Assembly (NCBI RefSeq): GCF_021190955.1
Contig: NZ_JAIOAO010000002.1
Location: 930,001-994,000 of the forward strand
DNA from: Parachryseolinea silvisoli
GTDB taxonomy: Bacteria > Bacteroidota > Bacteroidia > Cytophagales > Cyclobacteriaceae
DNA length: 64,000 bases
Direction of reading: 5' to 3'
The position numbers and the translations under genes are program-made. The notes under the pieces are model-generated. The model saw nothing but the letters and a program-made list of their open reading frames with translations, had not been told where the DNA came from and ran no database searches. Position 1 is the first letter of the stretch. Each line of letters begins with the position of its first letter. Positions 1-64,000 of the stretch are shown one piece after another.

Positions 1-5
1 TCACC

Positions 6-17
6 CTATAATTATAG
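6..17. repeat. Perfect 12-bp palindrome
   Basis: CTATAATTATAG is a perfect palindrome at the left window edge. A second short hairpin lies at 63-80 (CGGTAAG, CTCT, CTTACCG). Both are upstream of rtcB. No function can be assigned; they could be an operator or part of the terminator of a gene outside the window. Confidence 0.3.
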
Positions 18-200
18 AGGATTATGTTTGCCCTGAAATTACATATCGCCCCGATCCGGCAACGGTAAGCTCTCTTACCGGCATATACTGCCGTGTTTTC
101 TTCCTTTAACAAATTATTATTCTAAAAACTGGCTGTAAGCCTGCCCGTTTGTACGTGCATTGTTTTTTGCGATGTACACAACCGGAAAGAGATTGTCTTG

Positions 201-220
201 TCCCGTTCGTAACAACGGGA
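201..220 (+). promoter_or_regulatory. Leader hairpin upstream of rtcB
   Basis: TCCCGTT and AACGGGA form a 7-bp stem with a 6-nt loop, 40 nt before the chosen rtcB start. It is not followed by a T run, so it is not a terminator. It may be a 5' UTR structure. Confidence 0.35.
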
Positions 221-259
221 CCGGCACCCACTTTGCGCAGGCCCGGGCCGTATATCCCT

Positions 260-1669
260 ATGGGCAAACAAAAATTAACGATAAAAGACCTCGCGGTCAT
301 CGACTTCCCAACCGATGTGACACGAAGCCTGGCGCTAAACATTATGAACCGCCACTTCAAGCACACATCCAACGACGAGAAGTTAAATCTTATCCTTGAC
401 GTGCTGCAAAACCCCGGTAATTATACCGACCACAGTACGTTAAGCATCCTGGCGCTAAAACTTGTCGCCAAGGTGCCGGTAGTACAACCGTTTAATACCT
501 ATACTCTTGCCGACGAACCGGCACACTTCGACATGTTTGGCAGCAAACACATCGAGCTCAGCGCCGTGCAGCAAATGGCCTTGGCGATGCGGCTGCCGAT
601 CGCGGTAAAGGGTGCGCTCATGCCGGATGCCCACCAGGGCTATGGCTTGCCGATTGGCGGCGTACTGGCCACAAAACAGGCCGTTATGCCGTACGGCGTC
701 GGTATGGATATTGGCTGTCGCATGGCGTTGACCATCCTCGATGCGCCGGGCAGCTATATCGACCGACATGTATACGAGCTTAAGAAGGCCCTTGGCGCTG
801 AAACACACTTCGGCAACGACGGTGCGCTCGAGACGATGCAAGATCACGCCGTGCTCGACCATCCGGACTTTCAGCTTACGGCACTACTGCGCAAAATGCA
901 CGGTAAGGCTGTACGCCAGTTGGGCAGTTCCGGCTCGGGCAATCACTTTGTGGAGTTCGGCACGTTGACAATTGAAGAAGGCAACCGTCTGCAGCTGCCG
1001 GCGGGTACATACGGTGCACTGCTGTCACACTCGGGCTCCCGCAGCCTCGGTGCGAACATCGCGCAGGCGTATACCGCCATTGCCATGGACCGCTGCCGCC
1101 TGCCGCGCGAAGCCAAGTCCCTGGCCTGGCTCGACCTCGACAGCGATGCCGGCCAGGAGTATTGGCTGTCGATGAGCCTGGCCGGTGCCTATGCACAAGC
1201 TTGTCACGATCGTATTCACGCCAACCTGTGCCGGGCCCTCGGGCTGTCGGCACTGCACACCGTGGAGAACCATCACAACTTTGCCTGGAAGGAAACCTTG
1301 CACGACGGCGAGACCTACATCGTCCACCGCAAAGGCGCAACGCCTGCGGCACCCGGCGAGATGGGAATCATTCCCGGCAGCATGACCACACCGGGTTATG
1401 TTGTAAGCGGTAAGGGTAACGAAGCTTCGCTCAACTCGGCCGCGCACGGCGCCGGTCGGCAGCTGTCGCGCCAGCGGGCCAAGAACTCGATCACGATGAG
1501 CAGCTTGCGTAAGACGCTACAGCGTGAGAAAGTTACGCTCATCGGAGGCAGCGCAGAAGAAGCACCCGAAGCCTACAAGGACATCGAGCTGGTCATGAGC
1601 AGCCAGGCTACACTGGTAAATGTAGAAGGTATATTTCAACCCCGGGTCGTTCGTATGGCCCGGGACTAA
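260..1669 (+). CDS. rtcB: RNA-splicing ligase RtcB
   Basis: GTP- and Mn-dependent RNA ligase that joins RNA 2',3'-cyclic phosphate (3'-phosphate) ends to 5'-OH ends through a guanylylated histidine; it repairs or heals cleaved RNA in the cytoplasm. The 469-residue product carries the family motifs: D123-x-H125 in PDAHQGYGLPIGG, DIGC with metal ligand C153, GNH (227-229), HSGSR (257), ENHHN (337-341), and the probable guanylylated His 356 in VHRKGAT. The reading frame stays open upstream to 149, but homology starts only around the ATG at 260 and the upstream part reads like leader sequence, so 260 is chosen. It is followed 11 bp later by a same-strand gene for a basic protein, suggesting a two-gene operon. 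No RtcR-type regulator or archease gene is visible nearby. Confidence 0.95.
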   Translation: MGKQKLTIKDLAVIDFPTDVTRSLALNIMNRHFKHTSNDEKLNLILDVLQNPGNYTDHSTLSILALKLVAKVPVVQPFNTYTLADEPAHFDMFGSKHIELSAVQQMALAMRLPIAVKGALMPDAHQGYGLPIGGVLATKQAVMPYGVGMDIGCRMALTILDAPGSYIDRHVYELKKALGAETHFGNDGALETMQDHAVLDHPDFQLTALLRKMHGKAVRQLGSSGSGNHFVEFGTLTIEEGNRLQLPAGTYGALLSHSGSRSLGANIAQAYTAIAMDRCRLPREAKSLAWLDLDSDAGQEYWLSMSLAGAYAQACHDRIHANLCRALGLSALHTVENHHNFAWKETLHDGETYIVHRKGATPAAPGEMGIIPGSMTTPGYVVSGKGNEASLNSAAHGAGRQLSRQRAKNSITMSSLRKTLQREKVTLIGGSAEEAPEAYKDIELVMSSQATLVNVEGIFQPRVVRMARD

Positions 1670-1680
1670 ACCTTAAAACA

Positions 1681-2622
1681 ATGGAGATAGCAATAAACGA
1701 TATAGAAGATTACAGCGGGCGCTTCCGCGTGCGAAGCGAACGACGCCGGAAGCGGGCGGTGAAGGAGGCGTACGACAAGAATCTGCTGCGGTTAGGACGG
1801 GAGTGGGACGCCATCCGCCGTAAACGCTATAGCGTAGGATGGGATGAGCTAAATCCGCCGGTCCAACGAGGCTATGTACGTTTCTTTGTGCTGCGCGACG
1901 ATATAAAACGTACGAAGCAGGCTGGTTTTTTTGAAAATCTGTTGGCAAAGATTAACGTCAGGCAGTATAGCCACCGCAAGGATTTTTTAGTGAAGCGGAG
2001 ACGGTATGGCAAGAAAGTATATGCATCGCGCGAGCATACATTACCCCTGGTGGAATCCTGGGAACTCCAGAGAAAAAAACTGACAGCGGAAGAGTTGGCG
2101 TTCTTTTCGGAAGAAACGATATACCATACCCGACAGCATTGTTCGCGGATAGCCTATCGCTTTACAGAGCCCTGGCGGTTTATCTTGCGCATCCAGCCCA
2201 ACATGATTACGAAGGTTCGCAAAATGAACGTGGACCTTGATCGTCGGGAGGCCGATTTGGATCGCTATTTCTCGTTCGATAACCGCCTGGACCACTGGGT
2301 GAAACTATTGAATGGGAATGCATATAAATGGCATAGCGGTCCGCCGAAGCAGCCCAACCCATTTCTCAATCGCTCCTTCGCTGACATCCTGTCGGAATAT
2401 TATCCGGAGCCAATGCTTCGGATTACGCATAAAGATTCCCAGACCCCTGGGAATCTTTATTTTTATCAGGCGAATGTACCCCCGCCAGTGAGCCGGCCGT
2501 TTCCCCGCGAAGCGGGCCTTCCGCGCCATTTTAGCTCTATTTATATAGAGAAGATCGAGCCTCTTTCCCCTGACCGCTTTCTACCAGTAAAATTCATCAA
2601 ATTGAACCGTCAGGTCCACTAG
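1681..2622 (+). CDS. Uncharacterised basic protein downstream of rtcB
   Basis: Not recognised. It is a 313-residue soluble protein without signal peptide or membrane segment, very rich in Arg/Lys in its N-terminal third (for example SERRRKRAVKEA near residues 19-30 and KRRRYGKKV near 102-110) and rich in aromatic residues throughout. The basic character would suit nucleic-acid binding, but no named domain was identified. The start is 11 bp after the rtcB stop, so the two are almost certainly co-transcribed and a role alongside RNA ligation is the natural guess. That guess rests on position and charge only. Confidence 0.75.
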   Translation: MEIAINDIEDYSGRFRVRSERRRKRAVKEAYDKNLLRLGREWDAIRRKRYSVGWDELNPPVQRGYVRFFVLRDDIKRTKQAGFFENLLAKINVRQYSHRKDFLVKRRRYGKKVYASREHTLPLVESWELQRKKLTAEELAFFSEETIYHTRQHCSRIAYRFTEPWRFILRIQPNMITKVRKMNVDLDRREADLDRYFSFDNRLDHWVKLLNGNAYKWHSGPPKQPNPFLNRSFADILSEYYPEPMLRITHKDSQTPGNLYFYQANVPPPVSRPFPREAGLPRHFSSIYIEKIEPLSPDRFLPVKFIKLNRQVH

Positions 2623-2675
2623 TCACTCCTGAAAAATCCGGTACGATGCCCATTAAATACCAGAATATAGAATAG

Positions 2676-2738
2676 ATATTCAATAGTTTATCAATTCTTA
2701 ATCAATAGATATTAAAATACTATATAACTATTGAATAT
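2676..2738. repeat. AT-rich 13-bp inverted repeat with internal direct repeat
   Basis: ATATTCAATAGTT (2676-2688) and AACTATTGAATAT (2726-2738) are perfect inverted copies separated by 37 bp. AATAGATATT occurs at 2671-2680 and again at 2704-2713. The whole spacer 2623-2880 is much more AT-rich than its neighbours. It could be an operator or DNA-bending region for the gene starting at 2881. Confidence 0.5.
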
Positions 2739-2880
2739 GTCCTGATAAATTCCTTTTCCTTATAATTTTAATTATTCAATATATTGACAGCTGCCTCTCT
2801 TTTCGTAAATTCGATTCAGACACTGTTGCAATTTTGAATGTTGTCGAAAATCCCTCTCGTTACCCTAAAACCAATCAAAT

Positions 2881-4275
2881 ATGCCTTTTCTCGAAGGACC
2901 ATTCGCCTTTACCGGTAAGTTAGACATGCTGAGCGCCTACCGCATGCGCGGCGTCGACAAGATTGTCGTTCGTCGCAAGGGCGGGCCCAGCGCCGAAAAA
3001 ATAAAAACGAGCCCGAGTTTCAAAAATACGCGCCATACCATGTCGGAGTTTGGCGGTTGCTCACGCCACGGCAGCTATGTGCGGATGGCGATGCATCAAC
3101 TCCGGCGTTTGTCAGACTATAATTTCGGCAGCGATATCAATAGTGTCATGCGCCAGGTACAACTCCGTGACGGCACGGGTGAATGGGGTCGCCGTCGTAT
3201 TACGCTCTCCGAAAATACGCGTTTGCTCGAAGGATTTTCAACCACTAAAAAGGCGCCCAGCTTTGACTCGATTGTTCGCACGCCGGTATATTACACCGTA
3301 GATCGCGTCAATCGTTCAGCGCGTATTGAAATTCCCGAGTTGTTGCGTGATATTAATTATTTCCCACAGAACAACCATGCGATGTTTCGCCTGAAGGTTA
3401 CGTTGGGTATTGTGCCGGATGTGACGTTTGATGTGGCCGCGAAGGAGTATCTGGCGCCGACATGGTATGATCCTTCCTACTATTCGATCGCTCGTTCGAC
3501 AGATTGGAATCCTTCGTTGAAAGGAATGCAAAGTACGGTACTGGAATTAGCCATGGATGTTCTTCCGCCCGATAACCGGTGGACGTTAATGTTATCGATC
3601 GGTATTGAATATGGAGCCTTTCGGGAGAGTGGAAAGATTGAAGAAGTGCCGCGATTTGGAGCGGCAAAGATCCTGGCATTGCGCGGGAAGGACGATGCGT
3701 CTGGGGATGGGGCTGGAGATGGAGAAATGGGGGAAGAAGAAGTGCCTGTGGTGGATGAAACGGTGATGGAAGACGTGCCTGTGGTGGACATCGGTAAGAA
3801 GTCGGAAGGGTATCGGAGAGCGGAGGTGCAGTATGTGTATACTATGAAAGAAGCTGTTGCAGCGAAGCCGGAAGTTAAAGTTTATAGTTATGCTATATCA
3901 GTCGCGTGGCATGCAGATACAGATTTCGCAACAGACAAGATGCCAATGCTTGCGCCGGCAATTTCAGGTGACCAGCGCAAGCTTAGGCGTACTAGGCGTT
4001 CAGCGACCGATAAATATTCTTCAATTGCCGTAGGTGTCGTTGCGTGTGCACAACAAAAAAATTCAACCACTCATAACGCGTCATATATCCCAGTGTCGGA
4101 AAATCGAAGTCCATACACAATACAGTTAAGTCGAGATCGGTTGCCGCCCTGGTATGCTTCGCCTCTAAAGCACGTAACGTCTTTATTAACCCCGCTTTAT
4201 CATGTGTCACCTGTTTGGGTAATACAAACTCCGGCGATTCATATTTTGCTTCGAAGTCCAGAAAAATATCGTTAA
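2881..4275 (+). CDS. Uncharacterised protein with acidic repeat; C-terminus probably read-through
   Basis: Not recognised. The first ~260 residues form a coherent soluble domain rich in aromatic and basic residues. Then comes an acidic linker with two copies of VPVVD (around residues 287-303), encoded by a duplicated GTGCCTGTGGTGGA. From about residue 371 the frame runs antisense through the last 284 bp of the convergent DinB-type gene, and the composition changes to low-complexity Ser/Thr/Arg/Pro. The ancestral end was probably near 3990 and the tail looks like frame opened by loss of a stop. There is no signal peptide or transmembrane segment. Confidence 0.6.
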   Translation: MPFLEGPFAFTGKLDMLSAYRMRGVDKIVVRRKGGPSAEKIKTSPSFKNTRHTMSEFGGCSRHGSYVRMAMHQLRRLSDYNFGSDINSVMRQVQLRDGTGEWGRRRITLSENTRLLEGFSTTKKAPSFDSIVRTPVYYTVDRVNRSARIEIPELLRDINYFPQNNHAMFRLKVTLGIVPDVTFDVAAKEYLAPTWYDPSYYSIARSTDWNPSLKGMQSTVLELAMDVLPPDNRWTLMLSIGIEYGAFRESGKIEEVPRFGAAKILALRGKDDASGDGAGDGEMGEEEVPVVDETVMEDVPVVDIGKKSEGYRRAEVQYVYTMKEAVAAKPEVKVYSYAISVAWHADTDFATDKMPMLAPAISGDQRKLRRTRRSATDKYSSIAVGVVACAQQKNSTTHNASYIPVSENRSPYTIQLSRDRLPPWYASPLKHVTSLLTPLYHVSPVWVIQTPAIHILLRSPEKYR

Positions 4276-4906
4276 TAGGAATCACCTTCTCGTCGATGAA
4301 CCGGTTGGCCGCCGCCGTATGTCCATCGGGCATAGCTTCGATTGAAATGGAAATGTGCTCCGCCACCTGTCCCGCGTTCCAACCGCCTTCAGGAGGTGTC
4401 TGATCTATTTGTGCATCTGCAAACTTGCTCAACGTTTCACAAAAATCATCCAGCACGTCAGTAATTCGTTTCGTGAGTGATACAGGCTGTGCAGGAACAT
4501 ACCCGGGGCGCAAAGGCACAAAACAGCGCATCGTGTCGCAGCCATATTCCTCCAGGCAATACCCTTCAGGGTCGATGTCCGCGTGCTTCATCAGCGTATC
4601 AAAGGTGGTCGTTATCGCTGGAATGTTTTCGCGCCATTTGCGTACAGGTAAGGCAATAAAGTACCCTTTACGAACGGTAATGGATCTTGTACCCGGTACT
4701 GTTTGTTGAGCGTCGACCAGGCTCGCAGCGGCGTAATACAAGATACGCCCTTGAGGATCAGCATGGGATACGCCATAAAACGTTTGGGTGGGAATGTCGC
4801 CAAGCATTTCCCGGAGGGCATCAAAGGTACCCTGGATGCCGTCGGGGAACGAAGTAGCCTGCAGTGTTACAAGTTGAATATCGTGGGGAAGGTGTATGAT
4901 GTCCAT
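3992..4906 (-). CDS. GyrI-like effector-binding domain fused to DinB-like domain
   Basis: A 304-residue two-domain protein. Residues ~1-135 resemble the GyrI/AraC effector-binding fold (IHLPHDIQLVTL, then a beta-rich region ending in CFVPL). Residues ~145-300 match the DinB/YfiT-like four-helix bundle with His residues in GQVAEHI and the C-terminal HTQRHLRQL that bind a divalent metal in this superfamily. DinB-like proteins are thiol-dependent transferases or stress proteins; substrate unknown. The start at 4906 is chosen over an upstream TTG at 4966 because homology begins at MDIIHLP. It converges on, and overlaps by 284 bp, the gene from the left, and diverges from the PadR gene. Confidence 0.8.
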   Translation of the reverse strand: MDIIHLPHDIQLVTLQATSFPDGIQGTFDALREMLGDIPTQTFYGVSHADPQGRILYYAAASLVDAQQTVPGTRSITVRKGYFIALPVRKWRENIPAITTTFDTLMKHADIDPEGYCLEEYGCDTMRCFVPLRPGYVPAQPVSLTKRITDVLDDFCETLSKFADAQIDQTPPEGGWNAGQVAEHISISIEAMPDGHTAAANRFIDEKVIPINDIFLDFEAKYESPEFVLPKQVTHDKAGLIKTLRALEAKHTRAATDLDLTVLCMDFDFPTLGYMTRYEWLNFFVVHTQRHLRQLKNIYRSLNA

Positions 4907-5202
4907 AGTGGTGCGTTTTGTGTCATGACAAATCTCCGAAGAACGGCCTGCCCTTGCGCGGTGCAAAAAGGACTATTGCAGGGGGATGACGCGCCGCGGC
5001 GGTACAATTCATGCAGCATACTCGGTGCCATAACGCCCAACATCGACTCGCCGGCGCGTCAAGGTATACGTCAAAAAAACCGTCCGGTGATTGTTCGTTA
5101 TCGGCCATTAAAGAATACACAAAGGGCCATTTTTTGGCGGCCAAACGCATTTATTTTTTTGGCACAATAATTATACTACGTTTAGGAAATAATTCTGTCG
5201 CC

Positions 5203-5538
5203 ATGAAGAAATACCAGCTGGGCGAGTTTGAAGAGATCGTGATGCTGACCGTAGGTGTTCTGTACAATGAAGCTTACGGCGTGTCTGTCAAAAAAGAAAT
5301 CGAAACCAGGCTTTCCCGTAAGGTGAGCATGGGGGCTCTGCATACGGCCCTGAAACGTCTGGAAGACAAAGGCTACCTGCGTTCGTTTGAAGGCGAGGCC
5401 ACCGAAGAACGGGCGGGTCGTCCCAAAAAGTACTTGCAAATTACCGCCCTGGGTAAGCGGGCGATGGAGTATACGCGCAGCACGCGCGAGGAGCTTTGGA
5501 ATGCTATTCCGAAGATTGCCTTTAAAATTTCGGGTTAG
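5203..5538 (+). CDS. PadR family transcriptional regulator
   Basis: A 111-residue winged-helix regulator. It starts KKYQLGEFEEIVMLTVGVL and contains the PadR wing AGRPKKYLQIT near residues 69-79. PadR proteins usually repress neighbouring transporter or detoxification genes and respond to small ligands. The frame is open upstream, but the family N-terminus coincides with the ATG at 5203. Its stop is 3 bp before the start of the FtsX permease gene, a pairing common in Bacteroidota, so it is probably an autoregulated two-gene operon. A near-consensus -7 box (TACGTTTA, 5177-5184) lies just upstream. Confidence 0.9.
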   Translation: MKKYQLGEFEEIVMLTVGVLYNEAYGVSVKKEIETRLSRKVSMGALHTALKRLEDKGYLRSFEGEATEERAGRPKKYLQITALGKRAMEYTRSTREELWNAIPKIAFKISG

Positions 5539-5541
5539 TAT

Positions 5542-8133
5542 ATGAAGCCCACGCCCCGGCCGCCGCATCTCTTTCTGCGTTTTTTTCGCTGGTACTGCAA
5601 CCCGCAATTGCTTCGCCATATCGAGGGCGATTTGATAGAAATATTTCATGAGCGGGTGACGCAGCAAGGGGCGCGCCGTGCGTCACGGCAGTTTATGATC
5701 GACGTGCTGTTACTTTTTCGGCCGGGTATTGTCCGGCCCCTCTCATTACAACAAACTCTAACTCCTGGCTATATGTGGAAGACCAATATGACGCTGGCGT
5801 GGCGTAACCTGTTGAAGGGCCGCGGCTATTCCTTTATCAATATCTCGGGTCTGGCCGTCGGTATCGCGGTGGCGATGTTGATCGGACTATGGGTGACCGA
5901 CGAGCTTTCATTCGATCATCACTTTACGAACCACGAACGGCTCATGCAGGTCATGATGCGACAGTCGAACCAGGGAAAGACCTATACGGGGGTGGTCATT
6001 GCGCCGAATGTATCCGGACCGCTGCGCACGGAGTATCGCGACAAAATAGAGTCCGTAGCGCTGGTAGGCTGGAACGTCGACCACATTGTGGCGGATGGCG
6101 ACAAGAAACTTGTGAGCGAGGGAATTTGGGCCGAAGCCACGTTGCCCGATATGCTGACATTGGAAATGGTGCATGGCAGCCGTCAGGCATTGCGCGATCC
6201 TTCTACGATGTTGATTTGCCGTTCCCTGGCCCAGGCGTTGTACGGCGACATCAACCCGGTAGGAAAACTGTTACGCCTGGACGACAGCCAGGAACTGACG
6301 ATCGGCGGCGTATACCAGGATCTTCCAAACAACACGTCTTTTGGTGCCACGCGGTTCATGCTGCCATGGGAGAACAAACACAATTGGATCACCGGCGTGA
6401 CGACCTGGGACGACCATGTCTGCTCGCTTGTCGTACAACTGGCAGAAGGCGTCGACCGGGCACAGCTTAGTGACCAAATCAAGACTATCCCCACAGCGCA
6501 CATTCCCGACTGGCGTGAAGAAATCATGCTTTACCCCATGGAGCGCTTGCACCTGTACGGCGACTTTAATGAAAGCGGCGTGCAAGACGGCGGGCGGATC
6601 GAGTTTGTGTGGCTCTTCGGTACGATCGGTGCGTTTGTACTGCTGCTGGCATGTATCAACTTCATGAACTTGTCTACGGCGCGAAGCGAGAAGCGCGCCA
6701 AGGAGGTAGGAATTCGCAAAACGATTGGCTCGGTGCGACGGCAGCTGATCAGTCAATTTCTGACCGAGTCGATTGTAACGGCATTTAGTGCGTTGCTGGT
6801 GGCACTGATACTTGTGCAGTTGTCGTTGCCGTCCTTTAATACCCTGGCCGGTAAACGTATTATACTGCCCTGGGGTGATCTAAACTTCTGGATGGCGACA
6901 CTGGGCTTCACGTTGCTCACCGGCGTCCTGGCGGGTAGTTACCCGGCATTTTATTTGTCGTCGTTCAAGCCGGTGAAGGTACTGAAAGGCACATTTAATG
7001 TCGGTCGTTTGGCCTCGGCGCCGCGGCGGGTGTTGGTCGTTGTGCAGTTTACGGTATCCATCACATTAATCATCTGCACCGTGGTGGTCTTTCAGCAGAT
7101 CCAATTTACCAAGGACCGCCCGGCAGGGTATAATCGTAACGGGTTGATTTCCGTCCCCATCAGGACGCCCGCACTTGGCAAGCAATTCGATGCTGTACGT
7201 CACGAGCTGCTGCAGACGGGAGTTGTGGAGAATCTCGCGCAGTCATCGCAGTCGGCTGCCAGTTTCGGCAACAACACCGGTATTGAATGGCGTGGAAAAG
7301 ATCCCGACGAAGTAATATTCTTTTTTAACGTCACGATCAGTCCGGAATTTGGTGAAACGATTCAGTGGAAGGTCAAAGAAGGCCGGGACTTCTCGCGTGC
7401 GACACCGGCTGACTCGTCTGCCGTCATCGTAAACGTCCGCGCCGCCGAGATTATGAACCTGCAACCTTCACCGATCGGCGAAGTCATCAAACATGGCGAC
7501 CAGGAATATACCATCATTGGTGTAGTCGATAACATGGTAACACAGACACCCTATGAACCACTAAAGCCCGCCATATTCTTTATGCGCGGCTGGATGGGCA
7601 CGATCACGATACGGCTTAATCCCCAGGTACCCGTGCAAGAGGCGCTCGCGAAAATTGCTCCCATCTTCAACAAGTATAATCCGTCCGCGCCATTTGACTA
7701 CCGCTTTGTAGACGACCTTTACGCCGACCAGCTGGAGGCTGAGCAGCGCATCGGTACACTATCCGGTATATTTGCCGGCCTCGCCATCTTCATCTCCTGC
7801 CTTGGATTATTCGGCCTCTCGTCCTTCGTAGCCGAACGCCGTACGAAAGAGATCGGCATTCGCAAAATCCTCGGTGCCACGATCACCAATCTTTGGCACC
7901 TGTTGTCAAAAGAGTTTGTGGTGTTAGTGGTCATTTCCTGGCTACTTGCCATTCCGTTGTCGGCGTACTACATGTACGACTGGCTGAAACAATTCCCATA
8001 TCGCATCACACTGTCCTGGACCACCTTTGCGCTCGCGGCCCTGGGGGTAATGGCCCTAACGTTGATGACGGTAAGTTACCAGGCAATACGAGCGTCGCTG
8101 GCGAAGCCGGTGAATAGCTTACGGTCGGAATAA
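5542..8133 (+). CDS. ABC transporter permease (MacB/FtsX type) with N-terminal prefix domain
   Basis: An 863-residue inner-membrane protein. Residues ~1-75 form a short Pro/Arg/aromatic prefix domain (PRPPHLFLRFFRWYCNP) found on PadR-linked permeases. A first membrane anchor near 95-120 (INISGLAVGIAVAMLIGLW) is followed by a MacB-type periplasmic domain, an FtsX three-helix core (IRKTIGS motif near 393), a second periplasmic domain, and a last FtsX core with IGIRKILGA near 771. No ATPase is fused, so a separate MacB-type ATPase must energise it, or it acts in mechanotransmission. The substrate cannot be inferred. It is co-transcribed with and probably controlled by the PadR gene 3 bp upstream. 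Confidence 0.9.
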   Translation: MKPTPRPPHLFLRFFRWYCNPQLLRHIEGDLIEIFHERVTQQGARRASRQFMIDVLLLFRPGIVRPLSLQQTLTPGYMWKTNMTLAWRNLLKGRGYSFINISGLAVGIAVAMLIGLWVTDELSFDHHFTNHERLMQVMMRQSNQGKTYTGVVIAPNVSGPLRTEYRDKIESVALVGWNVDHIVADGDKKLVSEGIWAEATLPDMLTLEMVHGSRQALRDPSTMLICRSLAQALYGDINPVGKLLRLDDSQELTIGGVYQDLPNNTSFGATRFMLPWENKHNWITGVTTWDDHVCSLVVQLAEGVDRAQLSDQIKTIPTAHIPDWREEIMLYPMERLHLYGDFNESGVQDGGRIEFVWLFGTIGAFVLLLACINFMNLSTARSEKRAKEVGIRKTIGSVRRQLISQFLTESIVTAFSALLVALILVQLSLPSFNTLAGKRIILPWGDLNFWMATLGFTLLTGVLAGSYPAFYLSSFKPVKVLKGTFNVGRLASAPRRVLVVVQFTVSITLIICTVVVFQQIQFTKDRPAGYNRNGLISVPIRTPALGKQFDAVRHELLQTGVVENLAQSSQSAASFGNNTGIEWRGKDPDEVIFFFNVTISPEFGETIQWKVKEGRDFSRATPADSSAVIVNVRAAEIMNLQPSPIGEVIKHGDQEYTIIGVVDNMVTQTPYEPLKPAIFFMRGWMGTITIRLNPQVPVQEALAKIAPIFNKYNPSAPFDYRFVDDLYADQLEAEQRIGTLSGIFAGLAIFISCLGLFGLSSFVAERRTKEIGIRKILGATITNLWHLLSKEFVVLVVISWLLAIPLSAYYMYDWLKQFPYRITLSWTTFALAALGVMALTLMTVSYQAIRASLAKPVNSLRSE

Positions 8134-8186
8134 CAGAGATTGGGTAATGAAGCGATAGGGTTGAGCTTGGCGATTGCTTGGGATTT

Positions 8187-8240
8187 GCTGGCGCAAGTTT
8201 AAGCACCGAGCGTTAGCGCAGGTGCGGAACTTGCGCCAGC
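8187..8240. repeat. REP-like nested palindrome
   Basis: GCTGGCGCAAGTT (8187-8199) pairs perfectly with AACTTGCGCCAGC (8228-8240). Inside it, GCACC (8203-8207) pairs with GGTGC (8221-8225), and GCG (8210-8212) pairs with CGC (8217-8219) around a TTAG loop, giving about 21 bp of stem in 54 nt. It lies 54 bp after the permease stop and has no T run. Architecture and position fit a repetitive extragenic palindrome. A 10-bp match to one arm (TTGCGCCAGC) occurs at 26936-26945. Confidence 0.65.
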
Positions 8241-8269
8241 CCCACATACCCCATTTTGTTTTGTCGAAA

Positions 8270-8436
8270 ATACGGGGATTTTCCCGTGGTACAGACGTGT
8301 ACAATCCCGTGGCGGCCTGGCTGTACGGGCTCTAAATTTGAGCCATCAATACAGTCAGGAACAAGCATAGATGGGCTCTGTTCCTATAGTAGGACTGGGG
8401 GAGAAGTACTCAGGTGGAGTAGCTCTCCCTTTTTTT
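8270..8436 (+). ncRNA. Candidate structured RNA or leader ending in a terminator
   Basis: This 160-nt non-coding stretch contains consecutive complementary segments: ACGGG/CCCGT near 8270-8285; GTAC/GTAC near 8290-8301; CCTGgCTGTA with TACAGtCAGG enclosing GGCTC/GAGCC (about 8316-8360); and GGAACA/TGTTCC (about 8358-8383). It ends in an intrinsic terminator. No convincing ORF is present. It could be a free small RNA or an attenuated leader of the NmrA-like gene 75 bp downstream. No known riboswitch core was recognised. Confidence 0.45.
8399..8436 (+). terminator. Intrinsic terminator or attenuator upstream of NmrA-like gene
   Basis: GGGAGA (8399-8404) pairs with TCTCCC (8424-8429), and TACTC (8407-8411) pairs with GAGTA (8417-8421). 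The stem is followed by seven T residues. Confidence 0.8.
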
Positions 8437-8476
8437 GTTTGTCGGTTTTGTTCTATTTCCCGCAGACGGGGGTGGG

Positions 8477-8484
8477 TAGTTTTG
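8477..8484 (+). promoter_or_regulatory. Bacteroidota -7 box (TAGTTTTG)
   Basis: Exact TAnnTTTG match 26 nt before the NmrA-like start. The nearest upstream TTG (8448-8450) is 26 nt away, longer than usual spacing. If active, the gene has its own promoter downstream of the terminator. Confidence 0.4.
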
Positions 8485-8510
8485 GTGTATCATTTAAACA
8501 TTAAAACTTT

Positions 8511-9359
8511 ATGAACACGACAAAAGAAACAAAGACGGTTTTGGTTATTGGCGGTAATGGTAAGACCGGGGCGCGGGTAGTGCAGCGGCTGGAGGCGTTG
8601 GGGTATGCGGTACGCGCGGCGTCGCGGTCGGGAAAGACGCGGTTTGATTGGAACGATCAGCAGACGTGGCAGCCGGCGATGGAAGGTGTACAGGCGATGT
8701 ATATTACGTTTCAGCCTGACCTGGCGGTGCCAGGATCAGTGGAAGCTATTCATGCCCTGACACAGATGGCGAAACAAAATAATGTGCAACAGGTGGTGCT
8801 GTTGTCGGGGCGTGGTGAAACGGAAGCCCAGTTGTGTGAAAAAGTGGTGATCGATACCGGTATGCGCTGGACGATCGTACGGGCAAGCTGGTTTAATCAA
8901 AACTTCAGCGAGGGACATTTGGTGGAGCCGATTCAGGCGGGATATGTCGCGTTGCCGGCGGGCGATGTGAAGGAACCGTTTATTGATACAGACGATATTG
9001 CTGATGTGGTGGTGGCAGCGTTGACGGATAGCCGCCACGATGGCCAGGTATATGAAGTGACGGGGCCGCGCCTGTTGACATTCCGCGAAGCAATGCAGGA
9101 AATTGCTGTTGCCACCGGGAGAGAGATCGTGTTTGAACAAATCCCGATGGAGTCGTATGCGTCGACGTCGGGGCAGTATGGTTTACCTGACGATTTAATC
9201 TGGCTGTTGCGCTATTTGTTTACCGAGGTACTGGACGGCCGAAACGAGTATATTTCCGATGGCGTGGAGCGCGCCCTGGGACGCAAGCCAACAGACTTTA
9301 AAGAGTTTGTGCGCAAGAATGCTGCTACAGGTATATGGAACCCGGTACCGGAGGCTTAA
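8511..9359 (+). CDS. NmrA-like NAD(P)-binding reductase
   Basis: A 282-residue atypical short-chain dehydrogenase of the NmrA/HSCARG type. The Rossmann glycine motif is GGNGKTGARVV at residues ~15-25, followed by a basic RAASRSGK suggesting NADP preference. Members act as redox sensors or reduce quinones and similar substrates. It has cytosolic features with no signal peptide. It stands alone, converging with the amino-acid permease gene only 14 bp away, so the two 3' ends share almost no spacer. The upstream region holds a terminator and a -7 box. Confidence 0.85.
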   Translation: MNTTKETKTVLVIGGNGKTGARVVQRLEALGYAVRAASRSGKTRFDWNDQQTWQPAMEGVQAMYITFQPDLAVPGSVEAIHALTQMAKQNNVQQVVLLSGRGETEAQLCEKVVIDTGMRWTIVRASWFNQNFSEGHLVEPIQAGYVALPAGDVKEPFIDTDDIADVVVAALTDSRHDGQVYEVTGPRLLTFREAMQEIAVATGREIVFEQIPMESYASTSGQYGLPDDLIWLLRYLFTEVLDGRNEYISDGVERALGRKPTDFKEFVRKNAATGIWNPVPEA

Positions 9360-9373
9360 TGCCGCGCCGGGTT

Positions 9374-10702
9374 TCAGGATGGTTGTTGCCGCCGGGCGAT
9401 AGCTTCCTTGATACTATATACCACAATGCCCAGGCCAATGACAGTCAGGCCGCTAAGTACCATTTTATACCCCGTTGAGATCAGGATGCCGGCCCACATG
9501 GCAATGGCAATATATACCGGTATGGGGAAGAATGGCATTTTGTAAGGAAAGCTCTTGCGTTTTTCACGTAGCCATAAGAGTCCGATAGCCTGTCCGATAA
9601 ATTGTATGAGAATGCGCATCGCCAGAATAGCGCTGATGACGTCGTGTAGTTTAAAGAGCAAGCTGAACACAAAGGCTACGGCACCCAGTGACAAAATGGA
9701 CACGTAGGGAAAGTTGCCCCGGGGGTGCAGGCGTGCAAAGGGTTTGAAGAATGCACCATCGGCCGCGGCAGCGTACGGTATACGACTGTAGCCGAGGGTG
9801 GCCGAAAATACAGATGCGAAGGCGACCAGTAGTATGAGGCACGTGGCAATGTTGGCAGCATTCGGGCCGAGCAGCCTTTCCATGAAGAGGCTCACCACAA
9901 ATCTGCTGTCTTTGGCTTCCTGCCAGGGGATAACGCTGACGACACTGATGTTCATCGTCATGTACAAGACGAAAATGCCGGCAATGGAGAGGAACATGCT
10001 GCGAGGAATGTTGCGCGAAGGATTGGTAATCTCACCACCCAGGTGGCATACATTGTAATAGCCGAGGTAGCTGTACACGGTCTTGACAGAAGCAAAGCCA
10101 ATGGCGGAGACGAATGCAAAATTAAACGTGAGGCCATCGTTGAGGTGTTGTATTGGTGCGATGAAGTTGCCGTGGGCAATACCGCCACCGATAATCCACA
10201 GCATGGTGCCGATGACCACTACCCATAGGAATACGCTGATCTTGCCGATGGCTTCTATGCGGCGGAATAACAGGAAGACAATCGCAGCGACTACGGTACC
10301 GCTGACGGCTTTCGCGGCGAGTGGCGAAAGGGGAACGAGGTATGAGAAATAGTCGGAGAAACCGATGGCGGCGGAGGCAATGACCAAGGGCGCCTGAATC
10401 ATGGTTTGCCACACAAACAGAAAGCTCATGATCTTTCCTGGACCGCGGGTGCCGTATGTTTCTTTGAGAAAGTTATAAGAGCCTCCGGCGCGGGGAAAGG
10501 CGGCGCCCAGCTCGCTCCAAACCATGGCGTCGATACACGACAGAAATGCACCAGCCAGCCAGGCGTATAAGAAATAAGGGCCGTTCATGGTAGCAATGAC
10601 CATCGGCAGCGTAATGAACGGGCCGATACCGACCATGTCGGTCATATTGATGGCTGTGGCTTGCAGCAGTCCCAGCCGTCGATCTTGCGCCTGTTCAGCC
10701 AT
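9374..10702 (-). CDS. APC superfamily amino-acid permease
   Basis: A 442-residue protein with about twelve hydrophobic helices. The N-terminus has the APC signature NMTDMVGIGPFITLP in helix 1, and the PRAGGSYNFLKETYG segment after helix 2 is characteristic of the APC/LAT amino-acid transporters. It would import amino acids or polyamines by proton or Na+ symport or by exchange; the substrate cannot be told. It is monocistronic and divergent from the PQQ dehydrogenase gene across a 178-bp spacer. Confidence 0.88.
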   Translation of the reverse strand: MAEQAQDRRLGLLQATAINMTDMVGIGPFITLPMVIATMNGPYFLYAWLAGAFLSCIDAMVWSELGAAFPRAGGSYNFLKETYGTRGPGKIMSFLFVWQTMIQAPLVIASAAIGFSDYFSYLVPLSPLAAKAVSGTVVAAIVFLLFRRIEAIGKISVFLWVVVIGTMLWIIGGGIAHGNFIAPIQHLNDGLTFNFAFVSAIGFASVKTVYSYLGYYNVCHLGGEITNPSRNIPRSMFLSIAGIFVLYMTMNISVVSVIPWQEAKDSRFVVSLFMERLLGPNAANIATCLILLVAFASVFSATLGYSRIPYAAAADGAFFKPFARLHPRGNFPYVSILSLGAVAFVFSLLFKLHDVISAILAMRILIQFIGQAIGLLWLREKRKSFPYKMPFFPIPVYIAIAMWAGILISTGYKMVLSGLTVIGLGIVVYSIKEAIARRQQPS

Positions 10703-10880
10703 GGTAAAGGTTTAACCGCATAGGGTATGGGTTTGTGTAAGATTTCTATAACTACAAAATATAAATTATCGTTCACGGGCTTGCCGCTGTACGTCAAAAA
10801 CTGCCGGGACAATCACAACTAACTTCCGGGAAAGTCGAAAAAGAAGTATATTCCATCGTTTCCGGAACCTACAGCCAGCC

Positions 10881-13079
10881 ATGATATCCCATTCCCACCA
10901 CCACCCCCGGCATCGCGCCGCCCTGACAATGTTGTTCTACCTGGTATTGCTGTTGTGGCCGGTGTGGTATGGATGCAGCCGACCGGACGAGGGCTATTCC
11001 CGATGGGATGTCGTAGGTGGAAATTTCTCAGGGAATAAATATTCGTCGCTGACGCAGATCGATACCACCAACGTAGACCAGCTGCGTGTGGCCTGGCAGT
11101 ACCATGCCGGCGATACCGACACGGCGGCACATTCGCAGATACAATGTAATCCCATTATTGTAGACGGTGTATTGTATGGCACTTCGCCGAAGCTGACATT
11201 ATTTGCTGTCGACGCAGCGACAGGACAAGAGCGGTGGCGGTATACACCTTTTGACACGATTGCCGGCGACAAGACCGGACACTTTATTCTCAACAACAAC
11301 CGTGGGGTAACGTACTGGTCCGACGGTCAGCACGATCGCCGTATCTTTTATACTGTGGGGCCCTTTTTGCAGGCTGTCGATGCTACGACCGGCAAACGCA
11401 TCATGAGCTTCGGCCGCGATGGCCAGGTGGACTTGCACACGGGGCTCGGCGAGGCTTTTCAAGAGCTCTTCATCACGCATACGTCGGCTCCGTCTATCTA
11501 CAAAGATCTGATCCTGACGGGAACGCGCGTATCCGAAGCGATGGACGCTGCACCGGGTCATATCCGCGCGTTTGATGTACGCACAGGCGAGCTAAAGTGG
11601 ATCTTTCACACCATTCCGCAACCCGGAGAGCCTGGTCATGAAACGTGGGACAATCCTGACGCCTACACGCTGACTGGCGGCGCCAACAACTGGATGGGCA
11701 TGACCATCGACCATGCGCGTGGCATCGCCTATGTGCCGACCGGCTCTGCCTCCATGGATTTCTATGGTGGCAAGCGCACCGGTTCCAACCTCTATGCTGA
11801 TTGCCTGTTGGCATTGGATGCCAACACGGGCCGGCGCCTGTGGCACTTTCAATATATACATCACAATACATGGGATTGGGATCCGTCGTCCTCTCCGGTG
11901 CTGGTCACGGTAACACACGGGGGTAAAAAGATCGACGCAGTTGTACAGACGACGAAGACCGGCTTTGTTTTTTTGTTTAATCGCGAAACCGGCGAGCCGT
12001 TATTTGACATCGTCGAAACACCTGTCGATACCGTGACTCAACTGGAAGGCGAGAAGCTCTGGCCGACGCAGCCGATACCGCAAAAGCCGGCCCCGTTCAT
12101 TCGACAGACTTTTACGGAGAATGACATCAATCCCTTTCTGCCGCCGGCCGAGCAACAAGCCATACGCGAAAAATTAAGCAAGCTGCACACAGGGCGCATG
12201 TTTATGCCGCAATCCAAGGACGGCACCATCATCTTCCCCGGACTGGATGGCGGTGGTGAGTGGGGTGGCCCTGCAGTAGATCCGACAACGGGTGTGCTGT
12301 ACGTCAACGCCAACGAAATGCCGTGGGTGCTGCATATGCTCGATGCTGAAAAGACGGAGGCCGTCGAAAACTACGGTGCTGCCGGCCAACGCCTTTACCG
12401 GCAACATTGTATGGCGTGTCACGGCACCAACCGGCGGGGAAGTGGTAATTATCCCTCGTTGTTAGAAGTAAGTAAGAAATATACACCGCAGACGCTGGTG
12501 GAGTTTGTCAATACCGGCCGTCGTATGATGCCCGGCTTTCAGCATCTCAGCACGGAAGAGAAAAATGCTATCGCGGTGTATGTTCTCAACCTGAAGGAGC
12601 GGCAGGAGCAGCCTTATGAGAAACAGTTATCGCCGGCAGAAGCTTTTCGGAAGCTGCCCTATAACATTTCTGGGTATAATAAATTTGTAACATCGGAAGG
12701 ATTACCCGCCATTGCGCCGCCCTGGGGCACGCTTACGGCTATTGATCTAAATACGGGCGAGCATGTTTGGAAAAAGGTATTAGGGGAGGATGAGGAGATG
12801 AAAGCATGGGGGGCTACGGTCACGGGTACAGAGAACTATGGGGGCCCCGTGGTGACGCAAGGTGGATTGTTATTTATCGGTGCGACCAAGGATGGAAAGC
12901 TACGGGCATTTCACAAACGCACGGGCACACTGTTGTGGGAGGCTTCCTTGCCGGCGCCAGGCTTTGCGACACCGGCTACGTACGAAGTGAATGGGAAACA
13001 ATACGTCGTTATTGCTTGCGGGGGAGGGAAACTGGGTACGAAGTCGGGTGATTTGTATGTAGCGTTTGCGCTGCCTTAG
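10881..13079 (+). CDS. PQQ-dependent dehydrogenase with inserted cytochrome c domain
   Basis: A 732-residue exported quinoprotein. The N-terminus is a lipoprotein-type signal (hydrophobic run ending WPVWYGC, residues ~28-34). The body is a beta-propeller with PQQ-family features such as a start at DEGYSRWDVVGGN, repeated GLLFIGATKDGKLRAFD-type blades, and DPSSSP. A class I cytochrome c is inserted with heme motif CMACH at 510-514 and likely axial Met in RRMMPGF, between propeller blades. The arrangement matches membrane glucose/alcohol-dehydrogenase-like quinohemoproteins that pass electrons to the respiratory chain. No PQQ biosynthesis genes are in the window. A shorter start at 10929 is possible. 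Confidence 0.88.
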   Translation: MISHSHHHPRHRAALTMLFYLVLLLWPVWYGCSRPDEGYSRWDVVGGNFSGNKYSSLTQIDTTNVDQLRVAWQYHAGDTDTAAHSQIQCNPIIVDGVLYGTSPKLTLFAVDAATGQERWRYTPFDTIAGDKTGHFILNNNRGVTYWSDGQHDRRIFYTVGPFLQAVDATTGKRIMSFGRDGQVDLHTGLGEAFQELFITHTSAPSIYKDLILTGTRVSEAMDAAPGHIRAFDVRTGELKWIFHTIPQPGEPGHETWDNPDAYTLTGGANNWMGMTIDHARGIAYVPTGSASMDFYGGKRTGSNLYADCLLALDANTGRRLWHFQYIHHNTWDWDPSSSPVLVTVTHGGKKIDAVVQTTKTGFVFLFNRETGEPLFDIVETPVDTVTQLEGEKLWPTQPIPQKPAPFIRQTFTENDINPFLPPAEQQAIREKLSKLHTGRMFMPQSKDGTIIFPGLDGGGEWGGPAVDPTTGVLYVNANEMPWVLHMLDAEKTEAVENYGAAGQRLYRQHCMACHGTNRRGSGNYPSLLEVSKKYTPQTLVEFVNTGRRMMPGFQHLSTEEKNAIAVYVLNLKERQEQPYEKQLSPAEAFRKLPYNISGYNKFVTSEGLPAIAPPWGTLTAIDLNTGEHVWKKVLGEDEEMKAWGATVTGTENYGGPVVTQGGLLFIGATKDGKLRAFHKRTGTLLWEASLPAPGFATPATYEVNGKQYVVIACGGGKLGTKSGDLYVAFALP

Positions 13080-13318
13080 TCGCTGCTACCGCCACATCCG
13101 CTGCAGCCGCTGGAACATCCGCTGTCGCCACCGCTGCTGTCGCTGGAACAGCCACTGTCACCCCAGTCGCCGCCGGACTCATTGTGATGATGCGCGCTAT
13201 GATCATTGTCGTTATCGCTACCGAAAGAATAGTAAGGGAGGCCAATGGTCGTATAGTCCGTATCGTCGTAGAGAACTGGCGTGGCTTCTGCTAACGCAGC
13301 AATGAGGATCGACAGAAG
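13076..13318 (-). pseudogene. Cys/Gly/Ser-rich C-terminal gene remnant without start codon
   Basis: An 80-codon open frame ending in a striking low-complexity tail of SGCSS, SGC and GCGG units preceded by an Asp/His-rich stretch. Such tails occur at the C-terminus of TIGR04222-type and related small membrane proteins. No ATG, GTG or TTG is available between the upstream in-frame TAG (13319-13321) and the tail; only CTG could serve. The stop codon overlaps that of the PQQ dehydrogenase on the other strand. Probably the 3' end of a gene whose 5' part was lost, though a CTG-initiated small protein is not excluded. An AAGGAG sequence sits 14 nt before the CTG. Confidence 0.45.
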
Positions 13319-13333
13319 CTACGGGACTGCTCC

Positions 13334-13930
13334 TTAACGATTATGGTCTTGTATCGTGAGATCGCGTAGAATCGATTTTGTCAAGCTCCATAGTTTGATT
13401 GCCTCGTAGTCTTTTGAGGAGATTCGGGTGTGGATGTCAGGGGTATTGGTTTTGTAGATGGTGAAATAGCTGTGGTAGTCTTTTACGCTGACATCGTTCC
13501 AGTTTAGCTGGCTGCCATTTGGAAAGATAATACCTTGTTGATTGAGCGTGTGATTATATAGAATAACGTCTTGGTCATTGTAGAATGTGTCGGCGAGATT
13601 CTCCACCAGCGGAGCGCAGTAATTATCCCAGCAGATATTTAGGATATCGTTGAAGATGTCCAGTTGTGATGCTCTGAAGTAACTTCGAAGGGTGACCTTA
13701 AGTTCGGTGTTGTTTTGGGTTTTAAAGGCAATAACATAACGTGTGCCGACCGATATTTCATACCAGATGATTTGTTCTACGCGCCACCGAAAGTCGATGA
13801 TGTCTGCTTTCTCTATTCGCGTAAATTCCTTGCCTTTCAGGTCTTTGTTCTCAAAGGCAACATAGTCGGGGGCCAGGATCAGCTTTCTTGACCGATCGAG
13901 TAAGTGAGTTTTGAGTATGAACTCTTTCAA
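13334..13930 (-). CDS. Uncharacterised protein, possible PH-like domain
   Basis: A 198-residue soluble protein with no signal peptide. Residues ~10-80 have the alternating hydrophobic strands seen in bacterial PH-like domains (RKLILAPDYVAFEN, then ADIIDFRWRVEQIIWYEI and RYVIAFKT), and the second half repeats a similar pattern (VILYNHTLNQQGIIFPNG). Function unknown. The next in-frame open stretch downstream is the Cys/Gly-rich remnant, separated by a TAA and a TAG. Confidence 0.7.
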   Translation of the reverse strand: MKEFILKTHLLDRSRKLILAPDYVAFENKDLKGKEFTRIEKADIIDFRWRVEQIIWYEISVGTRYVIAFKTQNNTELKVTLRSYFRASQLDIFNDILNICWDNYCAPLVENLADTFYNDQDVILYNHTLNQQGIIFPNGSQLNWNDVSVKDYHSYFTIYKTNTPDIHTRISSKDYEAIKLWSLTKSILRDLTIQDHNR

Positions 13931-13966
13931 GCGAGTATAGATAGAAGATCAAATATAGCCTAAATG

Positions 13967-15082
13967 TTAGAGGATTTTAATCGCCTCATTTAAAATACTC
14001 GAAAAGAAAGCCTTCGTATAATGCTGTCCGGCGCCGTTGGTTAAGAGGATGATGGTGGTGCCGGTGGCGGGTTCAATGAAAACGAAGGATTGGTATTTGA
14101 GCGTACCGCCGGGGTGACCGACGAAGGTACGGTCGCCAAGTTGGAATTGCATGAGTCCGAGACCGTAGCGGTCGATGGTGACATCACCGTAACGGAGGGA
14201 GCGATCGCCCATGGTGGTCCAGGTGGTCATTGCGGTCATGCTTCCTTCCTGGAGAATGGTTTTCCCGATGAATACTTTTTTTAACAGGGTGGCAAGATCA
14301 TCTGCGGAAGCGTAGGCGGCGCCATCGAAGCCATAGTGTTCCTGCCACGCGGAGACGTTTTGGGAGGATAGGGCGTTTTGGGCGTAGAAGGCCTGGCCAT
14401 ACATGTCGCCCGTATCGAGTCTTATGCCGGGTAGGCCTATTGATACATAAAAGTCGTTGAATATTTTCTGAGCGGGTTGGCCGCTTGCCTGTTCGAGAAT
14501 TTGTTGTAGCAGGATATAGTTGCTGTTGCTGTAGCGAAATTGTCCGAGTGTATAGTTGTTGTCGGATGGGATGAGGGCAATTTTTTCGCGGGTCGTGGCC
14601 AGGGCAGTGCCGTTGAGAGTGGCTTCAAGCCAGGTGGGGTTTTGTGTGTAATCGGGAATGCCGCTGGTATGATTAAACAAGTGGCGTAATGTGATGGCGG
14701 AGAACCAGGAGATGGTGGTAAGATCTTTTGCTGCAATATAGTGGCTGATGGGCTCATCCAGGTGGAGGTGACTCTGTTCAACGTATTTCATGATCACCAA
14801 GGCAGATAAAAATTTGGTTGTGCTGCCGATGCCGTACGTTTCGATTTCTTGAATATCGGGATGTGGACTTTTGTAATGAAGGGCATATGTACCGGTATCT
14901 TTTTGAATTAAAACTGTGAGCGTGGGCAGATTGTTTTCGCGCGCCAGTGCTACTATCCGCTCTTTGGGATCGCTGCTGGTGGCGGGATTGTCATCGTGGC
15001 AGGCAGACAGCGATATGAGTAGGGCGAATGTGGGAAAGCATATGCCTCGTTTGATGCTTTTAAGGGGGGAGCGGTGTGTCAT
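13967..15082 (-). CDS. Serine hydrolase, beta-lactamase/PBP4-like lipoprotein
   Basis: A 371-residue class C beta-lactamase-fold hydrolase. A type II signal peptide ends at C28 (LSAC), so it is probably membrane-anchored in the periplasm. The catalytic S-x-x-K is S87-T-T-K90, the Y-x-N motif is YSN near residue 186, and an HPGG element near 327 occupies the third-motif position. Family members are D-Ala-D-Ala peptidases, esterases or beta-lactamases; which one cannot be told. It is last in a minus-strand run of three genes from 16219. One of three such hydrolases in the window, each with different flanking domains. Confidence 0.85.
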   Translation of the reverse strand: MTHRSPLKSIKRGICFPTFALLISLSACHDDNPATSSDPKERIVALARENNLPTLTVLIQKDTGTYALHYKSPHPDIQEIETYGIGSTTKFLSALVIMKYVEQSHLHLDEPISHYIAAKDLTTISWFSAITLRHLFNHTSGIPDYTQNPTWLEATLNGTALATTREKIALIPSDNNYTLGQFRYSNSNYILLQQILEQASGQPAQKIFNDFYVSIGLPGIRLDTGDMYGQAFYAQNALSSQNVSAWQEHYGFDGAAYASADDLATLLKKVFIGKTILQEGSMTAMTTWTTMGDRSLRYGDVTIDRYGLGLMQFQLGDRTFVGHPGGTLKYQSFVFIEPATGTTIILLTNGAGQHYTKAFFSSILNEAIKIL

Positions 15083-15173
15083 GTCGTGAAGATGTTCCTA
15101 CACGCGCAATAGTTTCAATCGTTCGTCAACTTGTACGTTGACGGACAATCTTACAGTAATACAAATCGTAGTG

Positions 15174-15701
15174 TTATTCGGGGAGCAGGGCTTGCTTTTC
15201 GAGGTTGTCGCGTAACTTCCGTATGCGTGCCTGTAGTGAAGGTATAGGCTCGTGTGCGACGACTGTCAGTGTCTCCTGAAAAGGATCCCTGAATTCCGGA
15301 TATATGCGCGAGAGATCGTAAAGGCTCTGCAGGGCGTGCACGCGGACCAGCTTGCTTTCGTTGGGGTTTCGTGCCCAGTACTGCAATATTTTCCAGACTT
15401 CGTCCGCTTCGTCCGGTAACAATGTAACGCGTACGATGAGCTGAGCCAAATGCCATCGTAATTCCGGATGATCGGACGTTGTAAACAGTCGCAGCAGGTC
15501 GAGCTTATGGGGGCGTAGAAATTCCTGATGTTTGACTGTGACTTTTTCTATGGCGTCGGCCGCCCGGAGTACCAGGGGTCGTTCATGGTGGTATAGAAGC
15601 TCAAACAGCGAGTCGAAGGAAAGCTGGTCTTTGATGCGCGCGAGCAGCACCTTGTTTTGGCGGTTTGTGCGCATGAGCAACGTTGTCAACGACTGGTCCA
15701 T
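15174..15701 (-). CDS. Uncharacterised helical protein, HEAT/ARM-like
   Basis: A 175-residue protein predicted almost entirely alpha-helical, with repeating helical pairs (RPLVLRAADAIEKVT, ELRWHLAQLIVRVT, KLVRVHALQSLYDLS) that look like three HEAT-type repeats. There is no signal peptide. HEAT repeats are protein-interaction scaffolds; no partner is apparent. It lies 47 bp downstream of the membrane protein gene on the same strand. A 7-bp hairpin (15125-15144, CGTCAAC/GTTGACG) follows its stop. Confidence 0.7.
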   Translation of the reverse strand: MDQSLTTLLMRTNRQNKVLLARIKDQLSFDSLFELLYHHERPLVLRAADAIEKVTVKHQEFLRPHKLDLLRLFTTSDHPELRWHLAQLIVRVTLLPDEADEVWKILQYWARNPNESKLVRVHALQSLYDLSRIYPEFRDPFQETLTVVAHEPIPSLQARIRKLRDNLEKQALLPE

Positions 15702-15748
15702 AGTTTACAAAAGGGCATTGTAAAAATCGTGCCGTGTTACCAGTAGCG

Positions 15749-16219
15749 TCACGCGTTTTTCCAGTGGATGACCACGTGTTTGTTGCAGCGCCGTACGGCG
15801 TCGATAAACCGCTCAAGATCTTTTTTTCTGAGCAGTAATATTTCCTGATCGTCAAGATCAATAGCAGGATCGAAAGCAATCGAATAGCGATCGAATCGCA
15901 TGCCGCCGATCAACGTTGCGCGATAATTCAATTGCATATTATGGACATGAGCAATGCGCTTGATGCTGGCCAACGGTACCGATTTATTTTTTCGGAATCC
16001 TTTCAGGTATACAAATTGCTGATCGTAGTATAGATCATATGTTCGGTTGATCACACCGTACATCCAGGCGAGCAGGACAAGCAAAAAAATGAATGCTACG
16101 ATGTTTGCCGAGCTTGAATGTTTGTAGTCGGTGGCGGAGAACAAAATCATCAGAACCAATAACAAAGCCACGGGCACCGCAAGCGCGTTTAGAATATTGA
16201 TGGGGCTTAACAGTCGCAT
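15749..16219 (-). CDS. Uncharacterised small membrane protein with PH-like domain
   Basis: A 156-residue protein. Two transmembrane helices (about residues 8-30 and 38-58) are followed by a cytosolic domain resembling bacterial PH/YcxB-like folds (YYDQQFVYLKGFRKNKSVPLASIKRI). Function unknown. It heads the minus-strand run towards 13967 and diverges from the serine hydrolase gene at 16384. Confidence 0.7.
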   Translation of the reverse strand: MRLLSPINILNALAVPVALLLVLMILFSATDYKHSSSANIVAFIFLLVLLAWMYGVINRTYDLYYDQQFVYLKGFRKNKSVPLASIKRIAHVHNMQLNYRATLIGGMRFDRYSIAFDPAIDLDDQEILLLRKKDLERFIDAVRRCNKHVVIHWKNA

Positions 16220-16383
16220 AATCTTTGTCGTCTAATAATACCGAAAAATTGATGCAGGTAACTTCCGGTGTTTTTGCATTCACCTGGAAAATTCCCCAAA
16301 AAGGGTATTGTCACATGTTAGTGGACGGACTTTTTTTGTGTTGCGTTAAAAGACACCGCATCTTTGATACAATTCCTTTGACT

Positions 16384-17787
16384 ATGTCGGCTAAAACTCT
16401 CTCTGTCAAAACACGTCATCTGTTTCGCTTTGTTCTTTTTGTCACGTTCAGCGTGGGCCTATTGACAGGTTGCCAGGATGACGGACCCGGGGCGTTTGCC
16501 ACAGTCGAGACATCGTCGATGTCCGACGTGACGCCAATTTCCGCGACGGGTGGCGGTACCGTCGTTGACGCGGGCGGATCGCCCGTTTCCTCGCGTGGTG
16601 TGGTATGGAGCACGCAGCACAACCCCACGGCTGATCTGCCCACCAAAACGGATGATGGCACGGGTGAGGGCGGCTTTGTCAGTCTGTTAACAGACCTCGT
16701 GCCGGGCACGACCTACTATGTGCGCGCCTATGCCACCAATGGTACGGGCATTGCGTATGGCGAGGAAGTGACATTCCTGGCGAACGAGCCGTTCACAACA
16801 TTGGATAATGCGCTGAAGGCTAAAATGAATGAGCTTGCCATACCCGGGGTGTCGCTGGCCATCGTTCGCAACGAACGGCTTGTCTACGCGCAGTCGTACG
16901 GTTACGCCGACAAGGAAGCAAGCCAGGTGGCTGTAAATGTAGATCGTTATCGCATTGCCAGCCTGTCAAAACCGATCACGGCCATTGCCATCCTGAAACT
17001 ATCGGAAGCAGGTTTGCTTTCGTTGGACGACGCTGTCTTCGGCGCTAATGGCATCCTGGGCAACGACTTCGGTGCACCACCCGTGGGTTCGGACAAGGAT
17101 AAGATCACCGTGCGGCATTTGTTGAATCATACCTCCGGATGGATCAACTCACCCGATGATCCCATGTTTCGGGCGGTTAATCTGACGCAGGCACAGCTGA
17201 TCAGCGACCTCCTGGCGAATCGACCGCTGGCCTATACTCCCGGCACGCATAATGAGTATCTCAACTTTGGATATTGCGTACTGGGCCGCGTAATCGAGAA
17301 GGTTACCGGGCAGTCCTATGAAGTTTATAGTAAAGCGATGCTCGCGCCCATGGGTATAGCAGACATGCAGATCGCCGGTAATACATTGGAGGCACGGCTG
17401 CCGGGGGAAGTGAAGTATTATCAGGCTGAGTTCAGCCCGTATAGTATGAACGTTGCACGCATGGACTCACATGGCGGCTGGGTGGCATCGGCAACGGACC
17501 TGGCGCGTTTTATGGTGCGTATCGATCGGGGGACGCATGTACCCGATATCGTTTCGTCGTCGTTGCAGACAATGTACTTTAAAGACAACTCCTGGGTGCA
17601 TGCTGGTTCGCTGCCGGGGACGTCGTCGCTTCTGGTGCGGTTGGATAATACGTTTAGTTTTGTGGTCCTGGCGAACACGCGCACGGAGGACAATTACAAT
17701 CGGATTCTGCAGGATCTTTATACGATTGTCCGGGAGCAGATTTTAATGCGGGACGTATGGCCCTCGTATAATTTGTTTGAGAAGTAG
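16384..17787 (+). CDS. Serine hydrolase lipoprotein with N-terminal fibronectin-like domain
   Basis: A 467-residue lipoprotein. The type II signal peptide ends at C30 (LTGC). Residues ~38-132 match the Bacteroidota beta-sandwich repeat found in surface proteins (ISATGGGTVVDAGG, RGVVWST, PGTTYYVRAYATN). The remainder is a beta-lactamase/PBP-type domain with S193-L-S-K196, a Y-L-N motif near 299, and a final DSHGG-type region near 432. The frame is open upstream to 16225, but the lipoprotein signal fixes the start at 16384. Likely displayed on the cell envelope; substrate unknown. Confidence 0.87.
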   Translation: MSAKTLSVKTRHLFRFVLFVTFSVGLLTGCQDDGPGAFATVETSSMSDVTPISATGGGTVVDAGGSPVSSRGVVWSTQHNPTADLPTKTDDGTGEGGFVSLLTDLVPGTTYYVRAYATNGTGIAYGEEVTFLANEPFTTLDNALKAKMNELAIPGVSLAIVRNERLVYAQSYGYADKEASQVAVNVDRYRIASLSKPITAIAILKLSEAGLLSLDDAVFGANGILGNDFGAPPVGSDKDKITVRHLLNHTSGWINSPDDPMFRAVNLTQAQLISDLLANRPLAYTPGTHNEYLNFGYCVLGRVIEKVTGQSYEVYSKAMLAPMGIADMQIAGNTLEARLPGEVKYYQAEFSPYSMNVARMDSHGGWVASATDLARFMVRIDRGTHVPDIVSSSLQTMYFKDNSWVHAGSLPGTSSLLVRLDNTFSFVVLANTRTEDNYNRILQDLYTIVREQILMRDVWPSYNLFEK

Positions 17788-17858
17788 ATGTTGCGACAGG
17801 TAGCGGTGGTGTGTCGGGAATGGTTTTTTCGCCGTATAGGACACAACCAAGACGAGAT

Positions 17859-18815
17859 ATGAAAGCAGTTACGATCCATGAATTTGGCGGCCCCGAGGTG
17901 CTGCAGGTGGAAGAGGTAAAAAAGCCTTTGCCACGCGATAATGAAGTGCTGATCGAAGTGCATGCTTCGAGTTTAAATCCGGTAGATGCAAAGTCCATTG
18001 AGAAGGATTCCTACTACCGATCGCAAATGCATTTACCGACCACATTGGGTATGGATGTGGCAGGTGTGGTGGAAATGGTGGGTGACAAAGTGAAACATAT
18101 TCAGGTGGGCGACCGGGTATTTGGGCAAGCGAGTGTTTTGCGGGAAGGCTCCGGAGCATTTGCAGAATATGCGGTTACGGCGGAAGATTCGGTTGCTGTG
18201 ATGCCGGAATGCCTGGGGTTTTTAGAAGCGGCGGCGGTGCCGTTAGCGGCGACGAGCGCATACGAGGCGATCTTCGAACATATGAAGCTGCAGGCCGGAC
18301 AACGCGTGTTGATTCACGGCGGATCCGGTGGCATCGGTTCGTTTGCGATTCAGCTGGCCAAGCATGTAGGTGCATACGTTGCGGCCACGGCTTCAGGCGA
18401 TGGTGTGGAATTTGTCGAAAGCCTGGGCGCTGATGAAGTGATCGATTATCGTAAAGATGCCTTTGAATGGAAGTTGCGCAACTATGATGCCGTGCTCGAT
18501 ACCGTCGGCGGCGGCATCTATAATCAATCGTTTCATGTACTTAAACGCGAGGGCATTATTGTGTCGATGTTAATGAAGCCCGACGAAAATGCGATACGGC
18601 AATTTGGCGTGCGGGCCGTATTGGAGATGACCCATATCGACCGAAAGGTGCTTACAAAAGTGGCGAAGCTGATCGACGAAGGCGTTTTGAAAGTGCACAT
18701 TTCGGCGATCTATGCGCTAACGGAAGCAAAAGAAGCTTACCGCGCCAAGGACAAGCACCAGGTCCTGGGCAAAATTGCCATTGATGTGAAACGAGGTAAT
18801 TATGTAAGTGTGTAG
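17859..18815 (+). CDS. NADP-dependent oxidoreductase, quinone-oxidoreductase type (MDR family)
   Basis: A 318-residue zinc-independent medium-chain dehydrogenase. The N-terminus MKAVTIHEFGGPEVLQ is diagnostic; the nucleotide-binding motif is HGGSGGIGSFAIQLAK near residues 149-164. It would reduce quinones or enones with NADPH. Zinc-ligand cysteines are absent, as expected for the subfamily. The frame opens at 17811, but the conserved N-terminus starts at the ATG at 17859. It lies 71 bp downstream of the serine hydrolase, possibly co-transcribed. Confidence 0.9.
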   Translation: MKAVTIHEFGGPEVLQVEEVKKPLPRDNEVLIEVHASSLNPVDAKSIEKDSYYRSQMHLPTTLGMDVAGVVEMVGDKVKHIQVGDRVFGQASVLREGSGAFAEYAVTAEDSVAVMPECLGFLEAAAVPLAATSAYEAIFEHMKLQAGQRVLIHGGSGGIGSFAIQLAKHVGAYVAATASGDGVEFVESLGADEVIDYRKDAFEWKLRNYDAVLDTVGGGIYNQSFHVLKREGIIVSMLMKPDENAIRQFGVRAVLEMTHIDRKVLTKVAKLIDEGVLKVHISAIYALTEAKEAYRAKDKHQVLGKIAIDVKRGNYVSV

Positions 18816-18979
18816 CGATTTGTAGAAGATCGGAAGCAGCCGGGAAAAGCACTACACGGTAACCGTGCCTGTATGAATTATTTTTGCAGGCACGCTATTT
18901 ATGTCTGTACGAATGTCGATCTGGAAAATAGTGTGGGTAAAACATCCCGAGATGTGAATTTCCGGATAACTGCCGCCAC

Positions 18980-18987
18980 TATATTTG
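18980..18987 (+). promoter_or_regulatory. Bacteroidota -7 box (TATATTTG)
   Basis: An exact TAnnTTTG match, about 44 nt before a strong terminator, with no ORF between them. The upstream -33 TTG is not convincing. It could drive a short RNA of about 85 nt. Confidence 0.35.
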
Positions 18988-19030
18988 ACAGCCTTGCCGA
19001 TCAATGATGGGTAAGTGTGCGATCGATACC

Positions 19031-19078
19031 AGAGGCTGTTTTTTTGAAAAAAAAGAACAGCCTCTTCTTGTTTTTATA
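19031..19078 (+). terminator. Intrinsic terminator
   Basis: AGAGGCTGTT (19031-19040) pairs with AACAGCCTCT (19056-19065), followed by a T-rich tract. It is 216 bp beyond the oxidoreductase stop, so it may end a separate short transcript. The spacer 18816-19110 also contains a GTGCCTG/CAGGCAC hairpin and no ORF. Confidence 0.75.
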
Positions 19079-19110
19079 CCGTTCAGCGTTCAATTCCAGT
19101 AGACATCAAA

Positions 19111-19671
19111 CTACTCCAGGAAACGTTGATAAGCTTCGATCTTCCTCGCCAAACGTTCTGCCAAATAGCGACTTCCGGCCTTCAGCTCATCGTAGATCAA
19201 CTGAGCTTCGGCTCTATAGGCTTTTTTCTTTTCATTGTCCCAATAGAACGGTGGCGCGTAGAGGTTGGTGATGCGGTCAGCCATTTTTACAGCCCAGACT
19301 TCCTTTGGTTGCTTTTTGATGCGGGTTAGACTGTCGAGCATTTTGGCTTGCTTGTCGGCAATGGCATCACTTTTGGTGAGTGCGAGCACACCCTCGGCAA
19401 TCGTGGGACCGAATTGGCTGGACAGCTCGCCGTACGTCAGCGCAGTATCCTCCAGCGTGTCGTGCAGAATGGCGCAGTGTATGGCGAGGTGGATATCGAG
19501 GTCCTTTTCGATTGCTGAAGCCGTGAGTACTTCGAATGCCACGCTTCCGACATGGTTCATGTATTCGATTTGTTCGCCCGGGTTGGAGCCGCCGTACTTT
19601 TGTCCGTTGTGCATGCGGGTTGCGAGCTGCCAGGCGTCCTGCAGCGCGTCAATGGGCCATGGGTTGGTCAT
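19111..19671 (-). CDS. HD-domain phosphohydrolase (Mesh1/SpoT-hydrolase-like)
   Basis: A 186-residue stand-alone HD protein. Metal ligands are seen in His of YMNHVGSV (~38), the HD pair of ILHDTLEDT (~69-70), and the distal Asp of MADRITNL (~130). This pattern is that of small (p)ppGpp hydrolases and related nucleotide hydrolases. No synthetase domain is present, so it would only degrade. Cytosolic; monocistronic. The exact nucleotide substrate is inferred from family similarity. Confidence 0.8.
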   Translation of the reverse strand: MTNPWPIDALQDAWQLATRMHNGQKYGGSNPGEQIEYMNHVGSVAFEVLTASAIEKDLDIHLAIHCAILHDTLEDTALTYGELSSQFGPTIAEGVLALTKSDAIADKQAKMLDSLTRIKKQPKEVWAVKMADRITNLYAPPFYWDNEKKKAYRAEAQLIYDELKAGSRYLAERLARKIEAYQRFLE

Positions 19672-19800
19672 AGTTGCGAAATGATAAAAGTGTGAAAATT
19701 TGTGAAAGATCTGTCGGGAATTGCCACGGTCTGGGTCGAATGCCGGTCGGCGGGGAAGATATCGTATCTTCGTATAACAGGGTATACGGAAAAATGCACT

Positions 19801-20018
19801 ATGGGTTACATTCGCGAATATTACGAACGCATCATCCAGTTGAGCGAACCGGAGTGGAGCTTTATTGCTTCACATTTTCATCAGCACGTCTTTGCCAGGG
19901 GTGCCGTGATCACCCAACAAGGTGAGCTGGAAAACTATCTCTCTTTTGTCGAGCGTGGTGTCATACGGTTCTATATACCGGGCGCTGAACAGGAGCTTAC
20001 CTTCAATTTTAGCGTGGA
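19801..20018 (+). pseudogene. Crp/Fnr-family regulator, 3'-truncated
   Basis: Starts at MGYIREYYERIIQLSEPEW and continues through the first strands of a cyclic-nucleotide-binding-like domain (FARGAVITQQGE, then VERGVIRFYIPG and ELTFNFS) for about 72 codons. Normally about 120 more residues, including the helix-turn-helix, would follow. At 20011-20020 the sequence instead switches to peptide deformylase. With no DNA-binding domain it cannot act as a regulator. The frame continues to a stop at 20070 with meaningless sequence. Confidence 0.8.
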
Positions 20019-20467
20019 CTCGCGGCATCACAAGTGGGCAGGCGCTGCAATTATTTGTAGTAGACAGTAAGAGCACATATGATAGTATGGATGCCGCCCG
20101 GCGTCAGGAGTACTTCCCAGAAGATGATACTGGCATTGTCGAAACATTTATCAACGCGCAGGTCGTGGCACAGTCGGATAAAAATTGGGATGACGAAGAG
20201 GGGTGTTTGAGTATACCTTCATTGAGTCGTGGCGTCTCACGACCGTGGTCGATTACGGTTGACTATTTCGATCGGTCGTTTATAAAACAGACACACACAT
20301 TTGCAGGTGCCACCGCGCGGATGATTCAGCATGAATATGATCACACGCGGGGGGTATTATACCTGGACTATCTGAGTGTCTTTACGCGACAGCGAATGCA
20401 GCGTAAGTTGCGAGCGATTGTGCGCGGGCATATCGAAGTGGATTACCCCATGCGTCGGGGCCTGTGA
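20016..20467 (+). pseudogene. def: Peptide deformylase, 5'-truncated and frameshifted
   Basis: Deformylase removes the N-formyl group from new proteins. Here motif I is readable as GLAASQVG at 20016-20038 in one frame, then the frame shifts by one base: a G run of three at 20036-20038 where four would keep frame. Motif II EGCLSIP and motif III QHEYDH are intact further on, with a normal C-terminal helix. The N-terminal ~45 residues are replaced by the Crp/Fnr fragment. A start at 19922 would give a 181-residue protein lacking motif I, so it is almost certainly inactive. A housekeeping def must exist elsewhere. Confidence 0.8.
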
Positions 20468-20523
20468 CAAGCAGGCGTGTGCTCTCTCGACTCCGATAGA
20501 AATATTTTGTAGAAGAGCGAACC

Positions 20524-20549
20524 TTGATAGTAAAATTACGTTACCTTTG
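20524..20549 (+). promoter_or_regulatory. Promoter of a short transcription unit
   Basis: TTG (20524-20526) and TACCTTTG (20542-20549, exact TAnnTTTG). The spacing of 15 is slightly short. Transcription would start near 20555, at the ATG of a 31-codon ORF. Confidence 0.5.
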
Positions 20550-20553
20550 TTTC

Positions 20554-20701
20554 ATGAAGTCCGCAACACGCCTTATTATTAACGTAAAAGATTTCGCAGA
20601 TCAATTCTGCGAGTGGACTGTTCGTGCCCGGCGATATCGAAGTCTATAAGCAAAAAATATTACTGAACATAAACCCGGGTCTATAAAGCCCGGGTTTTTT
20701 G
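20554..20701 (+). ncRNA. Candidate small RNA or 31-codon mRNA
   Basis: A complete unit of about 145 nt between a -7 box and an intrinsic terminator. It contains the hairpin CGCAGA-tcaat-TCTGCG (about 20595-20611) and a TTCG/CGAA pairing just after it. A 31-codon ORF (20554-20649, beginning MKSATRLIINVKDF) starts essentially at the predicted transcription start, so it would be leaderless. The compact hairpins favour a regulatory RNA, but translation is not excluded. Confidence 0.5.
20672..20701 (+). terminator. Intrinsic terminator
   Basis: AACCCGGG (20672-20679) and CCCGGGTT (20689-20696), followed by TTTT. Confidence 0.85.
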
Positions 20702-20758
20702 TTTTAGGGCAGAATTTTATACGGAAGTAAAGCAGTGTTTAAATAGAAATGTAAAACG

Positions 20759-21172
20759 ATGATGACACCTGTAACTTTGTACAGGCCGGTAGGCGGAAAT
20801 GAGCTGATGCGTATTATTGAAACTGGCATGGCCGCCTTTCCACCCAGGCTTTATTGGCAACCTATTTTTTATCCGGTATTGAACGAGCAGTATGCTTGTG
20901 AAATCGCAGAACGTTGGAATATGCGCGATGCTGATGGCGACAGTGCAGGCTTTGTAACGGCATTTGAAATACCAGTGTCATATTTTAAACAATTCGAAGT
21001 GCAGACAGTTGGACTTGCCCATCACCAGGAACTGTGGGTTCCGGCCGAAGAGCTGACTGTATGGAACAGTCATATACTATCCAGTATTCGCGTGACAAAA
21101 TCTTATTGCGGAAAACAGTACACTATGCCGCAGGAGATTCGTGTTTGTTTAATTCAGAATGGACTTTTATGA
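20759..21172 (+). CDS. ADP-ribosylation/crystallin-J1-annotated family protein
   Basis: A 137-residue soluble protein. The pattern LYRPVGGNEL, PPRLYWQPIFYPVLNEQYA, VTAFEIPVSYF and HHQELWVPAEEL matches a widespread small family usually labelled ADP-ribosylation/crystallin J1, although no ADP-ribosyl-hydrolase metal site is visible and the biochemical role is unknown. An ATG at 20762 is an equally good start. It sits between two short promoter-terminator units and is probably monocistronic. Confidence 0.7.
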   Translation: MMTPVTLYRPVGGNELMRIIETGMAAFPPRLYWQPIFYPVLNEQYACEIAERWNMRDADGDSAGFVTAFEIPVSYFKQFEVQTVGLAHHQELWVPAEELTVWNSHILSSIRVTKSYCGKQYTMPQEIRVCLIQNGLL

Positions 21173-21180
21173 TATCGGTA

Positions 21181-21212
21181 TTTGCGATATTGCGTTCATA
21201 CTGATATCTTTG
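21181..21212 (+). promoter_or_regulatory. Consensus Bacteroidota promoter
   Basis: TTTG (21181-21184), 20 nt, then TATCTTTG (21205-21212). This is one of the best matches in the window. Predicted start is near 21219. Confidence 0.65.
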
Positions 21213-21236
21213 TATTGAAGTTAAAAATCGACAGCC

Positions 21237-21329
21237 ATGTCAACTATTCAAAAATTCATTATTGCTACGAGCCACATCATCTTAATAGTAGATGGGGAGG
21301 CACGGGTATTTCCGGATGAACGAGGATAG
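21237..21329 (+). CDS. 30-codon small ORF in a promoter-terminator unit
   Basis: Not recognised. The ORF begins MSTIQKFIIATSHIILIVDG, with a hydrophobic middle and a charged end. It starts about 18 nt after the predicted transcription start and is followed by a hairpin (TGCT/AGCA) and an intrinsic terminator. It may encode a small membrane-associated peptide, or the transcript may be a small RNA with a chance ORF. Confidence 0.4.
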   Translation: MSTIQKFIIATSHIILIVDGEARVFPDERG

Positions 21330-21351
21330 TTGCTACGTTATAGCATACTGC

Positions 21352-21382
21352 AAAAGCCTCTCCCATCCGGAGGGGCTTTTTT
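21352..21382 (+). terminator. Intrinsic terminator
   Basis: A 12-bp stem AAAAGCCTCTCC / GGAGGGGCTTTT (one G-T pair) with a 5-nt loop, followed by T residues. Confidence 0.85.
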
Positions 21383-21429
21383 GTTGCTTCCCCGGTAATG
21401 CAGTACAATCCATCACAGAGCATCATACG

Positions 21430-21486
21430 ATGAAACGTATCTTAAAATTTATAGTCGAAGACATTAGAAACAAGCCGGAGCGATAA
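21430..21486 (+). CDS. 18-codon small ORF upstream of the EF-G paralogue
   Basis: ATG at 21430 opens a short amphipathic basic peptide (MKRILKFIVEDIRNKPER) followed 29 bp later by an intrinsic terminator, which precedes the EF-G gene. Its placement suits a leader peptide or attenuator of the EF-G gene or a small peptide in its own right. No -7 box was seen directly upstream. Confidence 0.35.
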   Translation: MKRILKFIVEDIRNKPER

Positions 21487-21515
21487 GGCTATTGGGAAGA
21501 TTCTGTGCTTACCCG

Positions 21516-21548
21516 AAAGCCCCTCACTGCCGGTGAGGGGCTTTTTTC
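21516..21548 (+). terminator. Intrinsic terminator or attenuator before EF-G
   Basis: AAAGCCCCTCAC pairs perfectly with GTGAGGGGCTTT around TGCCG, followed by a T run. It lies 37 bp before the EF-G start. Confidence 0.85.
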
Positions 21549-21584
21549 TTGTGTTTTTGGCAACGCTTAACATTTATTACAATT

Positions 21585-23657
21585 ATGAAACGACATACAC
21601 ACATTCGAAATATAGGGATCATGGCACACGTTGACGCGGGTAAGACGACCGTTACGGAACGCATGCTGTATTATACCGGCATGATTCACAAGATGGGAAA
21701 TATCGACGACGGAAATACGATGATGGACACAGACCCGCAAGAATCGAAGCGAGGTATTACGATCTCCTCGGCTGCTATCACTACGTTCTGGTCGGTTGAT
21801 AGTATACGGTATCAGGTTAACCTGATCGATACGCCCGGTCACGTTGATTTTACAGCAGAGGTAGAACGATCGCTACGTGTATTGGACGGTGCTGTGGCCG
21901 TATTTTGTGCGCGCTCGGGCGTACAGCCACAATCAGAGACAGTATGGCGTCAGGCGGATAAATACAACGTGCCGCGGATCATCCTGGTGAATAAGATGGA
22001 CCGGCAAGGTGCCGACTTCCTGCGTGTCGTACAGGAGATTGAAACACGGCTTCCTGCGTTGCCGGTGCCAGTACAGTTGCCCCTCGGGGCGGAGGATTCC
22101 TTCTCGGGCGTGATTGACTTGATTGCTTTGAAGACACTGGTGTGGAACGGTGACGATGGTAAGTCGTATAGTGTGACGGCTATTCCCGCAGCATATGTTG
22201 CGGAAGTGATGCACTGGCGTAAGAATCTGCTGGAACAACTTTCGTTAGTGGACGATGCGATCTTTGCAAAGTACACCGCGGGAGCTGAGGTCAGCGAGGT
22301 GGAGATTCGTCAGGCTTTGCGCCGGGCTACTATAGGCTTGCAGTTGGTGCCCGTATTATGTGCAGCAGCGTATCGTAACCGTGGTGTGCAACCTTTACTG
22401 GATGCGATCGTGTCGTATTTGCCGGCACCCGCCGACAAGGGTATTGTGCATGGCGTTGCGCCGGATAGCGACGATCAGGTTATCCGTGAAACGACGCTCG
22501 ACGCACCCGTGGCAGGATTGGTCTTTAAGGTCGTGACGGACGACTATGTCGGCCGGTTGGCGATGGTGCGGATTTACACGGGCGTGTTGCAAAGTGGCAG
22601 TTATGTTGTCAATAGTCGCACGGGTAAGCAGACGCGTGTCAGTCGACTATTGCGTGTGTTATCCGACCGGTTCGAGCCTGTCGAATCACTGGATGCCGGC
22701 GATATTGGCGCACTGGTGGGCCTGAAGGATGTGAAGACGGGCGACTCGTTGTCGCATGCGCTGCATCCGATTCAGCTTGAGCGTATGGATTTCCCGGTGC
22801 CGGTGTTTGGCTATGCCATTGAGGCAAAGGTTTCGAAAGATGTAGGCAAGCTTAGCGAGGCGTTGGCCCGGTTGCTGGACGAGGATCCAACCCTGGCGTT
22901 GGAAGTCGATCCGCAGTCAGGACAGACCATCCTGCGGGGCATGGGTGAGCTTCACCTGGAAGTCGTGCTGGAGAAACTCGCGGCAACGTATGGCGTCGAG
23001 GTTAACAAGGGTGAACCGCAGATTGCCTATCGCGAAGTATTGACACATGCCGTTATACACCGTGAGGTATTTAAACGCCAGAATGGAGGAAGTGGCAATT
23101 TTGCCGAGATACAGTTTGAGCTATCGCCTGCAGCCGACGGCGCGACGGGGCTTGAGTTCGTGAGTGACATCAAAGGTGGTGTTGTTCCGAAGGAGTTTGT
23201 GGCCTCCGTCCGAAAAGGTTTTGAGGAGGCAATGAAAAACGGTGTGCTGGCAGGCTATCCTGTCGAATCCATGCGCGTGCGATTGTTCGACGGCAGGATA
23301 CATGAGAAAGATTCTCATGCGCTGGACTTCGAAATGGCCGCAAGCATAGGCTTTAAGGAAGCCGCCCGGCAGGCCCGGCCTAAATTGCTGGAGCCAATCA
23401 TGCTGGTCGATATTCTCACGCCAGAGGAGTTTACCGGTGCGACAACGGGTGACTTGAACAGACGGCGCGGTGTCATCCTGGAGATCGGTACAAAGGCCGG
23501 TACGCAATGGATACGCGCGGAGGTACCGTTGGCCTCTTTGTTCGGGTATGTTACGGCCCTGCGTACGCTGTCATCCGGACGAGCATCGGCCTCCTTAACG
23601 TTTAGCCGATATCAATTGGCGCCGGAGAACGTCTTGGACAGGGTGCTGCGTGGTTGA
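21585..23657 (+). CDS. fusA: Elongation factor G paralogue
   Basis: A 690-residue translational GTPase with all five EF-G domains. G1 is AHVDAGKTT (14-22), G2 RGITI, G3 DTPGH, G4 NKMD; domain III has MGELHLEV, and the C-terminus ends [11 protein letters not shown]. The switch I region reads [15 protein letters not shown], unlike the DWMEQE-type sequence of housekeeping EF-G, and no ribosomal-protein or tuf genes are adjacent. It therefore looks like the second EF-G class carried by many Bacteroidota, in some species linked to starvation. The first 12 codons of the open frame (from 21549) are excluded because homology starts at [13 protein letters not shown] terminator-like hairpin upstream suggests regulated expression. 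Confidence 0.88.
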
Positions 23658-23666
23658 TACATTGGT

Positions 23667-23700
23667 GAACAGGCTTCCAATTGGGAGCCTGTTCTTTTTT
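23667..23700 (+). terminator. Intrinsic terminator after EF-G
   Basis: GAACAGGCT (23667-23675) and AGCCTGTTC (23686-23694), followed by six T. Confidence 0.88.
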
Positions 23701-23736
23701 AATGCCGGGCATAGTATTTAATGGCTCATAACGGCT

Positions 23737-24954
23737 ATGGCAAAACCTGGGGAGATGCAGGAATGGACAAATTGGTCGGGGTCGTTACGTTTTACATCCC
23801 AGGAATATGTGCGTCCGGAAGATGAAGATATGCTGGCTGCAGTGATTCGCCGCAGCCATGCCGCCGGGAAAAAAATACGGCTGGCGGCAGCGGGACATTC
23901 GTCCTCGCCGCTGGTAGCGACTCCGGACACGTTATTACACTTACATCATTTTAAAGGACTGGTGTCTTACGATGCCATCAGGCGAACGGCCACATTTCGT
24001 ACGGGCACTACCATACACGAGGCAAACATGGAATTGCAGCGGGTCGGGCTGGCATTGTTCAATACGGGTGATGTGGATGTACAGACGCTGGCGGGCGCTA
24101 TTGCGACCGGTACGCATGGCAGTGGCCGGGCCTTGCAAAACCTGGCGTCGATATTACAGGGTGTGCGGATGATCGATTACGAAGGAAATGTCCAGGTGTT
24201 TTCGGAGGAGACACATGCTGATGTGATGCGCGCGATGCGCGTGTCGTTGGGGGCGTTGGGTATCTTTACGGAGATCACCGTTAGTGTGCTGCCGTTGTTC
24301 CGGCTTCGACGATTGGAACTGTGTACCGATGTCGAGACGTGTCTGGAACATTTTGATGCCCTGTCCGAGGAGAACCGGAACGTGGATTTTTATTGGTATC
24401 CGCGCAGCGATGAAATCAAGGTGCGGGTGCTGAATGAACCGGGACGTGGCACCAGGTCCTTTCCTGTTAGCTTTCGCTGCGTAGACGAAGAAGAGGGATT
24501 CGTGGGCGAGATATTGCCGCGCAAACGTACCCTGAAGTTTGATGAGATGGAGTATGCGTTGCCACGCGAGCGAGGTATGGCATGCTTTCGTGAAGTGCGG
24601 AAGCGCATGAAAGATAAACACCGGCGAACGGTGGCATGGCGTGTGTTGTATAGAACAATTGCAGCAGACCAGAATTATCTGAGTCCGCACTACGGCCGGG
24701 ACAGTGTATCAATATCGCTTCACCACAATGCCGGCCTGCCATTTGAAGCGTTCTTTAACGACATTGAACCGATCTTTCGTGCACACGGCGGCCGACCGCA
24801 TTGGGCAAAGAAACATAACCTCCGGGCGGAGCATCTCCAGGGTTTATATCCGGAGTGGAGTACTTTTCGCGCCATACGGAAATCATTTGATCCGGAAGGA
24901 TGTTTTATGAGCGATCATTTGCGCGAATTGCTTAATCCTGAAGACAATGGCTGA
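23737..24954 (+). CDS. FAD-linked D-arabinono-1,4-lactone oxidase family protein
   Basis: A 405-residue VAO-type flavoprotein. Residues ~1-185 form the FAD-binding domain with AAGHSSSPLV and the ATGTHGSG loop around 127. The C-terminal substrate domain (ALO type) ends with the typical GGRPHWAKKH at ~348-357 and FDPEGCFMSDHL. Relatives oxidise sugar lactones or polyols, using oxygen or another acceptor. There is no signal peptide, so it acts in the cytosol. Its last 8 bp overlap the start of the sensory-rhodopsin-transducer-like gene, so the two are translationally coupled. A second, membrane-bound member of the superfamily is at 34030. Confidence 0.87.
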   Translation: MAKPGEMQEWTNWSGSLRFTSQEYVRPEDEDMLAAVIRRSHAAGKKIRLAAAGHSSSPLVATPDTLLHLHHFKGLVSYDAIRRTATFRTGTTIHEANMELQRVGLALFNTGDVDVQTLAGAIATGTHGSGRALQNLASILQGVRMIDYEGNVQVFSEETHADVMRAMRVSLGALGIFTEITVSVLPLFRLRRLELCTDVETCLEHFDALSEENRNVDFYWYPRSDEIKVRVLNEPGRGTRSFPVSFRCVDEEEGFVGEILPRKRTLKFDEMEYALPRERGMACFREVRKRMKDKHRRTVAWRVLYRTIAADQNYLSPHYGRDSVSISLHHNAGLPFEAFFNDIEPIFRAHGGRPHWAKKHNLRAEHLQGLYPEWSTFRAIRKSFDPEGCFMSDHLRELLNPEDNG

Positions 24955-25330
24955 ACAAGCGCTAGGTAAAAAGACATGGGCATTTGCGGCCGGGCATATT
25001 CCGTTGACGTCGACGGGTCATGAACCGACTTTTACCAGTCATGATAAAATTGCAATTCTAAACACGTCGGCGCAGGATGCTGACATTACGATCACGATAT
25101 TTTATGAAGATGAAGGCCCCGTCGAAGATCATGTACTATGTGTGAAAGCGCGGCGGATCCGCAAGATTCGTTTTAATGATCTGATCGACCCCCTTCCCCT
25201 TCCGTTGGATAAACCGTTCGGATTTATTGTACAATCCAGCGTCGCCGTGGTTGTACAGTTTAGCCGGATGGATACCCGTTCACGCAGTGCGGCGGTTTTT
25301 TGTGTAACACCTTTTCACGCATCCGCGTAA
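24947..25330 (+). CDS. Sensory rhodopsin transducer (ASRT-like) family protein
   Basis: A 127-residue all-beta protein matching the Anabaena sensory rhodopsin transducer family: KKTWAFAAGHIP, GHEPTFTSHDKIAILNTSAQD, KARRIRKIRFNDL, then a VVVQFSRMDTRSRSAA region. In cyanobacteria it forms a tetramer that binds the rhodopsin; in most bacteria the family occurs without rhodopsin and may bind sugars or DNA. No rhodopsin gene is present here. It overlaps the lactone oxidase by 8 bp and is followed 7 bp later by DUF2721, so a sugar-related role is plausible but unproven. Confidence 0.83.
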   Translation: MAEQALGKKTWAFAAGHIPLTSTGHEPTFTSHDKIAILNTSAQDADITITIFYEDEGPVEDHVLCVKARRIRKIRFNDLIDPLPLPLDKPFGFIVQSSVAVVVQFSRMDTRSRSAAVFCVTPFHASA

Positions 25331-25337
25331 TATACTT

Positions 25338-25880
25338 ATGGACGAAACAAACGGTGCCCTCGGCATTCTCACCAGCATGATCACCCCGGCGGTATTGATC
25401 ATGGCAAGCGGATCCTTAATCATGACAACCTCCCAACGGCTTAGCCGCGTTATTGAACGTGTGCGAAAAACGTCACAAGAGTTTATGCAGATCGAAAAGA
25501 GTCACGATCCGGAGTCGGCCAATGAGGCCAAACGCCGGATTCTCTATACGTTATTGGAAAAGAGTGCGCGGCGTAGCAAGCTGCTGACACGCGCCATGAC
25601 ATTTTTATATCTCAGCCTGGGGCTTTTTGTTACAACCAGCCTAGCAATCGGTGTAGTCGCCATTACACATCTCCGGTACACCTGGATTCCGACCGCGCTG
25701 GGCATGATTGGCGCCAGCTTTTTGTTTTGCGCGTCGGCCATCCTGATCATTGAATCACGGCTTACATACAGCGTCATTGCTGATGAGGTGGATTTTGCGA
25801 TCGAAACCAGCCGGCCCAATGCGCCGGAGTTTGTAAAAAAAGCGGTGCGCAAAAGCTGGCGTAATTTGTTTAAGCTATGA
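25338..25880 (+). CDS. DUF2721 family membrane protein
   Basis: A 180-residue protein that begins with the family signature LGILTSMITPAVLIMASGSL and TSQRLSRVIERVR. A first hydrophobic segment is at ~10-30 and two transmembrane helices lie at ~90-115 and ~118-140, with a charged helix between. Function unknown. Last gene of the lactone oxidase / transducer-like operon. Confidence 0.85.
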   Translation: MDETNGALGILTSMITPAVLIMASGSLIMTTSQRLSRVIERVRKTSQEFMQIEKSHDPESANEAKRRILYTLLEKSARRSKLLTRAMTFLYLSLGLFVTTSLAIGVVAITHLRYTWIPTALGMIGASFLFCASAILIIESRLTYSVIADEVDFAIETSRPNAPEFVKKAVRKSWRNLFKL

Positions 25881-25891
25881 GATTCCGGATA

Positions 25892-26038
25892 TCAATCTGC
25901 CCCGCATACGGGTATAGGTGCTCCCGGCAATGAAGGTGATGCGCCCACAGGTTCTGTGGGCGCAAACCAATAAGAAACAATCAGCAGGCTCACCATAAAG
26001 AGCAATACGACAAAGAAAGTTTTCAGTGTAGGCCTCAT
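25892..26038 (-). CDS. 48-residue small membrane or exported protein
   Basis: ATG at 26036-26038. A single hydrophobic helix (TFFVVLLFMVSLLIVSYW, ~7-24) is followed by a Pro/Ala/Gly-rich tail with one Cys (ending PVCGAD). The start is 27 bp after the stop of the secreted-protein gene on the same strand, so the two probably form an operon. Too small for a confident family; it is either a single-pass peptide with a periplasmic tail or has an uncleaved signal. Confidence 0.55.
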   Translation of the reverse strand: MRPTLKTFFVVLLFMVSLLIVSYWFAPTEPVGASPSLPGAPIPVCGAD

Positions 26039-26065
26039 ATTCCCTAAATCATCATTTACGAATAT

Positions 26066-26818
26066 CTATTTTACCGCATAGGGTAAGGACAGATTCCCGG
26101 ACAGCACACTGTAGACCGTGTAGACACCTAGCATCGGCAGTGTTTTGCCGTGGCCGCCTTCGGGTGCGCTGATCTGCATGTAACATGCGACGGCATCAAA
26201 CTTGAAGTTTACTTTGTTGTTTACCCGATACGTCGGCACGGCCATGCGGATGGTATTGCCTTCGGTCACAATCTGAAAGCCGGGTGAGTCCATATACATG
26301 TGCATGCCGGGTGCTGCCGTAGAAGGGCGTTTGATGGACTTGTCGCTGGGGTCGAATTCTTTGACGGACAGGCCACCTTTTACACGGTCATCTTTTACCA
26401 ATATTACCCAGTGCGGATGCCAAACAATGCCTTCACTGGCATTGGTATAGTTGCCGTCCAGATCTTCGTCCCATAGCGGAGTGTCGTCGAAGTCGGGGTG
26501 CGACGTGAGTGCCATGGCGACAATGCCCTCGGTCTTCGAGAAACCGATGTCTTCCGCCGACAGCGTGGTAGGGAAAACATAGCCGAGCACGGGTGCGCCA
26601 TCCAGTTTACCGACGGGCTTCGGTACCGTTTTACCGGCGCTGCCTTTTACAATGATCTCAAATTCCAGCTGTCCCCATTTTTTGTTGTGGGTGACTGAGG
26701 CCGATGTAATAATGAAGTCTGGGTTTTCTTCGGCAGATTTACATTTTTCGCAGGCTAGTGCGGTGGAGAATGTAACGATGGCATATATGCATGCCAGTGT
26801 CCTGAGAGCATAGTTCAT
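26066..26818 (-). CDS. Uncharacterised secreted protein
   Basis: A 250-residue exported protein. The signal peptide ends near ALACEKC, where C23 could be a lipidated residue, followed by a C-x-x-C-like pair. The mature part is beta-rich (FIITSASVTHNKKWGQLEFEIIV, APVLGYVFPTTL) with conserved-looking HPHWVILVKD around 135-144 and PGMHMYMDSPGF near 169-180, whose His and Met residues could bind metal. Function unknown. Convergent with the DUF2721 gene. Confidence 0.7.
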   Translation of the reverse strand: MNYALRTLACIYAIVTFSTALACEKCKSAEENPDFIITSASVTHNKKWGQLEFEIIVKGSAGKTVPKPVGKLDGAPVLGYVFPTTLSAEDIGFSKTEGIVAMALTSHPDFDDTPLWDEDLDGNYTNASEGIVWHPHWVILVKDDRVKGGLSVKEFDPSDKSIKRPSTAAPGMHMYMDSPGFQIVTEGNTIRMAVPTYRVNNKVNFKFDAVACYMQISAPEGGHGKTLPMLGVYTVYSVLSGNLSLPYAVK

Positions 26819-27036
26819 GATCTTGAATGTTGAGGTGTTAAGAAGAAATTATAGGATAACGTCTGTAAAAGTAGTGTGTTACAGGTGGGCCTGTAAAGGA
26901 AGAAATTCGTGTGAAAGCTGTATAAATGCTAGGGGTTGCGCCAGCTTTCCGGGCTCGCGAGATTTACAAATACCGAGCCGGACGTATGAGATATAGCTGC
27001 TATTTTTCTGCCGCCGTAAAATCATTATTTTAGAGC

Positions 27037-27375
27037 ATGGTAACATTTGATTATTTCCGTGACGTCGCCTTGTCTTTTCCGGAGGCTACAGAAGAGCCGC
27101 ATTTTGAAAAGATATCGTTCCGCGTGCGGAAGAAGATTTTTGCCACCTACGATGCCGGCAATAACCAGGCGTCACTTAAGTTGTCGGAAATGGACCAGGA
27201 CATTTTTTCGACGGCCGATAAGGCTATCTATCCGGTCGCGAATAAGTGGGGAAGGCAGGGGTGGACATTGGTAGAGTTGAAGAAGGTGAAAAAGAAATTG
27301 TTTCAGCAGGTTTTAATGACCGCCTACTGTACCGTTGCGCCCTCAAAATTGGCTGAACAGGTGGTTGGAGAATGA
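27037..27375 (+). CDS. MmcQ/YjbR family protein
   Basis: A 112-residue cytosolic protein of the YjbR fold (CyaY-like, proposed double-wing DNA binding). It shows RDVALSFPEATEEPHF, FRVRKKIFATYD, and KWGRQGWTLVELKKV, which are the family landmarks. Its molecular role is unproven. First of a plus-strand series leading to the sigma factor, but with gaps of about 100 bp. Confidence 0.85.
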   Translation: MVTFDYFRDVALSFPEATEEPHFEKISFRVRKKIFATYDAGNNQASLKLSEMDQDIFSTADKAIYPVANKWGRQGWTLVELKKVKKKLFQQVLMTAYCTVAPSKLAEQVVGE

Positions 27376-27478
27376 GCTGTTCCAGAAAAAGTTAAAGATT
27401 TTTGAAAAAAAATGCCGGAATATGTCCAGAAGCGCTATGTCGATTGTCAACTGGGCATACAATCAAAATTTCAACATT

Positions 27479-27931
27479 ATGAACAATCGACTTAATCTCT
27501 GGGAAAAAGGACAAGCAGCCGTAAAAACGCTTTTTGGTATGGGCGGTTATCTAAAAAAATCACCCATTGGCGCATCTCTTCGCGAGCTGATAGAATTTCG
27601 TTTGTCGCAGATTAACGGCTGCGCCTACTGCCTCGACATGCATTATAAAGATGCACGTGCGCACGGCGAGACGGAACAACGGTTGTATGGCCTGAGCGCA
27701 TGGCGTGAAGCTCCTTATTATACCGACCGCGAGCGTGCCGCATTGGCTTGGGCCGAAGCTGTTAACAAGTGCGATGTGTCTGACGCCGTGTATGCGGAAG
27801 CATTGAAACAGTTTTCAGAAGAAGAGCTGGTAGACCTTACGCTGGCAGTGGCGTCGATCAATGCCTGGAATCGTTTCAATATTGCTTTCCCGCAAAATAT
27901 TGGGACCTACCAGGTAGGCCAATTCGGTTAA
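27479..27931 (+). CDS. AhpD-like carboxymuconolactone decarboxylase family protein
   Basis: A 150-residue all-helical protein with the redox motif C-A-Y-C in NGCAYCLDMH near residues 46-55. AhpD-like proteins use this CxxC with a nearby His as alkylhydroperoxidase-type thiol redox centres. The frame is open 48 codons further upstream, but the family begins at MNNRLNLWEKG (27479). The next gene encodes YciI, then an ECF sigma factor; linkage of such enzymes with ECF sigma factors is common. Confidence 0.88.
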   Translation: MNNRLNLWEKGQAAVKTLFGMGGYLKKSPIGASLRELIEFRLSQINGCAYCLDMHYKDARAHGETEQRLYGLSAWREAPYYTDRERAALAWAEAVNKCDVSDAVYAEALKQFSEEELVDLTLAVASINAWNRFNIAFPQNIGTYQVGQFG

Positions 27932-27978
27932 TTTTGAGTTTTTAGTGAAACATAAACGAGAACCTTAACCTTAAACGT

Positions 27979-28326
27979 ATGAACGAGTTCTTATTGATCA
28001 TTCACCGGGACCTGACCAGTAAAGACGCAACGCCGTCGCCAGAGCAAATGCAGCAATCTATCAAACCCTTCCAGGATTGGATCGGTGGCATTGCGGCGCA
28101 GAATAAACTGGTGACGCCGCCGCGGCGCTGGGATCTGACGGGTCGCGTGGTGAAGCAAGACAATGTCGTGCTGAACGGACCGTATGCTGAAATCAAGGAG
28201 TCAGTCGGTGGGATGTTGTTTATACGCGCGAACGACTACGAAGAGGCGGTGGAGATAGCCCAGGGATGCCCTATTATTAAATGGGGTGCTGTAGTGGAAG
28301 TACGTATGGCGGCGCCCACAATGTAA
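27979..28326 (+). CDS. YciI/DGPF-domain family protein
   Basis: A 115-residue protein of the YCII-related (DGPF) group: MNEFLLIIHRDL, PEQMQQSIKPFQDWIGGIAAQNKL, VVLNGPYAEIKESVGG. The His and Asp residues of the YciI fold are seen as H9 and D10. Genes for DGPF proteins commonly sit directly upstream of ECF42-type sigma factors, as here (51 bp gap), and are their likely targets. Enzymatic function unknown. Confidence 0.87.
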   Translation: MNEFLLIIHRDLTSKDATPSPEQMQQSIKPFQDWIGGIAAQNKLVTPPRRWDLTGRVVKQDNVVLNGPYAEIKESVGGMLFIRANDYEEAVEIAQGCPIIKWGAVVEVRMAAPTM

Positions 28327-28377
28327 GTTGCAGTAAAAGAATGTCTTTGTAGTTTTACCCGGGCATTCCTACTGAAG

Positions 28378-29619
28378 ATGGACGATAAAGCCTTGATACC
28401 GCATTTGTTCAGAACGGAGTACCGGAACATCGTTTCGGTACTTTCGTATTTGTTCGGTATTCAGCACATCGCGGTTGCCGAAGACCTTGTGAGCGATACA
28501 TTTCTGACGGCCACCGAACACTGGAGTTTGCATGGCGTGCCGGACAATCCCACGGCCTGGCTATATACGGTCGCCAAAAACAAAACCCGGAACTACCTCA
28601 AGCGGAATACGCTCTTCGAGAAGCAACTTTCGCCAGAATTACGCTATACCACGGAGAAGGTGGAGGAGCTTGACCTGGATCTGTCTCATAAAAACATTGC
28701 CGATAGCCAGTTGGCGATGATGTTTACTATCTGTAACCCTGTAAACTCAACGGAGGCGCAAGTGGCTCTCGCGCTAAACCTGCTGTGCGGTTTTGGTACA
28801 CAAGAGATCGCCGATGCTTTCCTGACAAACAAAGAGGTGATCTACAAACGCCTGAGCCGTGCCAAAGAGAAATTGAAGGAATCCAATATCCGGATTGAGC
28901 AACCTACGTTGACGGAAATACATGAACGGCTTGATACGGTCCTTACGGCGTTGTATCTGCTGTTCTCAGAAGGATATTACTCCACGTCTCAGAACACCAC
29001 GCTACGCAAAGATCTCTGCGTGGAGGCTATGCGGTTGTGTGCATTGTTGCTTGATAACGACATTACCTGCAAGCCGCCGGTAAATGCGTTGCTGGCATTG
29101 ATGTGTTTTCATGCTTCGCGATTCGACGCACGGGTAAATGAGCAGGGAGAATCAATTTTGTATCAAGACCAGGACGTGGGATTGTGGAATCGTGAATTGA
29201 TCGCGCGTGGCACCTATTTTTTAAATGCCGCTTCGATCGGTACAGCGGTAACGCGTTACCACTTAGAGGCCGGAATTGCTTACTGGCATACGCGGAAAGA
29301 AGATACTGTCGAAAAATGGGAGAACATTCTAAGCCTGTATAACGATGTGTTGATCCTGGAGTATTCGCCCATTGCTGCCTTGAACCGTACGTTTGCGTTA
29401 TCAAAAGTACATGGTAGGGAGGTGGCGATTGTAGAGGCGGAGAAACTAAAGCTTACGACCAACCCGTTTTACTACTCTTTGTTAGGCAATCTATACACCG
29501 GTATCGACAATCGTAAAGCCTTGCAACACTTTGAGACGGCGGCGAATCTGACTATTTCTGCCGCAGACAAGGCAACCCTGCAACGCACCATCGCGCGACT
29601 GCTGGAATTGTCACGGTAG
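28378..29619 (+). CDS. ECF RNA polymerase sigma factor with C-terminal TPR-like extension (ECF42 type)
   Basis: A 413-residue sigma factor. Region 2 lies at ~10-80 (FRTEYRNIVSVLSYLFG, DTFLTATEHW, PTAWLYTVAKNKTRNYLKR), and region 4 at ~125-180 (LLCGFGTQEIADAFLTNKEVIYKRLSRAKEKL). The remaining ~220 residues are helical TPR/DUF6596-like, as in ECF42 members, where the extension takes the place of an anti-sigma factor. It probably controls the YciI gene upstream. A TGTCTTTG (one base off the -7 consensus) precedes it. Confidence 0.9.
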   Translation: MDDKALIPHLFRTEYRNIVSVLSYLFGIQHIAVAEDLVSDTFLTATEHWSLHGVPDNPTAWLYTVAKNKTRNYLKRNTLFEKQLSPELRYTTEKVEELDLDLSHKNIADSQLAMMFTICNPVNSTEAQVALALNLLCGFGTQEIADAFLTNKEVIYKRLSRAKEKLKESNIRIEQPTLTEIHERLDTVLTALYLLFSEGYYSTSQNTTLRKDLCVEAMRLCALLLDNDITCKPPVNALLALMCFHASRFDARVNEQGESILYQDQDVGLWNRELIARGTYFLNAASIGTAVTRYHLEAGIAYWHTRKEDTVEKWENILSLYNDVLILEYSPIAALNRTFALSKVHGREVAIVEAEKLKLTTNPFYYSLLGNLYTGIDNRKALQHFETAANLTISAADKATLQRTIARLLELSR

Positions 29620-29757
29620 GCATATATTTAAACAATATGGAGTGGCCTTATAACCTAAACTTCAGCCGGCGTAACAAGAAACGATGGAAGGTCTCGTAGG
29701 GGCAAAAAGTACCAGTCGCGTACCGTTTTTGCTAATTCGCGACGTGTGTCGATGCCA

Positions 29758-29765
29758 TAGCTTTG
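29758..29765 (+). promoter_or_regulatory. Bacteroidota -7 box (TAGCTTTG)
   Basis: Exact TAnnTTTG, 28 nt before the esterase start. The TTG at 29729-29731 is 26 nt upstream, longer than optimal. Confidence 0.45.
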
Positions 29766-29792
29766 TATCATCAACCAATAACAAACAAGGTT

Positions 29793-30824
29793 ATGAAATA
29801 CAAAGCAACAGCACTCGCATTATTGATACTGGCAGTGATTTTTTCTGCCGGTGCACAAGTGAAGCCCGAAAACGATCCGCACGTTTTTGTACAGGTACGT
29901 GACTTTTTGAAAGCCTTAAATACAGGTGGTGGAAAGCCGATAGAGCAATTAACACCAGTAGAAGCACGGGCGGTGCTGGTCGGTGCGCAGAAGTCGGTGA
30001 CAGTAGACTATTCCGGTATACAAGAGTCGGAGCGTAAGATCACGCAGGATGGTCAGACGGTCAACATTCACGTGGTAAAGCCGGTGGGTGTTAAGGCCAA
30101 TGCGCCGGTTTTTATCTTTATACATGGTGGTGGCTGGGTATTGGGTGATTATCCCACACACCGCAGGCTGGTGCGCGACCTGGTAGTCGGCAGCGGCGCC
30201 GTGGCGGTATTCCCCGATTATACGCCGTCACCGGAAGCGAAATACCCGGTCGCGATCAATCAGATCTATGCTGCTACAAAATGGGTGGCTGAACATGGCC
30301 ATGAAATCGGCGTAAACGGTCGCAATCTGGCGGTGGCCGGAAACAGCGTGGGCGGTAACATGGCGGCGGTGATCGCGCTGATGGCGAAGGATAAAAAAGG
30401 TCCGGCGATCAAGCTACAAGTGTTGCTCTGGCCTGTTACCGATGCGAGCTTCGAAACAGCTTCGTATAACGAACTGGCCGAGGGTTATTTCCTGACGAAA
30501 AACATGATGATCTGGTTTTGGAACAATTACACAACTGATCCCGCACAACGCAAAGAAATCTATGCGTCACCCCTGCAAGCCACCGTCGCACAGTTAAAAG
30601 GACTGCCGCCGGCCCTGGTACAAACGGCTGAGAACGATGTGTTGCGCGACGAAGGCGAAGCGTATGCACGCAAGTTGGATGAAGCCGGTGTACCCGTAAC
30701 ACTCACCCGTTACCACGGACTGATCCATGATTATGGACTGCTCAATCCCATTGCCCATGTACCGGCCGTTCAGACGGCTGTACTGCAGGCTGCTGCGACG
30801 TTGCGTAAAGCATTGGCAGAATAA
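29793..30824 (+). CDS. Exported alpha/beta hydrolase (HSL-type esterase)
   Basis: A 343-residue hydrolase. A cleavable signal peptide (ALALLILAVIFSAGAQ) implies export. The oxyanion-hole motif is HGGGW near 114-118, the nucleophile elbow GNSVGG near 184-189 has Ser as nucleophile, an acidic residue lies in the ENDVLRDEG segment, and the catalytic His is in GLIHDYG near 317. This is the hormone-sensitive-lipase class of carboxylesterases; the substrate is probably a short acyl ester. The ten codons before 29793 are excluded because the signal peptide starts there and the -7 box is just upstream. Confidence 0.88.
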   Translation: MKYKATALALLILAVIFSAGAQVKPENDPHVFVQVRDFLKALNTGGGKPIEQLTPVEARAVLVGAQKSVTVDYSGIQESERKITQDGQTVNIHVVKPVGVKANAPVFIFIHGGGWVLGDYPTHRRLVRDLVVGSGAVAVFPDYTPSPEAKYPVAINQIYAATKWVAEHGHEIGVNGRNLAVAGNSVGGNMAAVIALMAKDKKGPAIKLQVLLWPVTDASFETASYNELAEGYFLTKNMMIWFWNNYTTDPAQRKEIYASPLQATVAQLKGLPPALVQTAENDVLRDEGEAYARKLDEAGVPVTLTRYHGLIHDYGLLNPIAHVPAVQTAVLQAAATLRKALAE

Positions 30825-30840
30825 GGAAAATAAGTCGGTT

Positions 30841-30876
30841 GAAAGAAGGCTGTCTACGTAGGCAGCCTTTCTTTTT
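30841..30876 (+). terminator. Intrinsic terminator after esterase gene
   Basis: AAGGCTG and CAGCCTT flanked by AAAG/CTTT, around a TCTACGTAGG loop, followed by TTTTT. Confidence 0.8.
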
Positions 30877-30983
30877 GTCATCGTTTTGCGTAATATAGAT
30901 GGTGGTTGTGTGCGATACGTGTCAGCGGTGATTTTCCTTCAAGGGTAATGCACAAAGTGCCCTACGTTTTATCAGAATAGGAT

Positions 30984-31442
30984 ATGGCTATCGAAGAAGC
31001 ATTGATTCATATTGCCGAAGGTCTTACGCGGACGAACATCGCCAGCAGGATGTCGCTGGCGGTAATCAGCCTGCCAAAAACATTGGTGGAGCGAGCAGAC
31101 CTGGTAATAGTTCTTTCCAACGAAGCGTATGAGCTGTATATGTTGCGCGTGATGCAGGTATCATTGATGATGGAGTACAATTACCTGGAATATTGTGGTA
31201 TTCCGTTGTTGGCCAGTTCATGCGTAAAACGCGACGATATTGTTATCAAAGTGGCAGCGGAACACGAGCGCTGCGAAATAGATCGGTTGCGTACATTGGG
31301 GAATCGGTATGTGGTCGTATCGGAGCCTGTGTTGCGTACAAGTTATCTACAAGACGACGATACGGGCGACCTTTCCTTGTCGGTCCTGGTGGGCTTCGTC
31401 ATGGACGCTATTTTGCTTTCTCTCCTGGTCATTTTCACTTAA
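30984..31442 (+). CDS. Uncharacterised protein with C-terminal hydrophobic helix
   Basis: Not recognised. A 152-residue protein, mixed alpha/beta with several hydrophobic segments and a strong C-terminal transmembrane-type helix (LSVLVGFVMDAILLSLLVIFT). No signal peptide or known motif is visible. Stand-alone between the esterase terminator and the NhaA pair. Confidence 0.55.
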   Translation: MAIEEALIHIAEGLTRTNIASRMSLAVISLPKTLVERADLVIVLSNEAYELYMLRVMQVSLMMEYNYLEYCGIPLLASSCVKRDDIVIKVAAEHERCEIDRLRTLGNRYVVVSEPVLRTSYLQDDDTGDLSLSVLVGFVMDAILLSLLVIFT

Positions 31443-31525
31443 CCCGTGTCATTCCTGACGTTGGTAGAAGCCGGTTTTAGGAATTGAACAGCAAAGTTTG
31501 AATCTTTGACTGAATTTTCATTTTT

Positions 31526-31798
31526 ATGTACTCCAAAAACTGGCTGATATTAAAAGACGACGCTAAGAAGACCTTTGAAGTCTGCGGACAGGACGGCAAT
31601 ACAAATGCCTTCATGAACCGAACGATCGGCATGCAGCGCCTGGGCATGCTGGTGAGCGGTATTACACCACCGGTCAGCAATACAAACTCAAACCGGGTTT
31701 CCATAAAGGTGCAGGGCTATACGCCGGAAGAAGGATTGGAAGAGCGGTTGATGGTTCAATACCGTGCGCTAATGAAGGGATCAATCGACGAGGAATAG
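31526..31798 (+). CDS. Uncharacterised 90-residue protein upstream of nhaA
   Basis: Not recognised. A small soluble protein (MYSKNWLILKDDAKKTFEVCGQ...) with an Asn/Thr-rich centre and a charged C-terminal helix. Its stop is 6 bp before nhaA, so it is the first gene of a two-gene operon with the antiporter. It contains no transmembrane segment. Confidence 0.6.
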   Translation: MYSKNWLILKDDAKKTFEVCGQDGNTNAFMNRTIGMQRLGMLVSGITPPVSNTNSNRVSIKVQGYTPEEGLEERLMVQYRALMKGSIDEE

Positions 31799-31804
31799 AC
31801 GACG

Positions 31805-32962
31805 ATGAAATTGACTGCGCTATTCGACGACTTTTTTCATAGCGAGAAATCGTCCGGGTTAGTACTCATGGGGTGTACAGTGGCATCGCTGGTGCTGGCC
31901 AACTCGGCATGGCAAGGTGGATATTTGGCTTTTTGGGATTATCCTGTGTTTGACCACAGCGTTTCACACTGGGTCAACGACGGATTGATGGCCATCTTTT
32001 TTTTGCTTGTCGGACTGGAGTTGGAACGGGAAGTCTACATTGGAGAACTCTCCACGCTACAACAGGCTTTGCTGCCGGTAGTTGCCGCCCTGGGCGGTAT
32101 GCTTGTGCCGGCCGGTCTTCATTTTGCTATTAACTATGGTACGCCTACGCAGGCAGGCGCGGGTATTCCCATGGCAACCGACATTGCTTTCGCACTGGCG
32201 GTGTTGTCGCTACTGGGAAGCCGTGTGCCGGTATCGTTGAAGATTTTTTTAACAGCATTGGCCGTGATTGACGATCTCGGTGCCATATTGGTTATCGCCA
32301 TTTTTTACACGGGCTCGCTGGCCTGGACAAACTTATTGATCGCGCTCGGCGTATTTGGTGTATTGTTAATCTTGAACAGATGGAAAGTTCGTAACCTCAT
32401 ACCCTACCTGATTGGCGGTATCGTGATGTGGTATTTTATGTTACATTCAGGTATTCATGCAACCATTGCTGGCGTGTTGCTGGCGTTCGCCATACCCTTT
32501 GGAAATGGTGATGAAAAATCTACTTCGTATATTCTACAGCGTTTTTTGCACAAGCCTGTTGCATTTTTCATTTTACCGGTTTTTGCGCTGGCCAATACAG
32601 CCGTGACGCTTCCTGCAGACTGGATACATTCATTGGTAGAGGCCAATAGCCTGGGCATCTTTGTCGGCCTGGTTGCCGGCAAGCCGTTGGGGATTTCAAT
32701 ATTTTCATATGTCTCGTCGTTGGTAAAGCTGACGCGTCTTCCGGAAGATCTTTCGATGGGACAGATTATCGGCGCAGGTTTTTTAGGCGGTATTGGATTT
32801 ACGATGTCGATTTTCATTACGTTGCTGGCGTTTGATGAACCACGCTTTATCAGCGAGTCTAAGATTGTTATTCTTCTTTCGTCGGTGTTGGCGGGTATCG
32901 CGGGATTTTCGCTTTTGAAGCTATTTTTGCCAGATGCAACCAAGCGCAGCGCAAAGCGTTAA
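31805..32962 (+). CDS. nhaA: Na+/H+ antiporter NhaA
   Basis: A 385-residue inner-membrane antiporter exchanging two protons for one Na+ or Li+, used for pH and sodium homeostasis. The sequence shows the family landmarks: FHSEKSSG at the N-terminus, NDGLMAIFFLLVGLELERE (helix II), PMATDIAFALAVL with the transport-site Asp region, AVIDDLGAI with the conserved DD pair, and HSGIHATIAGVLLAF. The last helices include GFLGGIGFTMSIFI. Co-transcribed with the 90-residue gene upstream. Length is normal. Confidence 0.95.
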   Translation: MKLTALFDDFFHSEKSSGLVLMGCTVASLVLANSAWQGGYLAFWDYPVFDHSVSHWVNDGLMAIFFLLVGLELEREVYIGELSTLQQALLPVVAALGGMLVPAGLHFAINYGTPTQAGAGIPMATDIAFALAVLSLLGSRVPVSLKIFLTALAVIDDLGAILVIAIFYTGSLAWTNLLIALGVFGVLLILNRWKVRNLIPYLIGGIVMWYFMLHSGIHATIAGVLLAFAIPFGNGDEKSTSYILQRFLHKPVAFFILPVFALANTAVTLPADWIHSLVEANSLGIFVGLVAGKPLGISIFSYVSSLVKLTRLPEDLSMGQIIGAGFLGGIGFTMSIFITLLAFDEPRFISESKIVILLSSVLAGIAGFSLLKLFLPDATKRSAKR

Positions 32963-33054
32963 AGTGTAGATGTAATCTGGTTACCGGCAATATGTAGGAA
33001 CCGAGGATGAATGATGCAAATGGTACATCCGACAGGGGGTGATCTAAAACAACT

Positions 33055-33062
33055 TATCTTTG
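33055..33062 (+). promoter_or_regulatory. Bacteroidota -7 box (TATCTTTG)
   Basis: Exact TAnnTTTG, 22 nt before the methyltransferase start. A -33 TTG at standard spacing is not evident. Confidence 0.45.
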
Positions 33063-33084
33063 TAGACTAACCATATCCTAATTC

Positions 33085-34026
33085 ATGAACCGCAGAGCTT
33101 TCATCGGCCGCTGTATGGCAGCGTGGGCCACGTTGCAACTTCTTCCGCAAAATCTGTTTGCTGGAATTACCAACGCAGGAAGTAATTTCAAACGGATCTA
33201 CTCCAGCAACGAATTGAAGAGTGAGTTCTTCAAGTTTTTCAAGAATGTATTTAACCTTTTTCCGGAAGAAGAGATCCACAAAATGATCTCGGATGCAACA
33301 ACAAAGAAACCAGATGACAAAAGTATTTACCTGACGGTACAATCGAAGCTCGGGGATATTACTCCGATGTTTTCGTCCTTCCGGTATGCACTGCCAGCAC
33401 TCAACAAGCAGAAGGACGAAATGGCGCGAGAGACCCTTGACCTCCTTGGTAAAGAAGGCACCTATAACGGCTACCTGGAGATCGGATCATCCGGCCGTTA
33501 CCTGGACTACCTCGAAGAAGAAGTAGACATCGAAGGGAAGCGTTACTATGCCGACGGCAAAGAACCCGGATACGGCGTAACAGAAATGATCGACCGGGGT
33601 CAGGTAGCCATTGGCGCAACGTATATTCCACTGGCAAATTATCAAACAAAATACGCGGAGATTATTCCGAAGGAAAGTCTTGACCTGGTCACCATTTACA
33701 TCGGCTTTCATCATTGTCCGCTGGAACTTCGCGAACCCTTTATTTCCTCTATCCGCGATACTCTACGTGTGGGAGGAAAACTTATCCTGCGTGATCACGA
33801 CTGCGATACTGAAGAACAGATGACGCTGGTGGCATTGGCCCACGATGTCTTCAATATGGGCACGAATGAATCGTGGGAGTATAATAGCAGCGAAACCCGA
33901 AATTTTTATTCCCTTGCATTCATCTGCGGGTTCGTTGAAAAGATCGGTTTCCGCTTTGACAAGCGCACGTTGTTCCAGGAAGGTGATCCTACCAAAAACG
34001 CCCTGATGTTATTTACTAAAATCTGA
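33085..34026 (+). CDS. Class I SAM methyltransferase-like protein with twin-arginine-like N-terminus
   Basis: A 313-residue protein. The N-terminus NRRAFIGRCMAAWATLQLLPQNLFAG resembles a Tat signal (RR followed by A-F-I and a moderately hydrophobic region). The rest looks like a class I methyltransferase: YLEIGSSGRYLDYL (~130) for motif I, DLVTIYIGFHHCP (~196) for motif IV, and LRVGGKLILRDHD (~229) for motif V/VI. SAM is cytosolic, so export of such a fold would be unusual; the domain may have been repurposed. The gene is 3 bp before the membrane FAD oxidase, forming a clear two-gene operon. Confidence 0.75.
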   Translation: MNRRAFIGRCMAAWATLQLLPQNLFAGITNAGSNFKRIYSSNELKSEFFKFFKNVFNLFPEEEIHKMISDATTKKPDDKSIYLTVQSKLGDITPMFSSFRYALPALNKQKDEMARETLDLLGKEGTYNGYLEIGSSGRYLDYLEEEVDIEGKRYYADGKEPGYGVTEMIDRGQVAIGATYIPLANYQTKYAEIIPKESLDLVTIYIGFHHCPLELREPFISSIRDTLRVGGKLILRDHDCDTEEQMTLVALAHDVFNMGTNESWEYNSSETRNFYSLAFICGFVEKIGFRFDKRTLFQEGDPTKNALMLFTKI

Positions 34027-34029
34027 TTC

Positions 34030-36540
34030 ATGAAGAGAGTATGGAAGCTGTTGCGGTTTATCGTTGATAAACTGCTTCTGGTTTTGTGCGTGCTGTGGCG
34101 CCTTTTGAAACGATTTATCCGGTGGATTCACAGCCGTAAACGGTATGCCATTCCGTTTTATTCATTGGCGGCATACACTGTATTTGTTGTTCTCCTCATC
34201 AAACTTTCCGGAGATTCTGGCTATAAAAAAACTATTTCCAATAAACGTGTCAACGATGTGACCGCCATCAACCCTATACACGTAGGCCGGGAAATACAAC
34301 CGCAGACAATAGAAGAAATTGTAAAAGCAATTCGGGAATCCAGCGGACCCATCTCGATTGGTGGTGGCCGTTTCAGCATGGGCGGACAGACTGCTTATGA
34401 GAACAGCCTGCACATTGACATGCGGGAATTCAATAAGGTATTGCATCTTGACACGATCCACAAACAGGTTACGGTACAGTCGGGTATTGCGTGGCGAAGC
34501 CTGCAACAGGTAATTGATCCGTACAATCTTTCCATCAAGATCATGCAGACGTATGCTAACTTCACGGTAGGAGGTTCGATTTCCGTTAACTGTCATGGGC
34601 GGTATATTGGACATGGCCCTATTGTATCGTCTGTATTGGGAATCAAACTGATTACTGCATCGGGTGAGATCGTAGCCGCAAGTCGTAATCTTAATCAGGG
34701 CGTCTTTGCCGCGGCGATCGGAGGCTATGGAGGTATTGGCGTGATCGCGGAAGTAACGTTGCAGTTGGCGGATAACGTAAAAGTGGAACGTCAGGTTGCT
34801 GAGGTTAGCCCAATCGATTACAATTCTTTCTTCAATTCTACCATTCGAAACGACTCCACCGTAATCTTTCAGAACGGAGATCTTTATCCACCGGACTTTG
34901 ACTTGATCAACAGTGTGGCCTGGCGTGCTACGGAGAAAGCACTTACGGACACCGTGCGCGTTACCCCTGCCGGGGAGAAATACTGGCTCGAAGCGCAGAT
35001 GATGAAGATTGTTTCCAGGGGGCATTTCGGAAAATGGATGCGGCGAAACATGGTTGATCCGTACCTCTACAGTGATGAAAAAGTAGTTTGGAGAAACCGG
35101 GAGGCGAGCTATGATGTCGCGGAACTTGAACCCGCTTCGCGCGAAGAAGATACGTATGTGTTACAGGAGTATTTTATTCCCGTACGCAATATCAATTCTT
35201 TTATTCCGAAAATGAAAGCGATTTACGATCGCTACGATGTGAACGTAATCAATGTATCTCTACGTCATGCGTATGCGGATACGTTAACATACTTGTCGTG
35301 GGCTCCGGAAGAGGTCTTCGCATTTGTGATCTACTACAAGCAAGGGACGGATGACGCTTCACGGGAAGAAGTGAAACAATGGACTGTCGAAATGACGGAT
35401 GCTATCCTGAGTGAAAATGGCCGCTGGTATTTGCCGTATCAGCCGCACGCATCGACCGAACAATTTAAGAAAGGCTATCCGCGCGCAGCCAATTATTTTG
35501 ACCTGAAAAATAAACTTGATCCACAGCATCGTTTTACGAACAAGCTGTTGGATAAATACAATCCGTATGTAGAACAGGCCATTGAAAAGCAACGCGCTGG
35601 AATCAAAGGCTACTACAAAGACGAGGCGCAGTCTTTTCTTACAGTGCCTGAGTGGTATCTGGTGTTCAATCCGAAAGAGTATGCTGACTTCCTGGAGGCT
35701 GGGAACGATCCATCCGATTTCCCATTCTATCGGTCCATCGATGAATATTGGACGCTCTACGACCGTTCGATGAAGCTGGTATCCGAGGCGTATCCATACA
35801 ATGATGAGTATGTCACGATGCTCAACGTAATAGGAGCGAGCATAACCATGGAGTATGCTGCCAAGATGATCTATGAAAATACCGTGGGCCGGGTGTTTTC
35901 CTGGTTTTCGAATGGAACACTATCGGATCAAGAGAAAGTGATTATCGAAGCACAGCGCGCCTACAGCGACATGATCTACGATAAAGCGTGGTATGAATTC
36001 GGGTTCATGCCATGGGTGGGGAAAGTATGGGCTACGTCAAATACCGCGAACAGCAATTGGTTTAGAAAAGTTGAACGCATGTTGTTTTTTACAGCGGAGT
36101 TCGCTTTCAAAGCTGTGTATGCAGAACTTATTGAATGGGCTGCGAAGGCCAATTATGAAGAGCCCGTTACGGAAATCTATCTCCTGACGTCAGTAGCCGA
36201 TTCTTTACAGACTTCCGGGTTAAAGGTGGTTTACGAGCAGGATGATAAAAAAATTGTTTCCATCAAGCGATGGGGTGATTTCACAAGGCAAATTTTACGA
36301 ATAGCGAACAGGGATATAAAGATTATTGAGGTTGCAGGGAATGATGAAATTGTAGTTTCAATATTGGGAAGAAAAGATACAATGCCAGATGTTAAAGCCG
36401 AATTGCTATATACCTCTGAGGTCGTGACGGATGAAAGTCGCGCGCGGTATGTTTATTTGCTGCCGGTAAATGAGTTGCTGGTTTTTGTTGGTGAAGCGAA
36501 AAGGAAGGGGTTTGAGATAGAGCATGTTTTTGATTATTGA
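34030..36540 (+). CDS. Membrane-anchored FAD-dependent oxidoreductase with novel C-terminal domain
   Basis: An 836-residue protein. N-terminal hydrophobic segments at ~8-25 and ~42-58 anchor it to the membrane. Residues ~75-510 are a VAO/ALO-type flavoprotein (ISIGGGRFSMGGQTA, VQSGIAWRSLQQVI, GGSISVNCHGRYIGHGP, GGYGGIGVIAEVTL; C-terminal LDPQHRFTNKLLDKY). About 320 further residues form a mixed helical/beta domain (SFLTVPEWYLVFNPKEYADFL) not recognised in the cytosolic lactone oxidases. The substrate is unknown; possibilities include sugar lactones or polyprenyl-linked sugars, as with DprE1. Co-transcribed with the exported methyltransferase-like gene. Confidence 0.82.
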   Translation: MKRVWKLLRFIVDKLLLVLCVLWRLLKRFIRWIHSRKRYAIPFYSLAAYTVFVVLLIKLSGDSGYKKTISNKRVNDVTAINPIHVGREIQPQTIEEIVKAIRESSGPISIGGGRFSMGGQTAYENSLHIDMREFNKVLHLDTIHKQVTVQSGIAWRSLQQVIDPYNLSIKIMQTYANFTVGGSISVNCHGRYIGHGPIVSSVLGIKLITASGEIVAASRNLNQGVFAAAIGGYGGIGVIAEVTLQLADNVKVERQVAEVSPIDYNSFFNSTIRNDSTVIFQNGDLYPPDFDLINSVAWRATEKALTDTVRVTPAGEKYWLEAQMMKIVSRGHFGKWMRRNMVDPYLYSDEKVVWRNREASYDVAELEPASREEDTYVLQEYFIPVRNINSFIPKMKAIYDRYDVNVINVSLRHAYADTLTYLSWAPEEVFAFVIYYKQGTDDASREEVKQWTVEMTDAILSENGRWYLPYQPHASTEQFKKGYPRAANYFDLKNKLDPQHRFTNKLLDKYNPYVEQAIEKQRAGIKGYYKDEAQSFLTVPEWYLVFNPKEYADFLEAGNDPSDFPFYRSIDEYWTLYDRSMKLVSEAYPYNDEYVTMLNVIGASITMEYAAKMIYENTVGRVFSWFSNGTLSDQEKVIIEAQRAYSDMIYDKAWYEFGFMPWVGKVWATSNTANSNWFRKVERMLFFTAEFAFKAVYAELIEWAAKANYEEPVTEIYLLTSVADSLQTSGLKVVYEQDDKKIVSIKRWGDFTRQILRIANRDIKIIEVAGNDEIVVSILGRKDTMPDVKAELLYTSEVVTDESRARYVYLLPVNELLVFVGEAKRKGFEIEHVFDY

Positions 36541-36588
36541 AAATGTCTTGTGGGGCGTTCCGAAAATAATGATTTAGACCAGTAAAGA

Positions 36589-36834
36589 ATGGAGATATTC
36601 GGATTTGTATTGATGGAGATTATATTCACGGGCGTTGGATGGGCGTGTCTTCATGTATGGTATAGGGACAGGAAGAAGGTTGAAGAGATAAAAAATGAAG
36701 AATATGCGGGCGAATATAGTTCAGTAGGCAGAGTAATGGTCTTGAATTTAATTGCAGGTATAGGCGCGCTAACGATGTTTGGGATGGTGATTTTTTTGTT
36801 GGTTACTTGGATTTATGAGGCAGTAGCAAATTGA
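36589..36834 (+). CDS. Small membrane protein
   Basis: Not recognised. 81 residues with two transmembrane helices (about 4-24 and 50-75) separated by a charged loop (WYRDRKKVEEIKNEEYAGEY). It is 48 bp after the FAD oxidase and may be the end of that operon. Its base composition is more AT-rich than the operon. Confidence 0.55.
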   Translation: MEIFGFVLMEIIFTGVGWACLHVWYRDRKKVEEIKNEEYAGEYSSVGRVMVLNLIAGIGALTMFGMVIFLLVTWIYEAVAN

Positions 36835-36846
36835 AGTTAAAGTGAA

Positions 36847-36919
36847 TAGCCCCGGCAAGAATCGAACTTGCACCACAAGGTCCGCATCCTTGTATCCTGA
36901 TCCATTAGACGACGGGGCA
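36847..36919 (-). tRNA. tRNA-Arg (anticodon GCG)
   Basis: A 73-nt cloverleaf on the minus strand. The anticodon stem CAAGG/CCTTG encloses the loop ATGCGGA, giving anticodon GCG for Arg CGC/CGU codons. The D stem is GTCT/GGAT, and the T arm is GCAAG-TTCGATT-CTTGC. Six acceptor pairs are perfect, but position 1:72 is U-U. CCA is not encoded. A GCG anticodon would not need the A34-to-inosine deaminase that ACG tRNA-Arg requires. Confidence 0.85.
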
Positions 36920-36955
36920 ATGAGAGAGTGTGAGTGTGGGCGTGAGAGCGAAGAA

Positions 36956-37003
36956 GAAACAGCATGAGTGTGTTCGCTCTCGCTCTCACACTCACGCTGT
37001 TTC
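36956..37003. repeat. 17-bp inverted repeat in the tRNA spacer
   Basis: GAAACAGCATGAGTGTG (36956-36972) and CACACTCACGCTGTTTC (36987-37003) pair with a single mismatch around a 14-nt CT-rich loop. It lies between tRNA-Pro and tRNA-Arg, both on the minus strand, within a run of GAGTGTG-type simple sequence. It could be an RNase III or tRNA-processing structure. Confidence 0.7.
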
Positions 37004-37006
37004 TAG

Positions 37007-37082
37007 TAGGGTAACCCGGATTCGAACCGGGGAGCTCCTGCGTCCAAGGCAGGCGAGGACGGCCTGACTCCTCCATTACCCT
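37007..37082 (-). tRNA. tRNA-Pro (anticodon UGG)
   Basis: A 76-nt cloverleaf. The acceptor AGGGTAA pairs fully with TTACCCT, the D stem is GAGG/CCTC, the anticodon stem CCTGC/GCAGG has loop CTTGGAC (anticodon TGG), and the T arm is CCCGG-TTCGAAT-CCGGG, with A73. The A1-U72 first pair differs from the usual C1-G72 of bacterial tRNA-Pro. CCA not encoded. Probably co-transcribed with tRNA-Arg 87 bp downstream. Confidence 0.9.
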
Positions 37083-37095
37083 ATGTATTAAAAAT

Positions 37096-37125
37096 AAAAA
37101 AGCCTCCCGTTAGAGGAGGCTTTTT
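37096..37125. terminator. Bidirectional intrinsic terminator
   Basis: AGCCTCC (37101-37107) and GGAGGCT (37115-37121) flanked by A and T runs. On the minus strand it directly follows the gene remnant ending at 37144. Confidence 0.8.
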
Positions 37126-37143
37126 GTGATGAATGCAGTGCTG

Positions 37144-37251
37144 TTACAATGTCATTGATCCAGTATACACAATAGTGTAGCCTCCCGGTCCGGTAGAAAG
37201 GGTCGGCGCGGTTGACGTACGATATGTATATTGGTTGTTTTCATGATTCAA
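37144..37251 (-). pseudogene. 3'-terminal remnant of a beta-rich protein gene
   Basis: A 35-codon open stretch that starts after a TAG and has no usable start codon. Its end reads TAPTLSTGPGGYTIVYTGSMTL then stop, which resembles the last beta strands of a secreted protein, and it is followed by an intrinsic terminator. Probably the surviving 3' end of a deleted gene; too short to name the family. Confidence 0.35.
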
Positions 37252-37297
37252 CTATACGAGGTTGTATTGTTTGGGTTGCCTGTTTGATGATATTTTT

Positions 37298-37663
37298 TTA
37301 TTCTGCTGTTTTTTTTATTCCTAATTTTTCCACGGCATCACTAAGCGTTGAAGCAAATACAACGGTATTACCCCGATTGCTTTCGCGAACAAAATCGTGG
37401 AGGCTTTTGCTGGTGTAGTGTGTGAAGTCGCCAATGATTGCCATACGCCGTGAGTAGTTTACAACTTTTTGCAGAATTTCACCGGCTAGTCCGCTGCGGA
37501 GATCGAAGAATGAGTCGTGCAGCGTCGCCTGGTGGACGACGATGACGTCGGCTGGTAAATTCATCATGGCTTCCAGGAACTCCTGGGCGCTTTGGATCAC
37601 TGGATTGTCGGTCGATATTTCAGCGACAGGTTCGCGATGATCAATGTGCAATACGTGGTTCAT
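37298..37663 (-). CDS. DUF4180 family protein
   Basis: A 121-residue cytosolic protein matching DUF4180: VIQSAQEFLEAMMNLPADVIVVHQATLHDSFFDLRSGLAGEILQK-type core (residues ~22-66) and MAIIGDFTHYTSKSLHDFVRESNRG towards the C-terminus. Function unknown, sometimes called a stage II sporulation-like STAS relative. It stands alone among gene remnants, with its own upstream region at 37664-37690. Confidence 0.85.
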   Translation of the reverse strand: MNHVLHIDHREPVAEISTDNPVIQSAQEFLEAMMNLPADVIVVHQATLHDSFFDLRSGLAGEILQKVVNYSRRMAIIGDFTHYTSKSLHDFVRESNRGNTVVFASTLSDAVEKLGIKKTAE

Positions 37664-37688
37664 TTGTCTCTTTCAAATTTAAATGTAT

Positions 37689-37771
37689 TGTGGCGCGGAG
37701 GGCTTTAACCTCGATCTTCCACTCCGTAGTGTAAGTGGACGCATTTTTCAGCGACTATGCTATCGCGCCAC
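37689..37771 (-). tRNA. Decayed tRNA-Val-like element
   Basis: An 83-nt minus-strand element with a perfect 7-bp acceptor stem GTGGCGC/GCGCCAC and A at the discriminator position. A CTTACAC segment has the form of a Val(UAC) anticodon loop, but about 7 extra bases precede the 3' half of the anticodon stem. The T arm is reduced to GAGG-TTAAAGC-CCTC, lacking the TTCGA consensus. The D arm TAGC/GCTG has no GG. Best read as a tRNA pseudogene. Confidence 0.4.
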
Positions 37772-37834
37772 CGGCATAACCTAAGCGCTGGATATAATTA
37801 CCCAGGCATACGGGCTGCCCTATGTGGAGATTTC

Positions 37835-37880
37835 TGGTAACGCTCCAGTCCGTCCCGTCCCGATTGCTATCGGATTAACG
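37835..37880. repeat. Nested palindrome TCCCGT...CCGAT/ATCGG...ACGGGA
   Basis: TCCCGT and ACGGGA enclose CCGAT-tgct-ATCGG. The core resembles the TCCCGA/TCGGGA palindromes at 54501-54516 and 54640-54656, suggesting a dispersed REP-like family. Confidence 0.5.
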
Positions 37881-37930
37881 GGATGCTTCTACTTAGTTAG
37901 CTTAATCCCCATTTAAAACTGCTGCAAACA

Positions 37931-37962
37931 AAAAAGCCCCGGGAGCAGTACCCGGGGCTTTT
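37931..37962. terminator. Bidirectional intrinsic terminator
   Basis: AAAAAGCCCCGGG pairs with CCCGGGGCTTTT around AGCAGTA. On the minus strand it follows the gene remnant ending at 37987. Confidence 0.85.
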
Positions 37963-37986
37963 ATATTTATTAAAACCTGATGCGAT

Positions 37987-38109
37987 CTACAATAAATAGT
38001 ATTTCCCCGAATGGGCATGACAATCCGCAAAGTCGCAGCTGCTGTTGAATCGCAGTTCGATTGCTAAGATGTTGTTACCCGGTTTCATACTCGTGTTAGC
38101 GCTGTTATC
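37987..38109 (-). pseudogene. 3'-terminal remnant with galactose-binding-like (jelly-roll) motif
   Basis: A 40-codon open stretch bounded upstream by TAA. It reads DNSANTSMKPGNNILAIELR then continues to a Cys/His-rich end (CDFADCHAHSG). The x-x-K-P-G-x-N-x-L-A-I-E pattern is the conserved penultimate strand of galactose-binding-like domains in secreted Bacteroidota enzymes. A 33-codon ORF could start at the internal ATG (38088), but the sequence resembles the end of a large protein. It is followed by an intact terminator. Probably left by a deletion. Confidence 0.5.
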
Positions 38110-38172
38110 TTATGTTGTCTGATGCTTTACGGAAAAGCTGACGGCAGGGTTTTATAATTGTTGTGATTTCTC

Positions 38173-38475
38173 TCACAAAGGCACTCCTGCCGTACAGGCG
38201 AGACACGCATTGGCAAAGGCATCATATTCGTCGTACGCTGCGCCTGGCTTGCCGAACAAGGTGATGATGCGGTCGATCCGGACTTGTGCACCGGTGTCGA
38301 GCGTAATGAACATGCCCTGCCCGGGAATTTCTTCCAGCTTTTCCACGCGGCCGATCTGTTCCTCGACTGTTTGGCCTTCGCCCCAGTAAAAGATCTTACC
38401 GTGCGTGCGCCTGGTCATCTGTTCTTCAATGACTTCGCGGACGTCGTATGAAACAGGTGTGTATGAAGTGCTCAT
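38173..38475 (-). CDS. Uncharacterised small protein, possible beta-barrel
   Basis: A 100-residue soluble protein. After a helical start (YDVREVIEEQMTRRTHGKIFYW) come beta strands typical of small SH3-like barrels (VEKLEEIPGQGMFITLDTGAQVRIDRIITLFGKPG). Two Cys residues near the C-terminus (ACLACTAG). Such proteins are common in Cytophagales and uncharacterised. It is downstream of the two-component genes, divergent in function as far as can be told. Confidence 0.65.
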   Translation of the reverse strand: MSTSYTPVSYDVREVIEEQMTRRTHGKIFYWGEGQTVEEQIGRVEKLEEIPGQGMFITLDTGAQVRIDRIITLFGKPGAAYDEYDAFANACLACTAGVPL

Positions 38476-38540
38476 AATTGTATTATTCTACAGTGATAAC
38501 GGCGAAAGTATTGAAAAAATTCCATAGCGGCCATATGGCC

Positions 38541-39248
38541 TCATGCCGCCGCCACGCGTTTCAGAATGTATCCAACGGCGCGGATATTTTCAATGCGCAG
38601 GGCGGTATCGTGGCTGAGGTATTTGCGCAGTCTGGATACAAACACATCCATACTACGGGCCACAAAAAAGCCGTCGTCTTCCCAGATGGTTTTAAGAAAC
38701 ACATCGCGCTCGATAACCTTGTCCGGGTGGCGGAAAAACAGTTGGAGCATGCCACACTCTTTGTAGGTGAGGCGCGTGGAGACACCGCCCGCGGTGAGCA
38801 GTAAATTGTGAATGTCAAGGGTGGAGTCGGCGATCTGTAGCACGGAGGATCTGTCGGCCGAAATTGTTTGGTTGCTGCCGGTGCGTTTCAAAATGGCCTC
38901 AATGCGGTATTTAAACTCTTCCAGGCTGAAGGGTTTGCTGACGTAGTCGTCAGCGCCGATCTGGAATCCTTTGATGCGGTCTTCGGTCTGGTTTTTAGCC
39001 GACAAAAATACGATGGGTATACCCTGGTTGTATTTGCGGATTTCGCGGGCCAGGTCGAAGCCATCTTTCTCGGGCAGCATGACGTCGAGGATGCAGAGGT
39101 CGAAGATGTGGTTGTGAAAGGCAGTCAATCCTTTTTCTCCCGTAGTATACAATTGAACGGCCCAGCCATGGGTACTGAGCGAGTCTTTGATGAGGAAGCC
39201 CAGGCTTTCGTCGTCCTCGACGACCATGATCTGTTTGGCGATGCTCAT
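38541..39248 (-). CDS. OmpR-family response regulator
   Basis: A 235-residue regulator. The receiver domain (1-125) has acidic pocket residues in VVEDDES, phosphoacceptor Asp in CILDVMLP (~54), Thr/Ser in FLSAKN and Lys in SKPFS. The winged-helix output domain (~135-235) includes LTYKECGMLQLFFRHPDKVIERDVFLKTIW. Its start overlaps the histidine kinase stop by 4 bp, so translation is coupled. A palindrome GGCCATATGGCC abuts the stop. Confidence 0.93.
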   Translation of the reverse strand: MSIAKQIMVVEDDESLGFLIKDSLSTHGWAVQLYTTGEKGLTAFHNHIFDLCILDVMLPEKDGFDLAREIRKYNQGIPIVFLSAKNQTEDRIKGFQIGADDYVSKPFSLEEFKYRIEAILKRTGSNQTISADRSSVLQIADSTLDIHNLLLTAGGVSTRLTYKECGMLQLFFRHPDKVIERDVFLKTIWEDDGFFVARSMDVFVSRLRKYLSHDTALRIENIRAVGYILKRVAAA

Positions 39249-40477
39249 GCGGCGGGCAGAATGATTTGTACGGCGGTTCCTTTATGCAGCTCACTCAGGA
39301 GGTTGACTTTTCCCCGGTGTGATCGGATAACGCTTTTTACAAAGCTCAATCCCAAGCCAAAGCCCTTTACGTCGTGTACGTCGCCCGAGCGCACGCGGAA
39401 GAATTTCTCAAACACTTTAGTTCGCATGCTTCGGTCTATGCCAATGCCTTCGTCGACAATGTGGATGGCGATGCCTTCCCGGCAGTCACTGGTGCGTATG
39501 AGGATATTGGGCCGCTGCCGGGAGTATTTCTCGGCGTTGTCGATCAGGTTACTGATGGCCTGGGCCAGCAGCTCGCGGTCCGCGAGAATGGCGGTGTTAC
39601 GTTCGGCGTGAAGCTCGACGATCAGTGATCCGTTGCGCTCCTGCACTTTGAGTTGAAAGGCTTCGACACACTCGCGAATCAGTTGGTGTACGTGCACCAC
39701 CTCGAGCGTGGGTCTACGGACGTAGTCGACGGAAGCTCCCAGCAATACCTGGTCGATCTTTTGTCGCAGGCTTTCATTTTCCTTTAAAAGGATGTCGACG
39801 TATACGTGCAAGTTATCAGGTTCGGGGATTTTTTTCTTGAGGATCTCGCCGGCGATGCGCACGTTGGTTACAGGAGTTTTAAACTCGTGCGTCATGTTGT
39901 TGATGAAGTCGTTTTTCAGGGCCGCAAATTTCCGTTCGCGTAATAGCGAATAGATCGCATACGCGAAAAATCCCATCATCAGCAACAGGGCGAGCGTGGA
40001 GAAAATCCAGATATCGAGTTGGGCGGCGACGAAGCTGTTCTTTTTCGGAAAGTATACGGCAAAATTCTTTTCGTCGGTAGACGCTTCGCGCGCTGTGTCT
40101 TCCGGGGCGGACGTGGGCTGCGTTGCGGAGATATAATTGCCATACACCAGCGTGTCGTCGTGGGCATTGTAGACGCCAAGCTCGTAGTCGAGGTTGAGGC
40201 TTCGGACGAGGAACTCCTTTTGAAGCTGGTCGTCGAGCAGCTCGCTGTCGAGTTGGCTACTGGTTACAACGAAGTAAAAATTGGAGGAGAGTTTCTTGAC
40301 CTCGGGGTTGCGGGCTACGGAGTCGGCTACCCGTTTCAACGCCACTTGTACACTGTGATCGAATTGCTTTTCGGCTACGTCAAAGGCTTTGCGGAACCAG
40401 TATACCTGTAGAATGAGCAGGCAGGCCAGTACGCAGGTGCCAAAAAGAATAATGCGGCCCAGATGTTTATTATTCAT
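39245..40477 (-). CDS. Two-component sensor histidine kinase
   Basis: A 410-residue membrane kinase. Transmembrane helices at ~8-28 and ~155-178 flank a ~125-residue periplasmic sensor domain. The H box is THEFKTP near 194-200, the N box NLIDNAEKYS, G1 DEGIGID, F box EKFFRV, and G2 GFGLGLSFVK. There is no HAMP domain; the dimerisation domain follows the second helix directly. It pairs with the OmpR regulator downstream, and the target is unknown. Divergent from the DUF2723 gene. Confidence 0.93.
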   Translation of the reverse strand: MNNKHLGRIILFGTCVLACLLILQVYWFRKAFDVAEKQFDHSVQVALKRVADSVARNPEVKKLSSNFYFVVTSSQLDSELLDDQLQKEFLVRSLNLDYELGVYNAHDDTLVYGNYISATQPTSAPEDTAREASTDEKNFAVYFPKKNSFVAAQLDIWIFSTLALLLMMGFFAYAIYSLLRERKFAALKNDFINNMTHEFKTPVTNVRIAGEILKKKIPEPDNLHVYVDILLKENESLRQKIDQVLLGASVDYVRRPTLEVVHVHQLIRECVEAFQLKVQERNGSLIVELHAERNTAILADRELLAQAISNLIDNAEKYSRQRPNILIRTSDCREGIAIHIVDEGIGIDRSMRTKVFEKFFRVRSGDVHDVKGFGLGLSFVKSVIRSHRGKVNLLSELHKGTAVQIILPAA

Positions 40478-40611
40478 ACGTCAAGATACTCGTTTATTGT
40501 GCCCGTTGTATACCGCCGCTACCTCCTTAACACTCCATTAACACTTATTTACACTCCTTAACGCGGCGGTCCGTTGCGTTTTGCTAGCCTTACAACATAA
40601 TTCAACTCCCT

Positions 40612-43600
40612 ATGTTTACGACTAAGGACTACCGCATATTGTTTTTGTCATTGGGGCTTCTCGTGGCCGGGTATGGCTGTATGCTGTACGATCCGGTTGC
40701 CCAGGGTTTTGGCCCGCTGACCCGCTGGGTGGCACCGCCGCTGTTGCTGGTCGGGTTTGTTTTACCTGTCTTCGCCATTCTTGGCACAGGATTTACCAGC
40801 CCTGTTTCGTGGTCCTCCCTGCGGAAAGAAACGTGGAAACACCTGTCGGGGTTTATGGTTTTTGTCGTGGCCCTGACGACCTATTTGGTGACGCTGGAGC
40901 CGACGGCGAGCGTGTGGGATTGCTCGGAGTTTATTGCCACTGTCTACAAGCTTCAGGTGCCGCATACTCCCGGTACACCGCTGCTGTTGTTAATCGGCCG
41001 GTTGTTTTCAATGGCCGCCGGAAGCGATGTTTCCCGTGTGGCGGTATGCGTGAATGCCATGAGCGCACTTTTTTCCGCACTAACGATATACCTGGTCTTT
41101 TACCTGATCTTCTATTTTGGTGAGAAGATGGCTGCTACGTGGAATGTTTCGCGCGGTGTGATCGCCATGGCTGCGGTGGGAGGTAGTTTATGTCTGGCCT
41201 TTTCAGATTCTTTTTGGTTTTCGGCAGTAGAGGCGGAAACGTATGGACCCGCGTGTTTTTTTCTCGCGCTGCTGCTGTGGCTTATGCTGCGAAGCTATGA
41301 CATACCGGAGGCGCTACGCGGTCGGTGGCTTGTGTTGATCTTTTATATTACCGGGTTGGGGTATTGTATCCACCCGATGAGTGTGCTGATCCTGCCCGTG
41401 TTGCCGTTGGTGTGGTATACACGCACGCGCCCGCTCACAGGGTGGAAGGTGTTGGCGACAATGATCGCGGGGCTTGTTCTGATTGTGGTTATTAACCGCG
41501 TGGTGGCCATTGGTATTTTTGAATTTGCGTTCCGGTGGGACCTGTTTCTGGTCAATGTATTGCATCTGCCATTTTATACCGGTGTGTTTGCATTGCTTGC
41601 TGTGATTACGGGTGCGGTGGCGTGGGGTGTGCGGCGATACCCCGCCATTCGCCCCTATACCTGGGCAACCGTGTTTTTGCTGTTGGGTTTTACGCCGTAT
41701 CTCATGCTTTTTATCCGGTCGAGCCATAACCCGCCGATCGACGAAGGCAATCCTGAAAACCTGCCGCTCAGCAAAGCGTATATGAACCGCGAGTCTTACC
41801 CGACCAGTCCGTTGCTGACAGGGCCGTATTTTGATGCGCAGGTCACCGAGGTTACTGCAGGTCGGAGTATGTATTACAAAACGCCGGCGGGTTACAGAGT
41901 AGCGGGCACGTTGTCTGATTATCGTTATGATCCGGCCCGGACAACGTTTCTACCACGGATGTATAGCAACGACCCCGACCATATCAAAAATTATCGCAGA
42001 TTGGCTGGCTTGGCAGAAGGAGAGGTACCTCACTTCCGCGACAACGTCAGGTTTATGTTTTCGTATCAGCTAGGCTACATGTACTTCCGCTATTTTCTTT
42101 GGAATTTTTCCGGTCGGGAGGGCGATGTACAAGGAAGTGACTGGTTAAAGCCGTGGGATGCGTTGCACGTGGCCGCGGAACCCCAGTATGAGAATAGAGC
42201 CCGCAATCAATATTGGGCTATACCGCTGGTGCTGGGCATCGTGGGACTGATTGTGCAGCAACGAACCGACCGCAAGGGGTTTGTCGTAAACCTTTTCTTT
42301 TTCCTGTTGACAGGGATCATTCTGGTACTTTACCTCAATTCGCCACCCAGTGAACCGCGCGAGCGCGACTATATTTACGTAGGCTCGTACATGGCCTTTG
42401 CGCTCTGGACAGGACTGGGTATGCTCGCCCTGGCACGTATTCTGCCAGCAGGACCTGCCGCGATGGTATGCGTCGGTGTGCTGGCCTTGGCTATGCCTGC
42501 GTGGATGGCCTGGCAGAATTGGGACGATCACAACCGCGCGGGTAGAACCTTTCAAATGGCCAACGCCCGTAACGTATTGGATAGCTGCGCGCCAGGCGCA
42601 ATCTTGTTTACCGGCGGTGACAACGATACGTTTCCATTGTGGTATTTGCAGGATGTGGAAGGCTTCCGCACAGATGTGCGGGTGGTGGTGCTGAGCTATT
42701 TTAATACGGACTGGTATGTCAACCAGTTGCGGCGTCAGTATTATGACTCACCGCCTTTTGCGCTTACCCTCACAGAAAAGGATTATTTACAATATGGCAT
42801 CAACGACGTGCTGTATGTCCGTCAGTCGGTGAAAGGAGCGATCGACCTTCAGAAATACCTGCAGCTCTTGCACGAAGAGCACACGGCCCTGCGCGTGCAG
42901 TCGGCTGGTGGTGATGCATATAACATACTGCCTTCTTCGGCTATTAAATTGAGGGTGGATACAACGGGCATCATCAAGCAGGCGGGATATACACCGTTGC
43001 CCGAGGTAATATTTAACGTTAAAGGTAGCTACATGACTAAGAACACGTTAGCGTTTTTAGATGTTGTGGCGTCGAATCACTGGAAGCGGCCAGTCTATTT
43101 TAACTTCACTTCGTTGCACTCGCTCGACCTGGAGCTGGAGGAGCATGTGATTCAAGAGGGCCAGGTATACCGGCTGGCACCGATCGAGCAAGCAGGAGAC
43201 GAGCCCGTAGTAGATACAGAACTTAGTTATCGAAATCTGATCGAACGGGCCGATTATACAAACCTGGCGGACGCCCAGGTCTATTTTAATACGGAAGACT
43301 ACCAGGCCCGCATGATTGCGCCGGTGCGTATGTCTGTGAATACGCTGGCGACAACACTGCTTCGGCAAGGCGACCGCGACCGTGCAGGCGATGTATTACA
43401 AGCGGCACTTGACAGACTATATCCACCACACCTCGATCCGGGCTACGCAGGTCTGCAAGCTGCAGACCTGTTACAGGCCGTCGGGAAGACTGACTCGGCC
43501 CGGACACTGTGTGCCAGTTTGTTTAATTTTCAGTATGACCGTGTGCAGGCGAGTCTGCGGGAGCATCGCACGGTGGATCAGTTAGATCGTTATCTCGCGT

Positions 43601-43674
43601 GTCAGTCGGCAGAACTGCTGCATCAATTAGGGCAGGAGGAGTATAAAGCCAGACTGGCGGATTTAGGCGTATAG
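40612..43674 (+). CDS. DUF2723 multi-pass membrane protein (putative protein O-glycosyltransferase)
   Basis: A 1020-residue membrane protein typical of Bacteroidota. After two short helices, the DUF2723 core begins near residue 85 (TTYLVTLEPTASVWDCSEFIATVYKLQVPHTPGTP), which carries acidic residues in the DCSEF motif at the position of the catalytic Asp of GT-C glycosyltransferases. Around twelve helices extend to ~650. The rest is a soluble periplasmic domain with ILFTGGDNDTFPLWYLQ and a helical C-terminus. By family analogy it transfers a sugar from a lipid carrier to exported proteins. Monocistronic. Confidence 0.88.
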   Translation: MFTTKDYRILFLSLGLLVAGYGCMLYDPVAQGFGPLTRWVAPPLLLVGFVLPVFAILGTGFTSPVSWSSLRKETWKHLSGFMVFVVALTTYLVTLEPTASVWDCSEFIATVYKLQVPHTPGTPLLLLIGRLFSMAAGSDVSRVAVCVNAMSALFSALTIYLVFYLIFYFGEKMAATWNVSRGVIAMAAVGGSLCLAFSDSFWFSAVEAETYGPACFFLALLLWLMLRSYDIPEALRGRWLVLIFYITGLGYCIHPMSVLILPVLPLVWYTRTRPLTGWKVLATMIAGLVLIVVINRVVAIGIFEFAFRWDLFLVNVLHLPFYTGVFALLAVITGAVAWGVRRYPAIRPYTWATVFLLLGFTPYLMLFIRSSHNPPIDEGNPENLPLSKAYMNRESYPTSPLLTGPYFDAQVTEVTAGRSMYYKTPAGYRVAGTLSDYRYDPARTTFLPRMYSNDPDHIKNYRRLAGLAEGEVPHFRDNVRFMFSYQLGYMYFRYFLWNFSGREGDVQGSDWLKPWDALHVAAEPQYENRARNQYWAIPLVLGIVGLIVQQRTDRKGFVVNLFFFLLTGIILVLYLNSPPSEPRERDYIYVGSYMAFALWTGLGMLALARILPAGPAAMVCVGVLALAMPAWMAWQNWDDHNRAGRTFQMANARNVLDSCAPGAILFTGGDNDTFPLWYLQDVEGFRTDVRVVVLSYFNTDWYVNQLRRQYYDSPPFALTLTEKDYLQYGINDVLYVRQSVKGAIDLQKYLQLLHEEHTALRVQSAGGDAYNILPSSAIKLRVDTTGIIKQAGYTPLPEVIFNVKGSYMTKNTLAFLDVVASNHWKRPVYFNFTSLHSLDLELEEHVIQEGQVYRLAPIEQAGDEPVVDTELSYRNLIERADYTNLADAQVYFNTEDYQARMIAPVRMSVNTLATTLLRQGDRDRAGDVLQAALDRLYPPHLDPGYAGLQAADLLQAVGKTDSARTLCASLFNFQYDRVQASLREHRTVDQLDRYLACQSAELLHQLGQEEYKARLADLGV

Positions 43675-43692
43675 GTTTTAATCTATATACTT

Positions 43693-44802
43693 TTATTTAT
43701 ACACTTCCGTATCGGGATGAAACTGTTTCCAGCTATGCCAAAACTCCTGGTACGCCGGGAGTGACTTCAGTTCAGCCTGGCCTTGATCGGAGATCAAAGA
43801 GTCGTTTTGCATGACAAATTGTGCTCTCGCGGGTCGTTGAAATACGGCGAAGGACTGATTATCGGACGCTAATGTCACCACAATGGGGATACTGCCGAGG
43901 CTGTCATGCACGATGCGGACTTCCTTGAGTTGATTCCAATCATATGCTTTGGCGTGACCGTTGACGACGACGCCTACCACCCACGACTTGGCATTCCACG
44001 AACCTGAATCTGTTCGTGTAAGCTCTCCTCTGCTTTTGCCTTTTTCAAAGCGGCCGAGCGTATCATAGCTGTCCTTAAAAACAACATCTGCCTGCATCAC
44101 TTTTCCAAAAGGGTACAGGTAGAAGAATCTCTGTAACGTAAGCTGCGTAGAATGCACAGCGGGCAATACAGTCCCTTTTAATGGACCAGCGACGGCTTCG
44201 CCGGTTGCCTGTCGCCACCAGCTACCCGTGGAATTGTCTTCAAACATGGCATTAAAATGATCCATGCCTACCAGGCGGAAGTTTTCAGGCCGTCCGTCTA
44301 CAACGGGCTGGAATACCCGGCCTGTACGGCACACATTGCAATAGGTGACCATAATGGGGGTGCTACCGAGCGAGTCGCGGACCTGGTGATGGTATTGGAT
44401 GTACCGGATGGGATATGCCTTTGCCTCGCGGCCGTCGCTCACGGCGATGACCAGGCTGCTGTCGCTCAACGCGCTTTCGGCTTTTGATCGGAAGGTAAGC
44501 GTGGCAGGTTGTAAAAACATGTGGTCTGCCGTCATTTGAAAGTTAAAGAAGTAGACAATCAACAGAACCGGTAGTGCCGCCACGATGGGTATCCAGCGTT
44601 GCAGAGTACGAAAGGCTGATCGGGCGCTGATGAGGATCAGCAACAGGAATAATCCGCGGAAGAACCAGCGACTGGTATATAAGAAATAAGCCACGTCGAG
44701 CGTCTCCCGTTGTTGACTGCCGGGCATGGGCATGATGAAGTATACATTGAGAATCTCAAAGAGGCCGAGGGCGATGAGGCCGGCGTAATATAGTTTCTTC
44801 AT
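43693..44802 (-). CDS. DUF3179 domain-containing membrane protein
   Basis: A 369-residue protein. Three hydrophobic helices occupy the first ~120 residues (YYAGLIALGLFEILNVYF, FFRGLFLLLILIS, WIPIVAALPVLLIVYFF). The DUF3179 domain follows, with the conserved VTYCNVCRTGRVF (Cys pair, ~185), GSWWRQATGEAVAGPLKGT and a later repeat IPIVVTLASDNQSFAVF. Function unknown. The frame is open upstream to 44901 within the AhpD gene, but 44802 is preceded by an AACCTCCG spacer and begins at the first helix. Last gene of the AhpD/MFS operon. Confidence 0.85.
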   Translation of the reverse strand: MKKLYYAGLIALGLFEILNVYFIMPMPGSQQRETLDVAYFLYTSRWFFRGLFLLLILISARSAFRTLQRWIPIVAALPVLLIVYFFNFQMTADHMFLQPATLTFRSKAESALSDSSLVIAVSDGREAKAYPIRYIQYHHQVRDSLGSTPIMVTYCNVCRTGRVFQPVVDGRPENFRLVGMDHFNAMFEDNSTGSWWRQATGEAVAGPLKGTVLPAVHSTQLTLQRFFYLYPFGKVMQADVVFKDSYDTLGRFEKGKSRGELTRTDSGSWNAKSWVVGVVVNGHAKAYDWNQLKEVRIVHDSLGSIPIVVTLASDNQSFAVFQRPARAQFVMQNDSLISDQGQAELKSLPAYQEFWHSWKQFHPDTEVYK

Positions 44803-44878
44803 CGGAGGTTGATGGTAGGGGTTGTAGTTTGCGTGGCTGTTCCGCGTATGCCGGGTAAATGGATGTGTGCCATGATGG

Positions 44879-45424
44879 TTATGCTGGTTGGGGTGGAACA
44901 TAGCCCTGGGTGGCGAGTCGCTTACCCATGGGCTCGTATTCGCGCGGGTCGGTGGGCGTGAGTGTAGCCAGTCCGTCGACGTAGCGGTTAAACATTGAAA
45001 AGGCAGCGGCGATCAATACGGTGTCGTGTATGTCGCGGTCCGTGGCGCCATGTTCGCGGGCTTTACGCACATCGTCGTCGGTTACGTGTTTGCCATTTTG
45101 CTGTACTTTGCCGGCAATCGTGAGCAAGGCTTTCATCTTGGCAGTTAGCAGGGGGCTGTCCTGTTGGTTGATGACGCAGTCGACAATTTCCTGTTGGTCG
45201 GCATAGAGCTCGCGTGCCGCCGCGGCGTGACTGCTCATGCAAAACATGCAGTTGTTCCGGGCTGACACATGGGTAGCGATAAGCTCCCGCTCGGCAGGGG
45301 TTAGCGGCGAAGGGTCGCGGAGCAGGACTTGCGCCAAGGCATATAGATGCTGCGCGGTCTCGGGGCGATACAGTGCCAGGCTTCGAATGCCGGGTATGCC
45401 TTCTGGTACGGCGATGTGTGCCAT
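44879..45424 (-). CDS. AhpD-like peroxidase-related protein (copy 2)
   Basis: A 181-residue all-helical AhpD/carboxymuconolactone-decarboxylase-fold protein. The redox motif is C-M-F-C in NCMFCMSSH near residues 58-66, preceded by LTPAERELIATHVS. It is a clear paralogue of the protein at 46687-47262: both share ERELIAT, MKALLTIA/MKALLVIA, IHDTVLIA and NRYVDG. Such proteins reduce peroxides through a CxxC/His centre. Third gene of the operon AhpD-MFS-AhpD-DUF3179; 19 bp from the MFS gene. Confidence 0.88.
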   Translation of the reverse strand: MAHIAVPEGIPGIRSLALYRPETAQHLYALAQVLLRDPSPLTPAERELIATHVSARNNCMFCMSSHAAAARELYADQQEIVDCVINQQDSPLLTAKMKALLTIAGKVQQNGKHVTDDDVRKAREHGATDRDIHDTVLIAAAFSMFNRYVDGLATLTPTDPREYEPMGKRLATQGYVPPQPA

Positions 45425-45443
45425 GGGTTAATCGGTTTGGGGT

Positions 45444-46661
45444 TTATGGGAAGAAAAAGAGCGTGACAAATCCAAGGATAAAGATACCAGCGAATGCCAG
45501 GAGGGTATTGCCATAGCCATGCAACGCTGAGACAAAGACGCCTACAAAAAAGATTGCAATGGCCGTGACAATGCGCCCGATATTAAAACAGATGCCAGTA
45601 TAGGTGCCGCGGATGTGTACCGGGAACAGCTGTGGTATATAAATGGACAGCAATCCCTGGCTGATGCCAAAGAATAGCGACAGCGCGGCCAGTTCAGCAT
45701 AGATAACCGGCGAGAATGTTTTGTTTAGACCAAACAAGATTCCCGAAAGTATAATGCAGCCGGCGAAGCAGAGCATCATGGCACGGCGCACACCGAGGCG
45801 GTTGCAGACCCAGCCGGAGATAAAACCACCGGTCAGGCCACCGGCTCCCAGTAACATCATGGCCATGCCACGTTCGGCCTGTCCGGTGGAGGTCGTGAGC
45901 AGGCTTTGTACCCACGTGGGTATCCAGGAGAACATGCCCCAAAGTCCCACCAGCATAGACCCGAAAATGGCAGCGCCTTTGAACAGGTTACTATGGTCGG
46001 CCGGTGTCGGCCTCAAACGGAGAGCTCCCGTCGGAGATTTTGATTGTTTCCAGTGCTCAGACTCCTTTACTAATAATAAAGACAAGATGGCAACGGTAAT
46101 CGGCAGCGCGCCCAGCAGGAACGCCATGCGCCAGTCTTTAACGAGGTAGTTTACCAGTCCCGCGGAGAATATCCCTATGGGGAAGCCGATGGAGTCGATG
46201 CCGATCATGACGGCGCGGGTCCGCTCGGGCCAAATTTCAAACAGCAAAGTAGGAGTAATGACAAGAATACCTCCTGCGGCAAATCCCGATAATAGCCTGA
46301 ACACAACGACCAGCTCCCAGGACGGAGCGGAGCTGATCAACATGGTGAAGATTCCGTATACGCCGACAGAAAGGGCAAGGCTTTTCACGCGTCCGATCCG
46401 GTCGCTGATCCATCCCCACATAAATCCACCCGCGGCCCAGCCCGCGATGTAGAGCGAGTTAATATACGCGCTGATGTGATTAAACTCGTCGCCCGTTACC
46501 TGGCCCGACAGGTCTTTTACTACGACGGGCAGATATACCGACATGAGTGTCGAGATCAATCCTGCCGCCACGTTACTCAACAGGCAGAGCGTAAACGAAA
46601 TCCAAAGCAGCATGCCGATCTTACCGGTGCCCGCGCGTTCCTGTGTCATGATATTATCCAT
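45444..46661 (-). CDS. Major facilitator superfamily transporter
   Basis: A 405-residue transporter with twelve helices. The MFS signature between helices 2 and 3 is GWISDRIGRVKSLAL. A second copy of the loop motif is seen as CNRLGVRRAMML, and the GGILVITPTLLFEIWPERTR stretch resembles aromatic-acid/H+ symporters and sugar-porter relatives. The substrate is unknown, but flanking AhpD-like redox proteins suggest import or efflux of an organic compound whose metabolism generates peroxides. 25 bp from the upstream AhpD gene. Confidence 0.9.
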   Translation of the reverse strand: MDNIMTQERAGTGKIGMLLWISFTLCLLSNVAAGLISTLMSVYLPVVVKDLSGQVTGDEFNHISAYINSLYIAGWAAGGFMWGWISDRIGRVKSLALSVGVYGIFTMLISSAPSWELVVVFRLLSGFAAGGILVITPTLLFEIWPERTRAVMIGIDSIGFPIGIFSAGLVNYLVKDWRMAFLLGALPITVAILSLLLVKESEHWKQSKSPTGALRLRPTPADHSNLFKGAAIFGSMLVGLWGMFSWIPTWVQSLLTTSTGQAERGMAMMLLGAGGLTGGFISGWVCNRLGVRRAMMLCFAGCIILSGILFGLNKTFSPVIYAELAALSLFFGISQGLLSIYIPQLFPVHIRGTYTGICFNIGRIVTAIAIFFVGVFVSALHGYGNTLLAFAGIFILGFVTLFFFP

Positions 46662-46686
46662 TATCGCAACAGTTCATACATGATGT

Positions 46687-47262
46687 CTATGGCGTAGGAC
46701 TTATCTTTTTCAGATGGCTATATCCCTGTGGGAGTCGCCGATAGCCGTTTGTTACCAGGCGCTCGGCAAGGGTGTTATAGTAGTCGGTCGATTCTGGCAG
46801 GCGTGTGGCCATTCCATCGACATACCGGTTGTAAAGACAGAAGAGGGAGGCAATGAGTACGGTGTCGTGTATTTCGACGTCGGTAGCGCCGGCATCTTTT
46901 GCCTGTTGAATAGATTGCGTGGTGACACTCTTGCCACTTTGTTGTACGTGTCGTGCGATGACCAACAAGGCTTTCATTTTTTCACTCACGGGTGCGGAGC
47001 CGATGTCGGTTTTGATGGCACGGGTGGTGTTGCTTTCTCCCAGCAACTTGTCGGCAGCAGCGGTGTGGGCCGTGGTACAAAAGGTGCATTCGTTACCGTA
47101 AGAGACGATCGTGGCAATGAGCTCGCGCTCGGCTTCGGTTAACGTCGAGGGTCCGCGCAGGAGCAGTTGGGTCAGCTTGCGTATAGGCTGTGCGCTGTCC
47201 TGACGATATTCCAGCAGCCCCGTAATGCCGGGCAAGTGTTCTTCCAGGGGTATATGTGGCAT
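46687..47262 (-). CDS. AhpD-like peroxidase-related protein (copy 1)
   Basis: A 191-residue AhpD-fold protein with C-T-F-C in ECTFCTTAH near residues 58-66. First gene of the operon running left to 43693. Similar over its whole length to the copy at 44879-45424 (same spacing of CxxC, same IHDTVLIAS and YNRYVDGMAT motifs), so the two arose by duplication around the MFS gene and may form a heteromeric enzyme. The C-terminal 15 residues are extra. The upstream 328-bp region to the dienelactone hydrolase holds no ORF or strong hairpin; a TATCTTTC (47555-47562) near-consensus -7 box there faces the other gene. Confidence 0.88.
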   Translation of the reverse strand: MPHIPLEEHLPGITGLLEYRQDSAQPIRKLTQLLLRGPSTLTEAERELIATIVSYGNECTFCTTAHTAAADKLLGESNTTRAIKTDIGSAPVSEKMKALLVIARHVQQSGKSVTTQSIQQAKDAGATDVEIHDTVLIASLFCLYNRYVDGMATRLPESTDYYNTLAERLVTNGYRRLPQGYSHLKKISPTP

Positions 47263-47590
47263 AAAAATGTTTTTTAGTGTGCAGGGTTGATGCTTCTGAT
47301 GGCATGTGCAGCAGGCGCCTGGAGATGGGTTATCCGTAGTACCTCATGGGATGTGGGAGTATAACAACAAACGGGATTACGGAGCGAAGGCGATTCATGG
47401 CTCACATCATTAGTTTAGGTGTAGTTAAACTAGCCAGAATATAGCAGAAATCAAAATCTGACACGTAAACATCCGCCGATTGCAACGGCTTCCCGGTAAG
47501 GTTGCAGCGGAGCATTTTTTTGTTGACCGGTAGAGCGCAAAAATGCCAATTCCGTATCTTTCGCCTGCAAATTATTAAAGCCAAAGAATC

Positions 47591-48430
47591 ATGAGCATCA
47601 AAAGAATGTCCATTGCCCTCCTGTCCGCGTTGGTATTGTTGGCGGCTTGTAGCCGTCCGAAGCCTGCCGAAGAGGCTGCCCCACAGCCGGTAGAACCGAG
47701 CTATACCCAGGAAGCGGTGAGCTATAGCCTCGATACAACAACCATGAACGGGTATGTTGCTTACAATCAAACAGATTCGACCAAACGCCCCGGCATCATT
47801 GTCGTGCCGGAGTGGTGGGGTGTATCCGACCATGTAAAGACGAGTGCCAACGAGCTGGCGAAGCTGGGTTACGTAGCCCTGGTGGCCGATGTATACGGGA
47901 ACGGCAAAACGGCCGATAACCCGACCGATGCCGGCGCACTGGCAACTCCTTTTTATCAGAATCCTGTATTGGCAAAGGCTCGTATCGACGCCGCGATTGC
48001 CAAACTGAAAACGTATAGCCAGGTAGACACCACCCGGATCGGTGCAATCGGTTACTGCTTTGGCGGTGGCGTATTGCTGAACACAGCCCGGTTGGGTGAT
48101 GCCGATCTGAAAGCTGTTGTGAGCTTCCACGGTACCCTGATGGGTGGCGTGCCGGCTAAAAAAGAAACGCTGACGGCGAAGATCCTGGTGTGCCATGGTA
48201 ACGCCGACCCGCTGGTGAAGCCAGCAGAAGTAGAGGCCTTCAAGAAAGAGATGGATGGCATCGGTGCTACCTATACCTTCAAGGCGTATGACAGCGCGCA
48301 ACACGCCTTCACCAATCCTGCTGCTACCGAGCTTGGCAAGAAGTTTAACTTGCCGATTTCGTACAATGCGAAAGCAGACTCTGCTTCCTGGATCGAAATG
48401 AAGACGTTCCTGGCAGACGCACTGAAATAA
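47591..48430 (+). CDS. Dienelactone-hydrolase-family lipoprotein
   Basis: A 279-residue alpha/beta hydrolase. The lipoprotein signal ends at LLAAC (C20), so it is anchored in the envelope. The oxyanion region is VVPEWWGVSDHV, the nucleophile is Cys in GYCFGGG (~158), an acidic residue lies in CHGNADPLV, and the catalytic His is in AQHAFTNP (~237). Dienelactone hydrolases open lactone rings in aromatic degradation, but the secreted Bacteroidota forms have unknown substrates. A strong terminator follows. A 350-codon frame on the opposite strand is rejected as a shadow. Confidence 0.88.
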   Translation: MSIKRMSIALLSALVLLAACSRPKPAEEAAPQPVEPSYTQEAVSYSLDTTTMNGYVAYNQTDSTKRPGIIVVPEWWGVSDHVKTSANELAKLGYVALVADVYGNGKTADNPTDAGALATPFYQNPVLAKARIDAAIAKLKTYSQVDTTRIGAIGYCFGGGVLLNTARLGDADLKAVVSFHGTLMGGVPAKKETLTAKILVCHGNADPLVKPAEVEAFKKEMDGIGATYTFKAYDSAQHAFTNPAATELGKKFNLPISYNAKADSASWIEMKTFLADALK

Positions 48431-48450
48431 TCGGGGCATTACCCACGTAA

Positions 48451-48486
48451 ACAAAAGGCCGGATCGTACCGGCCTTTTGTTTTTTT
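48451..48486 (+). terminator. Intrinsic terminator after dienelactone hydrolase
   Basis: ACAAAAGGCCGG and CCGGCCTTTTGT around ATCGTA, followed by a T run. Confidence 0.9.
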
Positions 48487-48508
48487 AAGACATCTGAATC
48501 CTTCCGCG

Positions 48509-48516
48509 TATTTTTG
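48509..48516 (+). promoter_or_regulatory. -7 box abutting the DUF4268 start (TATTTTTG)
   Basis: Exact TAnnTTTG ending 4 nt before the ATG at 48521. If used, the transcript would be leaderless or begin inside the first codons. Confidence 0.35.
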
Positions 48517-48520
48517 TATC

Positions 48521-48982
48521 ATGTTTGCACGGGATGAAGCATCACGTACCAAAGAGGAGTTCTGGACTACGTTTGGGAAGTATATGAGCCCCATCCCTTC
48601 TGCCGAGGGGTTTAAGATCAATTGGGTGAACTATCACACCAGGCTCAAAGACGTTTACTTCCGGATGGACATCGGGCGAAAGGCCGCGATCATCAGTATA
48701 TCCATTGAGCACCGGGATCCGGCGCTTCAGGAATTGTACTTTGAGCAGTTCCTGGAACTGAAAAGTCTTTTGCATGCTACGCTGGAAGAAGAATGGCAGT
48801 GGCAACTGCACGTGCCCTTGGAGGAAGGGAAAGTGATTAGTCGAATTTTTATGGAGCTGCCGGGTGTTTCCGTTTTTAACAGAGACCATTGGCCAGAACT
48901 AATCTCGTTTTTTAAACCCAGGATTATCGCCCTCGACCGTTTCTGGGAGGATGGAAAATATAGTTTTGAGATGTTGAAATGA
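48521..48982 (+). CDS. DUF4268 family protein
   Basis: A 153-residue protein matching DUF4268 from its first residues: ARDEASRTKEEFWTTFGKYMSP, then FRMDIGRKAAIISISIEHRD and a conserved NRDHWPELISFFKPRI near the C-terminus. It has been suggested to be nuclease-related in fusions, but its role as a stand-alone protein is unknown. The conserved N-terminus supports the ATG at 48521 in spite of the -7 box lying directly in front of it. 22 bp before the M23 peptidase gene. Confidence 0.85.
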   Translation: MFARDEASRTKEEFWTTFGKYMSPIPSAEGFKINWVNYHTRLKDVYFRMDIGRKAAIISISIEHRDPALQELYFEQFLELKSLLHATLEEEWQWQLHVPLEEGKVISRIFMELPGVSVFNRDHWPELISFFKPRIIALDRFWEDGKYSFEMLK

Positions 48983-49004
48983 CTACGATGGTAAAGCCTG
49001 GATA

Positions 49005-50102
49005 ATGAAAGTACTCCCGTGCATCGGTTTGTTGGTATTTTTTATAGCGGCTCCCGCGTTTGGGCAGCGGCCCGATAAAAGATTATTGGTGCGTATTCTA
49101 CAGGTGCCCCAACGCGTAATCATCGACGGCAAACGTGTAGTCTATTATGAATTACAGCTCAAGAATATCTCGTCCGATACATTTCATTTAAGAAGGGTAG
49201 AGATTTCCGGTGCGGGCCCATTGCTTTCGATCGAAGGAAGTGATCTGGATGAGAGAATGAGTGACGTGGTTCTTACTCCACAACATACGTCCACACTTTA
49301 TATCGAGTTGGAAAATTTGCAAGCTGACGACAGCCTTCTAAACCATCAGCTGGAGTATGCGTTTCCAATTAAAGACAAAGAACCCGGTGTCTTTCGTTTG
49401 TCGGTTGTTACTTCCATTGCAAAGGCTCCTGCTCCTGTTTTATCCGCCCCGTTGCGCGAAGGGAATTGGGCGGCCATCTATAGCCCTGTGTGGCAGCGTG
49501 GCCACCGACGAGTATGCTTTACCTTCGACGACACAGATTATCTGCCCGGACGTTTTGCCATCGACTTTGTACGACTGGATTCCGTCGGGCGCTATGCTTC
49601 AGGAAATGAGGACAGTGTGGCCAACTGGTATGGATATGGTAATGCAGTGTATGCCGTTGCCGACGGCGCGGTCGTTGCCATGCGGACCGATTTTACAGAG
49701 AGTCCGACGTTGTCGGGGCATCCCGCGTATGCGGCGGCGGATGCGACGGGTAACTTTGTTGCGGTCGACATCGGGCACGGCCAGGTTGTTTTTTATGAAC
49801 ACCTGAGGCCGGGAAGCATTCCTGTATCGCGAGGTCAGAGAGTTCGTAAAGGACAAGTGCTCGGCGCGATTGGCTTTACCGGACAGTCAACCGGGCCGCA
49901 TCTTCACTTGCATGTTGCCAATGCGCCCTTGCCGCTGCGCGCGGAAGGTCTGCCATTTGTATTTCTGGATTTTCAATTAGTAGGACGCTATCCGGATTTC
50001 GGTGTATTTGGAAAATCAGTTTGGTCATCTGTAAAAGCTTCAGCCCGCGTGGTGCGCGAACGTCCAGCGCCCAACACTGTCATTCGTTTTACGCAAAGGT
50101 AA
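49005..50102 (+). CDS. Secreted M23-family metallopeptidase-like protein
   Basis: A 365-residue exported protein with a signal peptide (LLVFFIAAPAFGQ). The first ~150 residues form a beta domain. The M23 (LytM) domain at ~185-320 has AIDF with the metal-binding Asp, GYGNAVYAVADGAVV, and GPHLHLHV with the H-x-H motif. The first zinc ligand, normally His in H-x-G-x-D, is replaced by RFAIDF, as in a subset of the family; activity is therefore uncertain. It would act on cell-wall cross-links or as an activator of an amidase. Confidence 0.83.
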   Translation: MKVLPCIGLLVFFIAAPAFGQRPDKRLLVRILQVPQRVIIDGKRVVYYELQLKNISSDTFHLRRVEISGAGPLLSIEGSDLDERMSDVVLTPQHTSTLYIELENLQADDSLLNHQLEYAFPIKDKEPGVFRLSVVTSIAKAPAPVLSAPLREGNWAAIYSPVWQRGHRRVCFTFDDTDYLPGRFAIDFVRLDSVGRYASGNEDSVANWYGYGNAVYAVADGAVVAMRTDFTESPTLSGHPAYAAADATGNFVAVDIGHGQVVFYEHLRPGSIPVSRGQRVRKGQVLGAIGFTGQSTGPHLHLHVANAPLPLRAEGLPFVFLDFQLVGRYPDFGVFGKSVWSSVKASARVVRERPAPNTVIRFTQR

Positions 50103-50110
50103 TAATTGAC

Positions 50111-50141
50111 AGAAGCCTGCTTGTTGAGAGCAGGCTTCTTT
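50111..50141. terminator. Bidirectional intrinsic terminator
   Basis: AGAAGCCTGC and GCAGGCTTCT around TTGTTGAGA, followed by T, between convergent M23 and SRPBCC genes. Confidence 0.82.
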
Positions 50142-50156
50142 GGCGATCGTTACTCT

Positions 50157-50663
50157 TTATTTTGTCAAGGTCAACAAGAGGTCATCCAATCTTTCGAGGG
50201 TTGACATCATTCCTTCCTGCATACCCATGTTGAGGACGGTCTCCAGCGCTTCGAGCGACTTGTATTTGACCACGGTTTGCACGAGAGTCTTATCGCTGCC
50301 CGCCGGGGTGAATGTTACCACCCATTGAGCACGCGGGAGGTCGGGGTTTATAGCGCCGGTCTCATCGCTGAACGCATCAACCGTTTCGTAGCTTTCGATC
50401 GGTGTGATCTTCGTATACTCCGTGCGGCCCCAATACTCCGGTCCTTGCGGGTCGATCATGGCGTATAGCCAATAGCCGCCTTCACGGAAGTCCATGTGTT
50501 TTGTTTTTGTTTTTAGTGGTTTGGGCGCGAACCATTGGTTAAGGAGCTCGGCCTTTGTATGGCAATCCCACACCAGTTGACGTCCGGCGGCAAATTCTCT
50601 TCTGATGGTGAGTGTGTTTTTTTCTTTGTCAGCAATGAAATCGAATAACAGGTTGTTTTTCAT
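50157..50663 (-). CDS. SRPBCC (AHSA1-like) domain protein
   Basis: A 168-residue START/AHSA1-fold protein: [46 protein letters not shown], and a long C-terminal helix [20 protein letters not shown]. The fold holds a large hydrophobic ligand cavity. Its start overlaps the ArsR stop by 4 bp (ATGA), the standard ArsR-SRPBCC pairing, so it is controlled by that regulator. Ligand unknown. Confidence 0.9.
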
Positions 50664-50986
50664 GGTTCGTTCTTTTTAATGATGGATAATAAATTGTCTA
50701 ATTGATTATAGCGGTCCTCCCAAATCTTTCGAAATTGAGCTAACCAATGATCTATCTCTTTCATCTTGTCAACTTTTAGTTCGTAGTAAATCTCGCGTCC
50801 CTTTTGCGTGGCGGTAATGAGCTCGCATTCATTCAGTACCTGCATGTGTTTGGAGATCGTAGGACGAGCAACATCAAAGTTGTCAGCAATAGCGCCGGCA
50901 GTCATGGTTTGTGACGCCAGCAGCACCAGTATCGCCCTCCGCGTGGGATCGGCAATAGCTTGAAATGGGTCTCTTCTTAGTTTCAT
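50660..50986 (-). CDS. ArsR-family transcriptional regulator
   Basis: A 108-residue winged-helix repressor: [19 protein letters not shown], then [30 protein letters not shown] (recognition helix) and a wing [11 protein letters not shown]. It lacks the CxC metal-binding box of arsenic sensors, as expected of the SRPBCC-linked subgroup that probably senses an organic ligand. It heads the two-gene operon and is preceded by a cluster of GTAGC/GCTAC half-sites likely to be its operator. Confidence 0.9.
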
Positions 50987-51005
50987 TTTTCACCTGTTTA
51001 CTGGT

Positions 51006-51059
51006 TATGTAGCTATGTGGCTACAAATATAACGTAAGTTGAAGTTAAATGGCTACATA
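51006..51059. promoter_or_regulatory. Putative ArsR operator: three TGTAGC/GGCTACA half-sites
   Basis: GTAGC-TATGTG-GCTAC (51009-51024) is a perfect palindrome with 6-nt spacer. A third half-site TGGCTACA is repeated at 51018-51025 and 51050-51057. TATGTAGC (51006-51013) and GCTACATA (51052-51059) form a wider inverted pair. The cluster lies 20-75 bp upstream of the ArsR start, in an AT-rich region. Confidence 0.65.
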
Positions 51060-51246
51060 TTTATTGAATTTTTTTTAAAACGTCCAAAATAGGCTAAAAA
51101 GCAACTTTTTAATCGATTTAGGTACTAGCCTAACGGGATGCGAGGGCTGTCTTCATCTTTGAAATTGATAATGAAACCTGTGTTATCGCTATAGAACCGC
51201 CATCCTGCCTGACCCAACTTTACATCATCAAACAAAATTTAAGATC

Positions 51247-51786
51247 ATGAAAACCAATATGGAGATCAGTCTGATGACAGCCATGTTCGCATTGTTCATC
51301 ACGATAGCGAATGCACAGCACAGCGATGAAACCGGCTTTAAAATGCCAGCCTTGAACCCCCAAAGTAAACTCGCCGGACTGAATGGTAATCACGTCGGAG
51401 TACGGGTGCCGGATTATGCGGCGGCCATTAAATGGTACACTGAAAAACTTGATTTCCGGGTGATCCATCAATGGGACTACGCTGATGAAAAACTGGCTTA
51501 CTTGGCACCGGCCAACACCAATGATTTCTGGTTGGAGATACTGGCCGGCGGCAAGCTTGTTGAAAATACCAAGTATGATGATCTGGGCAAAAGCCTGGAG
51601 GAAGCCGGCTATCACCATATCTGCATGCACGTGACGAACCTCGATGCAGTACTGGCAGAAATGAAAAAGCGTAACGTGACCATTGTTGGTCAGACGTTTT
51701 ACCTGGAGGCAATCACGCGCAGGCTGGCGTTCATACAAGACCCATGGGGAAATATGATCGAGCTTGCCGAGGTTGTTAAGAAATAA
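51247..51786 (+). CDS. Exported VOC-family (glyoxalase-like) protein
   Basis: A 179-residue protein. A signal peptide (AMFALFITIANAQ) precedes a vicinal-oxygen-chelate domain: NHVGVRVPDYAAAIKWYTEKLDFRVI, LAPANTNDFWLEIL, HHICMHVTNLDAVLAEM, and WGNMIELAEV. The first His (~51), Glu of WLEIL and His/Glu of the second half are the usual metal ligands. It binds a divalent metal and may modify aldehydes, quinones or antibiotics. An exported VOC protein is uncommon. Confidence 0.85.
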   Translation: MKTNMEISLMTAMFALFITIANAQHSDETGFKMPALNPQSKLAGLNGNHVGVRVPDYAAAIKWYTEKLDFRVIHQWDYADEKLAYLAPANTNDFWLEILAGGKLVENTKYDDLGKSLEEAGYHHICMHVTNLDAVLAEMKKRNVTIVGQTFYLEAITRRLAFIQDPWGNMIELAEVVKK

Positions 51787-51869
51787 TAGGAGTTACGTTC
51801 CAGTCTATTCGTAAAAACCTGCCTGCGGTATCTACTATATCACGGGTAGTAAAAACACCCCCAATACCA

Positions 51870-52262
51870 ATGGATATCAAACAAACACAGGCTTTTTCAG
51901 CTATAAATAAGGCTACCGAAAAGGCACAACAATTAGGCGTTAACGCCAATATTACCATCCTGGATACCAGCGGTCATCTAAAGGCATTTCTGCGTATGGA
52001 CGACGCGTTCCTGGGCTCTATAGACATTGCTATGGGCAAAGCCAAAACTTCCATGTTGTTCCGCATGAACTCTGAAGCTGTTGGTGAATTCCTAAATCCC
52101 GAGAACGGGACTTACGGAATGACCAACACCAGCGGCGGACTGGTAGGTTTTAAAGGTGGGATGGCGGTAAAAGCCGCCGGAGAAATCGTTGCATACATCG
52201 GTGTATCGGGCGGTAGTCCCGATCAGGACTTTGTGATTGCAACCGCCGGAAGTGAATTATAA
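51870..52262 (+). CDS. GlcG/HbpS-family (DUF336) protein
   Basis: A 130-residue protein of the GlcG/HbpS fold: INKATEKAQQLGVNANITILD, HLKAFLRMDDAFLGSIDIAMGKAKTS, GGMAVKA, GEIVAYIGVSGGSPDQDF. Members bind heme or small ligands; some assist redox sensing, others occur with glycolate genes. There is no signal peptide, so it is cytosolic. 83 bp after the VOC gene and 21 bp before the SDR gene, so it is co-transcribed with the SDR at least. Confidence 0.88.
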   Translation: MDIKQTQAFSAINKATEKAQQLGVNANITILDTSGHLKAFLRMDDAFLGSIDIAMGKAKTSMLFRMNSEAVGEFLNPENGTYGMTNTSGGLVGFKGGMAVKAAGEIVAYIGVSGGSPDQDFVIATAGSEL

Positions 52263-52283
52263 ACAATACAAATCCATTAAATC

Positions 52284-53096
52284 ATGTCAAACAAAAAAAC
52301 AATTCTGATTACTGGAGCGGGCTCTGGTTTTGGCGAAGGAGCAGCATACGGTTTCGCAAAATTAGGCCATAAAGTTATTGCCGGTGTCCAAATATCCCCA
52401 CAGGTAACAGCCATGCGCAAAAAGGTTGAAGAACTCGGGCTTCAAAACAATATCGAAGTCTTTAAACTGGACATCCTCGACAAATATGATATCAATGTCG
52501 CGTTGAAATATGATATCGACATCCTGTTTAGCAACGCCGGCATAGGTGAAAGCGGTCCGGTATTTGAAATACCTGTAGAGCTGGTGCGAAAGAACTATGA
52601 AACGAACGTCTTTGCTCCGCTTGAGCTTACCCAACAATTTGTAACCAAATGGATAAATGCGGGTAAGGGCGGCAAAGTTGTATTCACCTCGTCCATGGGT
52701 GGACTGTTCACGCCATCAGGGTATGGCATTTATGTTTCAACGAAACATGCGTTAGAGGCCGTTGCCGAAGCATTGGCCGATGAGCTGAAACCGTACAATA
52801 TTAAAGTACAAACCATTAACCCAGGTGCCTACTTGACCGGGTTTAACGAGACCATGGCTGAAAATGCCTTCCGTTGGTTAGATGATAAAAAGAACTTCAC
52901 CAAACGTGCCGATATGAAAGCAAATTTTGATTCGCTGTTAGGTACGCCGCAAGGCAGGCTTGACCCGACCGAAATGATCGACGCCATCATCAAGATTGTT
53001 CCTTCCGATACCGGCAAGTTCCGCAATGTTGTACCTCGGTTCGTAGAAGATATGCTGAAAGAGCATCAGTTGAAGGCCTGGGAAAACATCATTTAA
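52284..53096 (+). CDS. Short-chain dehydrogenase/reductase
   Basis: A 270-residue classical SDR. The cofactor loop is TGAGSGFGEGAAYGF near 8-22, NAG at ~91-93, catalytic Ser in VFTSSMGG (~142) and YVSTK (Tyr ~155, Lys ~159). The C-terminal part contains NPGAYLTGFNE. It would oxidise or reduce an alcohol/ketone with NAD(P). It follows the GlcG gene and is itself followed by the severed tail of a second SDR, suggesting a tandem pair that lost one member. Confidence 0.9.
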   Translation: MSNKKTILITGAGSGFGEGAAYGFAKLGHKVIAGVQISPQVTAMRKKVEELGLQNNIEVFKLDILDKYDINVALKYDIDILFSNAGIGESGPVFEIPVELVRKNYETNVFAPLELTQQFVTKWINAGKGGKVVFTSSMGGLFTPSGYGIYVSTKHALEAVAEALADELKPYNIKVQTINPGAYLTGFNETMAENAFRWLDDKKNFTKRADMKANFDSLLGTPQGRLDPTEMIDAIIKIVPSDTGKFRNVVPRFVEDMLKEHQLKAWENII

Positions 53097-53118
53097 TACG
53101 ACTACTCCCTTAAAATTT

Positions 53119-53355
53119 TTGGCAGTCGGCCATTGGCCGGCTGCCTTAGGGGTACGCGGCATAAGCGGTAAACAGGCCGGCAATCCGATACTGGCCGCGC
53201 AAGCCATTATCAAGATCGTTGAAACTGGAAATCCGCCATTACGTCTGCTGCTCGGGAGCGATGCTTTGCAGGGAGCGAGAGAAAAACTGGCTAAGCTGAC
53301 AACCGACTACGATGCCTGGGAAAAGACCACGCTCAGTTGTGACTTTATCGATTAA
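53119..53355 (+). pseudogene. C-terminal remnant of a second SDR gene
   Basis: A 78-codon frame. The last ~60 residues match the C-terminus of a particular SDR subgroup: GNPILAAQAIIKIVETGNPP, LRLLLGSDALQGAREKLAKL and a final tryptophan in YDAWEKTTL. The Rossmann and catalytic parts are absent, and the first ~15 residues look random. The neighbouring intact SDR has a different C-terminus, so this is a remnant of a different gene rather than a repeat of its neighbour. Translation from the ATG at 53119 is unlikely to yield a useful protein. Confidence 0.7.
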
Positions 53356-53359
53356 CGTA

Positions 53360-53389
53360 TTGATAAGAAGTATACTATGAATAGATTTG
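53360..53389 (+). promoter_or_regulatory. Consensus Bacteroidota promoter of the AraC gene
   Basis: TTG (53360-53362), 19 nt, TAGATTTG (53382-53389, exact). Transcription would begin near 53396, which excludes the ATG at 53387 and fixes the AraC start at 53414. Confidence 0.7.
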
Positions 53390-53413
53390 TGTAAACCAAT
53401 CATTGCTGCTCGT

Positions 53414-54331
53414 ATGGCAAAAACAAGTCTCGATAGCAAAGTAATAGATACCTTGCGTGACCTGCCGGATATGATCCCGGTGTTTAGAGAATTTTATCAG
53501 GACTGGACGATTCGCGTTTTTAACCGCGAACAGCATGAATGCCGCAATTACTTATCGCCCAATCGCCGCGAATTTTATAAGGCACTTTTTATAACCAAAG
53601 GCTCTGGTGTATTTACAATGGGATTGAAAACCTATTATATTGATGAGCCGACCCTGCTGTACATTCACCCCAACGATATCATTTCGTGGAAGAACTTATC
53701 AGAGGATCCGGGCGGTTATTATGTTCTTTTTAAAAAGGATTTCATAAATCATCATTTACAGCTGAAGGCTGTTATCGATAAGTTTGGTTTGTTTACACAA
53801 AAAGATAGAAGCGTTATCCGTTTAACCGAAAGTGAGGTGCCGCGTATTACCCAGTACTTTGAGAAAATGCAGGAGGAAGAATTGTCCGGAGGCGATTTTA
53901 GGGAAGATGCCATGCAGGCTCTCTTGCAATTGCTAATGGTGGAAAGTATGAAACTGGCCCGTTATCCTAAGCCGGATTCGGTCACCGAGGATTATACCCA
54001 TGTTCATCATTTTTTTAATTTACTGGAGACAGAAACTGCAGGCATTAATTATAGCGCTCCCATACGGATTAAAACAGCCAAGGAGTTTGCGGGAGTCTTG
54101 AATATGCATCCTAATTATCTGAATGCCCTGCTAAAAAAACATACCGGACAAAATGCAAGTACGCATATACGCAATCGCATATTGGATGAGGCCAAGGCGC
54201 TGCTTATACAAACTGACTGGAGCTTACAAGAAATTGGTTACAGTATAGGCTTTGCGGAGCAACCTAATTTTAACCAGTTCTTCAAAAAAAATACGGGATT
54301 TACCCCTGCCGAGTTTAGAAGAAATTCCTAA
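53414..54331 (+). CDS. AraC-family transcriptional regulator
   Basis: A 305-residue regulator. The N-terminal half is a cupin-like effector domain (FYKALFITKGSGVFTMGLKTYYIDEPTLLYIHPND). The C-terminal ~100 residues contain two helix-turn-helix motifs: AKEFAGVLNMHPNYLNALLKKHTG and SLQEIGYSIGFAEQPNFNQFFKKNTGFTPAEFRR, the latter matching the AraC signature. It is downstream of SDR/GlcG/VOC genes that it may control. The upstream ATG at 53387 lies inside the predicted -7 box, so the ATG at 53414 is chosen. Confidence 0.9.
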   Translation: MAKTSLDSKVIDTLRDLPDMIPVFREFYQDWTIRVFNREQHECRNYLSPNRREFYKALFITKGSGVFTMGLKTYYIDEPTLLYIHPNDIISWKNLSEDPGGYYVLFKKDFINHHLQLKAVIDKFGLFTQKDRSVIRLTESEVPRITQYFEKMQEEELSGGDFREDAMQALLQLLMVESMKLARYPKPDSVTEDYTHVHHFFNLLETETAGINYSAPIRIKTAKEFAGVLNMHPNYLNALLKKHTGQNASTHIRNRILDEAKALLIQTDWSLQEIGYSIGFAEQPNFNQFFKKNTGFTPAEFRRNS

Positions 54332-54386
54332 CGAAATTCCATTTTCTTTTGTCACGGCAGCAACGTGTGATTGCTTTGATCCGAAA

Positions 54387-54420
54387 GCTGCCGGAACCTG
54401 GCATTGTCTTATCCGGCAGC
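54387..54420. repeat. 9-bp hairpin after the AraC gene
   Basis: GCTGCCGGA (54387-54395) and TCCGGCAGC (54412-54420) with a 16-nt loop. It has no T run on either side and may be a weak terminator or processing structure. Confidence 0.55.
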
Positions 54421-54451
54421 GTAGATCTGGAGTTGATGGTGGTCGACTTCG

Positions 54452-54538
54452 TCGGAGAGGGGAGAATCGAATACCCAAGGCCTAAGCGCCGCTTTTACAG
54501 TCCCGACTTGTCGGGATCCACTTACGATCTACTCTCCG
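54452..54538 (-). tRNA. tRNA-like element A (Tyr-like, aberrant anticodon arm)
   Basis: An 87-nt minus-strand element of class II tRNA length. The acceptor stem CGGAGAG/CTCTCCG is perfect, with U8, A9 and A73. The D arm is GATC-GTAAGTG-GATC. A CTGTAAAA segment looks like a Tyr(GUA) anticodon loop, but a TCCCGAC-TT-GTCGGGA palindrome (54501-54516 on the plus strand) occupies the place of the 5' anticodon stem, and no 5-bp stem with a 7-nt loop can be drawn. The T loop TTCGATT is normal but two of five T-stem pairs are broken (GGGTA/CTCCC). Confidence 0.45.
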
Positions 54539-54546
54539 ATATATAG

Positions 54547-54623
54547 TCGAGGTGGTTGGAGTCGAACCAACGTGCAACCAGCTACGGTTCCGACACGGTA
54601 TAAGCGTGAGCCGATACACCTCG
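54547..54623 (-). tRNA. tRNA-like element B (acceptor and T arm intact, no anticodon)
   Basis: 77 nt on the minus strand. The acceptor CGAGGTG/CACCTCG and T arm GTTGG-TTCGACT-CCAAC are perfect, the variable region is 5 nt, and position 73 is A. The D stem is reduced to CGG/CCG with a 12-nt loop lacking GG. The anticodon region offers only a weak stem with three G-U pairs and an 8-nt loop without U33. It would fold as an acceptor/T-arm minihelix rather than a decoding tRNA. Confidence 0.45.
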
Positions 54624-54630
54624 TATTTAG

Positions 54631-54706
54631 AGTCAGCGATCCCGACTCTGTCGGGATGAATATCTGCTTTGCAGGCAAACCCCTTAAACCTATTGGGTAC
54701 GCTGAC
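54631..54706 (-). tRNA. tRNA-like element C (Cys GCA, altered T arm)
   Basis: 76 nt on the minus strand. Acceptor GTCAGCG/CGCTGAC with U73, the tRNA-Cys discriminator. The D arm is CCC/GGG with a GG-containing loop, and the anticodon stem TTTGC/GCAGA holds loop CTGCAAA, giving GCA (Cys). The T stem ATCCC/GGGAT is present, but the loop is 9 nt, GACAGAGTC, able to extend the stem by three pairs and lacking the TTCGA consensus. Either a decayed or an unorthodox tRNA-Cys. Confidence 0.5.
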
Positions 54707-54775
54707 GTATAGGCAATACATTGCCAGGCTTCTTTCAACAGTATATAGTGCAGTTGAACAAAGCGACTAAAAAAC

Positions 54776-54806
54776 AAAAGCCCCAGGCGGAGGCCCAGGG
54801 CTTTTT
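54776..54806. terminator. Bidirectional intrinsic terminator
   Basis: AGCCC/GGGCT enclosing GGC/GCC, flanked by A and T runs. On the minus strand it lies 21 nt after the 48-codon ORF. Confidence 0.8.
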
Positions 54807-54826
54807 GTTAAGTATCTATAGTGTTG

Positions 54827-54973
54827 CTATATCATAACAATTTTTCCGGGCATGTCCATACCTTTTGCTGATAGCATATATGCTGATAACAGTTGTTGTT
54901 CGATATGATGTGACCCGTTTTCATTTTTGAATTGCTGATACAAAGATAAAGTAACTTTTTTTCGATAAGACAA
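54827..54973 (-). CDS. 48-residue small protein, TTG start
   Basis: An open frame of 48 codons that must start at TTG (54971-54973), as no ATG is available before the middle. The translated sequence is protein-like: SYRKKVTLSLYQQF, then ENGSHHIEQQLLSAYMLS and an end AKGMDMPGKIVMI. An exact TATCTTTG box occurs inside the frame (about 54941-54948), so a shorter transcript is also possible. An intrinsic terminator follows directly. It may be a genuine small protein or the 3' end of a lost gene. It was not assigned to a family. Confidence 0.45.
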   Translation of the reverse strand: MSYRKKVTLSLYQQFKNENGSHHIEQQLLSAYMLSAKGMDMPGKIVMI

Positions 54974-55015
54974 AATATTTATTAAAAAAAGTTAACCGTC
55001 CTTTGTTTAATGATG

Positions 55016-56410
55016 TCAATCTTCCATTGGCCGCGGAGCCGAGGTAGCTCGACGGGCAATAATTTTTTTGTCGCCCTGTTGAATAAAGAATCCTGCCGGG
55101 TTTTCATCCTTGTCACGTTCAAACGTTATTTCCATGTCCGTGCCTTCGATAAGGAAGTGATCCTTTTTTATAGGGCGTATGGGTGACTTAGGATTTGACC
55201 CTGCCTGGATTGTTAATGCGCCGCCTTCGAGTGTAATATCGATTGGAAATTTTGGTGATTCATAGTGCCCGGTATACTCCCGTTGCTGTGCAGGAGTTAA
55301 TGTGATGAACGACTTTTCAAACGGGAGAACATAGGCGGGATTCAGGACGACGTTGGTGGTATGTTGGATGATGCTTTGCATCGGATACCGGGCGCCGTTG
55401 GTGCAATAGGCGATGGCCAACGAGTCTTGAGGGTAATAGACCAGCATGGCGTGCGAGGCGATGTATCCGCCTCCATGGCCCCAGCCTTGCAAATCGTTAT
55501 AGGGCATTTTCATAATACCCAGACCGTAGAACCCGTCTGTGGCTGCCATTTCTGTTAGTCTCGGGGATGGGATCAGTCGACCGGAGAACAGCGCAGTAAT
55601 AAAAAATGCCATGTCGGTGGGTGTGGATACGATGCTGCCCGCGGCGCCCGGTACGTTCGTGCCGAATGATCCTTCCTCGACAGATTGCCAATGGTTATTG
55701 TCAAACTGAAAAGCTTGTGCTCTATTTTGGATAGTGTCGGTGGTATTCTTTTGGTAGAATGTATTCTTGAGTTTCAGACGATTTAAGATTCGCTTTGATA
55801 GTATAGTTGCGAACGGGGCTTGCTCCAGGTCTTCCAGGATGTACCCCAGCAGCAGGTAATTGGAATTGCTGTATTGGAAGCGCTCGCCGGGTACGAATTC
55901 AGGTTGTTGCGCTGCAATGGCGGATACCATTTCCTGACGGGAGTCATCCCGGGGCCGGGCGGAGGAATCGCTGATTTGTGTAAAGTCGTGAATGCCGCTT
56001 TGATGCGCTAGCATTTGCCTGATCGTGATGGATGACGCGTTCGCCACTTGCGGAAAGAACCGACTGAGCTTGACTTCCAGCGAAAGCTTGCCTTCGTCCG
56101 CCAGTTGCAAGATCATCGTAGCGGTATATATTTTTGTAATCGACCAGGTATGATATTTCGTATTGACATTGGGTGGAAGTGGACGGTTGGCGACGTGCGC
56201 GCGGTATCCAAAAGCGTTGGCATATATAATTTTCCCGTTTCTGGCCACCGCGATGCTTCCCATTCCCTGGGATTGATCGGCGAGCCAGGTACAAAGCCGG
56301 TCAAGTTTTTTGTTTTGTTCCAGTTGCGCGTAGGTAGTGGTGCTAAGGCATAGCGCGGTCAGGGCAATAAGGCATCCTGCCCCTCGCCGGGCGATTTTTT
56401 TATTTCTCAT
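55016..56410 (-). CDS. Exported serine hydrolase (beta-lactamase-like) with C-terminal beta domain
   Basis: A 464-residue periplasmic hydrolase. The signal peptide ends near TTTYAQ (~29). The catalytic S-x-x-K is S90-I-T-K93 and the Y-x-N motif is YSN near 180. A HGGG element around 310 fills the third motif. The last ~95 residues (REYTGHYESPKFPIDITLEGG onward) form a lipocalin-like beta domain typical of peptidase/esterase members in this group. Probable D-aminopeptidase or esterase. It starts 33 bp downstream of the LytTR operon stop, divergent in regulation or co-transcribed with it. Confidence 0.88.
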   Translation of the reverse strand: MRNKKIARRGAGCLIALTALCLSTTTYAQLEQNKKLDRLCTWLADQSQGMGSIAVARNGKIIYANAFGYRAHVANRPLPPNVNTKYHTWSITKIYTATMILQLADEGKLSLEVKLSRFFPQVANASSITIRQMLAHQSGIHDFTQISDSSARPRDDSRQEMVSAIAAQQPEFVPGERFQYSNSNYLLLGYILEDLEQAPFATILSKRILNRLKLKNTFYQKNTTDTIQNRAQAFQFDNNHWQSVEEGSFGTNVPGAAGSIVSTPTDMAFFITALFSGRLIPSPRLTEMAATDGFYGLGIMKMPYNDLQGWGHGGGYIASHAMLVYYPQDSLAIAYCTNGARYPMQSIIQHTTNVVLNPAYVLPFEKSFITLTPAQQREYTGHYESPKFPIDITLEGGALTIQAGSNPKSPIRPIKKDHFLIEGTDMEITFERDKDENPAGFFIQQGDKKIIARRATSAPRPMED

Positions 56411-56442
56411 GATGTATTAAATTTTAATTGTTGCGGGTTGGT

Positions 56443-57129
56443 TTATGCCCTTAGAATTTTTTCGACGTCTTGCAGATAGCCGCTTCCCACAGGAATTTCA
56501 TGGTGTGATATCCAGAGCGATCGTTTTTCGATCGTGGTTATTTTGTGTTTTGCAATAATGAATGACCTGTGTACGCGTATAAAATCTCTGCCCTGTAACA
56601 GGGTTTCCGCTTCGTTCATAGTCAGGCGGGAGAGGATACGCTGCTTTTCGGTTACAAAGCGTACATAGTTCCCATCGCTCTCGGCAAAGAGAATTTCATT
56701 CGTATCAACTTTTAGCTGCTCATAACCGCTTTTGATGAAGATGGTGTTGACGCGGTCGGTTGCATGTTTGCGCAGGGTAAGTTGTTGTTGCGCTTTGTTA
56801 CAGGCTTTGAGAAAACGTTCTAATGAAAACGGTTTGAGCAGGTAGTCGATGGCATCCAGTTCGAAGCTCTGCACGGCATGCTGGCTGTAGGCTGTTGTAA
56901 AAATGGCCATCGGTGGGTCGGGCAATGTGCGGATAAAATCGGTGCCCTTGACGTTGGGCATTTCGATGTCCAGGAAAAGCAGGTTTATGTTGTTGGGTTG
57001 AATGAACGCGGCGGCTTCAAAGGGATTGACAAAATATCCTTCCATGCGGAGAAAGGTGACCTTCTCGGCGAGTGACCGGATAACTTCCAGGCCGATGGGT
57101 TCGTCGTCGATGGCGATAGCACGTAGCAT
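56443..57129 (-). CDS. LytTR-family response regulator
   Basis: A 228-residue regulator. The receiver domain has IDDEPIG at the N-terminus, phosphoacceptor Asp in LFLDIEMP (~54) and the Lys in LLKPFS. The LytTR DNA-binding domain (~130-228) has IFIKSGYEQLKVDTNEILFAESDGNYV and FIRVHRSFIIAK. LytTR proteins bind direct-repeat sites near promoters. The start codon overlaps the stop of the histidine kinase (TGATG). Likely targets include the adjacent serine hydrolase. Confidence 0.93.
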   Translation of the reverse strand: MLRAIAIDDEPIGLEVIRSLAEKVTFLRMEGYFVNPFEAAAFIQPNNINLLFLDIEMPNVKGTDFIRTLPDPPMAIFTTAYSQHAVQSFELDAIDYLLKPFSLERFLKACNKAQQQLTLRKHATDRVNTIFIKSGYEQLKVDTNEILFAESDGNYVRFVTEKQRILSRLTMNEAETLLQGRDFIRVHRSFIIAKHKITTIEKRSLWISHHEIPVGSGYLQDVEKILRA

Positions 57130-58682
57130 CAGGCAGTCGTCAAAGGTAAGGTAAGCGAAACTACATATTCATTGCCACGGATGCCGTATTCCAACTGGAA
57201 TTTATCTCCAAACATTAGCTTCAATCGTTCCATCACATTCGGGATGCCAACACCCGACTTCTCGCGCACGATGTTGTCGGGATGTACGCTGTTGCGCACG
57301 TTCAGGTACACATGCTTCCGATCGCATCGCACGACAACGGTCACCCAGGACTTGCCCACATTGCTGATGCCGTGTTTAAAGGCGTTCTCCACAAAGGCTA
57401 TCAACACCATTGGCGGAATATCACCCTCGCAGGCCTCGTCGTTGATGTCAACCTGAACATCGACATTCTGTAAAAGATGTGTCCGCAGGTTTTGAAGCCC
57501 AACATAGTTTCGCAGGTAGCTCAATTCTGATTTCAGCGGAATATAGTCCAGTTGGTTTTGATGGAGCATAAACCGCATCATGTCGCCGAGCTGCTGGATG
57601 CCTGAGGCCGTCGTCATGGCCTTTTCCATGAGCGCATTGCCATAGAGTGTGTTCAGGCTGTTAAACAAAAAGTGGGGATTGATCTGGTAACGAAGGCTAT
57701 TGAGGTCTTCCCGTGATTTTGTCAGCGCCTGGCCCACCTTTACGATGGCCAATAACTTATCCTTTCGTTGTTGGAACAGCAGCCAGCTAATTGGCGAAAT
57801 CACCAGCAAGTTGATCATAACCATGGAGCCATAGATATGTATTCCGTTGCCGCGTAAACCGAAGGTCGCAATAAAGGGCGCTGTGATGACAAACGCAGCC
57901 GCAAGCAATGCAGTCAATATCCACCATCCGGGTTTTACCGACAGTCGCGGGAAAAGGTAGTATATATTGAAAAGGAACATGAGCAATGCGCTTGGGATAA
58001 AGGAGAATCCCATAAACAGGAGGGCGTGTTTTCCGGGCGTGCCGGGCAGGAGTATCAGGAATGGGAGCAGACACAAATACACGGTGATGATGGAGGCGAT
58101 CTGGTTTGCCATGATCAAACGCGCTTCTTTTCCGGGCGAATCCCGTTCGAGGTAGTGTATTCCGCCCTCGCGAACGGCCAACAGCATGGCGATTATTCCC
58201 ACCCAGGCCAGGGAACGATTGAAGCCTGTCCAGAGATTGGTCATAGGCCGGTCATTATACCCAAACCAGGCGAGTATGTCAAAGCCAGCACCTCCATAGT
58301 TGAAGACATGGGGATGTGCTACCCAGGTTAGATAGTCGATGGCCCGCCCCAACATGAATGCGATACCGGCTAACAACAACAAGGTCACGGGTATGACTCG
58401 TATGATATTTCGCTTGGGCCCGGCAATGTGTTGGGCGGCATATAGCACAGCACCGGATATCGCGAGGTACGCCAGAAAAACAAATACGATCTGGGCGATC
58501 TGCGGGAAGAGAATATTATGATGATACGAAAAGCCCTGTATGTTATTTTCGAGGTACTGGGTTTCATGCCATTGCCTCCTTTCTTCCGTCAGACTTTGAT
58601 TGATCCAGAGGAATTTGATGATAGAGGCGATCACCAATAAGAAGACAAATACAAACTCATATGTCCTAAAGCGTATTTTCAT
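57129..58682 (-). CDS. LytS-type (His_kinase) sensor kinase with multi-pass membrane domain
   Basis: A 517-residue kinase. About eight hydrophobic segments fill residues ~8-300, without an obvious sensor loop. The His_kinase domain begins with QINPHFLFNSLNTLYGNAL near 332, in which the phosphorylated His is in PHFLFN. The ATPase part has VENAFKHGIS and a closing VGIPNVMERL. There is no separate periplasmic domain, suggesting the membrane bundle senses directly. The open frame extends 23 codons upstream, but the first natural N-terminus is MKIRFRTYEFVF at 58682. Confidence 0.92.
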   Translation of the reverse strand: MKIRFRTYEFVFVFLLVIASIIKFLWINQSLTEERRQWHETQYLENNIQGFSYHHNILFPQIAQIVFVFLAYLAISGAVLYAAQHIAGPKRNIIRVIPVTLLLLAGIAFMLGRAIDYLTWVAHPHVFNYGGAGFDILAWFGYNDRPMTNLWTGFNRSLAWVGIIAMLLAVREGGIHYLERDSPGKEARLIMANQIASIITVYLCLLPFLILLPGTPGKHALLFMGFSFIPSALLMFLFNIYYLFPRLSVKPGWWILTALLAAAFVITAPFIATFGLRGNGIHIYGSMVMINLLVISPISWLLFQQRKDKLLAIVKVGQALTKSREDLNSLRYQINPHFLFNSLNTLYGNALMEKAMTTASGIQQLGDMMRFMLHQNQLDYIPLKSELSYLRNYVGLQNLRTHLLQNVDVQVDINDEACEGDIPPMVLIAFVENAFKHGISNVGKSWVTVVVRCDRKHVYLNVRNSVHPDNIVREKSGVGIPNVMERLKLMFGDKFQLEYGIRGNEYVVSLTLPLTTA

Positions 58683-58785
58683 GGTGCTATAAAAATTACA
58701 CAACAAGAATAACGGGTTTACCTGCGCGTCGCTGTAAAATGTTACGAACACCGGGAAAAATGTGACTAACCACCCGTATAAAACG

Positions 58786-58823
58786 AAAAACCGCGCCGGA
58801 GCTATGTCCGACGCGGTTTTTTT
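58786..58823. terminator. Bidirectional intrinsic terminator
   Basis: AAAAACCGCG-CCGGA with TCCG-CGCGGTTTT around GCTATG, between the kinase gene (5' side) and the secreted protein gene; serves the latter on the minus strand. Confidence 0.78.
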
Positions 58824-58850
58824 ATGGGTCTATCGCTGTAGTGCCGAGGC

Positions 58851-59582
58851 TTACAGGCTGCCCGATTTCTTCACGATCTTGCCCAGTCTGCCCTTCAGAT
58901 CTTCGAATAATGCTTCCGTTGCGTCCTGGCAAAGCGGCTGGATTTTTTCTACGTTCATGATCGGTATACCGGCTGCCGCAGGTACTTTACCTTTTGATAC
59001 AGCGCGCTCGCGGATGCGGAACACTTTGTCGCACTTCTTGTCGTAGAGGAACATGTTAAGGTATGCTACAGCACCGGCAGCAAAGCCCATGGCGCGTGAC
59101 TCGAATTCATAGTCCATGCTTACAAACAGGATACCGTCGGCGTTCGGGAAGATCTTTGCCAGATTGCAAGGGTCTTGTTTTGCCTCGCTCAGCAGACCCT
59201 GTTTGTCACCGTAGGCCCAGATCATGCCAGGTATGATCGCATACTGGATACCCATGGCTTTGTTAAATCCTTTGGAGGTATCGGCGAGCATAACGGACTT
59301 GTACGCCTGGTAGTCGGCGTTACTGCTGATCTCTTTTGCTTCGATAAGTTTGAACGGAAAATCTTTTGCGAACTCGTTCACAAAGCGATCGTAAGCTTTT
59401 TCAACCAGGGGCTGCAGGTTGAAGGCCGGGTCTTTCATCAGCGATTCGCCGATGGTGGACATGCCGGTACCACCGATTTTTTTGTCACCAAAGAAGGTCA
59501 CCAGCGCCACCTTTTTTTCCTGGGCAAAGGATGTTGTGAAGGCCAGTAACAACAGGAGTACTGGTAAAGTGCTTTTTTTCAT
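58851..59582 (-). CDS. Uncharacterised secreted protein
   Basis: A 243-residue exported protein. A clear signal peptide (STLPVLLLLLAFTTSFAQ) precedes a mixed alpha/beta domain: KKVALVTFFGDKKIGGTG, FAKDFPFKLIEAKEI, ADGILFVSMDYEF, then a gly/ala-rich hydrophobic stretch. The fold looks like the N-terminal domain of periplasmic CsgG/TolB-like proteins, but this is weak. The frame begins 13 codons earlier (59621), but the signal peptide starts at 59582. Monocistronic with its own terminator. Confidence 0.72.
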   Translation of the reverse strand: MKKSTLPVLLLLLAFTTSFAQEKKVALVTFFGDKKIGGTGMSTIGESLMKDPAFNLQPLVEKAYDRFVNEFAKDFPFKLIEAKEISSNADYQAYKSVMLADTSKGFNKAMGIQYAIIPGMIWAYGDKQGLLSEAKQDPCNLAKIFPNADGILFVSMDYEFESRAMGFAAGAVAYLNMFLYDKKCDKVFRIRERAVSKGKVPAAAGIPIMNVEKIQPLCQDATEALFEDLKGRLGKIVKKSGSL

Positions 59583-59794
59583 GCGGGTTAGGTTTAAAGA
59601 TGATATATTGATCAGGCGCAATGATAGAGAATTGAGTATATTTTACTACAGCAAAAAAGAGGTAAACCTTACACGTGCCAGGAGCGTATACGTTCCATAG
59701 AGGGGTAGTTGTACGCCCCAGGTCTCGCCTGGCTCGATTTTTTTTAGACGAAGCTAAAAGGATCGAATGGGCTTCAAAATCGGCATTAATTTAT

Positions 59795-61081
59795 ATGAAA
59801 GAGAATAGGCTTGTCGTCGTAGGGGGCGGTTTCGCCGGAATAAACTTAGCCAAAAAGCTTGCCGGCAAGGATCAGTTTAAGGTCACAATTGTTGATAAAA
59901 ACAATTACCACTTCTTCCCCCCTTTATTGTACCAGGTTTCCACTGCGTTTATTGAGGCGTCGAATATCAGTTATCCCTTCCGTAAGCTGTTTCAGGAACG
60001 GGACAACATCCGTTTTCACATGGGCAGTCTGATAAAAGTGAATCCAGAGAATAATACTATTGAGACAGACACCGGGATATTGCCCTATGATTACCTGGTG
60101 CTGGCCGTGGGTACCGAGACCAACTTCTTTGGGAACCAGAACGTCATGCGCTGTGGCCTGCCGATGAAGACCATCGACGACGCATTAAACATCCGGAACC
60201 ACGTTCTGCTCCGGCTCGAGGAGGCGGTTCGCGCTACCGCCCTGGAGGACAAGGCACGGCTCAGCAATATCGTTTTGGCGGGCGGTGGGCCCACGGGAGT
60301 AGAAATGGCTGGTATGATGGCGGAGCTTGCCCATAAAATTGCGGCTAAAGACTATCCTGAAGCAGCCTCCCGCATTGGCAGCATATACCTGATCGATGGT
60401 TCGCCCACGTTGCTTGGGCCGATGAGTAAGATGGCACAAGAGGAATCCTTTAAGGTACTTTCTAAGTTCGGTGTAAAGATCATGCTGAATACGTTGGTGA
60501 AGGACTACGTGAATGAAACTGTCATTCTTTCCAATGGTGAATCGATCAAAGCGGCTACGCTTATCTGGACATCGGGCGTTATCGGGCGGGAAGTGCCGGG
60601 TCTCCCCCCTGAAGTAGTGGCGAGGGGCCGACGCTTACTAGTAGACGAAATAAACAGGATAAAGGGCTATACTAATATTTTTGCCATCGGCGACATTGCT
60701 TATCAGACTGCCGACCCGGACTATCCCAACAGCCATCCACAGTTGGCGCAGGTGGCTATTCAACAGGGTACGCTTCTGGCAGAAAATCTGTTGCGTATAG
60801 ACCGCGGCCAGACGCCGAAACCGTTCCGGTATAATAACAAAGGCAGCATGGCGATCATCTCCAAGTTCAAAGCCGTGGTAGATTTACCGAAAGGATCTTT
60901 CAAAGGATTCTTTGCCTGGTTGGTGTGGCTGTTCATTCACATCATTCCGCTGGTAGGCTTCCGCAACCGGGTGAAGCTGGCGTTTAACTGGTTGTTTAGT
61001 TTCCTGACAGATGATCCTACGTTACGCCTGATCATTCGACCCAGGAAAAAGGAGATATCCACACAGCCTTGTGTGAAGTAG
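59795..61081 (+). CDS. ndh: Type II NADH dehydrogenase (NDH-2)
   Basis: A 428-residue flavoprotein that oxidises NADH and reduces quinone at the membrane without proton pumping. The FAD-binding motif is VVGGGFAGINLAKKL at residues ~8-22. The NADH motif is LAGGGPTGVEMAGMMAEL near 166-183, and NIFAIGDIAY (~290) contacts FAD. Quinone-pocket YHFFPPLLYQVST is present near 42-54. A hydrophobic C-terminal stretch (FFAWLVWLFIHIIPLVGF) mediates membrane attachment. The 40 upstream open codons are excluded because the FAD motif must lie at the N-terminus. Confidence 0.92.
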   Translation: MKENRLVVVGGGFAGINLAKKLAGKDQFKVTIVDKNNYHFFPPLLYQVSTAFIEASNISYPFRKLFQERDNIRFHMGSLIKVNPENNTIETDTGILPYDYLVLAVGTETNFFGNQNVMRCGLPMKTIDDALNIRNHVLLRLEEAVRATALEDKARLSNIVLAGGGPTGVEMAGMMAELAHKIAAKDYPEAASRIGSIYLIDGSPTLLGPMSKMAQEESFKVLSKFGVKIMLNTLVKDYVNETVILSNGESIKAATLIWTSGVIGREVPGLPPEVVARGRRLLVDEINRIKGYTNIFAIGDIAYQTADPDYPNSHPQLAQVAIQQGTLLAENLLRIDRGQTPKPFRYNNKGSMAIISKFKAVVDLPKGSFKGFFAWLVWLFIHIIPLVGFRNRVKLAFNWLFSFLTDDPTLRLIIRPRKKEISTQPCVK

Positions 61082-61174
61082 CCGGTAATTCTTACATTGA
61101 CTGGGCAGCGTCGCCCTACCAGGTGGGAGCTTCGCAGCAGATTTGTACAATTCCGCAAGGGAAAGGTAAATAGA

Positions 61175-61220
61175 GGGCACTAATATGATCCTGTGTAGGA
61201 CGCTATTAGTGCCCTTTTTT
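61175..61220 (+). terminator. Intrinsic terminator after ndh
   Basis: GGGCACTAATA (61175-61185) and TATTAGTGCCC (61204-61214) with inner TCCT/AGGA, followed by six T. Confidence 0.92.
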
Positions 61221-61309
61221 GCGGCTACTAAAAAGGACTTTGTAGCAGGTTGAGATTTTTACCGACTACGCAAAAAGACTGCGTAGTATACCCGCAGCTT
61301 TGAGCCATT

Positions 61310-62716
61310 ATGTTATTGACCATTACAACAACGCGCACACCCGCAACCGATCTTAGCTATTTGCTGCACAAACATCCAGGGAAGCTACAAGCCGTGGAGC
61401 TGTCGCAAGGAGTTGCCCACATTTTTTATCCACACGCGGACGACGACAAATGCACGGTTGCCCTACTGTTAGATATCGATCCGATTGGCCTGGTCAGGAA
61501 ATCGGGCGAGGGTGGGCCGGACTCCTTTACACTGGGGCACTATGTAAACGACAGGCCGTATGTAGCATCCTCCTTTATGAGTGTAGCCATTGCCAGGGCT
61601 TTTTCCACGGCCATGAATGGCACGTGCCAGAAACGCCCCGAGCTGGTGGATGTAACGATGCCTTTTGAGGTGACTATTTCCGTTCTGTCTGCCGCCAGGG
61701 GCGGCGAGCTCCTAATCAGACGGCTGTTCGAGCCGCTTGGCTACGCCGTTACAGTAGAACAGTATGTCCTGGACGATAATTTTCCGGAATGGGGTCAGAG
61801 TAAATATTTTACGGTGACCCTGAAGGCCGACCTGAAGTTAAAAGATTTATTGTCTCATGTATATGTATTAATTCCTGTGTTGGACAATGAAAAGCATTAC
61901 TGGGTTAGTCAGCAGGAAGTTGAAAAGCTCTTGCAAAAAGGCGAGCGCTGGTTGCGAGATCATACGGAGAAGGAGCAGATCATTAAACGGTATTTACGAA
62001 ATATAGGGGGCCTGGCAAAAAATGCCCTGGCCCGGTTGACGGATGATGCACCTGAAGGAAGCGCGCATGACGATGGCGAACGGGATATTGCTAAAGAGAA
62101 GCTTCATGATAAGCGGTTGAAAGTCGTACTGGATGAATTGGTGTCGTCTGGTAGCAATACCGTCGTTGACCTGGGATGTGGCGAAGGCAAGCTGCTGAAG
62201 ATGCTGCTACGGGAAAAGCAGTTCAAAAAAATTCTCGGTGTTGATGTTTCGTATCGTACGTTGGAAAAAGCGGCCCGCCGTCTTGTCTTTGATGAGATGC
62301 CACCGAAGCAAAAGGAGCGGATTGAGATCATGCAAGGGGCGCTTACCTATCGCGACAAGCGATTGGTGGGCTTTGATGCTGCCGCTATTGTGGAGGTTAT
62401 CGAACACCTGGACCTGAATCGCTTGAAAGCCTTTGAACGCGTTGTCTTCGAGTTTGCAAAACCTGGGACAGTGGTGTTAACAACACCCAACCGCGAGTAC
62501 AACGAACTTTTTGAAACGATGGAGGCGGGAACCATGCGACACACGGACCACCGGTTTGAATGGACAAGAGTCGAATTTGAAACCTGGGCGACAGACGTTG
62601 CGAAGAGAAACAACTATAGTGTATCGTTTAAGCCGGTTGGCGATGTCCATGAACGGGTTGGCGCTCCCACACAGATGGCAATTTTTAAAAGAAAAGTTGA
62701 TGGAAACGAGGAGTAA
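61310..62716 (+). CDS. hen1: 3'-terminal RNA ribose 2'-O-methyltransferase Hen1
   Basis: A 468-residue RNA repair methyltransferase. The N-terminal half (1-250) is the bacterial Hen1-specific domain (TRTPATDLSYLLHKHPGK, VALLLDIDPIGLVR, PEWGQSKYFTVTLKA). The C-terminal methyltransferase has motif I VVDLGCGEGKLLKML near 285-299 and the metal-binding VEVIEHLD near 361-368. In Pnkp/Hen1 systems it adds a 2'-O-methyl group at the 3' end of cleaved RNA, so the mended RNA is immune to repeat cleavage. It overlaps pnkP by 17 bp, ensuring coupled translation. Confidence 0.95.
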   Translation: MLLTITTTRTPATDLSYLLHKHPGKLQAVELSQGVAHIFYPHADDDKCTVALLLDIDPIGLVRKSGEGGPDSFTLGHYVNDRPYVASSFMSVAIARAFSTAMNGTCQKRPELVDVTMPFEVTISVLSAARGGELLIRRLFEPLGYAVTVEQYVLDDNFPEWGQSKYFTVTLKADLKLKDLLSHVYVLIPVLDNEKHYWVSQQEVEKLLQKGERWLRDHTEKEQIIKRYLRNIGGLAKNALARLTDDAPEGSAHDDGERDIAKEKLHDKRLKVVLDELVSSGSNTVVDLGCGEGKLLKMLLREKQFKKILGVDVSYRTLEKAARRLVFDEMPPKQKERIEIMQGALTYRDKRLVGFDAAAIVEVIEHLDLNRLKAFERVVFEFAKPGTVVLTTPNREYNELFETMEAGTMRHTDHRFEWTRVEFETWATDVAKRNNYSVSFKPVGDVHERVGAPTQMAIFKRKVDGNEE

Positions 62717-64000
62717 AGAATTAAAGATACCAGAGCTTTCACTGGTGATGCTGATTGGCGTTAGCGGTTCGGGGAAGTCTACCTTTGCGAAGAAACATTT
62801 TAAAGAGACGGAGATCGCGTCTTCGGATCGTTGCCGTGCGATCGTATCGGATGACGAAAATAAACAGGAAGCAACCGATGATGCCTTTGCGTTATTGCAT
62901 TATATCGCAGCCAGGCGATTAAAGAATGGTTTGCTGACGGTTGTGGATGCTATCAATGTTCAGCCCGAGTCGCGGGCATCTTTGGTTCGCCTGGCGCGTG
63001 AATACCATTGTATCCCTGTCGCTATTGTGCTAGACGTGCCGGAACGAGTATGTGAAGCACGAAATGCTCAGCGTCCTGATCGCAATTTTGGTGGACACGT
63101 TCTCTATCAGCAACGGTCGCAGCTGAAGCGGTCGCTGCGGAAATTGAAAGATGAAGGGTTTCGTCATATACATGTATTAAAGTCGACAGACGAGATTGAA
63201 GCGATTTCGCACATTGCACGTGAAAAGCTGTATAACGACAGGAAGGAACTTGGCGGGCCGTTTGATATCATCGGCGACATCCATGGATGTTTTGATGAAC
63301 TGATGGAACTGTTGACCAAACTTGGCTACGCCGTTGTGCGTGTGGCGGTACAGCACCGGAACTTTGGCTTTCAGGTTATTCCACCTGCGGGGAGGACAGT
63401 GGTTTTCCTGGGCGACCTCGTGGACCGCGGACCCAAGTCGCCGGATGTATTGCGACTAGTCATGAGCATGGTACATGCTGGTACTGCATTTTGTGTGCCC
63501 GGGAACCACGATATTAAATTGCATAAGTATCTTCAGGGAAAGAACGTACAAGTACAGCACGGCCTGGAGAAAACGGTTGAGCAGCTTGCGCAGGAAGACG
63601 ATGGTTTTCGCAGTGATGTCAAAGAGTTTTTATATGACCTGGTAAGCCATTATGTATTTGATCGTGGCAGACTGGTCGTTGCGCATGCCGGATTAAAAGA
63701 AGAAATGCAGGGGCGGGGAAGTGGCGTCGTGCGCACATTCTGTCTGTACGGGGAGACTACTGGTGAGATCGATGAGTTTGGTCTGCCTGTCCGGTATAAC
63801 TGGGCTCTGGAGTACCGTGGCAAAGCTATGGTTGTATATGGACACACGCCAGTGCCAGAGGCCCAGTGGCTCAACCGGACCATCGACATTGACACGGGAT
63901 GTGTTTTTGGAGGTAAGCTTACGGCCCTGCGGTATCCGGAAGAAGAACTTGTTTCGGTACAAGCCAAACAAGTATACGAGACGCCCGTCCGGCCAATCGA
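62700..64000 (+). CDS. pnkP: Polynucleotide kinase-phosphatase Pnkp, truncated by window end
   Basis: 433 codons of a protein usually ~850 residues. The kinase domain has the P-loop GVSGSGKST at 20-28, SSDRCRAIVSDD and the VVDAINVQPESR region with the acceptor-site Arg. The metallophosphatase domain starts near 188 with GDIHG (193-197), GDLVDRGP, PGNHD, and later VAHAG and GHTPV. The C-terminal adenylyltransferase/ligase domain lies outside the window. Pnkp converts 2',3'-cyclic phosphate and 5'-OH ends and, with Hen1, ligates them. The start ATG at 62700 lies inside the end of hen1; a second ATG at 62748 would remove 16 residues. Confidence 0.95.
   Translation, partial: METRSKELKIPELSLVMLIGVSGSGKSTFAKKHFKETEIASSDRCRAIVSDDENKQEATDDAFALLHYIAARRLKNGLLTVVDAINVQPESRASLVRLAREYHCIPVAIVLDVPERVCEARNAQRPDRNFGGHVLYQQRSQLKRSLRKLKDEGFRHIHVLKSTDEIEAISHIAREKLYNDRKELGGPFDIIGDIHGCFDELMELLTKLGYAVVRVAVQHRNFGFQVIPPAGRTVVFLGDLVDRGPKSPDVLRLVMSMVHAGTAFCVPGNHDIKLHKYLQGKNVQVQHGLEKTVEQLAQEDDGFRSDVKEFLYDLVSHYVFDRGRLVVAHAGLKEEMQGRGSGVVRTFCLYGETTGEIDEFGLPVRYNWALEYRGKAMVVYGHTPVPEAQWLNRTIDIDTGCVFGGKLTALRYPEEELVSVQAKQVYETPVRPI

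Follow-up and report, generated by a model that had tools for sequence, protein, structure and literature searches.

The window analysed here is a stretch of 64,000 nucleotides (G000:C6:930001-994000) from the 7.95-Mb genome G000. On its minus strand lie three tandem tRNA-like elements, transcribed in the order C (54631..54706, 76 nt), B (54547..54623, 77 nt) and A (54452..54538, 87 nt). Their tRNA sizes, 7-bp acceptor stems and spacers of 7-8 nt, as described in the first-pass annotation, were all borne out on the minus strand. Comparison with homologues identified C as a tRNA-Cys(GCA) in which a palindrome replaces the T arm and A as a tRNA-Tyr(GUA) in which a palindrome replaces a stretch of the D arm and anticodon stem. 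Element B is a conserved tRNA-like RNA without a recognisable D arm, carrying the loop CUUAUAC (UAU) and a long variable region. In the Infernal check that had been proposed, C (33.2 bits) and B (29.1 bits) exceeded the gathering cut-off of 29 for the Rfam tRNA model RF00005, but A was not reported at that cut-off; ARAGORN called none of the three as a complete cloverleaf. Among the 46 tRNA-family matches of the genome, 43 lay outside the window, and the 42 of these called by ARAGORN formed a full housekeeping set besides the window arrays, Pro and Arg tRNAs included. Since ordinary Cys(GCA) and Tyr(GUA) tRNAs, whose presence had been suggested as a check, were among these calls, A, B and C are extras.

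A search with the 341-nt region found homologues in 8 of 39 genomes, the own genome counted, so that the locus is conserved and chance similarity of the elements was ruled out. Against chance similarity, too, B scored 98-106 bits in 5 of 148 genomes of the family, with the other matches listed at no more than 37.6 bits; eight of nine scanned loci among those lower-scoring matches were ordinary tRNA-Pro. An origin from phages or plasmids was likewise rejected, as a query with the array of the related genome G150, in a search outside IMG/VR, gave only matches of 55-143 nt, in eight phage and two plasmid records.

Beyond the elements first noticed, the C-B-A array proved to be preceded by a leader ORF and a terminator, and the window was found to hold three such units of leader ORF, intrinsic terminator and tRNA or tRNA-like elements, all on the minus strand. 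The C-B-A unit starts with a promoter-like -7 box read from the sequence (TATCTTTG, 54941..54948), which we take to be of the TAnnTTTG promoter type. The leader ORF follows (MKTGHIISNNNCYQHICYQQKVWTCPEKLL and a stop codon, 54832..54924), containing three Cys and two Tyr codons and having a homologous leader in G002. An intrinsic terminator hairpin (54776..54805, -20.4 kcal/mol) begins 26 nt past the leader stop codon, in the gap between the leader and the tRNA elements. The second unit comprises a leader ORF with three Pro and four Arg codons (MKTTNIHIVRQPRRPFLPDREATLLCILDQ, 37152..37244), a terminator (37097..37125) whose 5' arm can pair with the leader segment CGGGAGGCTA, a tRNA-Pro(UGG) (37006..37082) and a tRNA-Arg(GCG) (36846..36920), both tRNAs being found by ARAGORN and Rfam. 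The other Arg tRNAs called in the genome have the anticodons ACG, CCG, UCU and CCU, and the spare tRNA-Arg(GCG) therefore differs in the wobble base.

In the third unit, a leader ORF (MKPGNNILAIELRFNSSCDFADCHAHSGKYYLL, 37987..38088), which like the second G242b leader and the first G824 leader enters none of the statistics below, is followed by a terminator (37933..37961) and two elements. Element W (37826..37910) is a tRNA-Phe-like remnant in which nested palindromes occupy the position expected for the anticodon arm, its Phe-like assignment coming from a reading of homologues and from a Phe(GAA) call in G216; element V (37690..37771) is a conserved tRNA-like RNA. A DUF4180 gene (37298..37663, minus strand) separates the third unit from the second. 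As a DUF4180 gene likewise sits between the two arrays of G150, these two window units seem to recall the larger G150 block.

The palindrome TCCCGAC/GTCGGGA, noticed earlier in A and C, is indeed present in both. A search of the 7.95 Mb for the exact pattern TCCCGAC-N1..6-GTCGGGA, looser variants not being counted, returned seven places, two of which are A and C, and the pattern read backwards occurred at none; the exact palindrome is rare in this genome. Its placement in the anticodon arm of A was correct in part: it takes the place of two stem sides, the 3' one of the D arm and the 5' one of the anticodon stem. The description of C as a Cys(GCA) tRNA with a palindrome-like T loop agreed with three relatives whose T arm is normal at the position of ATCCCGACAGAGTCGGGAT in C. 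The identity of A as tRNA-Tyr follows from intact relatives, namely the undamaged copies in G150, in G006 and on contig C8 of the own genome. In G000, G002 and G021 three different palindromes stand in for one and the same stretch of tRNA-Tyr, reaching from the D arm (3' side) to the anticodon stem (5' side), and a tRNA-Ile that is intact in G150 carries palindromes at the D loop and at the T loop in G021. Such intact and invaded pairs of tRNA-Cys, tRNA-Tyr and tRNA-Ile support the suggestion that a REP-like sequence invaded tRNA genes. REP-type repeats and the Rickettsia palindromic elements are short palindromes inserted into genes, including RNA genes; REP-type repeats have a high copy number between genes, from which the window palindrome seems to differ in its low copy number (seven places by the exact pattern) and in its location in the loops and arms of tRNA genes. 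Because C has lost its T loop and A its anticodon stem, both are probably unable to decode. In this strain, A and C have been altered by palindromic elements and probably no longer act as decoding tRNAs, and are most simply read as damaged members of a dispensable array. The insertions also represent natural experiments on which tRNA arms tolerate replacement.

Altered elements were also seen in arrays of other loci. Pro-like and His-like members are shortened by TCCCGATAGYTATCGGGA or TCCCGACAATTGTCGGGA palindromes (L015:11950-12170, L021:340-580), one His-like element of this set being reduced to acceptor, palindrome and T arm. A tRNA-like element with the acceptor ACACCCG..GGGTG and a T arm (L015:11140-11235, L016:9765-9845, L072:3630-3710) has its anticodon arm replaced by a long hairpin of varying sequence. 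The T loops ATCGTTA, ATCAATA or AGCGTTA occur instead of TTCGANT in an array tRNA-Lys and a Phe-like element (L072:3421-3491, L015:11409-11556).

Element B had been described as lacking any anticodon, which is doubtful: it carries a 7-nt loop, CUUAUAC, on a CACG/CGUG stem, identical to the loop of an ARAGORN-called tRNA-Ile(UAU) in G144, and what it lacks is a recognisable D arm. B was present in eight genomes of three genera with a mean column identity of 92%. Its model structure, consisting of the acceptor, a 4-bp stem with the loop, a 3-bp variable stem and the T arm, was paired in all 133 cells of the seven distinct sequences, among which three pairs had changed on both sides. Of 500 shuffles, none reached the covariation score, and 44 reached the number of pairs changed on both sides. 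B gives the impression of a conserved RNA and not of one in decay; we propose that it stays under selection for structure, and it may be a working D-armless tRNA-Ile(UAU). AUA occupies one aligned codon in seven of the eight leaders of B-containing arrays, which is only suggestive of B as an AUA reader because AUA was also found in other leaders.

These data bear on the possibility of plain decay, in which A, B and C would be functionless pseudogenes, left over from an abandoned tRNA array that palindromic repeats have invaded. The ordinary Cys and Tyr tRNAs elsewhere, the absence of an ARAGORN call for all three elements, the loss of the T arm in C and of the 5' anticodon stem in A, and a Thg1 gene that adjoins the array in G002 but was not found in the window's genome all favour such decay. 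It is nevertheless doubtful as an account of the locus, given that B has been kept in eight genomes of three genera with fully paired stems and some compensatory changes, that the leader and terminator persist, that palindromes lie at the same tRNA-Tyr site in three genomes, and that the second window unit holds two intact extra tRNAs. According to the first-pass annotation, ordinary tRNAs elsewhere together with a lack of both expression and conservation would reduce the elements to plain pseudogenes; the ordinary tRNAs exist, but the locus is conserved, along with its leader and terminator, so the label fails for the locus as a whole and may fit A and C.

The arrangement of leader ORF, terminator and tRNA array was found in families f1 and f5 of the window's order and in family f25 of its class; in G426, a member of one more family in this order, leader-terminator units arranged in tandem stand ahead of an array-bearing island. 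Arrays in relatives share one order: often a TAnnTTTG-like promoter box, next a leader ORF (17-45 codons), then an intrinsic terminator and finally the tRNAs. A terminator was found by rule for 22 of 23 leaders, the exception being G021b, where a terminator-like sequence was missed by the rule. The distance from leader stop codon to terminator was 18-50 nt, and 21-27 nt in 17 of the 22. Among ordinary tRNA arrays used as a control, a terminator with an ORF ahead of it occurred in 1 of 16 (14 loci).

The leaders are spelled with codons for the tRNAs encoded downstream. Ahead of the Pro and Arg tRNAs in the second window unit, the leader reads VRQPRRPFLPDR; RHSHSSYRQPQP is found in related leaders before Pro/Tyr/Gln/His/Arg/Ser arrays, and CYQHICYQQKVWTC in the leader before Cys and Tyr. 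The leader of the Cys-only unit in G154 contains three Cys codons and no Tyr codon. In another family, HRPQQPRR occurs in the leader of G216, whose array has Pro, Gln, His and Arg tRNAs; in G242, where no tRNA-Pro lies between the terminator and tRNA-Gln, the leader has HRQHQLRR and no Pro codon. When codons were matched to array isotypes, frame 0 was the best in 19 of 21 leaders, and the mean z was 2.58 in frame, 0.55 and -0.01 in the other two frames and 0.67 in antisense, with generic background amino-acid frequencies, which also served for the permutations and for family f25. No match was found for the G144 leader (z 0.2) and weak ones for G021a (z 0.7) and G216b (z 1.2); the leaders of G144 and of the C8 unit of G000 matched better out of frame.

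Leaders sharing a lineage do not count as independent, part of the isotypes are hand assignments, and occasionally one of several ORFs was chosen. Arrays were permuted among leaders by lineage, with the f5 leaders as a lineage of their own. With ARAGORN isotypes only, across seven lineages, p ranged from 0.0002 to 0.0040 (median 0.0004) over 432 choices of representatives; win1 was missing from this test because ARAGORN calls nothing there. With hand-added isotypes and G006 left aside, the median p was 0.0002 and the maximum 0.0012 over 480 choices. In an earlier test with pooled leader composition, the rank was 4 of 5040 with a single set of seven representatives, and all 20 leader-array pairs, which are non-independent, gave 0 of 100000; G006 was included in both the ARAGORN-only and the pooled tests. 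G005, very like G003, was in no codon-match test, and G426, with two leaders in tandem, entered only the pairing test. Codons and tRNAs also tended to be lost together: across eight leaders of similar arrays, the codon was missing in 0 of 31 cells with the tRNA present versus 8 of 17 cells with the tRNA absent (member-shuffle p 0.0003), where damaged members were scored as present by hand and two f5 leaders, whose homology is possibly absent, were grouped with f1. The same test in the small Cys/Tyr group was not significant (p 0.17). Four close leader pairs showed no excess of third-position changes (10, 9 and 10 changes at positions 1, 2 and 3), which lends no support to a conserved peptide and neither proves nor excludes translation. 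Judged from these sequence comparisons, the leader codons match the tRNAs encoded downstream in a frame-specific and lineage-specific manner.

A control exerted by a repressor at the promoter alone, with the leader ORF incidental and the codon match a product of composition, was weighed against these results. A palindrome like GTTACC-N-GGTAAC, perhaps an operator, lies ahead of several leader promoters (L015:10760-10785, L072:4155-4175, L016:10845-10865, L019:9425-9445), and the Anabaena trn operon is under the repressor TrcR (PMC10272220). For the Cys/Tyr leader of the window, an upstream stretch of 75 nt contained no such palindrome. We regard repressor control without attenuation as improbable, since it leaves the frame and lineage specificity of the codon match, and its tracking of tRNA presence and absence, unaccounted for.

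Pairing of the leader with the 5' arm of the terminator was compared with shuffled sequences, giving a mean z of -1.45 over 22 units, of which seven stayed within the limit of 25 equally good shuffles in 500. Pairing was strongest in the Pro/Arg unit of the window (0 of 500), and in the Cys/Tyr unit that carries C, B and A the antiterminator pairing was no better than chance (82 of 500). Matched codons made up 171 of 366 codons upstream of the pairing stretch versus 33 of 121 from the stretch onward (15 leaders), these counts being non-independent and including hand-assigned isotypes.

The architecture was followed further in family f25, where a query with the G824 array matched 78 of 216 genomes, G824 included; from the best-scoring loci of these matching genomes, capped at 30 (L159-L188), the 29 besides G824 were taken. 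A terminator within 14 nt of tRNA-His was present in 29 of 29, and a leader was found by rule in 27, with L164 and L173 failing the rule. The leader is a conserved ORF of 34-45 codons before arrays of 5 to 17 called tRNAs that start with tRNA-His. Frame 0 was the best in 24 of the 27 leaders, in a codon test that preferred ORFs beginning like the known leader where several fitted; the pairing test, applied without that preference, gave at most 10 of 200 shuffles as good in 26 of 27. The f25 leaders sample most amino acids, Gly and Val too, though no f25 array has those tRNAs. Since these loci are homologous, their main value is as confirmation of the architecture, and less as independent evidence on codons.

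A link to the RNA-repair enzymes encoded near the ends of the window had also been suspected. It is supported in relatives, where arrays lie beside genes for RtcB, Thg1, RlaP, Ro60, RNA ligases and kinases; in the window itself, RtcB (149-1669) is about 53 kb and Hen1 (61310-62716) about 6 kb away from the C-B-A unit. The island by the G004 array encodes RlaP, Thg1, RtcB, a Band_7 protein, Ro60, a WYL regulator, a kinase-HD protein and an RNA ligase, that of G216 encodes RlaP, Thg1, Hen1 and a Pnkp ligase, and that of G426 encodes an RNA ligase, Ro60, Band_7 and RtcB. G002 shares synteny with the window and has a Thg1 gene ahead of its leader, and the unit on contig C8 of the window's genome consists of leader, terminator, tRNA-Tyr and RNA ligase. 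Neither Ro60 nor Thg1 was a reliable array marker, a leader with an array being found by rule in only 2 of 30 Ro60 loci and in 0 of 4 Thg1 loci. Relatives of the array-adjoining kinase-HD protein (57-59% identity) occur in Xenorhabdus genomes (L027-L038, L040); in these 13 loci, covering up to 10 kb on each side, ARAGORN called no tRNA. After the Ro60 gene, tRNA pieces are mixed with a repeated motif like GTCGTAGA..TACTTCG (L042:10600-11700, L015:6300-6700), which is perhaps Ro60-binding.

The repair setting suggests two further readings of the elements. They could be decoys or cleavage-proof mimics, with arms rebuilt so that anticodon nucleases or repair enzymes are bound but cleavage is escaped. 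The location of arrays in RNA-repair islands and the seemingly anticodon-less elements of some relatives would suit such a role, for which Hughes et al. can also be cited; we consider it unlikely, as many array members are ARAGORN tRNAs with normal anticodons, and palindromes also hit D and T loops, which a decoy would not need. Alternatively, A, B and C could be bacterial Y RNAs, partners of Ro60 (Rsr). Rsr and YrlA-like RNAs, the latter below the Rfam gathering score, occur in the islands, and the window's genome has an Rsr gene. Yet no YrlA (RF02553) match was found in the window at gathering, nor, with E values up to 0.5, any to the three elements in the locus containing them (L001), and A aligns with tRNA-Tyr and C with tRNA-Cys, which makes a Y RNA identity very improbable.

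Taken from the DNA, the architecture, the codon match, the conservation and co-variation, and the position of the pairing stretch suggest that A, B and C are probably the output of a facultative tRNA operon under ribosome-mediated transcription attenuation of the trp type, by which replacement tRNAs would be made upon tRNA loss. Because the leader is spelled with codons for the tRNAs that the operon itself encodes, the operon probably turns on spare tRNAs when these are scarce. Translation of the leader, stalling, antitermination and the signal are inferred as follows. The promoter would give a leader transcript with the short ORF, 17-45 codons in the compared units, which carries codons read by the downstream-encoded tRNAs, Cys and Tyr in the C-B-A unit; beyond these control codons would lie a stretch capable of pairing with the terminator's 5' arm. 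When the tRNAs are plentiful, a ribosome would reach the stop codon, the terminator would form and the array would stay off. When one tRNA is depleted, for example by an anticodon nuclease cut, the ribosome would stall on the leader, the leader stretch would engage the terminator arm in pairing, and transcription would go on into the replacement tRNAs, in some loci together with repair enzymes. That tRNA cleavage is the natural trigger is a guess drawn from the RNA-repair setting.

Leader-peptide attenuators are familiar from amino-acid operons such as trp and his. The His leader of hisS/hisZ in bacilli belongs to the same type, and the 2010 report on it states that leader-peptide systems had previously been shown only in Proteobacteria and Actinobacteria, to which it adds Firmicutes (PMC2965389). 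The units described here resemble these amino-acid attenuators in their short control-codon ORF, intrinsic terminator and candidate antiterminator pairing, but they would control tRNA genes, and because the control codons are those of the tRNAs made, the signal would be the loss of a tRNA and not of an amino acid. The trn operon of Anabaena PCC 7120 is likewise described as a spare tRNA array beyond the housekeeping set, off by default and on under translational stress; unlike the window units, it is controlled by the DNA-binding repressor TrcR, and the terms 'attenuation', 'leader' and 'terminator' are absent from the main text of that paper (PMC10272220). The rsr-yrlBA-rtcBA repair operon shares RtcB, Rsr, tRNA-like RNAs and the sensing of tRNA damage, but there RtcR controls the enzymes, as opposed to the codon-specific stalling proposed for the arrays (PMC7790460). 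Among open-licence papers, we recognised none on leader-peptide attenuation of tRNA arrays.

On a wider scale, we lean somewhat towards a tRNA reserve spread across a class of the Bacteroidota, in which an attenuator would stand before each array, its leader peptide would test the supply of the array tRNAs codon by codon and so allow the cell to remake missing ones, and the specificities of leader and array would be gained and lost together. Cleavage of particular tRNAs is how many defence systems and toxins kill. If the proposed attenuation is true, such cutting would be countered directly by a regulator that senses the identity of the missing tRNA and supplies a substitute. Leader-peptide attenuation would then reach beyond amino-acid genes to those of tRNAs, and the tRNAs whose loss a lineage anticipates could be read from the leader peptide.
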